NCBI RefSeq assembly: GCF_004011695.2
Contig: NC_082413.1
Span: forward strand, 1,657,001-1,721,000
DNA length: 64,000 bases
Direction of reading: 5' to 3'
Source of the DNA: Ascochyta rabiei
Lineage: Eukaryota > Ascomycota > Dothideomycetes > Pleosporales > Didymellaceae
A program made the translations under genes and the position numbers. Below the pieces are notes generated by a model. That model was not told where the DNA came from. It saw only the letters and a list, made by a program, of their open reading frames with translations, and did no database searches. Numbering within the stretch: the stretch's first letter is position 1; each line of letters begins with the position of its first letter. This document shows positions 1-64,000 of this stretch, one piece after another.

Positions 1-830
1 ATGATAGCGCAATTCACGCCCCTTGCGCTCGTGTAACACGAAAGACGTGGCGTGGTTTACCATACGTGCCTTGAAACTGGGCATCACGATGGCAGTAGCA
101 GCGGTGATCAGATACCATTCAAGCATGTTCGGAGGTGGCCGATGCATACATCTTGTCTTGTCTTGTCTTGTCGTATCGATTGATTGATTGATTGATTGAT
201 TGTAATTAACATCATGTCTTGTCGTATCGTCACCACGAAAGAATGTATTTCACTCGTCCACCACGACGCATCGTGTCTACCAAAACAACGCCCAGCAGCT
301 TCCAACGTGCCATCTCCATCAGCTTGGTGCTTCTGGCACGAGTGACTGACACTTTTCACAACATCAAAGTGGTCTTTTTCGTGCCGCCATAACGTTCCAG
401 CCATCCCAATATGAGCATGTCCGTGCTTTATGACGCAACTGGGGAAAATTTCTGGCGGTTTGTCGATCGTGTGTGGATGCCTGACGTCGTTCAGAGTGTG
501 GCCTCGGTTTGAGCCTCAGAGGAAGTCCATGAAGAGGTGGTGAAGAAGGCTCCAATCAGCCCGCACGCGTTCTGACACTCAAGTATCGCTCATGCGCAGG
601 CGCAGGCATGTGTGACTGTGATGGGGGGCCCCGGTTTTCTGGGGCAAACGGCGATCTGATTGGTGTCGGGGAGGAATCTGCATCTCCGACTGTCCAGCTC
701 CAGGCCCGGTGTCGGCTGGAGCTTGGACAAAAAATCGACTCCACACAGCCAGACGTCTCCCATAAAGACTCGATAATCCCCCAGTCGTCTCCCATCAAGA
801 TCCCCCTCACACACTCTTCGCACATCCACA
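1..830. other. Upstream region of the reductoisomerase gene, no gene seen
   Basis: I see no convincing coding region here. Short open frames on both strands lack splice sites and recognisable protein features. The last 150 bases before position 831 are rich in C and A, as expected for a fungal 5' untranslated leader. The only distinct structure is the simple repeat at 151-202. Confidence 0.6.
151..202. repeat. Simple repeats (TCTTG)n and (GATT)n
   Basis: About four copies of TCTTG (151-172) are followed by about six copies of GATT (178-202). Slippage-type microsatellite in non-coding DNA. Confidence 0.9.
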
Positions 831-2227
831 ATGGCCTCAAGACAAGCTCCCCGTGCTCTCCGCAACGCCGCCAGGCAATTGGCTGCCGCTCCTGCCCAGA
901 AGCGCACCTTTGTCTCGGCCATCAGCGCTGCTTCCCGCACAGCTGCCCCCAAGGCTGCTGTCTCCACCCGGTTCCAGCAGACCCGTGGCATCAAGACCAT
1001 CGACTTCGCTGGCACCAAGGAGACCGTCTACGGTAGGTTTTCATGCCATTGACGTGTACTGGAATGGGCGCTGACGAAAACAAATAGAGCGCGCCGACTG
1101 GCCCAAGGAGAAGCTTCTCGTGAGTGACCCGTGCCTCAATGGCATCGATTTCGGTCTCGATGCATCGAACTCGACTTCAATGGCATCATGAGCTAACAGC
1201 CAAGTAGGAGTACTTCAAGAACGACACCCTTGCCCTCATCGGCTACGGCTCCCAGGGTCACGGCCAGGGTCTCAACCTCCGTGACAACGGCCTGAACGTC
1301 ATCGTCGGTGTACGAAAGAACGGTGCCTCGTGGAAGGAGGCCGAGCAGGATGGCTGGGTCCCCGGCAAGAACCTGTTCGACATTGACGAGGCCATTGGCA
1401 AGTCCACCATTGTCATGAACCTGCTCTCCGACGCCGCCCAGTCCGAGACATGGCCCCAGATCAAGCCCCAGCTTGCTGGCAAGGTAAGACCCATACACCT
1501 CGTTGAGCTGACCATTGCATGCTGACTGGCGCAGACCCTCTACTTCTCCCACGGCTTCTCCCCTGTCTTCAAGGACCTCACCAAGGTCGAAGTCCCCACC
1601 GACATTGACGTCATCCTCGTCGCCCCCAAGGGCTCCGGCCGCACTGTCCGCACTCTCTTCCGTGAGGGCCGCGGTATCAACTCCTCCATCGCCGTCTACC
1701 AGGACGTTACCGGCAAGGCCGAGGAGAAGGCCATCGCCCTCGGTGTTGCCGTCGGCTCCGGCTACCTCTACAAGACCACCTTCGAGAAGGAGGTCTACTC
1801 CGACCTGTACGGTGAGCGTGGTTGCCTGATGGGCGGAATCCACGGCATGTTCCTCGCCCAGTACGAGGTTCTCCGCGAGCGCGGTCACTCTCCCTCCGAG
1901 GCTTTCAACGAGACCGTCGAGGAGGCTACCCAGTCGCTGTACCCCTTGATCGGCAACTACGGCATGGACTACATGTACAACGCCTGCTCCACAACTGCCC
2001 GCCGTGGTGCTCTCGACTGGCAGAAACGCTTCAAGGATGCGCTGAAGCCCGTCTTCAACGACCTCTACACATCTGTCGCTGACGGTACCGAGACCAAGAG
2101 GTCGCTCGAGTACAACTCCCAGCCCGACTACCGCGAGAAGTACGCTGCCGAGCTCAAGGAGATTGACGACCTTGAGATCTGGCGCGCCGGAAAGGCTGTC
2201 CGCGGTCTGCGCCCTGAGAACAAGTAA
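831..2227 (+). CDS. ILV5: Ketol-acid reductoisomerase, mitochondrial
   Basis: Converts acetolactate and acetohydroxybutyrate to dihydroxy acids with NADPH and Mg2+, the second common step of valine and isoleucine synthesis, in mitochondria. Four exons: 831-1032, 1088-1119, 1208-1483 and 1535-2227, giving 400 residues; every junction is GT-AG and keeps frame. Residues 1-55 are rich in Ala, Arg and Ser with few acidic residues, a mitochondrial presequence. The Rossmann NADPH site is visible as ALIGYGSQGHGQGLNLRD. The C-terminal part has the family's FREGRG, GYLYKTTFEKEVYSDLYGERG and NACSTTARRG stretches. Length matches fungal Ilv5. The start was chosen because it opens the presequence; a +1 frame start at 853 lacks all family features. 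Confidence 0.95.
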
Positions 2228-3331
2228 ACATTTCTTGGGTAGTGTAACGGCGTGATGGTGTGTAGATATACTGTCTTGTTATCGGATTCTGGATTGCGCT
2301 TTGTCCGCGCTTCTTCTTCGGCGCAGGGTTCTTGGTCTACAGTGCGGAACGGAAAGGAATACAGTGGAAAAGCTAAATGATACCTTACTTTCTTGACAAC
2401 CACAATTGTCTTTGCTCTTGCATGCGTGAAGCTTGGGTGCAGTGATTCAACATGCACTACAAGAAAGATCAAGTCTACCTGTCAGGACCCAGCCTGCCCA
2501 CCGAGCCCTACAAGCCAAAAAGGTATCCATGCTCAACCAGGTACCAGTAGTGAGCCTTCGGCCCAAACAGTATTACTTGCTGCCAATACCAGATAAGAGG
2601 TAGACGTTGCCACACGTTGGCCTCATACTACCTACTATGAACGACCTAATCAGACAGCTCTAGCATTTTGAGGACGAGAATGCGTTATTGTACTTTCTCT
2701 ATGCTACCTAGTAGAATAATATTTTTTTAAAAAAAAAAAATCGTATTTTCCCTAAACTTATACTGTTAGGTTATAATGAAGAATCGGATAGTGTGGATAT
2801 ATAGGTATTGTGTGCGAGTTGTTCCAATAGATGTTGCCCTCTAAAGTATCTACGTGTGTTGTATTGTTTAAGGGCTGGGGATAACTCATAGGAATAGATA
2901 GGCGAGAGAAGGCACAGCAAGTAAGTATTAAAATTGATATGAAAGGTTGAGCGGGAGATGAAGGGGTTGATACCGGTTTGCTACAGAAGGGAATAGAGGT
3001 TCTCAATCATCTGGCTGCTGGTATGGAGCGAATACAGAGCTTATGATTGAACTGCGTACGAGCGACTGTAAGCTTCAGTTATAGTGGAACGTTTTTTTTT
3101 TCTTCGCGATGGTTCAGTGGGGTGAGTGGATGGTTGCGCGTTGCGTTGTTTGCTGTTCTCTGGTATCGTTCCTTCTTCTTGTAGGCGCATCGTTTGCTGA
3201 CATTTGGAAACGTCTGACCAAGCTTTGTGGATTCGTGATCTCGACGTGCTCGCAATTAGCTCTGAGCGGGCGTGGATTGTTGCTGATGTGTGCTGTTGGT
3301 CTTTGCAACAGTAGTTATTCTGAAGCTTTGT
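2228..3331. other. Spacer without a recognisable gene
   Basis: Holds the 3' end of the reductoisomerase gene and an A/T-rich stretch with a long A run near 2727-2740. Open frames here are short and lack splice signals or family resemblance. A plus-strand open frame beginning at 3109 runs into the antisense of the broken gene at 3332-4069 and is probably its shadow. Confidence 0.6.
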
Positions 3332-4069
3332 TTAGAATGGCAAGTCTTCCAGAACCTTTGCAAGCTTGCTCTGATCTTTGTCCTTCAAATACTCCATCAT
3401 GTGGCAGTCCCAATTGTGCCATAGATTTTCCGCTCGCTGCTTGTCGTGCCCATCGAGCTCGTCGTGCTCGTCATGCTCATCCTCGGCCTCCAATCCCCCC
3501 TTGGCCTTGTCATCTGCCTCGCCATCGTCCTCGTCATCTTCTTAGTCATCATACCAGAACACACTGCCGTCATCGGCATCGGCTTGTTTTAGTGCAACTC
3601 TGGTTTCTTCGGTTTCTTCCATGAGGTCCCTAATAAGGCGAAATCGCTCTACATACATCCTAGCAAGTCTCATGGAGACGCCGAAATACTCACACTATGC
3701 CAGTTAGCAAACACCATACTCATAACAACTGCATAGCGCCCTTACCTCAGCTTCTTCAAAACCATCGAGCTTTTTCCAAGAAGTCGTCATACATGTGCTC
3801 CCTCGGATGCTTCCTCGACATGACGGCGTCCACAATGTCGTCAGTGTTGACGGCTTCCATGAATTCGGTGTCTTCCTTCAGCTTACGAATGAGGTGTTCT
3901 TTTGCCTCCTAGATTCTTTGGTTGAAAGAGAAGATAGCGACTGCTGTCGGCTTTTCTCGCATACCCACGGCTGCAGTTCGTCAGTCTTTGTCACCGAAGC
4001 TTCGGTCCAGTTTGCTTGACCTTTGTAGATGAACGCGTGGGCCGATCTTCTGGCCTGGTGTGCTTCCAT
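3332..4069 (-). pseudogene. Recently broken three-exon gene, acidic protein of unknown function
   Basis: On the minus strand three exons can be read: 3965-4069, 3746-3908 and 3332-3694. Introns are clean (GTATGC...CTAG and GTAAGG...ATAG, 56 and 51 nt). The conceptual product is about 209 residues: a basic N-terminus, a helical charged middle, and an acidic Asp/Glu/His-rich stretch before a C-terminus ending in EDLPF. Two lesions interrupt it. Exon 2 has a run of five A (plus-strand T at 3771-3775) where four would keep frame through the splice site. Exon 3 has an in-frame TAA at 3542-3544 inside an Asp/Glu run. Everything else is intact, so the damage is recent or a sequencing error. I do not recognise the family. 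Confidence 0.6.
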
Positions 4070-4494
4070 GGCGCCTTGTTGCAATTTTTGTGGGGTTGGA
4101 GGGGAGAAATAAGAGTGTGAGATTGGAGGGAGGGGCGAGATAGCGATGAGCGATATCGATGCGCGAGTTTTGGGTAAGTGGCGGAAGCTTCCAGCCGCCG
4201 TCACTGCGACTCACCTTCACCTTCACTCACCAAATATGACGCACCAACTGAGTCACGGCAACTCAACAATACTGTGCGTTATCCCCAGGCCCACCCAAGG
4301 AATAAAGGTTAATCTTCAAGCCTAAAGAGTCAGCTACTCAAGCTGATAATGTAGAGGCAGGTTTTGCGTACTGCACCGTGTGTCACATGTGTACTCATAA
4401 TCTCGAGAAGGACAAGCTCGAACAACCATAGAAATCACCGCGAGTTTAGTATCCATTCACATCCCAATCCAATCCAAAGCACCCAAGCAAACCC

Positions 4495-4894
4495 TCACCC
4501 ACCCAACACCTCCGCCTCAAACCCATCCCGATCCCTCCTCACAAGCTCCGCCCTCCTCCTCTTCAACCCCACCAAAACCATCTCTCCATCTTCAAGGCTC
4601 ACCTAGAGACGTCAGTCTCAATCCATCCTCCACCTCCAATGCCAACTGCATTTCAGAGGCTGGAGTAAGTCATCTACTTACAGCCAGCTTTTCTATCTCA
4701 CTCGCACACTTCTGCAGCAGGCAAAACCACTTCTTCGTTCCTTCGTCCTGCAAATCATGGTGCTCTTTCGTCGCAAGCTTGGTTCGCGCGCGCATGTATG
4801 ACTTGTACGTGGTTCGGTCGGCTTTGCGGAGGTGAGTAAGTTCGCACTCTTTAGTTTTGATCTCGGCGGTGAGGGTTTGTAGGGTGCTGGTTGG
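4495..4894 (-). CDS. 3' part of a small coiled-coil protein gene (5' end unresolved)
   Basis: Two minus-strand exons join in frame: 4682-4894 (acceptor ...TCCACAG) and 4495-4602, across a 79-nt intron with donor GTAAGT and acceptor TCTCTAG. The joined reading is charged and helical, with segments such as TLTAEIKTKECELTHLRKAD and KCASEIEKLAVSLEDGEMVL, and ends at TGA 4495-4497. This looks like a short coiled-coil protein. The upstream exon and start codon were not identified: the frame is closed just before 4894, so another exon must lie at higher coordinates. No family recognised. An overlapping minus-strand open frame (4693-5334) in another phase looks like a shadow. Confidence 0.45.
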
Positions 4895-5831
4895 CTGTGG
4901 AGGAAGTCAGGTGTATGTCGTGTTGAGTGCGGGAGGAGTTGGCTTGCGCTGGGGAGCGTTAACATGGTAGGGTGGTGGTTTTTTCTGGTAGGGCTTGGGT
5001 TTGGAGAGGAAGTGGTGATTATGGATAGATAATGGGAGGCTGAAGAGTATTGAGGAGGTGCTTTCGTTGAGGTACTTTTCTTAGATGCGAAGTGGAGTGA
5101 GGTCGAGGTGAAGGAGCCATTGTCTGCATGGTAGGGATCAAGGAGTGAAGGATTAACTTCGCATACACTGGGTACGGCATAGTGAAAAGAGTTGACGTTC
5201 TTAGCAGAATTTGGTTCCCAACCACAGAATCCTGAGGAAGTTCTATCGCGAGATGCACAGGCAAAGCTGAGATGTAACTTCGGTGTCACTACATACAAGT
5301 TGCTAGCTCCTGTCTTTCCTTTGCTATTACCCAATCACAGCAAATTTAGTCGTGAATACTAGAGTTTGGTGAGTAGGTAGCCAACAAGTAGTGGCTATCG
5401 ATGCAATGTACACATAAAAGAGATGAGGAACAAGGGGTATGAGAGTCTTTGAAAGGTAAGCTTTCAGCTCTATCGGATTACAAGTCCTCTAACCCATGAG
5501 GGCACAGGTAACGGAGTGATGTAAGGGTTTGCAGAGTGCAGTCCAAGAGTTCTCTGGAGCGGATTGATAAATCTGGAGTTTGAAATTGGTTGGGAGGTTG
5601 GATCATAGTGGAAAGGGTTCAACGGAATTTATCTACACACGTGTCATACGTGGTAGTGTATCCATCACTACGATCGGTAGCCAAAGATACATAGACAGTG
5701 TCATCGAGCAATGCGAGAATTGCTGAAAAGAGTGCCCGACTTGCGGGTTACCATGTACCCCAAGAAAGTGATACACAGAAAGATCAGCTGATCATCCTCT
5801 ACCTTCCTACCTCCCCGCTCTTACCACCCAC
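4895..5831. other. Spacer, may hold the first exon(s) of the preceding minus-strand gene
   Basis: No complete gene can be read. The missing 5' exon of the coiled-coil gene ending at 4495 should lie in the first few hundred bases. The rest is presumably the 3' flank of the secreted-protein gene that ends at 5832. Confidence 0.5.
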
Positions 5832-6627
5832 CTACTCGGTCAGATTCTGCTTCTCAATAACAATCTTCTCAACAGTCCAAGTCTTCCCCCCATCCACACT
5901 CTTCATACCCGAAGAAGTAGCGCCCGTCAGCGCCAACGTCTTATCGAGCCCAGCATCCGCCTCATTAAGAACAAGCGTGATGTTGTCCCAGCCTACACAC
6001 ATTAGTACCAGCATCCAACTCCCCACACGCGAAACAAAACCTACTGTGTGCATCCAGCGTACCGCAGCCATCAGCATAACATTCAGTACCGGAGTAGAAA
6101 ACCGCGGGCTTCATGCCCTTTGCGTTGCTCGCTTTGGAGATGACGCTCCCGCCCATGCTGATGCTCTGGTCGATCATGCCCGTGCTGGAGTTAATCTCGA
6201 CGACGAAGTCGAGCGATGTGTTAGATGGGATTGGGACGTAGTCCTCCCCGATTTGCCCCGTCGGCGTGTACGTGCTAGCGGTGGCGCACCAGTGCTTGTT
6301 ATCTGCTGGGCAGCCCCAGACTTCGTTGTTGGGGCCCCAGTTTACAAGGGGTTGGACAAAGTCCATGTTTAGGACGTCGCCAGCGTTGGGGTTGTTTTGC
6401 AGGCCGATCCAGAGGGCAAGCCAGCGTTGATCCTCCTTGGTGGTTAGGTAGTCGGTTGGAGGGGCTGGGACGCTGAGCGAGTAGGTGGCTTTGGTGATGT
6501 ATTGGCCGTTTGTGGTTGGGCCTAGGTAGAACATGTTGCCGTACTCATAGTTTGGGTAGGGGTCGGCGGCTAAGGTAACGGCGCTGAGGCCGAAGGTGAG
6601 GGCGGCAAGAATGGTGGTACGAGACAT
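5832..6627 (-). CDS. Secreted protein of unknown function
   Basis: Two exons, 6045-6627 and 5832-5992, separated by a 52-nt GTAGGT...GTGTAG intron, give 247 residues. The N-terminus is a clear signal peptide (MSRTTILAALTFGLSAVTLA, cleavage likely near residue 20). No further membrane segment follows. The mature part is rich in Trp, Asn, Pro and aromatic residues, with stretches such as LALWIGLQNN and VNWGPNNEVWGC, two pairs of cysteines and several N-glycosylation sequons (NTS, NSS, NIT, NLT). This suggests a beta-rich extracellular fold, possibly a lectin/glucanase- or eqolisin-like sandwich, but I could not assign catalytic residues. The start is the first Met of the signal peptide. Confidence 0.8.
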
Positions 6628-7492
6628 CGCGTAGAGAATCTTGGTAGTTGATGTGGTTGTGATTTATTGAACGACAAGGGTTGGTGTGAAAAGAAGGAGG
6701 ACTGCACAGCAGCATAACGAAAGATACAAACGAGTGTGAGAAGTGCAATAGGAAGTCGGAGACCAGTTTCGGAAGTTCGCAAGTGTTTATGAGGATAACG
6801 TGCGGAAAAATAACGGAACAAGCTCATCTCGGCGCAGGACAAGCATTACGGGAAGTGGAACCTTGCTCATTGAAACGAAACATCAGGGGGCGAAGATCGC
6901 AACTTAGCCATGCTAGCGTACCAAGTATATTAGGCAACGTCAGCATACAGGCCAAGGGCTTGTACGATTAGATAGCAACGATGACCCTTGAGGGTACGTG
7001 GACAGGGAATGATATTCTGGGCTTCTGTTTAGCGTGGCTGTTACCCCAGAATGCATACATGTGGGGGGCAGCAAAACGCTACGAGACCGACAGCACCGAT
7101 GACAACACAATTTTGGAAAGCCCAGCAAATAGTAAATATTAGTTCTTCGATTTTGAACTACCTCTTCTTCTCCGTATGCTGTGTAGAAAGCTGAGAACTC
7201 GAACTCCGAGTCCAGGCAGAGGTATTCGTAAAAATAAGGAGAAAAAATAGCATCTTTCAGCAGGCATATTGACACCTTAAATCATCAAAAGAAGATGCTA
7301 ACATCGAAGAGGAAGGCCGCTGACGTCGTTTTGGTGTTCGACCGTGAGGTGGGAGCAATTTACCCAACCTATAAAATGTGAGAAAAAGGAAACATCTCGA
7401 CCTGCACGAAAACGCCTCTACTCTCAGGCTATCTAGTGCTTGGGGCTGCAACAGCATACATGTAGACCTGCTTTAACAAACTCTGTTGTAGC
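6628..7492. other. Spacer
   Basis: Holds the promoter of the secreted-protein gene. A short plus-strand open frame starting at 7295 (28 codons) and intron-like GT...AG stretches just before 7493 hint that the small gene at 7493 may have upstream exons, but I could not join them in frame. Confidence 0.4.
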
Positions 7493-7891
7493 ATGGACGA
7501 GGATCCGTTTGAACGACTCGACAACGTGTCCCGCGCCTACGTAGGCCTGGACAAAATCATGTTTGGAATGTATCGCGACAAGGACGGTGGCTGGCACCGT
7601 ATTTCGGCTGTTCTTCTCAAGGCAAGCTATTGTTCACATGTGCGCGAGCTGGTGCTTCCCGAAGCTTTTCCTGTCAAACAACTAGAGATAGCTCAAAAGC
7701 TTCTTGCTCGCGCTCATTCGAAGTCCTCCAAGAAGTCAGCTAGCGTGGCGTCAACGGGGCCACTCTCACCTCGCGAGCAAGTCATTACTCAGGCTGATCA
7801 ATCGGCTCTTGAAGCGGCTGCTAGGCTGTTGCCACAACCATCTACACGCTCCAAATTGCAGCCTCATCTAAATGTAGGTTCTGCACATTAA
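7493..7891 (+). CDS. Possible small hypothetical protein
   Basis: An open frame of 132 codons starting at ATG 7493. The product starts with MDEDPFERLDNVSRAYVGLD, is balanced in charge, and has a Ser/Lys-rich middle near residues 75-85. Nothing is recognised. The base before the ATG ends a good intron-acceptor-like sequence (GTAGAC...CTTTAAC...TTGTAG), so the real start may lie upstream. The frame ends just after a GTAGGT donor-like site, so it may also continue downstream. Kept at low confidence. Confidence 0.35.
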   Translation: MDEDPFERLDNVSRAYVGLDKIMFGMYRDKDGGWHRISAVLLKASYCSHVRELVLPEAFPVKQLEIAQKLLARAHSKSSKKSASVASTGPLSPREQVITQADQSALEAAARLLPQPSTRSKLQPHLNVGSAH

Positions 7892-8709
7892 TTAGCTCGT
7901 TCTTAGTGTTTGGCGACAATCTACCACGGCTAGCAAATCTCATCTGTCGTGTCGAGAAGACCATACGTCCATATATTAATGCCTTACAACCAGCGATAAA
8001 AGCTCTTCAAAGCATCCTCACTTACCTCCGGCACAACACGACGAGCTGCTTCAATGCAAGCTGATGCTTGGTGTCCATATTCAATGGTACACAAATTCGC
8101 TAGTACTAGGAAGAAACTTATTTGGGAGATGCATCAACACCACGCTCAACCGATGGGTTTTTCCCTAACAAACAGTGCGATAGCGACATAGCATATTTTC
8201 AGCAGGGATGATGTGTAGCAGTTATGAACGACAACTGTTCCTATGTCGGCCTGAGATCTTCCTGATATTTCTTTTTCTGCATCTGCAGTCGTCTTAGGTA
8301 AACTAGAGCATCTCCAATGTAATGTCATTCGTCTCAACAACTAGCAACCATGAACAGATTCAAACTCAATTATATTTCTTTCCCTAACTGTGTTGCGCAA
8401 GATTTCCTCTGCGCTGCGCCTGCTCAAAGAAAATCAAACCAACTCCCGTATGCTGCGCTGAGCTGAAGAAGAAAAGCATACTCGCCGGGTTTGATCAGTA
8501 ACATAGGTAGGGCATGCCAATCGTTCATGCACATCAGTGAAAAGAAATCTAGAAGAAAAATCTCTTTCCATCAGCCGATATAAGTATACCTGCAACCAGA
8601 CAAAGAAGGAAAAGAAAGAAGTGTTTCGCTGACGTCGAGCTGAAGCCGACCGCGTTGTCATGGCCCAGTCTGAAAAGATAAGCAAGAGAAATTAAGAAAA
8701 GAAAGCCGT
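7892..8709. other. Spacer downstream of the PEP carboxykinase gene
   Basis: Contains the 3' flank of the carboxykinase gene. No gene, RNA or repeat that I can support. Confidence 0.5.
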
Positions 8710-10791
8710 TTACGCCACAGCTGGGCCTGCCGCCTTTACTTCACTGCTTGAGCCATCTTCGTACTTCTTGAAGTTCTCCACGAACAGTGTGCCCAGCTTC
8801 TCGACCTCGCCCTTGAAATCGGCCGAGCCGTTCCAGCTCTTGGCAGGGTTGAGCAGCTCGTCAGGGACGTTGGGGCAGGTCTTGGGCACGGACAGGTTGA
8901 AGGTCTCGTAGGTCTCGTACTCGACGTTTGCGAGCTCGCCCGAGTGGATGGCGTCGAGGATCGCGCGGGTGTACTTGAGCGGGCAGCGCTTTCCTCCTGT
9001 GGTGGCGCCAGCACCGACCCAGCCGGTGTTGAGGAGCCATGCGTTGGCACCGTGCTCTTTGATCTTCTCGGCGAGCATCTTGGCGTAACGCATAGGGTGG
9101 AGAGCGAGGAAGGGCTGGGCGAAGCAGGAGGAGAAGGTGGCCTGGGGCTCGGTGACACCCTGCTCGGTTCCGGCCATCTTGGAGGTGTAACCGGAGATGA
9201 AGTGGTACATGGTCTGCTCGGGGTTGAGCTTGGAGATGGGAGGGAGGACACCGCGGGCGTCGCAGGTGAGGAGGATGATGTTCTTGGGGTGGCTGTCGGA
9301 CTTGCAGGGGATCTTGGTGTTCTCGATGTACTCGATGGGGTAGGCGCAGCGGGTGTTCTCAGTCAGAGTGTCGTCGTCGTAGTCAACAATACGGGTGACG
9401 GGGTCGAAGACAACGTTCTCGAGGATGGAGCCGAACTTGATGGCGTTGAAAATATCGGGCTCCTTCTCGGCGGAGAGACCAATGGTCTTGGCGTAGCAAC
9501 CGCCCTCAATGTTGAAGATACCAGTGTCGGACCAGCAGTGCTCGTCGTCACCGATGAGTGCACGCTTGGGGTCAGCAGACAGGGTGGTCTTGCCAGTACC
9601 GGACAGACCGAAGAAGACGGTAACATCGCCGTTCTTGCCCTCGTTGGCAGACGAGTGAAGTGTGAGGACGTTGTGCTTGACGGGCATTTCGTAGAAGAGG
9701 ACAGTGAAGATTCCCTGAGCAGTTAGCATCGCTCTTAAACAACATGAGAACTGCATACCTTCTTCATTTCTCCAGCATACTCGGTACCGAGGATGACCAT
9801 CTCCTTCTCGGCGAAGTTGATGGCAACGGATGTGGCCGAGGTCATACCGCTGGTGAACCTGTTGGCAGGGAAGGCACCACCGTTGTAGATGACATAGTCG
9901 GGGTGGAAGTGCTCAAGCTCCTCCCTCGATGGGCGGATCAACATGTTGCGCATGAAGAGAGCGTGGTAGGCGCGGGCGCAAACAACGCGGACGCGTATCC
10001 TGTAGCGCTCGTCCCATCCTGCGAAACCGTCCACGACGTAGATGCGCTTGCGAGTGTTGAGGTAGTCAATGGCACGCTCACGGTTGATGCGCCAGACCTG
10101 TGTGTTGTTAGCAATGCGCACGTGATGATTGTTTATGCGAGCGCTGGGCTGAAGCGTCCTGCATGAGGAAATGCGGGGGAACCGAGCACTAGCGCCAACA
10201 CGTGCAGGGATCTGGATTGATCGCGCCAATCGGCTATGTGCCTTAGTGTGCATGACGTTTGCTGCCAAATTTCACGAGCCATTTTGCGGCGTATTACGAA
10301 AGAACTCGGCAAGGACAAGCAGAAGATTGAACACTTACGTCGGGCTTCATCGGCTTGTTGACGGGGCCCCACCAGACGTTGTCTTTCGACGAGTCTTCCT
10401 CGACGATGCGCTTGTCCGAGGGCGAACGGCCGGTCTTCTCGCCAGAGTAGGCGGAGAGTGCGCCAGACGATGTGATGGCAGAGCCAGTCTCGTACACAAG
10501 AGCATCTTCGTAGAGTGCAGCGACTGACGGGTTGGCAATCTGCGCGGTGGTCAGCTTGAGATTAGAGCTTGTTGCGGGAGACAGCAACATACAATGGCTA
10601 CACGGTCGTAGTCAATGTGAGCCTTGTCGTGGAGCTCCTCCTCAATCTCGGTGTGCTCCTTCTTTGGCCTGGAGAGATGTTTGTTAGCCGTGCTGACTCC
10701 TACCTCGGCCAAGGGAGCTGAGGTCAGAGGCTCGGGTCACTCACGTAATGCCAGAAGGGTGGAGATTCGTCTTGTTGACTTGAGGAACCAT
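8710..10791 (-). CDS. acuF: Phosphoenolpyruvate carboxykinase (ATP)
   Basis: Catalyses oxaloacetate + ATP to PEP + CO2, the committed step of gluconeogenesis from acetate, fatty acids and amino acids, in the cytosol. Five exons: 10745-10791, 10593-10668, 10339-10539, 9759-10097 and 8710-9714, giving 555 residues, normal for fungal enzymes. The kinase-1a P-loop is seen as [11 protein letters not shown] and the metal-binding kinase-2 region as [20 protein letters not shown]. The N-terminal half has the family's [14 protein letters not shown] and VWWGPVNKP. One intron (10098-10338, 241 nt) is about five times longer than the others in this window. Fungal homologues are glucose-repressed and acetate-induced; no regulatory site was assigned here. 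Confidence 0.96.
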
Positions 10792-12381
10792 TGTGAATGC
10801 GAATGCGGGTACAGAGGAAGAATGGAAATGTGATCGCAGCTGGAGTGACACTTGGTGACGGGCAAAGTCTTGGGTCAAGAAAGCTGGGCTTGATCTCCCA
10901 ACCACGGGGTCTGGGGCTTCTTTAATAGCGCGACAATATTCCACACTGACGACGTCGCTCACCCTCAGTCTGGATGGGGACCGGGAGGCAGCTGGGCCAG
11001 TGCGTGCTGATTGGGTAGAGGCCCGCGCACTCGTAGCGTCCGGCTCCCAGCTGACGAAAATAACGCGGAGAGGTGCACGAGGGCGCAAAAGACTCGGAAC
11101 AAGCGACCGGCAAAGGCCTATAGGAGCACGGCTGCTGCAGCAAGCAGCCCACGCAGCTGTGCGCCTGTACATGTCTCAGAGACGGTGTCTTGACATGCAC
11201 GCACGCGGTCGTAGGTAGCATTGTACTCTCTGTACAGTGCAACTTGTCCTCCCCGCAGCCCTTCGCAGCCAAGCACTCCCCAGCCTGCATGCATGACAAC
11301 CACAGGTACCGCATTGGCTCAGGCTGTCAGGAGCCTTGGGCGCGTCTGGCCGCCCCCAGACGGTTCTACCCCACAACAAGCCTTGCGTCACATAAAAACC
11401 GACCGTCTGCTGCCGGAAACGGGGGACTACGCCACTTCGGGAGGGGGGTCAGTGCGTCATGCTTTCATTGGGTGCACCCACAAATGACCAGCAATGCGCG
11501 ATTGCTAATGGAATGGAAGAAAACGCGCCCCTCGTGATGTCCCCTTGAGGTCTTGAAGCGCTGGCGAAACTATCGTGGAGCCACGGTGAAGTTGGGCAAC
11601 CTTGCGTGCTGGCAAGCCGCGGCAATACCGCCGAAACGCTGCCAAACACCCTCATGCACAATCACGATAGTCGATAGGGCTGGCGCACAGCGAAGCGGTG
11701 CAGATAGCAGCTGTTCCGATTCCAGTTCGTGGGCCAGAACATCCGTGCTTGAACTGTGGATCAGCACCATCCAAAGAAAAACAGCTTACTCGGGTGGGCG
11801 GCTGTAGCAGACACTGCTCTCGTCATGGGGATCGGAACTATTTGAGGCATTTCGTCCAACAGTGCAACGGCGGCCTTGCCGGGGCGCGAGGAGTGGCCTG
11901 GCTTCAGCCGAGATGTGGTTGCTTGATGATGCCCCGGCTAGTTCGAGAAATGCCGCACGCGTGCGTCCTGTGCGATTCGTGAAGATGCAGGTTGTGACAG
12001 CTGCGGTACGTTCCCGTCACGTCAGAGCGCACAGCCGTTTGAGCCGCACGCCTTGGACAGAAGACAACCTTGAGGACTCCACCGGGACTTCCTTCTGGTA
12101 GTAATACCGCTTCATTCATGCTCTGTTAGACGTAACGATTACTATCTGTGCGCGTGGAAAGCTCTGCAAAGCCACCAGTCACGCCCTACCTCCACCACAA
12201 TACACCAGACTCACGACCCTCGGAGACATGTTTCGGAAAAGGTATTTCGCGGGGAATACAAAAAGCGGATAGGAATGCACCCAAGCCCAATTGGGCGGGC
12301 ATACCCAAGGCTCGGCCGCGGGGATACGATTTCACCCGAATGCAGGAACACGATTACGCTACACAATACACCGAGCTCTAC
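10792..12381. other. 1.6-kb spacer between convergent-tail and head genes, no gene seen
   Basis: Promoter side of the carboxykinase gene and 3' side of the ABC transporter. Many short overlapping frames occur on both strands because stop codons are rare in this GC-rich stretch, but none has splice sites or recognisable sequence. No tRNA or repeat noticed. Confidence 0.5.
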
Positions 12382-15300
12382 CTACGCAGCATCGCCATTC
12401 TGCGTCTTATTTTTCTTCGCCGCCTTCTCCTTTCTCGCCGAGGGCTTGAACACTGAAACAATCTGACGCATACCGCCGAGATACAGCCACGTGCAAATGA
12501 AGACGACTGCAAAGTTGAAGAAAATGTAGATCCACATGATGCCTTTCGTCTTGTTAGCGAGAAGCCCCTACGCAACAAAGTTTACACGTACCAAAATCGC
12601 GCCAGATATACCGTGGGAACACGTTGAAGCTGGCCGCAAATGCATCGCCGGTGGCGAACTGGCAGTATCCACATGTCCCGTCTGGCTGCGCTTCCACGTA
12701 CCCACCTGCCTGCTGCGCGAACTGCCCAGCATACGTCTGACAGTCTTGGCCGGGTGGGGGAGGAAAGATCGCCAGCTCGTTAGCGTCGCACCGGATCTCC
12801 TGGCCCTGGACTAGCAGCGCGAGGAAGCCTTCAAGAAGGTACTTAAAAGGCGTAAGCCAGTACATCCAGGCCTGCCAGAAGGTGGGTAGACCGGCGTAGG
12901 GAACGACTACACCGCAGAAAGACACGACTGTATGGTTTTAGCATGCTGCCCAGAGCGTGTAGAGGAAAGAGATAGACTTACTGAAAGTGAAGAACAGCGG
13001 CACGAGCAGCGAAGCAAGCAGCTCGTTGGGAGCGAAAGCTGCAATGGCCTGACCAAAGCCAAGGTAAAACATTTCGAAAAGCGTAACAAAGAGCCAGGTA
13101 CTCGCTGCTGTGTAGGTATCACGGGGGAACGCGGGCGGGAAATACCAACAGCACCAGTAGATTGTACCAGCAACGATGCGGTACGGAATCTCACTGAGAA
13201 TGGCCCCCCAAACCCATGCAGTCCACGAGTAAATCTTCGCGTTGCCCTCTCTCGACTCGTAAATCGATCGAATGTTGATGAAACGCGGCTGTAGTTGCTG
13301 GATCAGAGGCGGCGAGATGGTCAGGGTCATGAAGATCGAGAACAATCGGGACTGCATGTCAACTTGTGATTGTCCCAGATTCCAGAAAGTGAACCCGTTG
13401 AACAGGCCAGTGATGATGTGGAGCGTGACAATACCAAGGACATAGTCGGGGTCTCTCCACATCGCCACGAAATTGCGCTGCACAACGGCTAGCCACTGTG
13501 TCATGTAGGGCATGGCGTATGCTCTGTCGTCTTTGGCTTCGTTGTTCTTTGAAGCAGACTTCCGGTTCGCAGCGATGTCCTGGATCTCCTTGCCGAGCTT
13601 CTGGTTCTCCTCGGATTTGGCCCATACATCACCCCAATCCTGGCCCTTATAATCGGGATTGCCGGCACCTATCGCTTCAAGCATGTATTCGGCAGGATTC
13701 TCCTGTGGTGGACACTTCTTGGCCCCGTTGTGCTCGAGGTACTTGAGGAGCTTTTCCGAGTCGTGACCTAGATCGCCAAAATAGACTGTACGACCTCCAG
13801 ACTTCAGCAGAAGAAGTTGGTCGAAATGTTCGAAAAGAACTGCACTCGGTTGATGAATGGTGCAGAGGATAGCCTGGCCAGCGTCGGCAAGCTTGCGCAG
13901 GAAGCGGACGATGTTGAAAGCAGCACCCGAGTCGAGTCCAGATGTCGGCTCGTCAAGGAACATGAGCAGTTCTGGTTTGCTGGCAAGTTCAACGCCGATG
14001 GTCAGCCTCTTACGCTGCTCCTGGTTTAGTCCAGATCCAGTTGTGCCGATGGCAGCGCCTGCAATGTCTCGCATCTCAAGCAGGTCGATAATGGTCTCAA
14101 CGTAATCATACTTTTCTTGTATGGGGGTATCTTTCGGCTGACGTAGGCGTGCAGAAAAGCGCAAAGCCTCGCGCACTGTGCTTGTCGACTCGTGAATATC
14201 CATTTGCTCAGCGAAACCAGTCGACCGTTGGAATGAAGAAGGTAGAGGTTTGCCGTCGACGAGAAAGTCTCCATGTACCACACCGAAGCGAATACGCTGC
14301 GCCAGAGTATTTAGTAGAGTCGTCTTTCCAGCGCCAGAGGCACCCATCAGAGCTGTTAACTTTCCGGGCTTGACGTATCCTTGCACATCCTTGAGTAGGG
14401 TGCGTTCTCCCTTCTCATACGGGATAGTGTAGGTGATGTTCTGGAACGTGAAGATGGTTTCATTCTTTGCAACGCCACCCAGCCTGTCGTCAGAGTCCTG
14501 ACTACCTTCAGCCTTCTCGTTGACTGCAGCAGTCTTGATCTTCCCAGACTCTTCGTCGTTTGGCTTCTGAGTCTCCATGTCCTTTTCGACGGATTTGGGC
14601 ACTTGACCACGCTTGAAAATGGTAACCGCGCCGCCGCCTTTGTTGGGCTTCTGGCTCTCCATACCAATTGCTGTGAGACAAACAAAAAAGATGAACATGC
14701 CTGTGATGATGCCGAAGTTACGCCACAGATGGCTGCGCGAATAACCAAAAGCGGCTTCGGCGTAGTCTGCACCGGCTACAGTCAGTGAACCCGGTCTGCT
14801 ACCTAGAATCGCGCAAGACTGGTATTGCTCCTGTGCACCGGGCACTTGTGGGGCGATGTATGGTGGCGTGCACTGAATTTCGAGGTTGTAGAATTCGTTG
14901 ACCAAGAGGCCTTCGAATCCGTATTGAATAGGGTTAATCCATCGTAACCAACTGAACCAAGGATGCATCTTGCTCGGAGGTATCAAATAGCCGGTATACA
15001 CAACAAGCGCTTGGATGGCGACACCAGTAATACGTGTAGCAATGTCGAGAGATCCTACCAGGGATCCAATGGCTCGGAAGAATGCATACATGGTCATGGT
15101 GATGATCCAAAGGAACAACAGCGAGATGAAAAACTGTGATGCTGTGCGTTGCAGGCTGGCCATAAAGTAGACCACTAAATCGAAGATGACGACCTGGACA
15201 AGGACGAGAGGAACGTCGACGACAGTCTGAGCAATCGCATACGCGGCAGGGCGATAGAAAGAGAAGCTCTTGTGCTTCAGCAGAATCGGTCGACTTTCAA

Positions 15301-17296
15301 AGGCAGAAGTCAACTCAGCCAGAGCAAGAAGTGCATTGAACAGCAGCATGAAGAAGATCACACCACCACGAGGGAAGACACCTGCAGCAGTGTTCGGCAG
15401 ATTGAAGAACAAGGATCCAACGATCAGAGCCTGAAAAAAGATGCCTCCCCACTTGCCACCCAAAGATTGTGGGTCACCAATCATGACCAAGAACTGGCGC
15501 TTAGTACAAGCCATGACTTGCTTGTGGAAGGGCAACGTGAAGTTCTTCTTCTTCGTTGCTTTGGTTGCAGCAGCACGACGGTCCTCCATCATACGCTGGG
15601 TCTCCTTTTCGAACTCCTCTATCTCGGCAAGGTTGTCCTGGTGTTGTTGGCTGTCGAAGAAAGCCTTGCCAAACTGGGCGCCAGTTCGAGGAATACGGTC
15701 TTCGTAGCCGTCCTTGATGTGACGCTCATGATCGTCGGTGACTGACGTCAAGAAATCAGCAGTCGTCCAGCGGTCTGGTTGATGGAACCCTAGGTCCTTG
15801 AAGTATTCCGCAGCACGATCAGAAGGACCAAAGTAACAACATCGGCCCTCATGGATCAAGAGGACCTTGTCAAATAGGTCGTACAGCGACTCGCCAGCCT
15901 GGTACAAAGCAACACTCGTGGAGATATTGGCCATGTTGGTGAGTGATCGCAGACTCTGTACATATTCCAGGGCTGTGGAGGCGTCCAGTCCACGGGTAGA
16001 GTTGTCCCACGATTGTGCGGATGCCTTCGTGATCATAGCCTCCGCGATGGAAACGCGCTTCTTCTCACCACCAGATACGCCACGGACGAACTCGTTACCG
16101 ACCTTGGTGTCCATTGTATGCTCGATCCAGAACAGTTTGGTAACGACACGGAGGAACTCCTTGACGTAATCCGCTCGCGATTCTCCCTCTTTTCGAGAAT
16201 CTTTGCCTGGTGTGCGGGTTTTCAGCGCAAATTTGATCGTATCTTTGACTTTCAGGGTGGCATAGTGGAGGTCATCTTCTGGGTTGTAGAGCACCTCGCT
16301 CCTGTACTTCTTAGCCATCTCGTCAGCATCAGTTCCACCATACTTGACTTGGCCAGTAATCTCTTCATAACCAAACCGTTGGTTACCAAGCATCTTCAGG
16401 AATGTACTGCATCCACTACCAGGCCGTCCTAGAACGAGAAGCATCTCTCCTGGCTTGATGCATCCCGAGAAATCGTCAATCAGTGTGCGAACGGGTGGCT
16501 TTCCAGCAGCTGCTTTAGGTCCACGAGTTACAAGGTTTTTGATGAGCCGTACAGGATTCATGAAGAAATCACCAACCGAGGGCTGCAGCGCGGCCCCAAG
16601 GCCCTGACCTTTGACGGTAAGGTTCTTGAACACTACACCAACATGACGTGTCTTTTCTTCTTCTGATGCTTCCTGACGTGTGTGCCCAAACATTCTTGAC
16701 ATCAGCTTGTTGATCTCATCTTGCTCCTCATCGGCGCTCGATGCAGTAGCTCGTGTATCTCTTCGCCCCAGGCCATTGCTCTGGCTGGTCCTTCTTCTTG
16801 ACAGAAAACGGAAAACGTCCTCTTCAGTCATCGGCTTAGACTGCGTTGACTGTAACGTAGGCCTCGTGACTGACGAAGCTGGCTTGATTGCCGCATAATC
16901 TCCAGGTTCTTCGTGTTCCGAGTCTGAGGAAGAGTCGCTGTGTACAAGATCAGGAACTATCTGTTCTTCGCGCTCCGCCTTCGGCTCCTTCAAAGTTTCT
17001 TCGCTGGATTCGAGAACGCGATTGTCGACAGCATCCGGCGATGGAAATGCTGTACCATTGCTTGATGCTGAGAACAGACCAGATCCTCGTCCACCGTAAT
17101 AACTTGCGCTTGAGGTGTGGAGCGCATTATTGATAAAGGTCCCACCGTTAGCGGTTTCGTGGTGGGTACTGGGTGCCGCTGGAGTCGCAGAATGTGTGCC
17201 AATATGTGAGGGTGGTTGACGTGGCTCTACCGGTGTGTCTACAGAGCGTTCAAGAGTATGAGACCCAGCCGGTGTTGGTGGCTCATTAGATGTCAT
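12382..17296 (-). CDS. PDR-type (ABC-G) multidrug ABC transporter
   Basis: Full-size pleiotropic drug resistance pump of the plasma membrane, expected to export fungicides, plant defence compounds or secondary metabolites. Exons 12982-17296, 12592-12927 and 12382-12542 join in frame to 1603 residues, (NBD-TMD)x2. NBD1 has the PDR-specific degenerate Walker A GRPGSGCST (about residue 290), signature VSGGEKKR and Walker B region ending in STRGLDAST. NBD2 has canonical Walker A GASGAGKTT (about residue 985), degenerate signature LNQEQRKRLTIG and Walker B LLMFLDEPTSGLD. This asymmetry is typical of the family. The last exon codes for the final membrane helix (WIYIFFNFAVVFICTWLYL) and a Lys-rich tail. 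The N-terminal 200 residues are low-complexity and acidic. Substrate cannot be read from sequence. Confidence 0.95.
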
Positions 17297-19419
17297 CTTA
17301 GGGCTCAGGTGTCCCTGCGGTTATCAGATCCCAAAATCTTGAAGTCCGCTGGAGATAATACCGGTACAGGGACGAGCGATCGTTTCACTGGCCAATCGGT
17401 GTGGGTTGTTAGTAGATGAGACAGCGGGCCCTGTGAACGATGGTGTAAAGGTGATTAAGATTCCGAGATGTCTACAGGTAGCGAGGATCCCGACCAAGTT
17501 GTTTATTAAAGCGTACAAAGTCACATTCGAGAAGCACCCCTGCGCGTACCAACACGCTGCTGCCGCCATTTTGGACGCGTTTAGTTTGTTGCATTGTTTA
17601 GAATTGGGAAGTGGTGTCGTCATAGTCGCGTTGTTGCATGCAGTGTCGGTGCTTGACCTTCGCGTCGGTGCTTGTAAAGACCGACAACCTAGATGCAGCC
17701 CCCCAATCTTCGATCGATTGGCTTTCTCGTCCCTTCAGCCTCAATGCTTGTCTCCGCATTCAGGCAAAGACAGACGTCTCACGGGTTGCAGAGGCCCCGG
17801 AGTCCTTTAACCGAAGACATGGCACCCTCTCACTCGCCCAGTTCCCCATCCACGAATCGCGATCTCGACATTGCCCAGAAGTGAGATGTGATCCTCACAG
17901 GGATGCACGATAGGGATGACGATGCCAATGCTTGTCTTTAATCCTACTGTGCGCCTCCTATGAAGACGTCATCAACAATGCGTGTCATTGCCAAGTACTC
18001 CGCGGTAAACCAACTCTTCCCAGTTTTCCTCGTCGATGTTAAGTCTTGAGCCTTCACGTTTTCCGAGATTCTGCAAACGTCTATGTCTTGACCCTGTAGT
18101 CGCAATTACGATGCGTACCTCCGCGTTTGGCGCTCGAAAACTCAGACATTAATCTGTTCAATGGTGGTACAAAGACGCATCAGCAACAACCTGTCTTGAA
18201 AGCCACAGTACGCCCGCAAAGCAAGGACCATTTGAAAAAAAGCCAACCACAGATAGTACGCTAGGGTCCACAGGTAGCATATGTCACATAATGAAAGTGG
18301 AGCTTAATCACAAGGTAGAAATAGTAAACGTCACTTCACACGAATACAGTATAGAATGCAACTGCGGATAAAGCGTGTCGTAGACGCCAACACATTGAGA
18401 TGCGGCTCTGGCAGAGCGATGGTGTGTTCTGAAACGGTGGTGGCATTCGTGTGCAAACCATGGACATGGTAGGGGAGCACGGCTGATGATAGTGCTGGGT
18501 GAAATGAGAAACGATTTATGTGTGTATTGATGCTGAAGTGCAAGTCAAGGTCGACGCAAATTTTGGCAACGCCAAAACCACTTTAACTGCGGACTTCAGC
18601 TGCGCTCTCGCTCAGTCTCACCATGACTCAGTCTTATATGCTACCCCGTTCATGCCCCGGTCGCTGTTCCAATGTTCCAAACCCCTTCCATTGGTCAAGC
18701 GTCCTCACCACCCCACCTCGAAAGCCAGCCACGCCACAAGGAAAGCGTGATGGTAATTAAAAAATGGCAAAAAGAATATCGTCAGCTAAGGAATTCGAAA
18801 ACCCTAGTCAAATTTTGCTGTTACCTTCAATGCTTAGCTGTTGCCAATCTTCCTTCAACTCATATTCATCTCTTTTTAATCTTGTCAATGCTTGTCTTGA
18901 TATGCTGCCGTTACTTCTTTGCGTCCAGTAGGGGCGATAGCAGGCAGATTAACGGTGTGTTGGACACCGAATTATTCAGTGTCCTGAAAGCCGACGGTGC
19001 TCCATAGGGACTGAGAGTGGGTTATGCAAATGGCTACGTAGAGCGGCATCGCTCCACTAAGTCCAGAACAATGTTGACTTGCGACCAGTAATGTTGCACG
19101 TCTGACCCTCTCAGTGCACGTTGGAAATTTTCTTTCTTAGTATTGATCGCGTTGCCTATATCTTATTGTTGATGCTTTGCAACGACAAAACGTGCTTTTG
19201 CGAACGTCGAAGTTCTGGTAGAGAGCACGCACTTCAGATATCAAATACAGTGACAAGACAGCGCGTTGCGCGGGAAGCATGGCACAGATGTTGATGTAGG
19301 TACGAATAGTCTGTGATGCTGTGATAGCACGTGTGGCCGAATGCTTGGCTCTAGCGCGCGGGACGTGCTTCGGAGAAAGAAAGAAAGAACAAAAAAAAGA
19401 TCCATTCAGATGTACGGGC
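17297..19419. other. 2.1-kb spacer without a recognised gene
   Basis: Upstream region of the ABC transporter gene followed by AT-richer DNA toward the tRNA. Short open frames only; none shows splice signals or family features. Confidence 0.5.
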
Positions 19420-19425
19420 AAAAAA
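19420..19425 (-). terminator. RNA polymerase III terminator of the tRNA gene
   Basis: Six A on the plus strand, i.e. T6 on the transcribed minus strand, starting 6 nt beyond the discriminator base of the tRNA. A second run (T8) lies at 19391-19398. Placement is what is expected for a Pol III gene. Confidence 0.8.
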
Positions 19426-19451
19426 GAATGTTGTCGGCTGAGGGATTCGAA

Positions 19452-19501
19452 CTTGTACATGTTAGTAATTGATATAATATAAGGTGATGAGTGAAACGTA
19501 C
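19452..19501 (-). other. Extra 50-nt GT-AG intron at the T-stem/T-loop border
   Basis: Starts GTACGT, has ACTAAC before position 41 and ends ACAAG. It separates GAGGG from TTCGAATCC, cutting the Pol III B-box, although the intron's own last bases recreate AGTTCGAATCC, a weaker B-box. It resembles the D-loop intron in length and in three shared motifs. Confidence 0.7.
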
Positions 19502-19524
19502 CCCTCGCAGGGAAACCCTATGAG

Positions 19525-19573
19525 AATGCTCAACCGCTAATGCGGATGAAGCTTAACAGCATTGCTGGTGTCG
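19525..19573 (-). other. Canonical anticodon-loop intron of tRNA-Leu(CAA)
   Basis: 49 nt directly after base 37. It contains TTGAG, able to pair with the CTCAA of the anticodon loop as in substrates of tRNA endonuclease. The exact 3' cut is uncertain by a base or two. Confidence 0.7.
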
Positions 19574-19595
19574 CTTGAGTCACACGCCATAACCA

Positions 19596-19645
19596 CTGGT
19601 GTGATGTTAGATCATGCTTGATATATGGAAGCGAGTGATGCTTAC
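19596..19645 (-). other. Extra 50-nt GT-AG intron in the tRNA D-loop
   Basis: Starts GTAAGC, has CTAAC at intron positions 36-40 and ends ACCAG, exactly like the spliceosomal introns of nearby protein genes (44-55 nt). It separates TGGCCGAG from TGG, cutting the Pol III A-box. Confidence 0.7.
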
Positions 19646-19947
19646 CTCGGCCAAACCGACTTTGATGAAATAAAGAAGTTTTATCCAATATAATATGGGT
19701 AGTAAATTAGACACTTGCGAAAGTGTGTGGATTCGTTTGCATGTGCCTCGATTCTAGCACGGCCGCCGTTTGGAAGTGGGGCATTCGCCTTGTATTGGCC
19801 AATCGGCCAATCCCACACATCAGAATTTTACACAATCGCATTGTTCATTCAAAGTTACACTAGTGCAATTTTGAAGTTCACCTGTCATTATAGCGATGTA
19901 CGAGGTATGTGATACCCATTCCGTCAGGACATATCGTGAACAGAATA

Positions 19948-21828
19948 TTAGAGTGGGACAGCAGCGCCATCACCCCTCAAATCGCTTCCACCGCTCCAGA
20001 CAGTCAACCCATCATCTGTATGCCTCCGAATGATCTGCCCGCGACCGAACATGCCTCGTCCGTACCCACTTAGCTGCTTGACATTATGACCCAGCGCTCT
20101 CAACTCCTCGACGACTTTGGCGTCGATGCCTTCCTCGAGGTATACTGTCGCGTCTGTCAGCTTGCCATCAGTGCTCGGCATACCGGCGCCAATGCAGAAG
20201 CGCGGCGAGTCAAGTGCCGCTTGCGGGTTCAGTTTGAAGACTTCCTGGTTCAGCAGGACCTGCACGTGACCCTGGGGTTGCATGAAGCCGCCCATGACGC
20301 CGTAGACAGAGTGCAAGCTACCGTCACTGTAAGTCGTAAGACCGGGGATGATGGTGTGGTACGGTCGCTTCCGGGGCGCGAGCTCGTTGGGGTGTCCCTT
20401 TGTGAGATTGAAGTTTGCACCGCGGTTCTGCAGAGTAAAGCCGCAGCCCTTGGGGATAATGGCAGTGCCAAAGCCGCCGTAGTTACTGTTGATGAACGAG
20501 ATTCCATTGCCTTCCTGGTCAGTGCAGCAGAAATATACGGTATCGCTTCGGAGGTGAGCCGGCGAGCCGTGGACTGGGGTCTCGGCGGCCTTCTTAGGAT
20601 CAAAGAGTTTGGCACGTTCAGCGAGGTACTCTTGCGAGATAAGCTCGGCAGATGGCACCTTGACAACATTCGGGTCGGTGACAAACCAGTGCGCATCTGC
20701 AAAGGCAATGCGGAGAGCGTCGATGGTGGCGTGGAGATGCTGGGCTGTGTTGTGGTCTTTCAGGCCCCACTTCGAGATCTTGCCTTGCTTTTCAAGCTCC
20801 TGGATGATACCAAGTGCCATCAGTGCGACGATGCCTTGGCCATTTGGAGGGTGTTCCCAAAGCTCGATGCCACCATTAGTAGACTCACCAACACCTTGGC
20901 CGGTATACTTGAGCGAAATAGGGTCTACAGGCTCAGAGCCAGTTTCCGCGTGATGCTTCAAATCGTCCAGGGTGAGGTAGCCGCCAAGATCGGACACAAC
21001 CTTTACAAGCTGCTCAGCGACTTCACCCTCGTAGAAGCCCTTCTTGCCATGCTTTGCAAGCAGTTTGAACGTGTTAGCAATGGTAGGGTTCTTCATGACT
21101 TCACCAGCCTTCGGCGCCCTACAGCCGTCCTTTGCTGATGAGTCCTTTTTCAGCATCTCATGTCCGTTTGGTGATGCTTTCCTGAGCGCTGATTCACTTT
21201 GCGCCCACTGTATTGAAATCAGCATATGCCGCACACGCGCATTTCAGGATGCTCACAAATGTGGCGGATAACTCAGAAACAGGGAAGCCGTTTTCAGCCA
21301 GGTCGATAGCTGGCGCAAGAATCTCTTCCAGGCTCACTTTGCCGCTGCCGAAGCGCTCGTGGCAATCGACCCAACCTGCGGCTGCACCAGGCACTGTCGC
21401 TGCGTGTACGCTGTCCATGGGGATCTCGCCGGTCTCGCCATCTTGGATCTTGAGGTCTTTCCTGATTCTGTCAAGTGTGACGGCTGCGCCAGAGCGTCCA
21501 GATCCGTTCATAGCGGACACCTTCTTGGTCTTGGCATCGTAAAAGAGACAGAACATGTCACCACCGATGCCAGTGGACCCAGGCTCAGTGACGTTGATAG
21601 CTGCTGCAACGGCCACTGCTGCGTCCTGTTCCTAATCAGCATACTATCGTTCACAGGGACAGCATTACGTCATACCGCGGCATTGCCGCCTTTCCGCAGG
21701 ATGTCGATGCCAGCAGCGGTTGCGAGAGGCTGAGTGCATGAGACGATTCCTTTCGTACTGTGTACAACGGAGCGGCGACTGGAAAAGTGCACAAACTGAG
21801 GTTCAGGGTGGGGGTAAACGGTGGCCAT
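19948..21828 (-). CDS. Gamma-glutamyltransferase family enzyme
   Basis: N-terminal-nucleophile hydrolase that self-cleaves and transfers or hydrolyses gamma-glutamyl groups (glutathione or related amides). Exons 21676-21828, 21257-21631 and 19948-21207 give 595 residues. Family marks: GGNAA and [15 protein letters not shown] near the N-terminus, [18 protein letters not shown], and the cleavage/nucleophile region [11 protein letters not shown], where the Thr of SDT is the expected nucleophile. SNYGGFG and [12 protein letters not shown] follow in the small subunit. The SDTVYF variant resembles the bacterial YwrD-type branch rather than classical GGT1/ECM38. There is no signal peptide, suggesting a cytosolic enzyme. 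An upstream in-frame Met (21906) exists; 21828 was chosen because the family homology begins soon after. Confidence 0.9.
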
Positions 21829-22285
21829 GGCTGGTCGATGTTCTCGTGTCAATGGGCGTGATATTTGCTTGCTCTCTTCGTATCTTGTGCACAAGCGATG
21901 ATTCAAACACTTCTATTGTGGTGCTTGATAGCAAATACGCGGGGTATGGGGATGGCATTCGCTCATGATATAGTCAACGGTTATACCCGGAGATACGCGA
22001 TGCCGTCGGGAAAAGGGCGAAGTGCCGATTTCGCTGGCAGCTCCTCCATGTTGCCTCGGATTGTCTGGCGTGGATCTGTGGTAGTGTCTGCCGCCGATTG
22101 AGGGATCGAATCCAAATTAGGAAGGTGGTCAGAAGTTGAAGTTGATGATGCCCGCCGCGCAACGAAAGTCAAACGCCATCACGTGCCAGCGCTCCTTCCG
22201 ATTGTGCTCGCGCGATTCGGAAAGCGCGTCTGATTGCGTCTGGTGCACGCATTTTTCCGTCACGCTTCCACGCCGAGAACACAGT
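21829..22285. promoter_or_regulatory. Shared 457-bp divergent promoter region
   Basis: Lies between the start codons of the glutamyltransferase gene (minus) and the mitochondrial release factor gene (plus), so both promoters must fit here. No specific binding site assigned. Confidence 0.55.
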
Positions 22286-23636
22286 ATGCTGCCAACGCCG
22301 TGGGTCTGCCGCAGCTGTCTCACGCGCATTGCAAGGCCGTTGACACGACGCCTATTACGTCATCAGTCTACAAGTAAGACGACGATTGCAGTGCTTGTGA
22401 GCTCCTGCTGACTGTGCACAAGCTGCCACTTCAGAGTCAATACCACCTGCTCTCCTCTCTCGAGCTCGCAACATTGCCTTTGAGCACAGAAGCCTCGCAG
22501 AAAAGCTCGCCAATGGCTTCGACACGAAATCTGCGAAAAAGTTGGGCGAGTACAGCTCCATTGTGAATGCTTTGGAGAGGTGGGACAAAGCCAACGAGGT
22601 AGGTGGAGTACCTTGAGGCGTGAACGACGGCTGCTGATATGGGCTAAAGTCTGTCACAGAGCTCACCTCGCTGATACACGACTCGACGACGGACCCTGAG
22701 CTACGCGAGCTCGCCGCCGACGACCTCGCAGAGACGCGCACCGACCTCGTCAACGCCTCCCAGAGCCTCGTCACCTCGCTCGTGCCGGTGCATCCGTTCG
22801 CACATCTCCCGTGTCTGATCGAGATACGGCCAGGCGCTGGAGGATCCGAGGCCGCCATTTTCGCCGGCGACCTGTTCCGCATGTACCAAGCCTTCTGCAA
22901 CCGCAACAACCTTCGGACGAGCATTGTGAAGTATGAAAACATCAACGGCACCGGTGAGGCCGGCGTCCCGCTCTCTGAAGCCATCTTCGAGGTCGAGAAC
23001 GAGAACGCGTATGGTATCTTCAGATGCGAGGCAGGTGTGCACCGCGTCCAACGAGTGCCAGCTACCGAGACTAAGGGGAGGACACATACCAGCGCAGCCT
23101 CGGTCCACGTGCTGCCTAGTCTGCAAGAGAACGCAGCAGCGCAAGAAGACTTTGACGACCCCGAGAGCGACTACTACATCGACATCAAAGAGGTCAGGCA
23201 GGAAGTCATGAGAGCCAGTGGAGCTGGTGGCCAGCACGTCAACAAGACCGAATCGGCCGTTCGACTCACCCACATACCGACCAACACAGTAGTCGCAATG
23301 CAGGACTCGCGATCTCAGTCGAAGAACAAGGAAAAGGCCTGGGCACTGCTTCGCTCCCGCATCGCCCAGGCAAGACGTGAAAAGCGCGAAGACGAGATCG
23401 TGGCAATGCGTCGAAGCGTCATCGGTGTGGCTAAGATGGGCCGTGGAGATAAGATACGAACGTACAACTACGGACAACAACGAGTTACCGACCACAGGAG
23501 CGGCACCACGGTACACGATCTCGACGATGTGATGGCTGGCGGTCAGACGCTCGAAAAGGTCATGGACAGCGTCCGCAGCTGGCTCATGGAACGAGACGTT
23601 GAAGGTTTGATCGCTGAAGAGGGCGCGACCAAGTGA
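22286..23636 (+). CDS. MRF1: Mitochondrial peptide chain release factor 1
   Basis: Recognises stop codons on the mitoribosome and triggers peptide release. Exons 22286-22373, 22423-22598 and 22650-23636 join in frame to 416 residues. The Arg-rich, acid-free N-terminus (MLPTPWVCRSCLTRIARPL) is a mitochondrial targeting peptide. The class-I release factor core is plain: IRPGAGGSEAAIFAGDL, VHRVQRVPATETKGRTHTS and the catalytic GGQ in SGAGGQHVNKTESAVR. The C-terminal helix with IRTYNYGQQRVTDHR is also typical. The second intron is 51 nt. A 318-codon open frame on the opposite strand is a shadow. Confidence 0.94.
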
Positions 23637-25177
23637 CCTGGCTCGCTTCGACTTCACTAGTACTTTCCGTGCGCGACTCCTGCATATGCTACCAGTGTCG
23701 GGAGGTATTCCAGACCCGGTCTACACCATCACTCAGGCGAAATATACGTTGAGGCTAACTCACTCTTCGAACATGAGCGTGATTTTCAATTACCGAAGAT
23801 CGCCCGTTGAGGCTAACACAATGAGGCATCACTTACTGTCACAATGTTAGACATCGGATCCAGGGAAATTCAGGTACGACTCAGGTTCCACAGCATACGT
23901 CTGGGGGGACCCGTGACATCAAAAGCCATACGAAGGAGCTCGTTTTTTTTAGCCGATCGCGCGCCCTTACCAACTAAAACACACCTCTTACTTCAGCGTA
24001 GACTCCCTAGCTACGCAACCTAGATTAAGTTATAGAATCTATACTATCTTATAGTACAAGTAAGGTCCTATATAGTTATCTACTTTTTATAATAATTATA
24101 TTTATTCTGCTACTAACATAGTATGTGTAGAAAGCTGCTATAAAGAGGAAGTAGAATATCTCTTTTACTACTTCCTTACTATAAAATAAAAGAATATTTC
24201 TATATAACTTTATAAAAGAAGTATTCTTCTATAAGATAGCTAAGTCTTATAAGATATAACTACGTTATGCTTTGTTATTCTACTATTTGTAGGGTATGAT
24301 TCAGTGAGGATTCGCTGATTTTTTAATGTTCTACGCGACTGATTGACCAAAAAAAAAGAGCTTCTTCTATTCAATCAACACAAACGTTGACTTCTAAAGG
24401 TTTGCAGAGTTCGAGCTTCTCCCACATCAATGCAATCGCTGTCAACCAGGGTCTGGGCAATTCAGAGCTGAGCAACAATAGCTAGCACGTCACGAACACG
24501 CCCCCCACCCGATACAGCAACCGAGCTCAGACGAACACGTTCTCGTGAACACACTACCGTTCCTGTCGCAAGTTGCGACAGTTAAGACTCGAATCTTTGT
24601 GATTGGCCGCATTAGACCCGTGACCACCCCCTCTTTCCACCAAGCTTTCAGCCGCGACTCTCTACATTCACCGCGGGCCATGGTGGAGGTATTTCTTGAG
24701 GACCGCATGGTTCTTGTCTCAACCTTGTTGCGGGGATTGGTGTGGATTTACTGAAAAGTCCCAGTCATCGTTGCCATGCAGGTATTCGCTCCATTCTAGT
24801 CAGTCGTAACAACAACATTTAGAAGTCATGAGAAGATCGAGGCCATTGATTGCGGCCCCACAACAATTTCCCCGCAATCACTAAGGTAGTTACCCCAGGT
24901 TCTCGTCAAATTGACAAACAAAGTGGGCCCTTTAGTGCGGGCTACGGTACGCTACATTGCACTGGCGGCACGTCCAGAGTAGGTTTCTTGGTCTAAATCA
25001 GCAAGAGTACGTTAGCCGGAGAGTGGAGGGGCCTGATCTCAGCACAATATAGTGAACTAAAGGGAGGTCGACCATCATAAAGCATTTCCTTGAAGGGCTC
25101 AAACACTTTGTCTACCTCTTTCCATCAAAACACCCCTAAGTTACGCAACACTCTGACACTGAAGCTGATGGTCCAAC
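23637..25177. other. Gene-free stretch containing an AT-rich island
   Basis: Apart from the AT-rich block described separately (about 24000-24310), nothing coding is seen. The minus strand at about 23960-23995 reads TTTTAGTTGGTAAGGGCGCG, similar to a tRNA A-box/D-arm, but no matching rest of a tRNA follows. The last few hundred bases are the upstream region of the dead transporter gene. Confidence 0.5.
24000..24310. repeat. AT-saturated block, probable RIP-degraded transposon remnant
   Basis: About 300 bases of nearly pure A/T with very many TA dinucleotides and almost no CA/TG, in sharp contrast to the roughly 50% GC around it. Fungal RIP turns CA into TA in repeated DNA, and this composition is its usual end state. 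No coding potential or terminal repeats recognisable. Confidence 0.6.
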
Positions 25178-27112
25178 ATGGCTACATCAACCTCGGACCA
25201 TGAGAAGCAGGACATCAACTATGTCGAACATGTCAAAACGAACGACTCATCGATGAACTTGCGCAAGGAACAAACTCTGTCTGGTGTAGACATGAAGAGC
25301 ACCGCAGCGGTAAGGGCGACGATTCTGATGGGAAGGTCATATGGAGTATTCGCAGTATATAATCGGCAATTTTCCTCGCAGCGCTGTACACCGGTATGCA
25401 ACACTTTCATCTACACCATCGGCTCGAGTAGCTGACTCTTCAGGCTCGCTGATCAGCTTTTATTTCACGGGCGGATCTGGGGATAACGCGTGGTATCGTT
25501 TGGTTACCGATCGCCAACGTCCTCGCCATCGCCGCAACCTGTCCATATGCTGGATATCTCCAAATCTGTTCGGCAAACGCTACATTGCCTTGTTCGGATC
25601 ATTCTCGATCTGTCTGAGCTGTGCTCTTGTGGGCTCAGCACAGGGTTTTGCGAAAGCCATAGTGGGAATGGTGCTTTCGGGGGTTGGCGCCGCGATTGGA
25701 GAGCTTACTGGCTTGGTTGGGTACGTGTTTGTCTGCTGTGCCGCCAGAATCCCACTGACGTGAGCAAGTCTTGCAGAGGTGGTTTTCATTAAATATCGCG
25801 GCTATTCGTTGGCATTAGTCACAGCCTTTGTTCATCCGTTCTGCTCATACCTGGTATATGTGGAGTTGTGGTCACATCGAGATTGGACGGTCGGTTGGCG
25901 CTGGGGTCCTTGCGTTTCGTTGATCTTCAACGGGGTCGTGGGCATTGGCCTGTTGCTTACATACTTCCTACAAGCTCATACTCGCGCGAATGGCTTCTCT
26001 CGACTTGCTATTCTAAAGAAAATTGATCATGTGGGAGGGGTTTTATCGGTCATGGGTCTGGCTCTGTTGTAAGTCCACCTTCAGGCTGTCACAGTCTTAG
26101 AACTAAATTTAAGCAGCCTCGTTGCCCTCAATTCTGTGCACTCTCCTCTTTGGTATCGCTCTGATAGCTGCTTGGGTGGTCTAGGAATGGAAGTTCGCGC
26201 CATACCCCATGGTGCCTGGCGAACTTTTCAAGAGCCAACGCATCGTGGGGTTTGCCTATGTTGTAGCTTTTGCAGCTGGCATGAATTTTTCCAGGCAAGT
26301 TCCTCTCAATCGTCAAACATCTGTTCTCGCAACCACCTAACGACCCAGTAGCATCCTCAACTTCTTCCCCATAACTTTCACATCCGTGTATAAGCCCGAC
26401 CCAGTCAATATCGGCCTCCGTGCGATGCCTCCCGCCTTAACAACTGCAATTAGCGCTATCCTTTTCAACGCAGGACTCTCCGTGTTCCCTGGTCACGCTA
26501 TAGAGGTCCTTCTCGTCGCCCTAATTCTCATGGCTTGCTTTGCAGGATCGCTCGTGGTCATGACACCTAAGAACGAGCAGCTGCTGTGAGCCTATGCTCT
26601 ATCGCATCTCTCGGCATCGGTGGAGTCCTTGTGCCTGCTGCTACTGTAGCTACGATCGTCTGTTCTGATGCGTTGATCACTACTGCGGCAGCCCTGTCGC
26701 CTAGTATACGCACTGTCGGTGGCAGTATTGGCTATTCCATCTACTATAATGTCTTCGCCACCAAACTCGAACAGAACCCTCCGAAGCACATTGCAGAGTA
26801 TGCAATCAAAGCAGGATGCCACTTTCGAGTGCCTCAGGGTTCTTAATAGTCTTCCTAGCTGCGCCATCAAATTTAACGACCACACCAATTGAAGGTGTGA
26901 CGCGCGCAGTTATCGCTGGAGCGACAAAAGGTGTGCAATGGGCCGAAAGCCAAAGCCTCAAATGCGTATGGGTAAGCTACTCACGGTCTCGGTTCTTTTG
27001 ATGGTGTACTGATAAATGACAGTTTACGTCAATTACGCTTGGTAGTATTGCGACCGTATGCACTATTTTGCCGAGTACAAAGAAGTATCAGACGAATCGC
27101 ATTGCTGTCTAG
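25178..27112 (+). pseudogene. Degraded TRI12-type MFS transporter
   Basis: Fragments of a major facilitator of the TRI12 / siderophore-efflux family can be read in order over the whole stretch: AIFLAALYTG, WLPIANVLAIAATCPYAGYL, LFGKRYIALFGSF, ALVGSAQGFAKA, VVFIKYRGYSLALVTAF, LLTYFLQAHTRANGFSRLAI, WKFAPYPMVPGELFK, FNAGLSVFPGHAIE, GGVLVPAATVATIVC, SIRTVGGSIGYSIYYN and a C-terminus ending KYQTNRIAV before TAG 27110-27112. Normal introns remain (e.g. 25394-25443). The frame is broken at least five times: an early shift before 25340, stop TAA 25360-25362, loss of one base near 25565, a missing segment plus stop TAG 26182-26184, and shifts near 26580 and 26818. No functional transporter can be made. 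Substrate unknown. Confidence 0.85.
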
Positions 27113-27520
27113 ATCTGGAGCTTCTAATTTTTCGCGCAAGAGAAGACGCTGACGAGAATGCTGTATCTCTGATTCGGTCTGTCGCCTACGTTGGCAGAAT
27201 GGTCGGACACGAATGTCTCGCTTTGCTAGGCAGTCAATAGGACCCGTGCACTTTCAACTCCCAGACAGTGAAGCGAGATAACAACCATACTGACGAAAGA
27301 TGACTGCATAGAGGCGTATCAGCTCCAGCTCGTCGAAGACTCTTGGTGCCACAGACTGACCGGTCAACTGTGCGGGGTGAGAGATTGGCTTTCTCATTGG
27401 CTAGCCTGGTCTATAATGAGCAGCTGGTTTCCAACGAACGCCTTGCGACATCATGCACGACACGCTGTTCCAGGCTCAGGTGTCCATTTATGATGTTCTG
27501 CATGTTATCGCTTTACTACC
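27113..27520. other. Spacer between the dead transporter and the RT-related gene
   Basis: About 400 bases with no supported gene. It must contain the promoter of the following gene unless that gene starts further upstream. Confidence 0.4.
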
Positions 27521-30520
27521 TTGCTGAGTCTTAGTGCTACGTTCCTCCGCCGACAGGGTCCATGGCCTAGCAATGCACAGATGACATATAAACCGCGAAC
27601 TACCTTCGACATGCCTTTCAGATCTTCAGAGCAGTTTTATATTACTCAATTTAACGCGATGACACCAATGACCATCGCTCCACTGCTGAAGGAAGCCGCT
27701 GAGCTGAAGATCATTCAGTATGACCAATTGAAACAAGGCTTCAAGACTCGCTATGGCATCGGTATTACACAGCCTATCGATGTTGCAATTCATGAGAGAG
27801 TTGCTGCCCTTGTGAAAGACATCCAGCAATTTGACTCCCATCTCGAGAACGACGACGACCTCACGATTATGGCACGTTATGTCGAGCAAACTGAGAACGA
27901 GAACTGCATTTCCAACGAAAAACTTCAGAAATTCGAGGAGCAGCTGCTGGAAAAACTGCACAAACAAACAACCCGTTTCGAAGCTACGTCACTTCATCTG
28001 GATCTGATGAGGGAAGCGATGAACGCCGACCATGCTGTCGCATCTTCACCTACGAAGCATGAACATGTCTCTTCAGCGTTAGACGACGACTTTGAAGTTG
28101 TCGAAAATGGACTTGAAGAACTGCTGGAAACATTCGAGGCCGAAACATTCACCGTGAAGAACGTCGACGTCGAGATACTTGAAAGTTATCTTGCACACCT
28201 CATGGAAGGAGACGGCAGCTCGCATGCGCTGTCCAAGTTGCGCGAAAGTATGCATCAGTATGGTAACGATCTACTTGAAGGAATCTCCGAAATCGAGGAA
28301 GACGAGCTCGAGTGGTGTATCATGGACTTGCTCAAGAACGACCTTATCAGTAACGAGAAGAAGAAGACTCTCGAGGGCTACATGCAGAACAGCTTCGCGA
28401 TCAAAGAGCTTCTCGGTGCAATCAACCTGAAATCTATCCGCCACTGGAACTGGACGAACGTGGACAAAGGACTGCCCGTCACCGCTCGCCAGGATGCCGA
28501 CGGCCAACACCACATCACCGTTGAAGAAGACCTCGGTGATATGCTCTTCTTGCACTGCACAGCTATCGGCTGGGCTCAGAAGCTCAAAAGCTGCCTCTCC
28601 GATTATGCTAAATACCATTCTCTGCTCGACAGGAGAGACATTTGTCCTGAAAAACAAAAAGAGCGAGAGTTCTTCCTTGGGATCATGCCGTTCGAACCCG
28701 TTGAAGGCAACTGCCTTAACTGTAAGATCTACTATCCCCATATGCCGCCTCCCCTACCCCCAGGGTATCCACACGATGTCTGCGCCATACCAACTAGGAG
28801 AAAAAAGAGCAAGGTCTGCTACCCACGACACGTACTGCCTCCGCCTCCACCCCCTCACATCATGATGCCTCCACCCCCACCTCCGCCACCTCCAGTGTTC
28901 TACGGCAGCCTCGACGACGTAAGGCACGCAATCTACATGCGTGATTTCTTCATGTCCAGACTTCCAGTTCAAGACGGCTGTAGACCTAAGTTCGTGCATA
29001 CAAAGGAGATTCAAAGCAGCCTGATCAAGACGCTTGCTGCTGAGATCAAACTTCGCATGACCTTCGACCAGCAGTACGGCTGTTCGGTGGTCGACTTCAA
29101 CTCGCTGGCATCAGCACTACCGCATCAAACAGTGCTTGCAGTTCTGAAGTTTATCGGGGTACCGGAAGCATTCGTCGACTTTTTTGCCCGGTTCCTCGCA
29201 GCAACCTTGAACCTTGGTCCTGCAGTGCGTGGTACACCGGACCGCGTCCTTACTCGGGCTTGCGGTGTACCTGATCGCCATGGGTTGGAACTTCTGTTCA
29301 CAGAAGCGGTAATGTTCTTTGCTGAGCTAGCTGTCAGCAGGAAGACGGGTGTGCACCTCTATCGTCTCGGAGCCAAATGCTATGTAGTGGGCGCCCGGGA
29401 ACAGCGCGAACAAGCTTTGCGTGTGCTATCTGCATTCTCGCACCACACAGGTTTGGGATTTGAAAATTTTTCCACGCACTCTGAACACATCAGCATTGGA
29501 TTCCTGGAACTGACAGCGAATAACGTCAGCATCAAAAGTTCCATGGTTGAGGCCTATGCTCATCGCGTGAAGACGCAGCTTTCGAAACAATCTACAGTAT
29601 ACGATTGGATACGAGTCTGGAACAACAGCATTGGAAACTACACTTCTCATCTTTTCGGCCCACTCGCAGAGGTTTTCGACCAGTCGCATCTGGAGGCTAT
29701 CAAATCTGCTCACAAGCGTATCTTCGATATCGTCTTGGAGGGAAGCAGCCTGACTGATTACGTCAAACACATGCTGCGCACTCGTTCCGACTTCGCTCGC
29801 ACGTGTCCACCTCTTACTCTTGAAGCTATGATATATCTTCCCCAAGCATTCGGTGGCTTGGGGGTCAAGAACCCGTTCGTCAAGTTCAACCTTGCACGCA
29901 AGATGATTGCGGACCCCAACACCATCATCCAGGGATATCTTGATGCGGAGACCAGTTACTACGAAGCAGCGCTCAGGAACTGGTCTGCGCTCAAACCAGA
30001 ACACATCTCGAAGAAGCTCAGTAGCATTTTCCAGAACAATGACGAAGCAATCACTGCTGCTCTGGGCGCAGACTGTGCAATCGGCACCTTCATCTCCAAG
30101 GAGTCCCTCACTACACATCGCGAATACGAGGCATTTCCACGTCTTCCATTTTCTCTCCTTCGAGATGTCCCGCCACCGCCACCGCCTTACGATGGAAACA
30201 AGCTAACGCCTCATCTTGACCTTACGTACCAGACACTCCTCCTCGAGCCTTTCGACGACATCACGGCCAGCGAGCGCGTCAAAGACGATGTGCGGAGTCA
30301 CGGCTCACGGAAACGCTGGGACCAGCTGAGCCCCGAGGACAAGTGGGTGCTGCAACTGTACGGCGATGATTGTCTCGAGAGGTACGGGACATTGGAGATG
30401 TGGTTCGAGAAGTGTATTCCGATGTACTGCATGTCCGTTGTCAGGGGCGTCATTTGGGAAGACGACGGTGATGACGACGATGATAGTAGTGTGAGTACTT
30501 ACATGACCTCGGTAGCGTGA
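27521..30520 (+). CDS. Reverse-transcriptase-related (rvt-like) cellular protein, catalytic pair apparently lost
   Basis: One uninterrupted frame of 999 codons. The layout fits the single-copy fungal rvt genes, which derive from reverse transcriptases but are not mobile: a charged helical N-terminal half, an RT-like core, and a conserved C-terminal block (here KRWDQLSPEDKWVLQLYGDD...ERYGTLEMWFEK). In the core, VVDFNSLASALPHQTVLAVL matches RT motif A with Asp 525 kept. Downstream, LYRLGAKCYVVG (residues 613-624) sits where I expect the motif C Asp pair; it reads G-A-K-C there. Two proline runs (about residues 440-463 and 885-895) and an Asp-rich tail are further features. The family call and the expected Asp position are from memory of the family. 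The start could instead be a Met at residue 21 or 31. No flanking repeats are seen, so it does not look like a live retroelement. Confidence 0.6.
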   Translation: MLSLSATFLRRQGPWPSNAQMTYKPRTTFDMPFRSSEQFYITQFNAMTPMTIAPLLKEAAELKIIQYDQLKQGFKTRYGIGITQPIDVAIHERVAALVKDIQQFDSHLENDDDLTIMARYVEQTENENCISNEKLQKFEEQLLEKLHKQTTRFEATSLHLDLMREAMNADHAVASSPTKHEHVSSALDDDFEVVENGLEELLETFEAETFTVKNVDVEILESYLAHLMEGDGSSHALSKLRESMHQYGNDLLEGISEIEEDELEWCIMDLLKNDLISNEKKKTLEGYMQNSFAIKELLGAINLKSIRHWNWTNVDKGLPVTARQDADGQHHITVEEDLGDMLFLHCTAIGWAQKLKSCLSDYAKYHSLLDRRDICPEKQKEREFFLGIMPFEPVEGNCLNCKIYYPHMPPPLPPGYPHDVCAIPTRRKKSKVCYPRHVLPPPPPPHIMMPPPPPPPPPVFYGSLDDVRHAIYMRDFFMSRLPVQDGCRPKFVHTKEIQSSLIKTLAAEIKLRMTFDQQYGCSVVDFNSLASALPHQTVLAVLKFIGVPEAFVDFFARFLAATLNLGPAVRGTPDRVLTRACGVPDRHGLELLFTEAVMFFAELAVSRKTGVHLYRLGAKCYVVGAREQREQALRVLSAFSHHTGLGFENFSTHSEHISIGFLELTANNVSIKSSMVEAYAHRVKTQLSKQSTVYDWIRVWNNSIGNYTSHLFGPLAEVFDQSHLEAIKSAHKRIFDIVLEGSSLTDYVKHMLRTRSDFARTCPPLTLEAMIYLPQAFGGLGVKNPFVKFNLARKMIADPNTIIQGYLDAETSYYEAALRNWSALKPEHISKKLSSIFQNNDEAITAALGADCAIGTFISKESLTTHREYEAFPRLPFSLLRDVPPPPPPYDGNKLTPHLDLTYQTLLLEPFDDITASERVKDDVRSHGSRKRWDQLSPEDKWVLQLYGDDCLERYGTLEMWFEKCIPMYCMSVVRGVIWEDDGDDDDDSSVSTYMTSVA

Positions 30521-32478
30521 TAGGCGCGCCGGTGGATGGTCAGCGCAGTGGGCACATGAGGGTTGATTTCTCCTTGAGCTTCTATAACGGCCTGGAGTAA
30601 TCTGATGTGCTGTTAGCACAATGTTTACATGTTTGGGCTCAAGCTCTACCCGTCGTTCTCTGGCTTTGGTATCGTCGGCTTCAATGTCTTGCTCGATTCT
30701 CAATAAGCTTCTTCAACGCGCTTCTGTAAGGCAGTTTCATGACCATATCACCCATCCTGCAACTTCCCTCAAAACTCACGCTCAAAATGTACTATGCGAT
30801 GACTCGATTGGAACAGTCGAAGCCGTTGTTACGTAGCACGGCGTATGTATCGCTCCTGCAAAGATTCTGTGAGTGGGGAGGTCGCCAGACCTGAACGCTC
30901 GGCAGTGCTGTTTGTCATGGGTTGAATGCAGCTTTGTTGCACTTTGCACTAGTGTTCTACTGCTGTAGACTGGGAAATGGTGGGTGAATACGGATCGACA
31001 CTGCACTAGATACTAAGTTGGGTGAGGGTTGGTGTAATGTAGCATGTATCAGTTACCACAGTGTTGCAGTGTTGCAGATCGACCATGCGTTTCCTGCGAT
31101 ACGATTCTGCGTTGAACCATAGCTGTTCGCACTTGAGAAGCCAAGATCGTCGTGCCTATGCGGCACCTGAGCACGCCTGCCTTCGTTCTAACTCTTCCTC
31201 TGTCGCCTCGAAGCTCCACATAGCGGGAACCACGCCTTCTTCGCTGCGAGCTCGACAAGCTCCGTCTCCTTTGCAAGCACTCTTCGCTTGATGCCTTCTG
31301 ACTCCTCGTGCTCCTCCGGGTCGAACTGAGTGACTCGCTCTCAGGCTGCACAGCTCTTTGCGCGCACAATATTGGACCCCGCCATCAGCTGAACTTCGCA
31401 TGCTGACAGGTGGATGGTAAAACGCTGCGACTTCTGCAGTACCTTTTCGCCACGGAACCTCTAACGGTATCTAGCAGCGGCCTTATCTTTGCTTTCATCT
31501 GGTTGAATCAGCCACCCATCGATTGTGGAGAACGGTGCAGGCATTTGATAGCAAAGGCGTGATGCCAGTCGTGTTACATGCATGTCTCGGCCGTGCTGTG
31601 TGAAGAAGTGACTGCAGTCTTTTCTTTGCGCTTTTTGCAATCTCATACAGTAGTCTCTTTCCCAGTTTTGTAGGGAGTCTCACGCGCTCCGTCATATCAA
31701 ATACATGAACAGGGCCCGATATGTTCGTATTCATCAACATGGTACGCAAGGTGACACTGACGTAAGCTTTTGGTATGTCGGTCTCTACTCGCTTGCTGCC
31801 ACTATTTGAAACAGATCAAAGCGGTCTAGTATCGAACAGCTTGCTCTACGTTAGCACTGATTTGCGCACGTTATATTTCTAGCTCCACGTCATACTACCT
31901 AACGAATCACAGTCTCTAAATATGCATCAGTCGCTGTGTCTGTAGATTCCCGATGTGGTGGTCTATTTTCTTCCTACGTCACCAATGCTCCCTACCTGGG
32001 CAGGCAACGTCGATAGCCAAACGCCAAAATCGATGTCAATGTTCCTAAAGCCTGTCTGGGTTTCATTAGATGTGCCTGATTTTCGCACAACCCTACGATG
32101 CTACTGTTCCAGTATAAGTATCGAAGCATCTCGTTAGCAGGCACATCAGGAAGAATACTTATCGGCATCATTGTTAGGGAAGAGAGAGACAAGTGGTACA
32201 ATAACCGAATTCCATAAACCCCTGAAGTGAGTGCTCTGCTAAGTGTCGTGGTAATTGTTGTCCTTCTTGCCTTGACAGTTACTCTGTCAAGGCTTTTATA
32301 CCTTTAGCCGGGCAGATTACATACACTAACTGAGCATCCCTGTGATTACTAAGGCAATCACCGTGTGCACCGGCACACTACGTGTCTTGTATTGGGCGCG
32401 CTCTGGGCTTGGGCTTTGTTGTGCAGCTCTCGTCGTTCTTCTTAAAACACCTAAACGATTCAAGTCTTGTATGCCGTC
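30521..32478. other. 2-kb spacer with possible coding relic
   Basis: No intact gene. On the minus strand near 31150-31340, a charged helical reading (for instance KRRVLAKETELVELAAKKA) appears between stops and frame changes, which may be a decayed gene fragment. The rest is featureless to me. Confidence 0.4.
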
Positions 32479-34814
32479 TCAACCCATCCTATCATCCCAC
32501 ACACACTCCACATCTCCTCTATCACTGCCGCGCCATACTTCGCCAGGCATGTTCTTCGCCGCAACAACAGCTCTGATCTGCGTCCCCAGCTCTGGCGGCC
32601 CGGACCCGAAAACTTGCGTGCTGCCCTTCTCTACCGTCTCGTCTATGAACGTACCCACCAGCGCCTTGGTATCTGGCCGGACATTGTCTAGATATGTGAT
32701 GCTGAAGTTAGGACAGTCACTAATCAGGTCTTCGAGTTCCGCTGAATAGTAGCTCGACGTCGATGATACAGGAGATAGCGCATCACCAAAGTCAAAGTCC
32801 TTGTCCTTCTCCTCCGGTCTCTGCGGGCGGGGAGGCATCGGCCGGCGCGCAAGTATTCTAGCCTCGGGCCTTGTGACGAAGATTTTGATTCTGAAGCGCG
32901 TTGCCGTCTCCACGCTTACAACGGGCGCTTTTTCTAGCTTATCGTCGTCATGGTTATAATGTCCCCGTGGAAACGTCTGGGCGAGTTGCGACTTCAGGTA
33001 CGAGAGTTCGGGGCCGACCCAGGTCAGATTCTCGAGGTGGCGGATAGTCCACACAAGCTCAATATTGCGTACAGAGGACGCCACGGCCAGAGCAGCCTTG
33101 ATGATTGGGAGCGTGTATGTGATACCTGTGCCGCCAGAGATGGCTAGGATGTTAGAGACTTCGTCATTGACGACTGAACCGCCGTATGGACCTTGCAGGA
33201 TGACCGGAGTTGTATCGTCTCCATGTGGGAAGCGGTTCGCAGCTGCCTCCGCCAGTTCAACCAGTTTCTTGGTCTCGCCGTTGCAGGCGCGGATGATGTA
33301 AGTGTGAGTTTGTATTGAAGAGCTAGTGGTTGGGTTTGATGCCGGCGTGAAGGGGTGTGACTGCCAGATGCTGAGCGCCGGGAATGTGAGGTAGAAGTGC
33401 TGGCCAAGCTCCCATGGTTGTTGGGTGTGGGCAAATGTCATGCGGACAATGGTTCCTGTTGGGTCTTTGATCACCTCCATCTTGGCAGGGATAGAGCGGA
33501 AGCCGAAGCCGTTGCTTCCATCTTTATAGCCAAAGTGTATGAGGCAGGTGCGGACTGTGCGAGCAACAAGGTCAAACCCCATAATCGCAAAGGAGGCTAC
33601 CATCCAACACGAGAGCTGCTTCCAGTGGCCCCAGCAGGCTGTGGTCGTATCAGCCATTGTATGAGTGGTGGCATGCTGCAAAGAACTTACCGCCAATGTA
33701 TAAGATTGCCACGATGAAGTGGGACTTGCGGAAGAATTCGTATCCTGTCCAACGGATCACAGGTCTCAGACTGAAGACGAACAGGAAGGTGATGAAGCCC
33801 TGCGCTATAATACCCCAAATCATGTACTCTTGTTTGATCCACTCCACATACACTTTTGGCTGGGGCTGATATAGTCGTCCCTCGACGATAGTCCAAATGA
33901 TGCAATGAACGAATGATTGTATGAGGATTATCCTGCCCGTCCAGCGGTGCAGGAAGTTGAAGCTTTGGTAGGGGATCCCGGTAAGCATGCTCAACACCGA
34001 GTCGCGAGCACATAGTGCAATGGTCAAGGGCGTCAGGGCGAAAGCGAACGCGCCAAGACGGTCAGCGAAGCCACCGATGCCGCTGCGGATGTTGTACAGA
34101 TCTGTGCCTTTGATGGGTGTTTTCCAGCTCTTGTATGTAATTCCCACCAAACTATTTCCATGAGTTGCTGAAGTGAGAATGGTGGAGGCGCCATCGACTT
34201 ACGAAAATGTGACGAGGTAGGCGCAAAGAATGACAAGGACGAGAACTTGCAATCTAGTTGTGTGTCTGAATACCCTCGAATACTCAGGTACGAGATAGCG
34301 TCTGACGGTTACAGTCACAAGGCGTGTACAGCGATAACAGAAGCCTTGTCTCGCACCGTTCCGCTTCTTTGGTTGGAGGAGTCGCGAGAAAGCTATCGCA
34401 AGCAATGTTGTCCCAATGACTGCCCACATGATGAAGGTGTAGATCATCGACTTCTCGTGATCTCCGTATACCGAATCGAGATACTCGCAAGATCCAGCAT
34501 CGTTGGTGCATGGAAGATATCGAGTCGCATAGCCCCAGTAATGGACTGCGGTGCCGTCCCCGCTCTGAATGTGAGCTCGTGCGGCCAGCGCATGATCGCT
34601 GGAGTTGAATATCATCGTAAGGAGAGGACGCAGCACAGCTGCAAAGCAAAGTCAAGAATGGACAGAAGAAAAGTTGGGATTGTCAAAATCCTAAAAACAT
34701 CACAGCTGCACCGCCGTCCTTAAGAGCAAAGCGCAGCAACGCCGAAATTTCGCTGGTTCCACAGGAGTAATTGGCGAGTCCGGGAAAAGGCTGACGACAT
34801 ATTAACTCCGCCAT
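32479..34814 (-). CDS. Ferric reductase transmembrane component (FRE type)
   Basis: Plasma-membrane oxidoreductase passing electrons from NADPH via FAD and two hemes to extracellular Fe3+ or Cu2+. Exons 34712-34814, 34203-34638, 33691-34151 and 32479-33638 give 719 residues. Two bis-heme H-x13-H pairs are visible: HRWTGRIILIQSFVH, and HF...GH across the junction of the last two exons. The FAD motif HPFTPAS, NADPH motifs LQGPYGGS and ISGGTGITYTLP, and the terminal VFGSGPP are all present. The first intron (34639-34711) is inferred from frame: it joins ALLRFALKDG to AVLRPLLTMIFN. The start at 34814 (MAELICRQPF) is a choice; in-frame Met codons also exist at 34835 and 34946. Iron-dependent GATA-factor control is usual in the family; no site was verified. 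Confidence 0.88.
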
Positions 34815-37800
34815 TTGATCCTTCTTGACCAGCATCCAGTCGTATTGGTTCCTACCAAGATGCCTGAGACACTGCCGTCTCCACTTCGAGGGTGCCGGGT
34901 CAGTGGGCACGCAGGGATCAGCGGCAGAGCTACCCGAGACGAGCATTTTGAGCGTGATTTACAACGGCGGCGCGATTGTGTGGACGTCTCCTTGCTGATG
35001 TACTCCTAGTGGAAAGAGTTGCGTTGATGCCGAAAGCACATGTTGTGATATGAGATCTTCTGCTGTCAATTGGCGGTAATGAGATTGTGTGTTCGAACCA
35101 AACATAAAATCGACAATTTGAACTTGGATGCAATTATGTGGTGGACGAGAAAGAAGAGGCATCTTTGCCGAGCCTCAAACTGGCCTTTTAGGATACAATG
35201 TCTCCCAAACATCCACGCTTTTGCAAGCGACCTACTGCAGAGACAAGGCTACGCTCTTCATACAGGCTTGGCTTAGGTAACACTGACCTGGATGCGGCGT
35301 CGCGGCGTAGGTGTTGCGTTGTGGTTGATGAGATCAGGAGTGCAGTGGGCGTGCGAAGTGGAGACGAGGTGGAGAAGCCGACGGAAGCATGAAACAAGTG
35401 AGTGTCCGTGCATCAGAAGATTCTAATTCCGTTTACTTGACAGGCTGGGACTCCGAAATCGTCTCTATTGATGTCGATGAGTATACTTCTAATGGCTCTT
35501 AGGGCACGAATGCGCCGGCACTCCATCACTTCTCCCGGAGCGAGTTCAACGTCTGAATTTCAGGGTCGTTGGTGTCGTATAGGCAAAAAGAAGGACTTTG
35601 AATTGTCGATTCGTCGTCTGTAACCTCTTCCAGATGGCGTTGAAAGATGTTCTCAGCAACTGCAGCCCGGAACTAGAGGACATTGCTTGCCCAGACGATC
35701 CTGGGGGTCTTGAGGGATGACATTGTCATATTTTCTGCTAGAGACGACGTGTTACTTCGCCGCCGTTGACTTGCTGATCGGCGATGATGGTGGTGGAAGC
35801 ACCGCCTGCTGCTTTCTCTTTTTCTTGCAATCCGGCGTTGAAATGCGTGATTAGGTAGCCGGGAAGACTTTGTCAACATGGCGCAGACAATGATCGGTCA
35901 CACCAAAAACACCGAAAGCAGTGCTTCTTGCTCAGGCTCGTGCCAAACCACTCAGTTTACGTTCTCGAGACTGCAACTGGAATTTCCGGTACCTGGAGGT
36001 CTTCAGCAGTGATTTGGCGCGACTTTTGAAAAGCATAAAGGATCTGTATTCATGTAGCGATACATGAGCTTACAAGACTTCAGCGGAACCACTTTAAGTG
36101 TCTCCGGATTGTTAGATGAAATGTATTGCTCGAGTGCAGGCATGCTTCCCGTTGGTGAGAGAAGGAGGTAGTAGAGCATCGTCAACTGGTAGGTGTGAAG
36201 GGGGAAGATGAGTGTCGTATCGAGAAACAGGTATATCTTACCCAAACCAATGCACCTGGTAGAATCCTCTTATACCACGCACCTCCAAAGGCAACCACTT
36301 TCTGTCCCCTACTTAAAGCCGTACAATGATGCAGACCAAGACACCAACATCGGCGATGCCTGCTTTCCTCTTAGCCAAATACAGTTCAACCACAAGCGAA
36401 CCTTTGTAATCGCCAGCTCCAGAAGTCGCCCGTAGGTTCTGGCTGCAATTTATCTCACAACGCAATGTCAAGATTAACAAGCTACAGTCGAGCTCTACGG
36501 CTGCAACGACATCTCTTCCGGAATTATCGATTACGTCTGTCTACTCTTTTCAGTTTCAAGCAAGAGACCCCGGAATCGCCGGAGAGGAGTAAGAGTCCAG
36601 AGTTCAGGGGTTCGGTATACCTAGCTACCACAAACCCTTACGATGCTATCTCGGGGGCGGTATCAACAGCCGCTCTCCTCGCACGAGACGATAATCTAGA
36701 CGACCTTCGCAGAGAAGGAAGCTCAGTTAGTCTCCGCATACGCGTTGCACGCGCAGAACAAGTTCAATAACTGTTTTGAAAAGCTTGCGGTAAGGCTTGG
36801 GTACAAGGAGACCTGCGTACAATTCTGAGACGCACGGCTGGTGGAGTCACCACTTCTTGCTCCCTTCTGTCTGCTACTAAGCCACACTCGATTGCAGAGC
36901 TTGTAACAGAGACAACAGGCCAGTTCCCACGGAGCGTCTTGCGCAGGAAGAAAAAAACCTGGCTACATTGCTCCAGCGGCAGCTCTTTGGTGCTTTTAGC
37001 CTTTACAGAGACAGCTAAAGTCTTGTAGCGTCTGGTAATGTTCTGTGTAATCACAATACCACACTGGCACTAAATACCTTTTATTTTATGCATTCTTAGC
37101 TTGTATCCCGCTAGTTCTGTGACACAACAGGCAGCAGACAAGGAGAAAGCCAAGGAGAGGCAGGCTGAAGCGGAAACAAGACAACGACAATGTGCTAGCA
37201 GAGGCCTTTAGTTTGTAAATCAGTGCTCAGCGGCTCTTACAACCACAGCTGGAGTTTTACAGTGCTCTTTTTTGGCTGCAGATGATGTACAGTCTAGCAA
37301 TGAGTTTCTCCTTTTGGTTCGAGCTCGGCGAGTTTTTCTCTAGCTTCTTCTGCAAACTCACACAAGAGGCAGCAGGCAATGGGAAGACTGAGATACTCAG
37401 ACCGAGCTGGACCCAAGCTGATGTTGATGCGCTGGTAAATATGCATGAGGGTGTTGAAGCAGGGTAGGAAGTAACTGCAGCGGCGGAATTGATGCAGCCG
37501 AGGGAGCACAGCGGAGCAGATGGGTTCAGAAGGGTGGGGGTTGCGGGCGTGTGTGTGTGCCTGCCTGGGTGTCTATAGATCCAACACTACTTTGAGCTGC
37601 GGAGAGAAGCTACTAGCCTCTCGAGCTAGTACCGGTGAGCTCTCTGTGTCTGGGTGAAGTGTGGTGTAGCCAGCATAGCACCGACGACGTAACTACAGCG
37701 TCTTGTAGCGCTGGAATGGAATGGCTGGGTTGGAGATGTGGTGTTTTACTTCTGTAACAGCACTGTAGCTCTTAATTGCTGCTTGAACTCTACTCCACTA

Positions 37801-38280
37801 GATAGCGTGACTAAGGATAAAGATTGCAAGTCTAAAAGCCCTCTCGAAGAACGTAGAAAGGCTGTAGGATAGCAGTTTTACTTTCTGTATAGTAGTGTTT
37901 ATTAGTTCGAAGAATGTAGAAATAGGGGATAGAGTTAGTGAATTAGTTGCTAGAGTGGGAATTGTTGATATGCTACGCTACGCTGTGCTACGCTACGATG
38001 CGATGCGATGCGCTGTGATATGTGCTAGGTGCTGACAAACACCGCAGCTAGGTTCTTGGTGGTGGTGGTGGTGGTGTATGCCTATCCAACGGTGCGCCAC
38101 GAACGCCACGAACGCCTAAAACGAAAAAGGAAAAAAAAAAGAAAAAAAAAGAAAAAAAAGACCAAGCGCCTTTATCTAACCAGAACGCTATGCAAGCCGT
38201 TACCGCTGGCTCGAGAGACAGCAGCAGGAAAACAAGAGGCAAAAGAAAAGAGAGAAGAGGAGAGGAGAGAAGAAGCACGC
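34815..38280. other. 3.5-kb gene-poor region with degraded fragments
   Basis: No complete gene is supported. A 101-codon frame at 36465-36770 (plus) and a charged Gln/Glu/Arg-rich reading near 37130-37210 look like fragments of coding DNA, possibly of transposon or duplicated-gene origin. Short CTACG/ATGCG repeats lie at 37975-38015. A purine run (38128-38160) and a GA-rich stretch (38240-38275) precede the next gene's 3' end. Confidence 0.4.
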
Positions 38281-40171
38281 CTACTCATTCCCCTCCACCT
38301 CCCTCCCCTCGGCCTCGGCCTCGTCCCTCCCGTTCGTAATGGTGACCCTGCGTTTGGGCTCGCCCCACAGCTCGCGCAAGACGCGATGTTTCTGCGTGTC
38401 CCTCACGCCCTTGAGAAAGCCATAGGTGCGCTCGACCTCCTCGAGCTGTCCCTCGAGGCCGAAGGAACTACTCTGGGCGCGTCGAATCAGGGGACCGACT
38501 AGGTTCCGCCGGGCTTTGTCGAGCTGGTCTTTGACGCTGTTGATGACCTGGATGTGGGATTTCAACTCGCTCTTGTTGATGAGGGTGGAGGCGCGGACGT
38601 CCTTGAGCAGCTTGAGATTTTTTTCGTATTTTGCGATCTTGAGCTTGTTGGTGATGGTGTTGCGCCACATGGAGGCGAGGAACTCGTCCTTGCGGGTGGC
38701 AAGCGAGTCCTCCTCGCGGGCGACGCTGCGGTGCAGGTTGTGGAACTGGCGGTCGACGGACTCGAAGAGGCGGAAGAGGATGTCGGCGCGGGCGAGCTCG
38801 TTTTGGATGTTTTCTTCGAGCGTGGAGAGGAGGTAGTCGAAGGTGCGCTGGAGCGTGGCGCGCGAGCGCTGCTGGGTCGTGTGGCCGAGGACGTCGTTGA
38901 CGACGCGGCCGAGCGAGGTGGGGGTGCCGTCGACGTCGAGGGCGCCGACCAGGGACAGGGCGCCGTGGACGTTGCTGACGAGGGTGTCGAGCATGCCGGC
39001 TTTGGGGGAGTGGATCGAGGAGAGCTCGCGGCGGGCCCACTCCATGGTGATGAGGATGCTGCGAGGGTCAGCGACAGACTTGCACGTCTACGAGCCAGCA
39101 CACCTGTCCATGTCGCCGTCAACGTGTGTGAAGAAGGAGGTGATCTTCTCGGACAGGACCTTCAGGCTGTCGGCCAGGTCGTCGAGCTGGTCGATGATGA
39201 CGGTCGAGGCGGACATGTTGGTGGCGCGGACGCTCTCGCCGAGGTCCTGGACGGCGATGCTCGCGTCGGCCAGCTCGCGCGAGCGGGGGATGACGTTCTC
39301 GCTGGCGTACATGAGCGGCTCGAACTGCTTGGCCATGTTGGCGACGTTTGCGACGTCGGGGATCAGGGCGGAGTTCCAGGGGTGCAGCAGCAGCCAGCTG
39401 AGGACGAGGGTGGCGAGGGTCATGACGAGGTTGCGGCGGGTGCGGGTGAAGATGGCGACGGCGGTGGCCAGGGTGGCGAGGGTGTGCTCGAGGGGCTCGG
39501 TGCGGAACAGCGTCTCGCCGCGGATGGCGAAGCGCACGACTGCGAGCGTCAGTGGGAACAGACGAACAGACACGGGCTGAGGCCGAGGCAGGCGCAGGCT
39601 ACCTACAGCCGTCCATGGTGCTCGGGTCGTGCGAGTGGGCGTCGGCGTCGGCGTCGGCATCGGCGTCGGTGTGGGCGTGGGCGTGGGCGTGGGCGTGCGA
39701 GTGCGACAGGGCCGTGTCGTCGGGCTCCTCGCGCACGTCGTCCATGGGGGGGCTCTGCAGGCGCGCGGCCAGGTTGGCGATGCCGGCGGTGGGGCAGCGC
39801 AGGTCGTCGGGCTCGGGGCTGCCCTGGGGCGTGTTCTTGGTGGGCGAGTCGGGCAGGGGGATGCGCGAGGGCGTCGTCTCGCGGTCGGTGCGGTAGTACG
39901 AGGGCGAGCGGCTAGAGTGGAGCAGCGAGCGGCGGTGCCACTGGTTGTTGCGGTTCTGCCACGCGGGCGGCGCCCAGGGGCCCTCGGAGTCGTGGTCTTC
40001 GTCGTCGGCGTCGGCGTCGTGCGGCGGGAGGCTCCAGCGCGACGAGTGCATGTTGGAGCGCGCGCTGTAGGCCGAGTGCGCGAGCTGGCTGCGCTCGGGG
40101 TCGAAGGCCTCGAGCGATGCGCTGAGCGAGGGGATGTCGTGTTCGTAGATGCTGCCGCGCGAGCGTTCCAT
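38281..40171 (-). CDS. Fungal membrane protein of unknown function
   Basis: Exons 39607-40171, 39104-39539 and 38281-39058 join in frame to 592 residues. The N-terminal 185 residues are disordered, rich in Ser, Pro and Arg, ending in an Ala-His/Ala-Asp repeat. Then comes a compact region with one or two hydrophobic helices (LVMTLATLVLSWLLLHPW), followed by long amphipathic helices with coiled-coil character (VIIDQLDDLADSLKVLSEKI and ARREEDSLATRKDE-like stretches) and a basic C-terminal part. Length and layout suggest a conserved ascomycete membrane-anchored coiled-coil protein, but I do not recognise a named family. Exceptionally few stop codons on the opposite strand produce a 453-codon shadow frame. 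Confidence 0.8.
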
Positions 40172-40184
40172 GGTGTGTGGTGTG

Positions 40185-40440
40185 TGGTGTGTGGTGTGTG
40201 CCGTGCGCCGTATGCGCCGGTGGTGGTGGTGTTGGTGGTGGTGGTGTTGGTGGATGTTGTGGGGTTGGTGGATGCTGTGGGGTTCGTGCCTGTTGGTGGT
40301 GGTAGTGGTGTTGGTGCTGGTGCTGGTAATGTTGCTGGAGGTGGTGGTGGTGCTGGTGATGGTGCTGGTGGTGGTGCTGGTGCTGGTAATGTTGCTGGAG
40401 GTGGTGCTGGTGCTGGTGCTGGTGCTGGTGCTGGTGTGGG
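40185..40440. repeat. Imperfect GGT/GCT trinucleotide array
   Basis: The plus strand is dominated by GGT and GCT triplets, with longer units such as GGTGCTGGTGCTGGTAATGTTGCTGGA present twice (from about 40312 and 40372). It lies directly upstream of the membrane-protein start codon at 40171 and so probably in its leader or promoter. Confidence 0.85.
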
Positions 40441-42061
40441 GTTCGGGCGAGTACTCTGGTGTCGCAACGCAGCGCAGTCGCAGTCGCAAGTTCAACCCTC
40501 TGCGCGCGTGAAATGCGCCCGTGACGTGAGAAGCCCAGGATGCGACAGTTGCCTAATGCGATTCACGTAGGCGCAGTCTTCGTCGTGTGGTGTCGTAGTC
40601 TCGGTCGTATTCGCTCTCGTTGTGAGTCGTGCAGTCGCAGTCCATCAACGGGTGCAGGTCGCGATAGGGCGATAAGCCGACCCATGTCCTGTCCTGAGCG
40701 TCCTGAGCACAGCGCACCGCTGAGCGCACACATGCCAGGGCTGCCCGCGGCGTGAAACGAGGGTGGCTGGGTGCCGTGCGCTGATTGGAGCCTGCCCATG
40801 CCGCGACCACGGCGGGGAAGCGCCCGGCATCCACTAGCAGTCCACCGCCAGTGCACTTGACGTCTCCACCTCCACCGCCCTGTCACCGCCAGTCAAGCCC
40901 CGTGACTCCTGGAGACGGCCATGTGCGCAGCCTCGCTCGAATCGTGCGGAATGAGTACAGGAAGAGAGGCAAGCCTCGACACTTGCACCCGCATTCCACA
41001 CAACATCAACCCCCACCACCTCCAGCACCACCTCCTCCTCCAGCACCACCTCCACCACCACCTCCACCACCTCCTCCACCACCTCCAGCACCAGCACCAG
41101 CGCCTCCAGGGACTCTCTTAGCGCACGCTCCACCCCACCCCCACCACAGCACCGACCAATCCAACGCGGGGAGCGGGGCACCACCACCACCACCTCGGTC
41201 CTCAACGCCAGGCAGCGCTACCCACCGCCCACAATGAGGTCATCTACTCCAAACACCTCCGAGCCCTTGCAGCGTGCCATACACACTACATGGCCGCAGC
41301 ACGCCAGACCGGCCCTGCCTTCCTGCAGCACCTCACACTGTCGCATCTCCGCCAGACGGTAGACTGCACTACAGCATGCCAGCTAGGCAAGGTGAGCTAA
41401 CGTGGGCTAACGTAACGTGAGGTGAGGCAGCGCAACGCAACGCAAGCCAAGGGGATGCGAGGAATGCAAACCCAGGCAAGGCAAGCCAAGGCAAGGCTGG
41501 ATGGAGCGTCGAGCGTCATGGTAGCCGAGGCAGCCAACAAGAAATCATGTGGTACCGGTAAAATGCGCATCGAGACCACGTGATTCACCACAGCGGAAAT
41601 AACGCCAACCGTCTTTCAACCTCCCTTCGATTCCACGTGACACGAGCAACGAGCGAGAATGCGACAACAGCGTCCTAGTTGAAAGAAACTGACTGCAGAA
41701 CAAAACCCCAACACAGAGAGGCGTGTTGAACGCCCCCCCTCCGTCAACCCTCCGTCGACCCTCCGTCAACCCTCCGCGCAGTCTTGCCAGATAACAACCG
41801 ACACGACCGCCGTGAACAAGCCCGAAGACGAGTCCTTGAATGGCTCAGTGAACCCCATCGGAGATGAAAAGCTCGCGAGAGTAGCTGTGTGATGCAATCT
41901 CACTACAGGTTAGTAATTATCATGTTGTACGATGTGTAGTACATACTCTCTAGAATGAAGATGTGCACAAGTGTACATGCTCTCTAGAATAAAGATGTGC
42001 ACTACATCTCCAGAATGAAGATGTGCACAAGTGTACATGTTCTCCAGAATGAAGATATGCA
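40441..42061. other. Spacer between the membrane-protein and Argonaute genes
   Basis: No gene is supported. A plus-strand proline-rich frame (40785-41237) is produced by the CCACCT repeat. Other short direct repeats occur: CTCCGTC(A/G)ACC units at 41745-41780 and GCAACGCAA-like units at 41420-41500. Confidence 0.5.
41015..41105. repeat. CCACCTC(C) proline-codon-like array
   Basis: About 90 bases of CCACCT/CTCCAGCAC units on the plus strand. No coding support. Confidence 0.8.
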
Positions 42062-42085
42062 CTACAAGTAGTACATGCTCTCCAT
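41935..42085. repeat. Imperfect tandem repeat abutting the Argonaute stop codon
   Basis: Units of roughly 30-35 bases containing ACATG(C/T)TCTC(T/C)AGAAT(G/A)AAGAT(G/A)TGCAC recur four to five times. The last partial copy runs into the end of the Argonaute coding sequence (stop at 42062-42064), whose final codons are part of the repeat. Confidence 0.75.
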
Positions 42086-45000
42086 CAGCGCCGGATGGAC
42101 ATCGCGCCGCCACTGCGTATCCGCAAACGCCGTGCAGCCATCGCCCTTCAGTACGCTGTGCAGGTACGACCGCCCGCGCTCGCACAGCAGATCGGCGTAG
42201 TACGCCGGCGGGCAGATGCTGACGGAGCGCGTCGCGCGCGCAAACGTGTAGCAGAGGGCGTGCGTCAGGCTCTGCAGCTGGTCCGCGCCCAGCTTGATGT
42301 CGTCTCGGATCACAATGTAGTGCGCCGGCTTCGACGTCCCCTGCAGGCCTTGGTGCGCGAGCAGGAAGAAGTCGAAGAGCTTCTCGCCCGTCACCCCGCG
42401 GTCCACTACCGTGCCGGGCATCGGGTTGCCCGTGCGGCCGTCCGTGTCGGTTTCCTGCGTCGGGTAGAAGCGTGTGTGGTGGCGCTTGCCGACGACGACG
42501 ATGGATATCTTCGGGTGCTTGGCTTTGGCGCCGTACAGCTTGTCAAACGCCTTTTCGAACGCGGGGAGCTCGTGCTGCAGCACCAGCCGGTATTGTCCTT
42601 CCGAGACGCCGTCGCGGTACACAATCACCTTGTTGGGGAGACCGCCCTTGTTGCGCTTCTGCCACAGCTTCACGCGCTCGATGATCATCTCCTCGAGCTC
42701 CTCGACCATCTCCTCGCGGCCCGTCTGCGTCCGCAAGCTGGCTGGATATTGAGAGAAGATCGCATCAACCGAGGCCACAACGCCCGCGATGCTCGGTGCC
42801 TTGTCCGAGCTACCGGGCGACGGGTGCGTCACGTCGATGCCAAACAGAATCGTCTGCGCGTCCAGAGGCGCCATCTTCCTCGCGTCGACCGTGTGATTAA
42901 CACCACCAAGCTTCTGGTTGAACTTCATGGCCACGTTCGCGAAATACTGCATCTGGCCCTTCTCTTTCGAAAACTTCTGGCCGATGTTGCAGATGTTGGG
43001 GATGCCCAGCTGGCAATCGCAGACAAACTTGATCGCATCGTACAGCGTCGCGTTGTCGTTAGGGAGGAGCACAAACAGGAAGTTGGGCTTGCTCTTAAAC
43101 TTTGTCCGCAGAGTGTCGGTTAGTTGCGCTTGGAGCTTGGTGAACTCCTTGTTGTTGAGCTCGCTGGGCGAGACGTTCATCACGACCGGCTCCTGGATCG
43201 GGCCAGGGTTGAGCCCGTACGTCTGCAGCGCATTCCTGAACTGCTCGAGATGCTGCTTGACTGCTGCAGGGCCTCCGTAGATGGTGTCGCGGCTACCGGA
43301 GTTGATGACGAGCGTGTTCCAGGCCCCGAGTGGCTTCACAACCAACCTGAACGGTTTGTCTCCAAGCTGCCGCGGATCGAGATTCCACGCACCGCCCCGC
43401 GGCTTGGTGCTTCTGGCCTTGTATTGCAGGTCCGGCGCCTCAAGGATGCGTCCGGGCACGGTCAGGAGTTGAGGGTCGACCTTGATGCCGAACTTGCTGA
43501 GGGCAACATTCAGCCCATCAGCGATGGGATTGATCTTGGTGACCTTGAGACCCTCCTCCGTGATCGACTCGGCGTTCTGATGAGGTCGACGGGCCGCGAA
43601 CCTGATCATCTCGCTCGTCTGGGGTCCAAGCAGCAAGCGCTTCGCGAGCTGGCCGGGCAAGACCGAACACAGCTCAGCAGGGATCCACTTGGGGTCGTTG
43701 TTCATGCCGTAGTTGACCACAGGGGCCTGGGGCGCTGAAAGAGTAATGTTGTACTGCCGCTTGAAGTGCTCTGCAATAGACAGCTTGGTCGTCTTTCCGT
43801 CCTTGTCCGTCGCCACAAACGTGATGTTGGTGCTGTTCTTGCCAAACGGCGACAAGTTGGTGATGACATGCACCTTTCTCTTGGTAACCGGCTTGCCCTT
43901 GCTCGTCTTGGCCTTGCCTTTGTTGTCCCTGTCGGGCATGTAGTTGGTCTCGAACTTTAGCAATCGGACAAAAGCCGCCAGCTTACGGTACTGGCTATCG
44001 TTGGTCGGCGGGCCGCCGCCTGTAAACTCTCCCATCACGGTGAGAAGCGGCCCCGCCTTGTAGAAAGCGCCAGTGGCTACGTTGACGTTGACCAAAATGC
44101 GATTCACACTCGTCCGCACGCTCGTGAAGTAGCCGCGGAGGGCCTGCAGGCCAGATCCAAGGTCTGCAAACTGGAGCTGGGGATGGTCGCCGAATGGGTA
44201 GAACTTGTTGCCTCCAGCGGTGGCAATGCTGGACTCGCTGCTCGGCCCATGCGTCATGAGGACGTTCAGGGCCTGAATGGTCTCAAGCTTCAGCGGGTAG
44301 TTGGTTGAGGATTTCGAGACATCGTCCAGCAGATCCCTCAACGACACCGTTCCCAGCACTACCACAAGGGCCGTGTGCGTGTTTCTCTTCCGTGCGGCTT
44401 TGACCCTGTCACTCTCATCCGGGCCGGGGGCAGGAAGCGGCTCGCCATCTGCCGGGAACCACTCGAGAACGTAGCTGGCTCGATCTCCCTCGATTGGTAT
44501 CTTCTTTGGTGAGATGAGGGTCTGGGCCCAGTCGCTGGCAATTGGCAGGCCTTTGAACGGCGCAGTCTGCAACAAAAGCTCTACGAGGCGGCGTTTTCTT
44601 GCTTTTGGGATGTCGTTGTCCGGTTGGAATGCCACCGAGTAGCGGTATAGGTCGGTGTTGGGAGCGATTCCTTTCAGTTCAAAGTAGTTCGTGTAGAGAA
44701 CGATAGCTCTACCCGCGGTTCCGTAGGCGGGCCGTTTGGGAAGCACGACGTCTAGTGATGCAGATGCCATGGCCGCAGACAGGTCGCCCTTCACCATGGC
44801 ATTCTCGAGCTTGGTAACCTCGGCGTTCGGTTTTGGCACATTGCCACCACTGTGAGTGTTAGTATGAGTTACAACACTCAATGCTCTGTCTGCTCACCCA
44901 AACACTCGAGGGCCCTCTGCAGCACCGCCGCGGCCGCCACGAAAGCCCCCACCGCGATCACCACGGAATCCTCCACCGCGATCACCGCGGAATCCTCCAC

Positions 45001-45202
45001 CACGGTCACCGCGGAAACCGCCTCCACGGTCGCCTCGAAAGCCACCTCCACGATCTCCGCCACCGCCACGACCACGGTCACCACCCTCGAATCCTCCTCT
45101 TCCTCGTCCACCGCCAAAGTTACCACCATCGCCACGTCCACGTCCCCGGAAGTCTCCGCGTCCGCGGTCACCACCTCGCCCTCTTCCGCCACGATCCGCC
45201 AT
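42062..45202 (-). CDS. QDE2: Argonaute protein (QDE-2-like)
   Basis: RNA-silencing effector that binds small RNAs and cleaves complementary transcripts, expected to act in quelling and repeat control. Exons 44898-45202 and 42062-44849 (48-nt intron) give 1030 residues. Residues 1-100 are an RGG-rich, disordered RNA-binding tail with five near-identical GGFRGDRG units. The N, PAZ, MID and PIWI domains follow. In PIWI the catalytic aspartates are visible in GIDVTHPSPGSS (D about 774), YRDGVSEGQY (D about 848) and AYYADLLCERG (D about 988). The fourth position is thus Asp as in some fungal slicers (DEDD) rather than His. The protein ends ESMYYL. Length is normal. The start is the Met directly before the RGG tail. 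Confidence 0.95.
44945..45035. repeat. 24-bp coding repeat in the Argonaute RGG tail
   Basis: About four copies of a 24-base unit (plus strand CCACCGCGATCACCGCGGAA then TCCT) encode the GGFRGDRG repeats on the minus strand. Copies differ by only a few bases, so the copy number is likely variable between strains. Confidence 0.85.
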
Positions 45203-46514
45203 GTCGTAAAGTGATGTGCAGTTGGTTGTTAGAGGTTGTTGTCGAGAATGAGGCCAGAGTAGAAACCAACTTGGTTGATAAATCAAAGTCAGATGTGTTG
45301 TTGATTAGGACTACTAGGTAGACGAATTGCGAGGTTGCGGTGTAGCTGCGCGTAGCCTCAGCCTGAAGCTAATCGGGCCACGCAAATAGTGAGAGGTGAA
45401 ATCAAAAGAGGAGATCAATCGTTCCAATGAGGTGGTAAAAGTTCACTCATTGGACTCTGCTTGTTGTCTTTTTGATACAGGAGACGTGGTACGAGATGTT
45501 TAGACGACGAGATTACTCACCAGCACCAACGGCTCTTCACCGGCCAAAAACAATCAGTCGGCTTGCAGTCTCCAAAACTCAAGACTTGAATGACAACCGA
45601 GGAAGTGTACAGGTTCGAAGACCGTTGGGATGACAGTTGCGGGGTCAGGCTGTTGTGTTTGCCCTGAGAGACACCGAGCGCTAACGCGTCGTCACGTTTT
45701 GGCTAGGGTTCGCGATTAGGGCGGTGAGAAGTGGGGCGAGGTGAGGCGAGGACGGAAGAGGGAGACGGCGTGTCGCTCTGAGCCTGGTTTGAGCAAACCC
45801 TTTGATAGCAGATGCGGGGATTGCCAGCAACGGGACCAAGCTGCGGGGAGCGAATGGAAATCCTAAGGTGAGCAGACGACTCCACACTTCTTCACCAGGC
45901 ATGTACCTACGTCGTGGGTAACGTTTGACCATGGGATTGGCTGCAACGGTGCGCAGTACTCCAGCTTTCTGCTGCTCATTCGTGATGGAATGGCGCCGCC
46001 ATCGTCAGCGCTTGCCGTGGGACCAATCCCATGTTGAGGAGAGTGACGCAGCTCTCGATCTTCAGACTTCAGGACTTGAACGCTGCCTAACGGTTCTGCA
46101 CATTCATGGCACGTGTCTAGTAAAGCTCTTTGTCTGGCAGTAAGTGGACGAGACTTGAGCACACTGCAAGATGGGGAGGGTTTGCATGTCCAATTGCTCT
46201 GCAACTCGAGAGCCAGTGTTAGAGAATGCTCGTAGCAGGCGGCACGAGGCTGTTCTCGGCTCGATGCTGATTCTGCAGCCACCTCCAGGACCAAGCCGGC
46301 TATCAGCTTTTCAATTGTGGGGAGCGATACGGCGACAGGGCCCGTCAGGGACAAGGTGACGTTGGTACTGACGTTGGTACTGAAGTTGGTACTGACGTTG
46401 ATGGGCCATGTCAAAAGTCACGTGCATTGCTCCGCTAGCGGAGGTTTCCAGCTTCGATTCGATTTGATCCTCGTCATTTGGAACCAGGTCGTCGACACAC
46501 ACAACACCGCCTCC
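45203..46514. other. Divergent spacer between Argonaute and uS7m genes
   Basis: Contains the promoters of both neighbours. Short frames on both strands only. The GTTGGTACTGAC repeat is at 46363-46402. Confidence 0.5.
46363..46402. repeat. Short GTTGGTACTGAC tandem repeat
   Basis: Three to four units of about 12-18 bases with small differences, 110 bases upstream of the uS7m start. Confidence 0.8.
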
Positions 46515-47661
46515 ATGCCGCCACGACTGAACGTCGGCGCCTTCTCGCGCTCAATTGCCTTCAGGCCCAGGCCCAGGCCCCAGGGTCAATGGCCTGCCCG
46601 CTCTGCGCTGCAAGTGGCGCCCTCGCAATGGCGCACGTACGCCGACGCACCCCCATACGCCGACCAGAACGCGCCTGCGCAGGACCGATCCCACCAGCCC
46701 AGCTCCGAGCCCATCGAGCACGTCTCCGAGGAGGCGGCCAAGACGGCGCAGATCATGGGCGAGCAGGGCCCTGATGTCAACCAGGGCACGCCTGTTGAGG
46801 ATGTGAGCACCACCAGCGACAGGAACCCAACACTGTGCTGACAGCTCTAGATTGTCAAGGGCGACAAGGAAGCGCAGAAGAATCTGCCCAAGGTCATGCA
46901 GGATGCCATCAAGCAGGGCAACAAGACGCCAGCGCCCAAGGGCTCGCGCTCGTACTCCACGATGACGACACGATCCAGCGAGGGCGTGGACATGGGTCTT
47001 GTCGACTTGGAGGCTGCCTCCCAGCTGCCCGTGACGGCTGGGCTGAAGTTTGAGATGCCCACGCTCCCTCTGCCCAAGGATGGCCACGTCAAGCGCCGGT
47101 ACGACCCCGTTGTTGAGCAAGTCACCAACCTCCTGATGCGACACGGCAAGAAGAGTGTTGCTCAACGTGTACGTCGCTTTCTCGGTGCAGTATCAGGTTT
47201 GCAGTGCTGACAGTGTAACCCAGCAAATGGCAGTAGTCCTCCAGCACCTCCGAACTTCACCAATCCCCACCATCAACCCATCTCGCCCTCTCCTGCCTGG
47301 GGCGCCTCCACCGTCACATCTTCCCTTGAACCCCATTCTCTATCTCACACTCGCCATCGACTCTGTCGCCCCGCTCCTTCGACTTCGCGCACAGAAGGGC
47401 GCTGCTGGTGGTGGTGTCGCTCTGCAGATCCCAGTTCCGCTCAGCCAGAGACAACGACGGAGGACAGCCGTGCAGTGGATCCTGGCTGCTGCCTCGAAGC
47501 GGAGGAACTTGGGAAGTGGCAAGAACAGCTTGGGTCAGCGAGTTGCGCAGGAGATGATTTCTGTCATTGAGGGCAAGAGCGGTATCTGGGACAGGCGCAA
47601 TGCTGTCCACAAGCTGGGTGTTGCTGCTCGTTCCAACCTTGTTCTGCCGAAGAAAAGATAG
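46515..47661 (+). CDS. RSM7: Mitochondrial small-subunit ribosomal protein uS7m
   Basis: Component of the mitoribosomal small subunit head that contacts the decoding region. Exons 46515-46802, 46851-47168 and 47224-47661 give 347 residues. The N-terminal 50 residues (MPPRLNVGAFSRSIAFRPRP and on) form a mitochondrial presequence. The S7 fold begins around VVEQVTNLLMRHGKKSVAQR and continues with NPILYLTLAIDSVAPLLRLR, GGVALQIPVPLSQRQRRRTA and a typical tail HKLGVAARSNLV. Length is usual for fungal uS7m with its long N-terminal extension. All introns are 48-55 nt and GT-AG. Confidence 0.93.
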
Positions 47662-47785
47662 AGCTTGGTTTTGGACGCGTTCGGACTAGGCTGGATGTCT
47701 GCCCTTGTACCGTGTATCCTTGTACATTCGAATTTTCAGTTTTGAACGTGAGGAATTTAAGAGACTTTCCAACACGATCCTGCAG

Positions 47786-47980
47786 GTTCAGAGAGATTGT
47801 CCAACACGACGTTGCGAGTTAAAAGAGTGTCTATAATCCAGCAAGTTTAAAGAGATTATCTAATACTATGTTGCAAGTTTAAAGAGTGTCTATAATCCAG
47901 CAAGTTTAAAGAGATTATCTAATACTATGTTGCAAGTTTAAAGAGTGTCTATAATCCAGCAAGTTTAAAGAGATTGTCCA
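47786..47980. repeat. 59-bp tandem repeat, about 3.3 copies
   Basis: AAAGAGTGTCTATAATCC recurs at 47822, 47881 and 47940, a strict 59-base period. Each unit itself holds two related halves (AAGTTTAAAGAG...). It starts about 125 bases after the uS7m stop codon. Confidence 0.92.
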
Positions 47981-48610
47981 CGACCATATCTGTAAATACG
48001 AATCATGCGTTGTCCGGGTGGATGCCCTCGTGCCAAGACGCGTGATTCATGAATCTGGAGAGCTCCCCATGCTCAGCCACGGCCACCAACTTGGTAGTCG
48101 CTAGTCCATCGTTAGCGTCCTCCGCCCTGGTGACAGCTCTACCGTCTGCGAGGCCAAGAGGGCAGCGCTGCACGTTTGCTCGTGAGGAATCGGTCCTGTC
48201 ACAGCATGAATGATGTATAGCAGGCAAGGTCCACCCGCAGACACCACCCACCTCGGCGCCCGCATCGAATGGAGTGATTCGCACATATGATGCCGCTGCA
48301 AACGTCATTCGCCAAGGCACAGCTGAGGGGCCTGTCTCCGTCCAGTCCAACGAAACCTAGACCCTGACCACGCGACAAGCGGTCCCTGAACTTCCCTTGG
48401 TCGCCCGGCTGCTATTCTTCTCTTCTCCCCCGTGTCGTCGGCCTCGATCGATTGATTTACTCGGGAGCCCTCTCTTCGCAGACGGCGGTTAGCGTTTCCA
48501 CCTTGGAGTCTTGGACAGACACGGTTCGGTCCGCCGTGAGATTGGCTCAGGTTGTGCTCGTGGGAAATTCCACGGCTGCTCTGCTACCCCACTCGCATTG
48601 GGTTTCCGCC

Positions 48611-49106
48611 TTTCCTCACAGAACCACAGGCCCGCCTTTTCTCACAGAACCCCAGGCCCGCCCTTCCTCATAGAACCACAGGCCCGCCTTTTCTCACAGA
48701 ACCCCAGGCCCGCCCTTCCTCATAGAACCACAGGCCCGCCTTTTCTCACAGAACCCCAGGCCCGCCCTTCCTCATAGAACCACAGGCCCGCCTTTTCTCA
48801 CAGAACCCCAGGCCCGCCCTTCCTCATAGAACCACAGGCCCGCCTTTTCTCACAGAACCCCAGGCCCGCCCTTCCTCATAGAACCACAGGCCCGCCTTTT
48901 CTCACAGAACCCCAGGCCCGCCCTTCCTCATAGAACCACAGGCCCGCCTTTTCTCACAGAACCCCAGGCCCGCCCTTCCTCATAGAACCACAGGCCCGCC
49001 TTTTCTCACAGAACCCCAGGCCCGCCCTTCCTCATAGAACCACAGGCCCGCCTTTTCTCACAGAACCCCAGGCCCGCCCCTCCTCACCCAACCCCAGGCC
49101 CGCCCG
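48611..49106. repeat. 52-bp tandem repeat, about 9 copies, built from two 26-bp halves
   Basis: The unit is two similar 26-base halves, TTCCTCATAGAACCACAGGC then CCGCCT, and TTCTCACAGAACCCCAGGCC then CGCCC (boundaries approximate). The inner copies are almost identical; divergence appears only at the ends. It ends about 95 bases before the stress-protein start codon and is therefore in that gene's promoter or leader. Confidence 0.95.
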
Positions 49107-49199
49107 TCAGAGGTGAGGCACCCGCCCAACACGCCGTGCTCCGCCCATTGCACCGCCAGCGGTCAACACCACAGCACTTGGACGCGCTGCACCGCAACC

Positions 49200-49796
49200 A
49201 TGTCGTCGCTCACCGCCGCCATCGACCAGGAGATGAAGGAGCATCGCGATGCCAGGAAGAACAGCGGCGGCGGTCGCCGTGCCGAGAGCCCTCTGCCCGG
49301 CGGCCGTCACCAGAGCCCTGCGCCCGGCCACCTCGGCGTCGATGACGGTCGTGTGCGCAGCCGGAGTCGCGGCAGCACTGGCATCCCGTTCGCCATGCCC
49401 AAGAGCGCGCCATCGTCTCCCCGCGGGGCCAGGATGTCGGGCGCCGCCCCATACCAGTCGATTGCAAGCGTGTCGCAAGGCGGGCCCAAGCCTCGGGCCA
49501 TGTCCTCTGTCTACGGCACTCCCTCCGGCATCCTCGGCCCAGCCAGCCCACGAGATCGACACAACTCGATGAGCGGCGCCTACAACAGGTCCAAGTCTGG
49601 ATCGCCGGGGCCTGAACGCTCTGCATCCCCGCGAACACGCGGTCCGCCCATGTCGACGTCCGAAGCCATGCGCAAAATGTCCGAGTCTGCCATGACCGAC
49701 TCTGACGGCGAGCTCACCGCACCACCGAGGCGCAAGGCTTCAGACCCCGCCAAGGGCACCACATCAGCGCCAGGCGGTGGCGTGCGATTGACCACG

Positions 49797-49828
<32 letters not shown>

Positions 49829-51383
49829 AGACAGCGCCGCTGTGGAGAGCAGCGACAACGACTCTGGCTCCAGCTCGGACTGGGACGACGGCTGGGCTCC
49901 CGGCTCGACCAAGAAGTCTAGAGGGCGGAGGAGGTCGCGGTCAGAGTCTGGCGGTACAGATCGGATGGGCAGGGAAATCGTCACGGCGCAGAGCCTGTTC
50001 AAGACTGCAAAGGAGGAAGGTAGGTTGGATCCGTGCCAGCTTCTAGACCACAGGCTAACACCGCACAGGGCGAGACCTCACCGCTTCCTTCATGACGCGC
50101 GAGGAGAGACAGGAGAAGTTGCGCCAGCTGAACGGACCCACAATCAGCATAGAGGGACCCGACGGTGAGAAGATGGTGCGCCGCAAGTCCACGGACGTAC
50201 ACCCGCATACCAGCTTCGACCAAGACAATTCCAGAATAAGCACGCCCATCAGCTCTGATGCTGAAGACCACATGGCCGAACTGCGGTCGGCACAGCAGCT
50301 GGCCTTGCAAATCACTCCCATCCAGTCGAGTCCCGAGGCCCACCGATGCGTTCGCCAGATCGTCCGCGGCGATTACAGCCAATTTGCACAGGAAGCAGAC
50401 AACGGCTTGAGGCGGCAGCGTGTTTACCTAGTTTCGACAGATCTGAGTGACGAGGCTGCATATGCCTTGGAGTGGACTATCGGCACCGTCCTGCGAGATG
50501 GCGACACGCTCCTAGCTGTGTATGCCGTCGACGAGGAAATCGGTGTTGCCACGGATGGTCTCGGCGCACCCGTTGCCCAGGGCACGACCGGACTGCACGA
50601 GGGTGCTCACCTCAAGCGAACACTCTCAGGACACGATGGTATTCCGCAGAAGAATCAACTGTCGAGTACCATCGCAGCTGCAGAGGCAGACGTCAGCAAG
50701 ATGGGCAAAGCTGAGAAGGATCGCTATCAGGCCTGCGTAGAGGTGTCTGACAGATGTGTCAAACTCCTCAGGAAAACTCGACTGCAAGCTCGAGTTGTAG
50801 TGGAGGTGTTCCACTGCAAGAGCCCGAAGCACATGATCACGGAAGTCGTGAGTCACCTGAAACCTTGTGACGCCTTGATCAGCCGCTGACAGACTCCTGA
50901 CAGATTGACATGCTCGAACCAACCCTGGTCATCCTAGGATCTAGAGGTCGCAACGCCCTAAAAGGGTAAGTAAGCAGCCCATCCGTGGACGCATGAACTG
51001 ACCGTGGCAGTGTTCTGCTTGGCTCGTTCAGCAACTACCTCGTCACCAAGTCGTCGGTGCCGGTCATGGTTGCTAGGAAACGACTGCGAAAGCACAGCAA
51101 ATACAAGCGACAGAACCTCAGGATGTCCAACGTCCTCAGTGGCCCTGGCGACAAGCTCGCAAACGCCAAGATAGACTGAGGCGTTTGTACGGAGATTTGT
51201 CAATCTGTTTCGGTGGCCCGGGAATATACCTCATTGAGCAGCACTTCCTGCTGTGCAAAACTTGCATGGTTTGGCGGACGCGGCGGTGTTACTTGGCTTA
51301 GCAAGGAGTCTGGATGTTTTTATTTGCGCATATCAATCTCTTCTCTTTTGAATTCGCGAAGGTGCCACAGGGGTGTTGTCTAA
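49200..51383 (+). CDS. Universal stress protein (USP) domain protein with long disordered N-terminus
   Basis: Exons 49200-50019, 50069-50847, 50904-50965 and from 51011. The first 300 residues are disordered: SP/PS-rich, with an Asp/Gly-rich acidic run and a basic RGRRRSRS patch. The USP domain follows: RVYLVSTDLSDEAAYALEWT opens it, and LEPTLVILGSRGRNALKGVL...GSFSNYLVTKSSVPVMVARK is the nucleotide-binding signature (G-x2-G-x9-GS-like). Role probably in stress or metabolic signalling; family knowledge only. The 3' end is odd. As written, the frame runs on to TAA 51381-51383. One A fewer in CTCAAGG at about 51117-51123 would instead end the protein in LANAKID at TGA 51178-51180, which looks like a natural family C-terminus. 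An upstream in-frame Met (49113) lies next to the repeat; 49200 is preferred. Confidence 0.8.
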
Positions 51384-52045
51384 CGATACACTCTGATCTT
51401 CAGAGCCGGCGAGATCTGCCTCAAACACATCATGATTCGGACCTAAACGCTCACCGCGGCTGATGCATCGCAGCACCTCGAAGTCGCTGCCAACTGCCTG
51501 TTCCTCCCGATACCACGTCATCTTGGACGGTACGAGATGAAAGGACAGCTGCAGACGGCATTTGCTTTTGTCTTCTCGAAGTTCTAGTGTGCTTCAGCGT
51601 TGGAAAAAAACACCCATGTTTCACTTCAATTTCCTTTTGCCATCACCACTTCACGAAATCGGCTTCTCCTGCCGCCAAACGCCAAATGTCCTCCAATCAA
51701 ATCAAACGGCTGCATCGCGATCCAAGCGCGAGTCCGCGGTACTGGTGCGCTACCCTCCACATCTCACCCTCTCACATCGTGCATCCCGCTAGCGCCCTTT
51801 TCTCAACGCCCTACACTGCGTGCCTCACACTATGTCCCCGCACAGACGCCGCGTGAGGGGCCCGTCTGTGGCGGCCCGCAACCATCGCTCATGCAGCCTG
51901 CCTAGCACGGTACGATCGTGAACGGGCCAGGCTTAGGCATCCCAGAGTGCCCGGATGGTGCCCGAAGTGTAGCTGCGGGTGCATACGGCGCCATGCTGGG
52001 CGACGATGAAGAGGCAGGGGTGCTGGGAGAGGGGTATCAAAAGGT
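51384..52045. other. Spacer upstream of the HET gene
   Basis: No gene seen. C- and A-rich sequence with short frames. Confidence 0.5.
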
Positions 52046-54325
52046 ATGCCTGCCTCGGTGAACAGTGTTCGAGAAAGACATCGACTACACCCGTTGTTGA
52101 TGGACCTCATGGCTTACCCTACCAACCCGGGACCCTACCTACCCCGGCTCGGCCACCTGGAGTTTCTGGAGCTTGATGAGCAAGAGCTGGACACTACAAG
52201 CTTGCAAGCAAGACTCATCCAGTCACCAACCCGAGACTACCTGTTCTCAAGACGAACACCATGCAATACAGCATCAAAAGACGATATCGATGCCGATACG
52301 CTACTGGCGGACCTTGGCCATCTGGCTCCATCGCTGGCAAAGGACTTTATTCCCAAGGTGCATGCCGAGGCCAGCTTTGCGTTCCGACTGATTAATCACG
52401 TGGACTACCACGGCGAAGAAGAGGGCTACATAGCCATGAGCTATTGCTGGAAGAAAACGAACCGGGACACTCCTCGAAAGGTGGTCGAAGATCTCCCGTT
52501 CGCTTGGACCAGAGAGGTTGAACAGTTCCCGCTGCCAACTAGTGGCGCTCTGTTCCAGGCCGTGCTGAAGGAGAAGATGGTCGGAGAAGGGCTGTGGTTT
52601 GATCAAGTTTGCATCGACCAGGACTCCGACGTAGAGAGAGCTACCGTCATCGGCGCGATCGATACGGTCTACAAGAACGCAAGAGCGGTGGTGGTAGCTT
52701 TGGACGATGTCGTTGTCACGCCAGAGGAGGAACGATTCCTTCGATGCTACGTGGACCAATACTGTTACTCTGGTTTCGCAGCCGACCAGCAACCCAATGC
52801 GCGCCAGAACCCACCTTTCATGTACCAATACCCTGCATTTGTTTCTTTTTTCGAGCGATTCATCGAGTCGGAGTGGTTTGGGCGTGCTTGGTGCGCGCAT
52901 GAGATGAAGCTGGGACGACAACATGTCTTCCTCGTACGTTGTTCGTCCCGGTACCATGACGCGGTTCAGACTGTAATGCGCTTCACGACATCTTTCTTAC
53001 ATCACATGCTAGCCCTAGCGAGCGAGCTGGTTACCTTCACACCCACACAACAATCTAAAATACGGACCTTGAGCGACTTCATCACAGTGCACAACAACAC
53101 GAAGGGCGTGAACGGTCTTGCCGCACGAAGACCTGATACTCCGCAGATGCCAGATCTCGAGCCGTCTGCCTTCGTGCCGACAGTTGTGGATACCTTTCAG
53201 ATGAAAGCAGGAGGTAATCCACGGCTGCCCGAGTTTCTGAGAAAGCTCGATGCCAATCGAGACAAAGTATGTATTGCGCTGAGCGCCTCCAAGGTCCCCC
53301 TAGCTCTGGCGCCCTCGAATGCATATCAAAGACCGAACATCGAGGACGAGTGCTTTCGATCACTGTTACTAGTCGGTCTTGCTCTTCGAGACCCGGTCTG
53401 CCTTTGCACAACAGGCACACCACTGCAGCTGCACGACGGCTCTGTCTCCTGGCTGTCGAAACCGACATCACTGGACACTCACACCAGTCGTGCAATACTG
53501 CGGCGTTTTCCGAAGAGCTCGAATCCAATACGACAGTCTTCCGATGGCAGAGCAGAGTACGCACAACTTGACATCATCTTCCTCGACCTACCACATCGCT
53601 CCAACCCCAACCCACTATTCCCGACCCACATTGCGCGAGCGCGACTGTTCATCCATCTTTGCATGCAATACCATATCCCGGGGCCTGGCATGTGGAGCTT
53701 CTGGCAAGCACCCGACCACCTACGCCTAGCAGCCATGCGCAATCTCTACATCCAAACCCTCGGCTGCATCTTCGACTGCGGCGCCCAATGGCTCCTCGAG
53801 CTGTCCACGAGCCAAAGATTCTCCCACATGTCACCTCTCGAGCCCCACACAATCGACATGCTACTCAACCCGCACCTCATAATTCAAAACTACATCCTCC
53901 TCCCAGAAGGCCAATCAGCACTCTCCTCCCTCATCACCTTCCTCTCCGGCACCCTCCTCTCCGGCATCCCCTGGGCCAGCGGCGCAACAGAACGCACTCA
54001 CGGGCCCCTCATCACCTCCGCCCCCGTCCCCGCCTGGCTATCCGGCGACCCAACCTACGGCGGCAAAGCAATCGTCTTCGCGCCGTTCGCGCACAGCAAG
54101 ACGCTGCTCATCGCCGTCCCCGAGGCAGTTCAAGCTGCCGAGTACGACGCGCTGGCCCGCGCGTGGGTCCTGACTAGCACGAATCCGTTTACCGGCGGCG
54201 CTGAACCGAGCGTCAGCTGGACGCTGCAGAGTAAGGGTGTTGTGTTTGGGGATGGGAATTTCAAGGCTGGGTTGGCGAGGTGTGCGGAGACGCGTTGTCA
54301 TCGTGTTTACGGGCCGAGTGTGTGA
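52046..54325 (+). CDS. HET-domain (heterokaryon incompatibility) protein
   Basis: Intronless frame of 759 codons. The three HET blocks are present: YIAMSYCWK (about residues 128-136), LWFDQVCIDQ (183-192) and WFGRAWCAHEM (277-287). HET domains are TIR-related and trigger cell death on non-self recognition in Pezizomycotina. The C-terminal 450 residues have no repeats and no recognised sensor domain such as WD40, ankyrin or NB-ARC, as in many stand-alone HET proteins. It lies alone between a stress gene and a low-complexity spacer. The start codon follows a reasonable context; a Met at residue 19 or 22 is also possible. Confidence 0.9.
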   Translation: MPASVNSVRERHRLHPLLMDLMAYPTNPGPYLPRLGHLEFLELDEQELDTTSLQARLIQSPTRDYLFSRRTPCNTASKDDIDADTLLADLGHLAPSLAKDFIPKVHAEASFAFRLINHVDYHGEEEGYIAMSYCWKKTNRDTPRKVVEDLPFAWTREVEQFPLPTSGALFQAVLKEKMVGEGLWFDQVCIDQDSDVERATVIGAIDTVYKNARAVVVALDDVVVTPEEERFLRCYVDQYCYSGFAADQQPNARQNPPFMYQYPAFVSFFERFIESEWFGRAWCAHEMKLGRQHVFLVRCSSRYHDAVQTVMRFTTSFLHHMLALASELVTFTPTQQSKIRTLSDFITVHNNTKGVNGLAARRPDTPQMPDLEPSAFVPTVVDTFQMKAGGNPRLPEFLRKLDANRDKVCIALSASKVPLALAPSNAYQRPNIEDECFRSLLLVGLALRDPVCLCTTGTPLQLHDGSVSWLSKPTSLDTHTSRAILRRFPKSSNPIRQSSDGRAEYAQLDIIFLDLPHRSNPNPLFPTHIARARLFIHLCMQYHIPGPGMWSFWQAPDHLRLAAMRNLYIQTLGCIFDCGAQWLLELSTSQRFSHMSPLEPHTIDMLLNPHLIIQNYILLPEGQSALSSLITFLSGTLLSGIPWASGATERTHGPLITSAPVPAWLSGDPTYGGKAIVFAPFAHSKTLLIAVPEAVQAAEYDALARAWVLTSTNPFTGGAEPSVSWTLQSKGVVFGDGNFKAGLARCAETRCHRVYGPSV

Positions 54326-54985
54326 TGCGTGTTCGTTGCATTGGGTGGTCGTGTCTTGCTCTTTCCATCTGCATGGCAGCGTTCCGGGGACGCGGAGCTC
54401 GCAGCGGTACTCGGCAGTGCAGATTCGAAGTGTGTGTTGTTGTTGTTGCTGTTGTGACAGTATGGATGTACGCATATAGACAGATGAGCCAACTACTTGA
54501 TTTCCTTCGCGTAAACTTTCGCCTGCTTTGTTCATGTAAAGAAAAACTAAGGCTCTGCCCACCTAAGCCATACAATACCAAAAGGTATGAGAATGATCGC
54601 TCTGATAGCAATCTCATGGCCAGAACAGTACTTATTGCCAACCTGGTCAGAGGTGGACGTTGCCACAAGCCAGCGCCGTGACAGTTCACCACCCTCCTCT
54701 CCTGTACCACGACAGCGCACAAGACCAACCAACCCCCCCTCCTACCCGCCCTCTCCCCAAAGATCTCGAACCGACAACACACCGACCGTGTGCGAGTTAT
54801 ATAAACCTGCCCAACAGCATCGATTCCATACACACGACATCACGACATCACTCCACCTCGAGCCTCAAACCAAACCTTCTTCACCCTCCACCATCCCCAC
54901 ACCTCAACCCAACCACCACCACGCGTTCCGCCAGCCTCGCAACTACTCTCACCACCCCACCACAAACCAGCGCCACCAACCACCC
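54326..54985. other. Spacer with a TATA-like element
   Basis: No gene supported. TATATAAA at 54798-54805, followed by a CA-rich stretch, resembles a plus-strand core promoter and leader leading to the small frame at 54986. Confidence 0.45.
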
Positions 54986-55339
54986 ATGAGCTCCGACCAG
55001 CACCTCCACCAGAGCAGCATGCAGAGAAGAGCTCAGACACGCAGGCTGGAGGATACAGCGAACCCCCCCTTTTATTCCTTTTTCGCTCCTTGCTTTTCAC
55101 TTCCATACCCCTTCCACACCCCTTCCACCCCCCGTCCTCATCTCCACACCACCACGCTCCCCATCCGCTCCTTGCATTCCCTACCGAGCCCACCCAGGGC
55201 AGCGTCGACCGAGCCATGTAGCGTCGATGATGCGAACCACGTGTTTGAAGTCGAGATGCGGGATGCAGGGGGCGGACGTGGATGTGGAAATGTGCAGCGG
55301 GGTGGTGTTTCGAGGGGACTTGAGAGGGGGAGGGGATGA
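54986..55339 (+). CDS. Doubtful small protein
   Basis: Frame of 117 codons beginning MSSDQHLHQSSMQRRAQTRR, about 180 bases downstream of a TATATAAA. The remainder is Pro/Ser-rich then Gly/Arg-rich, typical of chance frames in biased DNA. Listed only because of the promoter-like setting. Confidence 0.2.
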   Translation: MSSDQHLHQSSMQRRAQTRRLEDTANPPFYSFFAPCFSLPYPFHTPSTPRPHLHTTTLPIRSLHSLPSPPRAASTEPCSVDDANHVFEVEMRDAGGGRGCGNVQRGGVSRGLERGRG

Positions 55340-55346
55340 AGTACGG

Positions 55347-55500
55347 GGCTGGCTGGTTGGTTGGCTGGCTGGCTGGCTGGCTGGCTGGCACGTGGGGAAT
55401 GGCGGTAGGGAGGGTGGTGGCGTAGAAAAGTAAAGAGAGAGGAAGGAAAAAGAAAGGAAGGAAGGAAGGAGGAAGGAAGGAAGGAAGGAAGGAAAAGCAA
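55347..55500. repeat. Simple repeats (GGCT)n and (GGAA)n
   Basis: GGCT/GGTT units at 55347-55390 and GGAA/GAAAG units at 55441-55496, on the plus strand. Confidence 0.9.
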
Positions 55501-55652
55501 TGTAGGGCTGTATGACCATGTCGTCAACGGGGATGAGAGGGGGACGGGACGGTCATTGGTGGAACGAAAATACTGCTGATACAGTTCGAGCTTTTTTCTT
55601 TCTCAATCATGGCAATCTATTCTCCGCACCACCACCTGGTTTGAAGGACTGT

Positions 55653-57936
55653 CTACGAGCTCTCCTGTCCCAGCTTCGCCAGGTCTTTGGTGACAAACTC
55701 GGTCGCGCTGTATAACGCGGTACTGCCGTATACAATCCTCCTCTTCTGGCCCGGGCCTTGCGCGCTGGCACTTGTCCGCTTAGCCCACTCCTGCAGGTTG
55801 CCATACTCGTCCATGCTGCCGCCGCCCACGGTGAAGACAATGGCTTCGCTGAAGCCTTGCCTCCTTTGCCCGAACGTGGCTTCGATACCGCGACCGACTG
55901 TGTTCTGTTGGTTGCGGCTTGCGCTTGCGGGGGGAAGCGTGCCGCGCGCGTTCGCAGAGCGAGGATCGAAGTAGAGATACGATTCGGTCTTGGAGATTGC
56001 AGAAGACGAGGCGTTTTGGGGGTCCATGAGCGATTCGGTGATCTTGGTGAGTGTGAGGTCTGAGTTGGTCGGGAGGAAGTTTTTGATGCCCGATAATACG
56101 CCTTCGAAGTTTGCGCCCAAGCCGGCCTCCTTGAAGCGGTCTGTCACGCGAGAAGAGAGACTGGAGAAGCCGCCAAAGAGATGCGAGGTGCTTTGCGCGG
56201 GTTGCGTAGGTGCGGATGTGATCATCGTCATGCGTGTGAGTTGTCGCACAGATTTGACGTACTTGACGGGTGTGGTGTCTGCGCCGGCGGCTTCGAGAGC
56301 CTGCGTGAAAGAGTCGAAGTCGCCGCGGGAGAGCTCGGTTTCGGTGGTCAAATACCATTGGAGGAAGAGTCGCAACTTGTCCAGAGGCTCGTTACCTTTG
56401 TCGTTGTCTTTGATGACTTCCAGAATCTGCGCTTTCGACTGCTTCGATAGCTCTTCCTCGAGTTGGAAGTAAAAGTCCATCTTGCGAGTCTTGATGCCTT
56501 CCATGACAGCCTCCAGGATGTTCATGTGCATCTCGATGGTGGTCTTCCTGTCCCGTAGCTCTGGGAGTAGAGCCATAGCGCCCTTCAAGTGCGCGGCAAA
56601 TTGATTTGATTCTCCGTTCAGATCGTCGAGGGATGACGCGCCTGTCTTTTTCGTCACGTTGTCTGCATCTTGCTGGTATTTATTCCACTCGTTCGTCACG
56701 TCCTCAGCAACGTTTGGAAAGGGTAGAGACGCATTTCTCGCCCAGAAGTAGTCAGAGGCCGTCAAGTCGTGAGACTGCTTCTTGACGCCTTTCTCGGGGT
56801 GGTCCTTGTCAACAGGAATCGAGATGCTGATCTTGTTGAGGTGGAAGTCGAGGACGTCGTAAACCAAGCTTTGGTACTGCATCCAGAGTCAGTCACGGCA
56901 TCGTAGGATGAGTACTGCGAGACTTACAATCCATGAGTGGCTGAACATGGGCACCAGATCTACGTTTCGGTCGACTAACGTACGGTCAGCAATGCCAGCA
57001 GGATGGACCGTCGAACGCACCAATGACCATGACAGGCCGTGATGTCACAGCCGAGGACTTGTGATCTGAGAAGAGGTTCGTCTTGGAGTTTAGGATGTGA
57101 TCTCGCAGCTTTCGGTCGAGTTTTGCGCAGATATCCTCTGCTGCGCCTCCTTTGGGACAACGAATGATGGGGACGACGCCCATAGTGACGACGACTGAGA
57201 AGAGGCCTGATACGATGCGGTCCACGACACTGTCAAGCTCCTGATCAGACGTCTGCCCGCTGTTCAAGGTGTGGTATGCGCCTTTCATGTTCAGGTGGAA
57301 CAGATCCGGCTCTGACACCACAAAGTTTAGATACTGATCGTACACTTGCGCCAGGTGCTCTGCAGTGTTCGTCTGCACGACTTGGGCGCCAAAATCTTCG
57401 AGGAGGGGTCGTGGTATGCTGGAGAGAAAGTTGAGGTAGGCAGGACTGTAGAGGCCACGGGAGAGGTCGGAGGTGATGGTTTGGAGGTTCTGTGCCGTTG
57501 GCTCGACCAGGTATATGACTGGGACCTGCTCATGCTCAGTATGATGTAGGTGGATAGGATCGTTGCTCATACATCAGGGATCATGTGGCGCGTTGTTCCA
57601 ATGTTCAGGTGTATTGTGACCTAGCACTGTGCTCAGCATAGCTCTCTGCAGCCTGGTTGGAGGCGCATGTACCCCAGACGCCCTCAGATCGTTCACTCTC
57701 AGGACTGAGCTTATAACGTCCCTCCCCATGTCATCGAAGACCAAGACCTTCCATATTGCGCCGCCTGCAGCTGTCTCGGGCACTTCGTTCGCGTCGTTGG
57801 GGGCATCGACATCGGTGATGGGCGCGTTGAGGTTGAGGATGCGCTTGATGCTGGCTGGGAGGCGCGAAGTCAGCATTGGCCAGCCGCGTGTTGCTTGTTG
57901 CGTACCTATCTGCTTGTCCCGCAGTGTTACGGCCAT
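55653..57936 (-). CDS. SLY1: SLY1, Sec1/Munc18 protein for ER-Golgi fusion
   Basis: Binds the syntaxin Sed5 and promotes SNARE assembly for vesicle fusion between ER and Golgi. Six exons: 57906-57936, 57673-57854, 57573-57620, 57021-57525, 56928-56974 and 55653-56876, giving 678 residues. Two are tiny: a 31-nt first exon (MAVTLRDKQI) and a 48-nt third exon coding VTIHLNIGTTRHMIPD. The latter was found because family homology demands it between DLRASG and VPVIYLVEP. Family marks: IWKVLVFDDMGRDVISSVLR, LLEDFGAQVV, GGAAEDICAKLDRKLRD, VDRNVDLVPMFSHSW, FTVGGGSMDEYGNLQEWA and VYGSTALYSATEF. All junctions are GT-AG and in frame. The total length matches fungal Sly1. Confidence 0.93.
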
Positions 57937-59100
57937 GGTGACGTTGTTTCTGGCGCCCGCCGTGACGAACGCAATGTCATGCGCGGGAGCAGGTGGAATG
58001 CCGGTGGAAGGTGCAGAACACAAAAGTCGGGTCGGCAGCGCTACAGCAAAAGACACAGTCGCTCGTCTGCCTGCTGGACACCTTCACCGTGGCTCCGGTG
58101 ATGGTGGCGGGCGCGCAGCTTGCCCCGGCGGAGCCTAGCGTGCACTGGCCTTGGCAGCTGCCCGCGTACGTAAAATGTCGACTCGCCCCTGCGCTGCCGC
58201 CCTCCCTCTCCCACTCCCCATCACCCCATCACCCCCCAACACCACCACTTGTTCCGTTTGAACACTCGTGCAACTTTCCAGTGAACCTTCGCCCACTTAA
58301 TAAGGGCTTCTGATTCTGAGCTAGATTCACTTTTCGAGTCGCCGCTTTGGAGGAAGTGTGCATTAAGGTGGCAGCGGCGTTTGTCTGGAGGATTCGCGGT
58401 GGAAGGCAGAGTGACCATCAGCCTGGTGTGTGCTACTAATCCAGCTCCTTGGACGATCCTTCGAGCGTCGCACTAGGGAAGCTGAGCCTGGCCGTCGCGC
58501 GAGGCACAGAGGCAGAGGCAGAGGCAGAGGCAGGCAGAAGCAGAAGCAGAAGCAGAAGCAGTACTGGCAACGCCAGCAGGCGGCGAACCTGCGAGCAGAC
58601 GCAGCAGCGCGTGTGTTGTGCAATTGCGTGCGCAAACGTACGTCAAAGTGACAGCCTCCGCAGTGTCCCTGATTGCAATAATACGCGAGGCCAAGTGCCG
58701 TCCATCCTGATAAAGCCAAAAGCTACACGTTGGTGGACTGGAGGGATCACAGCATCGTGGGCGACGGGACACAAGCGTTGCGCGTTTGAGCCCAGCATCC
58801 TTCTCACGGCCGCAGCCTCCGCAGAGCGACCCCGAGGCACTGCTGACCTCTCCTCTCGACTCAGCACGCAGCCCAAACCGGCAGCTTCACCGGCCATTCC
58901 ACTCCAGGCCTCCGACTTCCCTGCATCGCCTGCATCGCCTGCATCGGCGGCTTTGTTCACCATTGTGACACGCGCCATACCACTTCGTGCCTAGTGCACT
59001 ACAAGTCTGTCTGCGGAGCTGAGGGAGACTTGTGGGTTGACGGCCCTGTCCAGCCAATCACAACCCCAACCTCGCAGCTGATTAAACTCGCTCGTTCATC
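57937..59100. other. Divergent spacer between SLY1 and the CCCH gene
   Basis: No gene supported. Contains the hexamer repeat at 58505-58562 and a CT/CCA-rich stretch at 58197-58250. Confidence 0.5.
58505..58562. repeat. GAGGCA/GCAGAA hexamer repeat
   Basis: About nine 6-base units on the plus strand. Confidence 0.85.
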
Positions 59101-62100
59101 ATGGCTTCCAATCACGTGCCAAGTGACCAAGTACCTCTGCAGGGTCAGAACATCTACTCGGACCCCTCTTACTCCAATTTCTTCCCCAATAATGTCGAGC
59201 GCTATGGTACCCCGTCCTGGGAAGCACAGCTGCATCAGAATCCTGCCCTGACACCCAATTCATCCACCCACACCTGGCACAGCACCTATCCTCAGCAGCC
59301 CTTCCACCCTCATGGCCAACCATACGGAGCGCAGACACAAGCATTTCGAACGGCATCGCCCTACCAGTACGGCCAGTTCAATGGCCCGGCGAGCACCTTT
59401 GGCCATGCTGCAGTCGTGGATCCATCACTGGCCCTCAATCCCAACGGCCTGCGCCAGCAGCAACAGTCGCCCTACCAAGTACTCGTACGCATCGCCACGC
59501 CGTCAAGTCAATCTGGCACCGTGACCCCGCAAGCGCTGCAGCAAAACACAGCAACTTTCCAAAACTCACGTCCGTCAGCATCCCCCTTTCAGGTAAGTAC
59601 TTCCATATCAGCAATCAAACAAAGAGAAATTCTGACCCATCCGCAGGTGCCACAGAGCACCGCCGAACAGTTCAGTCAACAGACGGCACCGTCAGCATTC
59701 GCTAGACCTGTCCGCAATCCAGTTTACGAAATTCCAAAGGGCAGAAAATCTGGCGGACTCTACGTCCTGGATACAGCTGCTTTGGCGAAAGCCACAAACT
59801 CGACTGCTTTGAACAAACTCGTGACACTTGGCGCAGAGCCGCTTCAGCTAGCTACCAATAGAAGTAAGCAATCGCTTTGCCAAATAATGCTTGGTCCATC
59901 TAACACGAGCGTAGCTGCATTGCCTCTGTATACAGCCCGGCAATCCATCAAGGAGCTGAGGAAAGCGGGAGCCGACAACAAGAAGCTTCTTGCCAAGCTT
60001 TCCTCGTCCAGATCGTCGCTTTCGAGAGCAATCAAGTTCAGCAAGAACAATGCTGGCAGCCCCGGGCGCCTCAAACGAGAAGTCAGCGACAGCGAAAGCT
60101 ACACCGAGTCGTCGGAAGACGACAGCGAGTACAGTGATTCTGAGGATGAGGAAGAGTCTCCGCTACCCACTTCGCGACCAGATGACGACCCGCACAAAGC
60201 CGTGTGTTACGACGTCATCAAGGCATCCTGGTTCCCGCGAAGGTCTGCTCTCAACTCAGAGAAGATCAAAAACAGCATGCGTGATCTGTGGGAGGTGTTG
60301 AACACCATCCAAAAGCGCTGGCGAGCTGACAGCAAGGCGGTCACGGAAGCGGAGGAGGCAAAGAAGATGGGCGAGCTGCCCACTCTCAAGAGTCGTGTCA
60401 CAAGCCAACGGGACTTGTTGCAATCTGCCCTGAAAGCCGCGCTCGATCACGCGCATCCTGATGTCTTGTATCATTTGGGACAAGTGAAGCCATTCCTGTA
60501 TCTCTGTTATCAGTTCTTGGCGAATCGTTTCAAGGCCAAGGATTTTGACGGGCCATTGCCGACTGCCATTTACGAGATTTTGGCGCAGTGTGGGACCCTT
60601 ACTACAGAGCTCATTGAAGAAACTAAGGTGTCCAAAGCATTGGTCTCTATGAAGAAACAGGCGAATGACAAAAACAAAGCTTTCATCCAACAGGTCGTTG
60701 AAGCCGCAGCTGCGGGGTCCAAGAAGGCCAAAGCAAGCTCCCCGCCAGCAGCTGGGTCAACAGAGGCCAAGGTTGCAAAGCGGCCTGCCTCGGAGCCAGC
60801 CGCGCGCTCCACTGGTGAAGGCCCGTCAGTAAAGAAGGCCAAGCCGGCCGAAGCCCCTCCTGCTGCAGTCAAGAAAGAGCTTGTCGTAGGAGGAGTAAAG
60901 CCCGTGTCGACATCTGGTGTGCAGAAGCGACCAGGCGAGAAGCCTATAGGTGCACCTGCGCCTGTTCGGGCTCGTGTAAACCCCGTTGCCAACAAACCAT
61001 CCAGTATATTCGCATCTCTCCATGCCGCCAGCAAGAAGCCTATCACGAACGCTGCAGCTCCCATGGGAGCCAAGTCGATTACTCAGCCCAAGGCTACCTC
61101 AGCAACTACCAAGGACAAGAAGTCGACGGCAGCAACGGCCAAACCATCAGCATTCTCCTTCGCATCTACCATGGCGGCACTTACCAAGCCGAAAGAGCCA
61201 GAAGCTGCACCGACCAAGTCCGAGAAGGACGTATCGAACGAGACGGCTGAGCAAAAAGCGAAGCGTGTCAGGAAAGAGGCTAGACGCCATCTGCGCGTGA
61301 CTTTTCGCCCGGACGCCTCTCTGGTCGCGATCAAATACTTCAGTCACGATCCTGATGAAGAGCTTGGGCACGAAGAGAACTACACTCGCGACGCGGGTGA
61401 TCTTGGCGGCGAGGGCCACATGTTCAAGCAACACAAGGAGCTTGATGAAGATGAGGACAGCGACGACGATGAGACCGAGTATCGACCTTGGACGGAGCCG
61501 TCTCCAGTCGATTTCAGCGTGGTCGATGCGGAGGAGCGCAAACGCAACTACCTTCCCTACGGCGGGGGCGAGGCCGTACCGACTTGTCCGGAGAAGGAGG
61601 CGAACGTGCAGCGCGAGAACGACACGTTGATGGTGTTTTACACGAACCCGGTTGATATTCCACCTTCGCCTCGGGAGCCTCTGGAGCAGAACGAGGACCG
61701 GGCTGCAGCGGTTACCATGTTTGGTACGCCTCCTGACAAGTGTCTGCAGAGGTGTCCACAAACCATAGCGCCCACGACCGCCCCCCCGGCTGCTGACTTT
61801 AGCGGGCTGGAGAGTATCATCGCGCAGCTTGCCAGTCAGAACCAAGCGGCGGCGGCGGCTGCACCCGCTCCCGCTGCAGCCACATATACGCCACCTGCTC
61901 CAGCCACATATACGCCACCTGCTCCAGCCGCTGCTCCCGTAGACCTTGCCGCTCTTCTTGGGTCCCTACAACAGGCCCCTGCGGTAGCTGGGCAAGCTGC
62001 TGTCGCAGCACCGCAGTTCCCACCTCAACCCCCTGGCGCGCCCCCCATCGACTTCGCTGCCATCATGGCAGCCATGCAGGCTGGCGGTGGCAACCTCCCT

Positions 62101-62475
62101 CCACCCCCTCCGATGCCGCCCGGCTTCCCTCCTGCAGGCTTCCCCGGCTTGAACTTTGCCTTCCCACCGCAGCCCGTACAGGGCGAGGCAGCCGCGTACC
62201 CGGCGCAGTCGCAGGACGGGCATTACGGACAGGAGTACGGACAGGAGTATGGACAGGAGTACGGACAGGAGTACCAGCAGGAGTACCAGCCAGGCAATGG
62301 CGGGACCAAGCGGCAGCGTGATGATGGCAACAGCAGCAGCAACGAGCGTGCGGGCCAAGGCAAGAAGCACAAGAGCGGTGGAAAGCCTCACAAGGTGCTC
62401 GCGTGCAAGTTCTTCCAGAAGGGCACGTGCAACAAGGGGGACAGCTGCACGTACATTCACGACCTCAACGCGTAG
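59101..62475 (+). CDS. CCCH zinc-finger protein with PNUTS-like layout
   Basis: 1106 residues if the 54-nt intron 59593-59646 (GTAAGT...CCGCAG) is removed; the intron has no stop and keeps frame, so retained transcripts would also translate. The N-terminal 220 residues are Gln/Pro/Tyr-rich. A helical region (about 385-540) with SMRDLWEVLNTIQKRW resembles a TFIIS-N/LW-type domain. A basic segment follows, RKEARRHLRVTFRPD, where RVTF could be a PP1-binding RVxF motif. Then come a Pro/Ala-rich region, a GQEY repeat and a terminal CCCH finger (C-x5-C-x5-C-x3-H in LACKFFQKGTCNKGDSCTYIH). This order matches animal PNUTS (PPP1R10) and suggests a role in mRNA 3'-end/PP1 complexes. The assignment is inference from layout. 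Confidence 0.75.
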   Translation: MASNHVPSDQVPLQGQNIYSDPSYSNFFPNNVERYGTPSWEAQLHQNPALTPNSSTHTWHSTYPQQPFHPHGQPYGAQTQAFRTASPYQYGQFNGPASTFGHAAVVDPSLALNPNGLRQQQQSPYQVLVRIATPSSQSGTVTPQALQQNTATFQNSRPSASPFQVSTSISAIKQREILTHPQVPQSTAEQFSQQTAPSAFARPVRNPVYEIPKGRKSGGLYVLDTAALAKATNSTALNKLVTLGAEPLQLATNRSKQSLCQIMLGPSNTSVAALPLYTARQSIKELRKAGADNKKLLAKLSSSRSSLSRAIKFSKNNAGSPGRLKREVSDSESYTESSEDDSEYSDSEDEEESPLPTSRPDDDPHKAVCYDVIKASWFPRRSALNSEKIKNSMRDLWEVLNTIQKRWRADSKAVTEAEEAKKMGELPTLKSRVTSQRDLLQSALKAALDHAHPDVLYHLGQVKPFLYLCYQFLANRFKAKDFDGPLPTAIYEILAQCGTLTTELIEETKVSKALVSMKKQANDKNKAFIQQVVEAAAAGSKKAKASSPPAAGSTEAKVAKRPASEPAARSTGEGPSVKKAKPAEAPPAAVKKELVVGGVKPVSTSGVQKRPGEKPIGAPAPVRARVNPVANKPSSIFASLHAASKKPITNAAAPMGAKSITQPKATSATTKDKKSTAATAKPSAFSFASTMAALTKPKEPEAAPTKSEKDVSNETAEQKAKRVRKEARRHLRVTFRPDASLVAIKYFSHDPDEELGHEENYTRDAGDLGGEGHMFKQHKELDEDEDSDDDETEYRPWTEPSPVDFSVVDAEERKRNYLPYGGGEAVPTCPEKEANVQRENDTLMVFYTNPVDIPPSPREPLEQNEDRAAAVTMFGTPPDKCLQRCPQTIAPTTAPPAADFSGLESIIAQLASQNQAAAAAAPAPAAATYTPPAPATYTPPAPAAAPVDLAALLGSLQQAPAVAGQAAVAAPQFPPQPPGAPPIDFAAIMAAMQAGGGNLPPPPPMPPGFPPAGFPGLNFAFPPQPVQGEAAAYPAQSQDGHYGQEYGQEYGQEYGQEYQQEYQPGNGGTKRQRDDGNSSSNERAGQGKKHKSGGKPHKVLACKFFQKGTCNKGDSCTYIHDLNA

Positions 62476-62663
62476 AGGGAAGCACCGACAGACGACGGCG
62501 TCATGGCTGTGGTGGGTGGGTTAGCCAGACGCATTCTTGCTTTTTCTTTGCTGAGCCGGGACTTGACGAGCCCAGTGGAGGCTGTGGACACCGGTGGACA
62601 TTGTACTATACCCATTCGCGTTTGAGTTGAGCGTTTTCGTTTCATCTATCTGCATAGCCGCAT

Positions 62664-62750
62664 CACGGCGACTGGCACGGCGACTGGCACGGCGACTGGC
62701 ACGGCGACTGGCACGGCGACTGGCACGGCGACTGGCACGTCGACTGCGGA
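62664..62750. repeat. 12-bp tandem repeat TGGCACGGCGAC, about 7 copies
   Basis: Nearly perfect 12-base period. Being a multiple of three it keeps open frames on both strands (an Arg-Ala-Ser-Arg repeat on the minus strand), which are probably not translated. Confidence 0.95.
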
Positions 62751-63149
62751 AGGGATTGATTGCATCTGCGGCGTTTGTCACGCATTGTCAGGGGTAGGTA
62801 GAGAAGCTACCCAGTGTATTGTACTCTACACACGTTCCTTCAAGCCGTCTGACGCTGCTCACGTGATGTGTATATGACGGCGAGGCGACATGGTGCGAGT
62901 CGAGGTCAGCCAGGCCAATGGCAAGACTTGTCTGCATCGCACTGTGGAGCCGGCGCAATGCAGCCACGGCCAAGCAGTTGCGCGCTGCGGTGCCGTTTGG
63001 CGGAGCGAGCGCAGGCCTGGCCCCGTGGAGGCTGCAGGCGTGTTCGCGTGTGCGAGTCCAGATCGGTGACGAGGCTGGCTTGGCGCATGGGTGTGCGTGT
63101 GCGTGTGCCGTTCGTTCGTTGTATTTTCCGCCAGGCATCAGACAGACAT

Positions 63150-63215
63150 CACGTCGAGCTCCAAGCTCCAAGCTCCAAGCTCCAAGCTCCGCGCTCCAAG
63201 CTTCAAGCTCCACGC
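63150..63215. repeat. AAGCTCC(A) short tandem repeat
   Basis: About seven 8-9 base units of AGCTCCA on the plus strand. Confidence 0.85.
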
Positions 63216-63491
63216 TCCCGCTTTTGGGTTGTTTTTGCTCTCGCCATCACGACTGCACTCCCTCTGGACCCGCCCCGCCCACGCCGTCTGCCGTCACCCG
63301 CTGGGCCTAACGCTGCCGAGCTTGACCCGCACGACGCACCGCCCTGGGACGTTGACGAGCCGGGCAACTGCACCCACCACCCCACACCGAGCCCACGCCC
63401 ACGCCCACGCCCAACCCTCGCACACGGCCTCCCCTCCCCTCCCTTCCCCTCCCCTCCCTCGACCCCCCCGCCGCCGCTCTCCGCCGCAGCC

Positions 63492-64000
63492 ATGGCGCCC
63501 GTACGGAAACGCACAAACAACATGGCTCGCCGCCGCCGGCTCGATGACGAGGACGAGAGCCAGTCGGTGGCCACGGAGCTGGCGGACGACTCGCAGAGCG
63601 ACGCCTCGGCCCTCAGCGACGTCGACGAGGAGGGAGATGCCGATGCCGACGCCGACACCGACGCCGACGCAGACGCAGACAACAGCGACCTGAGCGAGGC
63701 CGACAGCGGCGTGGCGCCCGCCGACGAGAAACCCAGGCGCCCGGCAACGGCAAAGGCAAAGGCAAAGGCAAAGGCAAAGGCCAAGGCGAGTGCAGCTGCA
63801 CACGCAAATGGCACGCGCAGCGACAAGGCCCGGCAGCCGTCGCCGCCCATTGCCCGGTCTGATGGCTCGTTTGCAGCGCTCAAGGACACCGAGGCCATGA
63901 TGAACGGCCTGCAACTCGCCGACACGGCACAGGGCGCCGAGGAGATGGGCTTGGACGAGCCACAGGCCGCCGAGAAGACGGCCTCTGACGAGCCACAGCC
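63492..64000 (+). CDS. Probable Barentsz/CASC3-type protein, N-terminal part (runs off the window)
   Basis: Frame opens at ATG 63492 in context GCAGCCATGG and is still open at the window end (169 codons). It starts MAPVRKRTNNMARRRRLDDE, continues with a Ser/Asp/Glu-rich acidic stretch, a six-fold Asp-Ala repeat, a Lys-Ala repeat and a short conserved-looking LKDTEAMMNGLQLADT. This order resembles the N-terminus of fungal proteins with a Btz/CASC3 eIF4AIII-binding domain (exon-junction-type RNA-binding factors). That domain itself would lie beyond the window, so the call rests on the N-terminus only. Confidence 0.4.
   Translation, partial: MAPVRKRTNNMARRRRLDDEDESQSVATELADDSQSDASALSDVDEEGDADADADTDADADADNSDLSEADSGVAPADEKPRRPATAKAKAKAKAKAKASAAAHANGTRSDKARQPSPPIARSDGSFAALKDTEAMMNGLQLADTAQGAEEMGLDEPQAAEKTASDEPQ

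Follow-up and report, generated by a model that had tools for sequence, protein, structure and literature searches.

Background

The introns of tRNA genes are divided into three classes, those removed by the tRNA endonuclease, group I introns and group II introns. The ordinary eukaryotic tRNA intron occurs once per gene, lies only in the anticodon loop and is cut by the tRNA endonuclease, which in eukaryotes measures from the mature tRNA body; ectopic tRNA introns have also been described from red algae. In eukaryotes other than the one studied here U6 snRNA is made from a Pol III gene, in other fungi its intron is removed by the spliceosome, and U6 introns have been put down to accidents of splicing in the active site of the spliceosome, of which U6 is part. 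We know of no place for GT..CTAAC..AG signals in the archaeal tRNA-intron system.

Genes for U6 snRNA with mRNA-type introns are found in fission yeast and other fungi, and fungal U3 snoRNA genes, those of Dothideomycetes included, hold spliceosomal introns and exist as intron-bearing and intron-free paralogues; in 2017, U3 and U6 were described in the same source as the sole small structured RNAs known so far to be often interrupted by introns (PMC5832005). Genes for archaeal tRNAs may have two or three introns per tRNA outside the canonical place, according to two sources (PMC8450103, PMC4090602), and the former presents tRNAscan-SE 2.0 as covering non-canonical tRNA introns in archaea. The word "spliceosome" is absent from the text of a review of tRNA introns (PMC4090602). 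Searches of the open-licence PMC literature, covering titles and abstract openings, often among the best matches of longer listings, showed no paper that announced tRNA genes with spliceosomal introns, and a search with exact phrases gave 0 papers. The machinery discussed below is known and its use on tRNAs apparently new; if RNA agrees, the introns described here would be, to our knowledge, the first spliceosomal introns of tRNAs.

The present study concerns a candidate tRNA-Leu(CAA) gene in a 64,000-nt stretch of the Ascochyta rabiei genome (contig NC_082413.1, positions 1,657,001 to 1,721,000; hereafter the window), in which an ordinary anticodon-loop intron is accompanied by two segments that look like spliceosomal introns, and the further tRNA genes of this genome that share the arrangement. 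These genes resemble U6 in encoding small structured RNAs, probably made by Pol III, with short putative spliceosomal introns; unlike U6, which belongs to the spliceosome, tRNAs stand outside it, and here they already need the tRNA endonuclease. They resemble U3, which is not a tRNA, in that a structured non-coding RNA is interrupted by what appear to be ordinary spliceosomal introns and has paralogues with and without them. The likeness to archaeal tRNA genes lies in the number and unusual places of the introns, and the difference in their removal, which in archaea is by endonuclease at bulge-helix-bulge motifs.

Methods

Candidate introns were recognised by a scanner that demanded GT[ACG]NG, CT[ACG]A[CT] and AG and allowed a branch spacing of about 5-25. 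In the window, one or two candidate GT..CTNAY..AG segments were deleted on both strands, and the resulting 736 constructs were given to ARAGORN. The genome was searched with the B-box patterns GGTTCGANTCC (88 matches) and GGTTCRANCCC (64 matches), both of which miss genes with a split B box, the window gene among them. Searches that combined a B box with a T run gave 55 rows against 6 control rows and 72 rows against 11, some of the 55 rows repeating a site at shifted offsets. Every new nuclear site given by the two B-box patterns (65 and 51) was examined, together with 21 and 17 sites of the T-run lists; loci were submitted to ARAGORN both intact and with candidate introns deleted, and odd loci were then read by eye. 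Three genes (L148, L251, L253) were assigned by eye via homology, and L082 came from a separate set of loci. A genome run of RF00005 was dropped as a census, having scored 63 of 1588 candidates only, so that the isotypes absent from it carry no meaning.

An anticodon-arm pattern matched the genome 74 times; 30 matches were taken as loci, and the other 44 include the window gene. For comparison with mRNA introns, mRNA-type candidates of the genome were collected that have open frames on both sides (n = 74, some overlapping); the same search on reversed sequence returned 21, so that roughly a quarter of the 74 may be false. This open-frame version was used instead of a strict-motif search, which gave 46 matches against 17-22 in shuffles.

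Results

The tRNA-Leu(CAA) locus

At the locus, the unspliced DNA of the window was recognised as a tRNA neither by ARAGORN nor by Rfam at the gathering score. When the two outer segments were deleted, ARAGORN reported a type-II tRNA-Leu(CAA) whose anticodon loop holds an intron of 49 nt and whose mature length is 80 nt. The initial annotation had proposed three removable segments of 50, 49 and 50 nt here, and these were found as proposed, on the minus strand, together with the T6 terminator (Table 1). Its account of the mature 80-nt form was borne out by ARAGORN for the anticodon CAA, for A73 and for the acceptor (7/7, one G-U), T (5/5) and anticodon (5/5, one G-U) stems; the D-stem, given there as 3/3, has four pairs in the ARAGORN structure, one of them G-U, and a long variable arm is also present. 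Intron removal yields the complete cloverleaf with anticodon CAA that is expected of a nuclear tRNA. When the bare RNA of 80 nt was folded thermodynamically, the stems of the acceptor, the variable arm and the T arm were retained, and those of the D and anticodon arms did not form. Only 2 of the 736 constructs made across the window produced an ARAGORN call, both at this locus: the full tRNA-Leu(CAA) and a partial one obtained with a single segment deleted.

Table 1. Parts of the tRNA-Leu(CAA) gene and adjoining elements, in window coordinates
Feature	Coordinates	Strand	Description
tRNA-Leu(CAA) gene	19432..19660	-	229 nt, three introns between four exons
TATA-like element	19687..19696	-	ATATTATATT, 27-36 nt before the start of the tRNA
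Exon 1	19646..19660	-	tRNA positions 1-15, acceptor 5' strand and start of A box
Spliceosomal-type intron 1	19596..19645	-	50 nt, GTAAGC..CTAAC..CAG, between positions 15/16 in the D loop
Exon 2	19574..19595	-	Remaining D arm, anticodon stem 5' strand, anticodon CAA
Ordinary anticodon-loop intron	19525..19573	-	49 nt, boundary movable by one base
Exon 3	19502..19524	-	Anticodon stem 3' strand, long variable arm, T-stem 5' strand
Spliceosomal-type intron 2	19452..19501	-	50 nt, GTACGT..CTAAC..AAG, between positions 53/54, T stem and T loop
Exon 4	19432..19451	-	T loop through A73; exact match unique in genome
T6 run	19420..19425	-	Pol III-type terminator

The middle intron alone lies at 37/38, where endonuclease introns belong, the two outer segments falling outside that place; it contains TTGAG, complementary to the loop CTCAA as read from the sequence. 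Both outer segments have the GT..AG ends, GTANGT-like 5' site and CTRAY branch distance of U2-type introns, and the resemblance to mRNA introns noted at the outset holds, with the branch A of CTAAC 11 nt from the end of intron 1 and 10 nt from the end of intron 2. Intron 1 splits the A box and intron 2 the B box, and the gene accordingly departs from the uninterrupted A and B boxes of Pol III type 2 genes. On either side stand an ABC-transporter open reading frame (12938-17296) and a gamma-glutamyltransferase open reading frame (19948-21234). Elsewhere in the window, the plus strand holds a 999-aa open reading frame (27521-30520) for which Pfam gave no match at E 0.001. A phosphoenolpyruvate carboxykinase exon of the window shares 96% identity with a protein listed for Didymella glomerata, and 94% and 92% with Curvularia and Pyrenophora proteins, most likely the mark of a Pleosporales fungus.

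Copies and fragments of tRNA-Leu(CAA)

An intact Leu(CAA) gene elsewhere had been named beforehand as part of a refutation. None was found, and the 229-nt gene matches the 40.9-Mb genome (23 contigs) at its own place only, in a search that a gene differing by more may have escaped. Its 3' exon is matched exactly at one place and with 3 mismatches at six others, and a scan with intron removal at these seven loci (at most 3 mismatches) revealed no second tRNA. Nineteen of the 30 anticodon-arm loci were checked for a downstream B box, and none had one; scanning of all 57 loci L049-L105 with intron removal recovered the window gene and the Pro gene L082 only.

A 31-nt stretch on the minus strand of the window (18769-18799), about 630 bases from the gene, is 84% like the Leu(CAA) 3' exon and trailer and has a T run; it is perhaps a duplicated fragment, or a product of chance. 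Positions 18781-18799 were considered as a second Leu(CAA) and rejected: a wider alignment scored 68.5, below the best of 100 shuffles (82.5), which makes the stretch at most a 3'-end fragment.

Survey of the genome

The initial annotation had supposed Leu(CAA) to be exceptional, and this did not hold, since at least 24 more tRNA genes of the genome show the same. The survey yielded at least 25 tRNA genes, the window gene included, with one or two spliceosomal-type segments each and 32 segments altogether. The Leu members are Leu(CAA) of the window, Leu(TAG) L112 and Leu(CAG) L224; the nine Pro members are Pro(AGG) L082, L222, L233 and L244, Pro(CGG) L148 and L236, and Pro(TGG) L243, L251 and L252; the five Gln members are Gln(CTG) L109, L134, L157 and L219 and Gln(TTG) L128. 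There are three Ser(GCT) genes (L234, L253, L254), and the class is completed by Val(TAC) L240, Ala(CGC) L246 and L250, Arg(ACG) L255 and Met(CAT) L265. As in ordinary eukaryotic nuclear tRNA genes, an anticodon-loop intron (37/38) is present as well, in 24 of the 25. ARAGORN recognised 24 of the 25 mature forms as tRNAs with the anticodons given here, and Met(CAT) was called once the boundary of its ordinary intron had been moved by one base.

By script alone, a tRNA appeared after intron removal in 20 of 111 loci without a plain tRNA, all of them members of the class. Under the same criteria, 50 dinucleotide-preserving shuffles of the same 158 loci gave no ARAGORN call in 22448 constructs, and an earlier shuffle version with slightly different criteria gave none in 8990. 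The Rfam tRNA model at its cut-off matches 3 of the 25 genes, so that most of them would escape a standard tRNA search and, if related fungi share the introns, their tRNA counts may be underestimates. Plain tRNA genes occupied 83 loci, an incomplete census with no Gln, no Pro, one Leu(CAG) and five Met(CAT) genes, and in the same incomplete census no nuclear Phe, His, Cys or Thr(AGT) genes were seen.

Intron signals

All 32 segments start with GTANG[TCA], and 30 end in AG; CT[AG]A[CT] with its branch A 10-12 nt from the end is likewise present in 30, the motifs being partly selected by the scanner's demands and the narrow spacing not. Lengths are 50-59 nt in 30 segments and 48 and 68 nt in the other two. 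The mRNA-type candidates have a median length of 54 nt, and 39 of the 74 have their branch A at 9-12 nt from the end. Insertion sites were seen in the D arm (10/11, 11/12, 15/16, 19/20, 24/25), adjoining or inside the anticodon stem (26/27, 27/28), inside the anticodon (34/35) and in the variable and T region (47/48, 53/54, 55/56).

Intron-intron similarity exceeded the shuffled maximum (12) solely in same-site pairs of related genes. One different-site pair scored 12, equal to that maximum, and the segments do not behave as introner-like elements; introns of different sites share nothing beyond the splice signals, which argues against recent copying of one element. In Pro(TGG) L243 and L251, the segments at 24/25 have GTAAGT and CTAAC and end in AT (L243) and TG (L251). 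Deletion at precisely these ends restores the tRNA, and the exon sequence fixes the boundary, with no sliding; the two may represent damaged introns, splice sites of a rare non-AG type or errors in the sequence.

Paralogues

The intron-free Leu(CAG) gene L031 equals the spliced form of L224 across all 81 nt. The four Pro(AGG) genes have identical exons (72/72); in L082 and L222 the 11/12 intron stands alone, and L233 and L244 have a second one at 26/27 that is absent from the other two. Likewise, Ala(CGC) L246 and L250 are identical in their exons (72/72), and a 15/16 intron is found in L250 only. Exons identical to those of L251 accompany, in Pro(TGG) L252, an AG-ending intron at another site. 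Both copies of Pro(CGG), L148 and L236, have an intron between C34 and G35 that splits the anticodon. Exon differences amount to 4 of 72 positions between L243 and L251/L252, 9 of 72 between L236 and L148, and 4 of 81 between Ser(GCT) L234 and L253/L254.

The four Gln(CTG) genes are identical at 71/71 exon positions and at 12-13 of 13 positions of the anticodon-loop intron; their GT..AG introns at 11/12, 51-59 nt long, align at 43-49 identical positions, five of the six pairs needing gaps. This pattern looks like selection on the exons that is looser on the introns, and gene conversion may also have been the source of the identical exons.

Transcription marks and U6

A TATA-like element lies at -60 to -12 in 17 of the 25 genes, against 43 of 76 for plain tRNA genes and 5% for random places; eight of the 25 have no such match, and for three of the 25 fewer than 60 nt upstream were read. 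All ten genes that were found without T runs as bait (the window gene, L082, L109, L112, L128, L134, L148, L157, L219 and L224) have a run of at least 6 T closely downstream, the T run having been part of the search for the remaining members. Both marks, the downstream T run and the upstream TATA-like element, agree with Pol III type 2 genes and with the plain tRNA genes here, and on their strength the class is read as probably transcribed by Pol III. The lack of TTTT in the segments is uninformative on Pol III, since such runs are rare in the mRNA intron candidates too (5/74).

A U6 snRNA gene of this genome (L227:1510-1722; G000:C9:1076009-) has two GT..AG introns of 66 and 53 nt, and an intron-free U6 gene on another contig (L226) is the same as spliced L227 up to and including the T run.

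Discussion

Judged from sequence, the window gene is very probably a functional nuclear gene for tRNA-Leu(CAA) and belongs to a set of at least 25 tRNA genes of this genome, each with one or two short spliceosomal introns. The findings suggest that this fungus needs the spliceosome for several of its tRNAs, besides the tRNA endonuclease for the ordinary intron. We also consider it likely that, in this fungal lineage, the spliceosome is obligatory for all nuclear Gln and Pro tRNAs and for several single-copy isoacceptors, Leu(CAA) included, the introns interrupting the D arm, the T arm or even the anticodon and the endonuclease being required as well. That the window gene may depend on both machineries had been proposed from the locus alone, and the class of 25 genes, with paralogues that lack individual introns, supports the proposal.

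In the mechanism that we envisage, Pol III would transcribe the whole gene with the aid of the upstream TATA-like element and the remnants of the A and B boxes and would stop at the T run; the spliceosome would excise the GT..AG introns, like the U6 intron of other fungi, and the anticodon-loop intron would be taken out by the tRNA endonuclease and ligase. Since the tRNA body is unformed until the introns of the D and T arms are gone, an order in which the spliceosome acts first appears the likelier.

That the tRNA splicing endonuclease cuts out the extra segments at atypical sites, in the manner of archaea and red algae, is very unlikely. In its favour are the ordinary intron that 24 of the 25 genes also have and the several endonuclease-removed non-canonical introns per tRNA of archaea, as two sources describe (PMC8450103, PMC4090602); against it stand the GTANG starts of all the segments and, in 30 of 32 each, the branch-like motif at 10-12 nt and the AG ends, which are like those of mRNA introns of this genome. 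The segments moreover disrupt the very tRNA body from which the eukaryotic enzyme measures. Nor does it seem at all probable that the genes are dead, with inserts piled up in pseudogenes while other, intact genes are in use. The odd 3' ends in L243 and L251, the nine exon differences between L236 and L148 and the incompleteness of the census would fit such decay, yet most paralogues have identical exons though their introns diverge, ARAGORN called 24 of the 25 mature forms and Met(CAT) after a one-base shift, and the search turned up no intron-free Gln or Pro gene among the 83 plain loci and no other Leu(CAA).

An explanation that keeps the introns spliceosomal and changes the polymerase is unlikely as well: the precursors would come from RNA polymerase II, its tail coupling transcription to splicing. 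Transcripts of Pol II are the normal place of spliceosomal introns, and the A and B boxes of the window gene are split, as this explanation would have it; it is opposed by the T runs in ten of ten genes found without that bait, by TATA-like elements about as frequent as at plain tRNA genes, and by U6, a Pol III gene elsewhere, which bears introns here too. We retain spliceosomal removal from probable Pol III transcripts as the preferred reading.

If this reading is true, spliceosomal introns would form a fourth class of tRNA introns beside the endonuclease, group I and group II classes, and protein synthesis in this fungus would rely on the spliceosome via tRNAs as well as mRNAs. Standard tRNA finders would then report such genomes as being without Gln and Pro tRNAs. 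If the genes are made by Pol III, they would offer a clean test of spliceosomal intron recognition without coupling to Pol II, for which the paralogue pairs that have and lack a given intron, with exons otherwise identical, are natural material.

As a minor observation, a second copy of the 3' end of the Arg(ACG) gene L255 lies downstream of it (about 300-330 of that locus), with a T run of its own, and looks like a partial duplicate without the intron.
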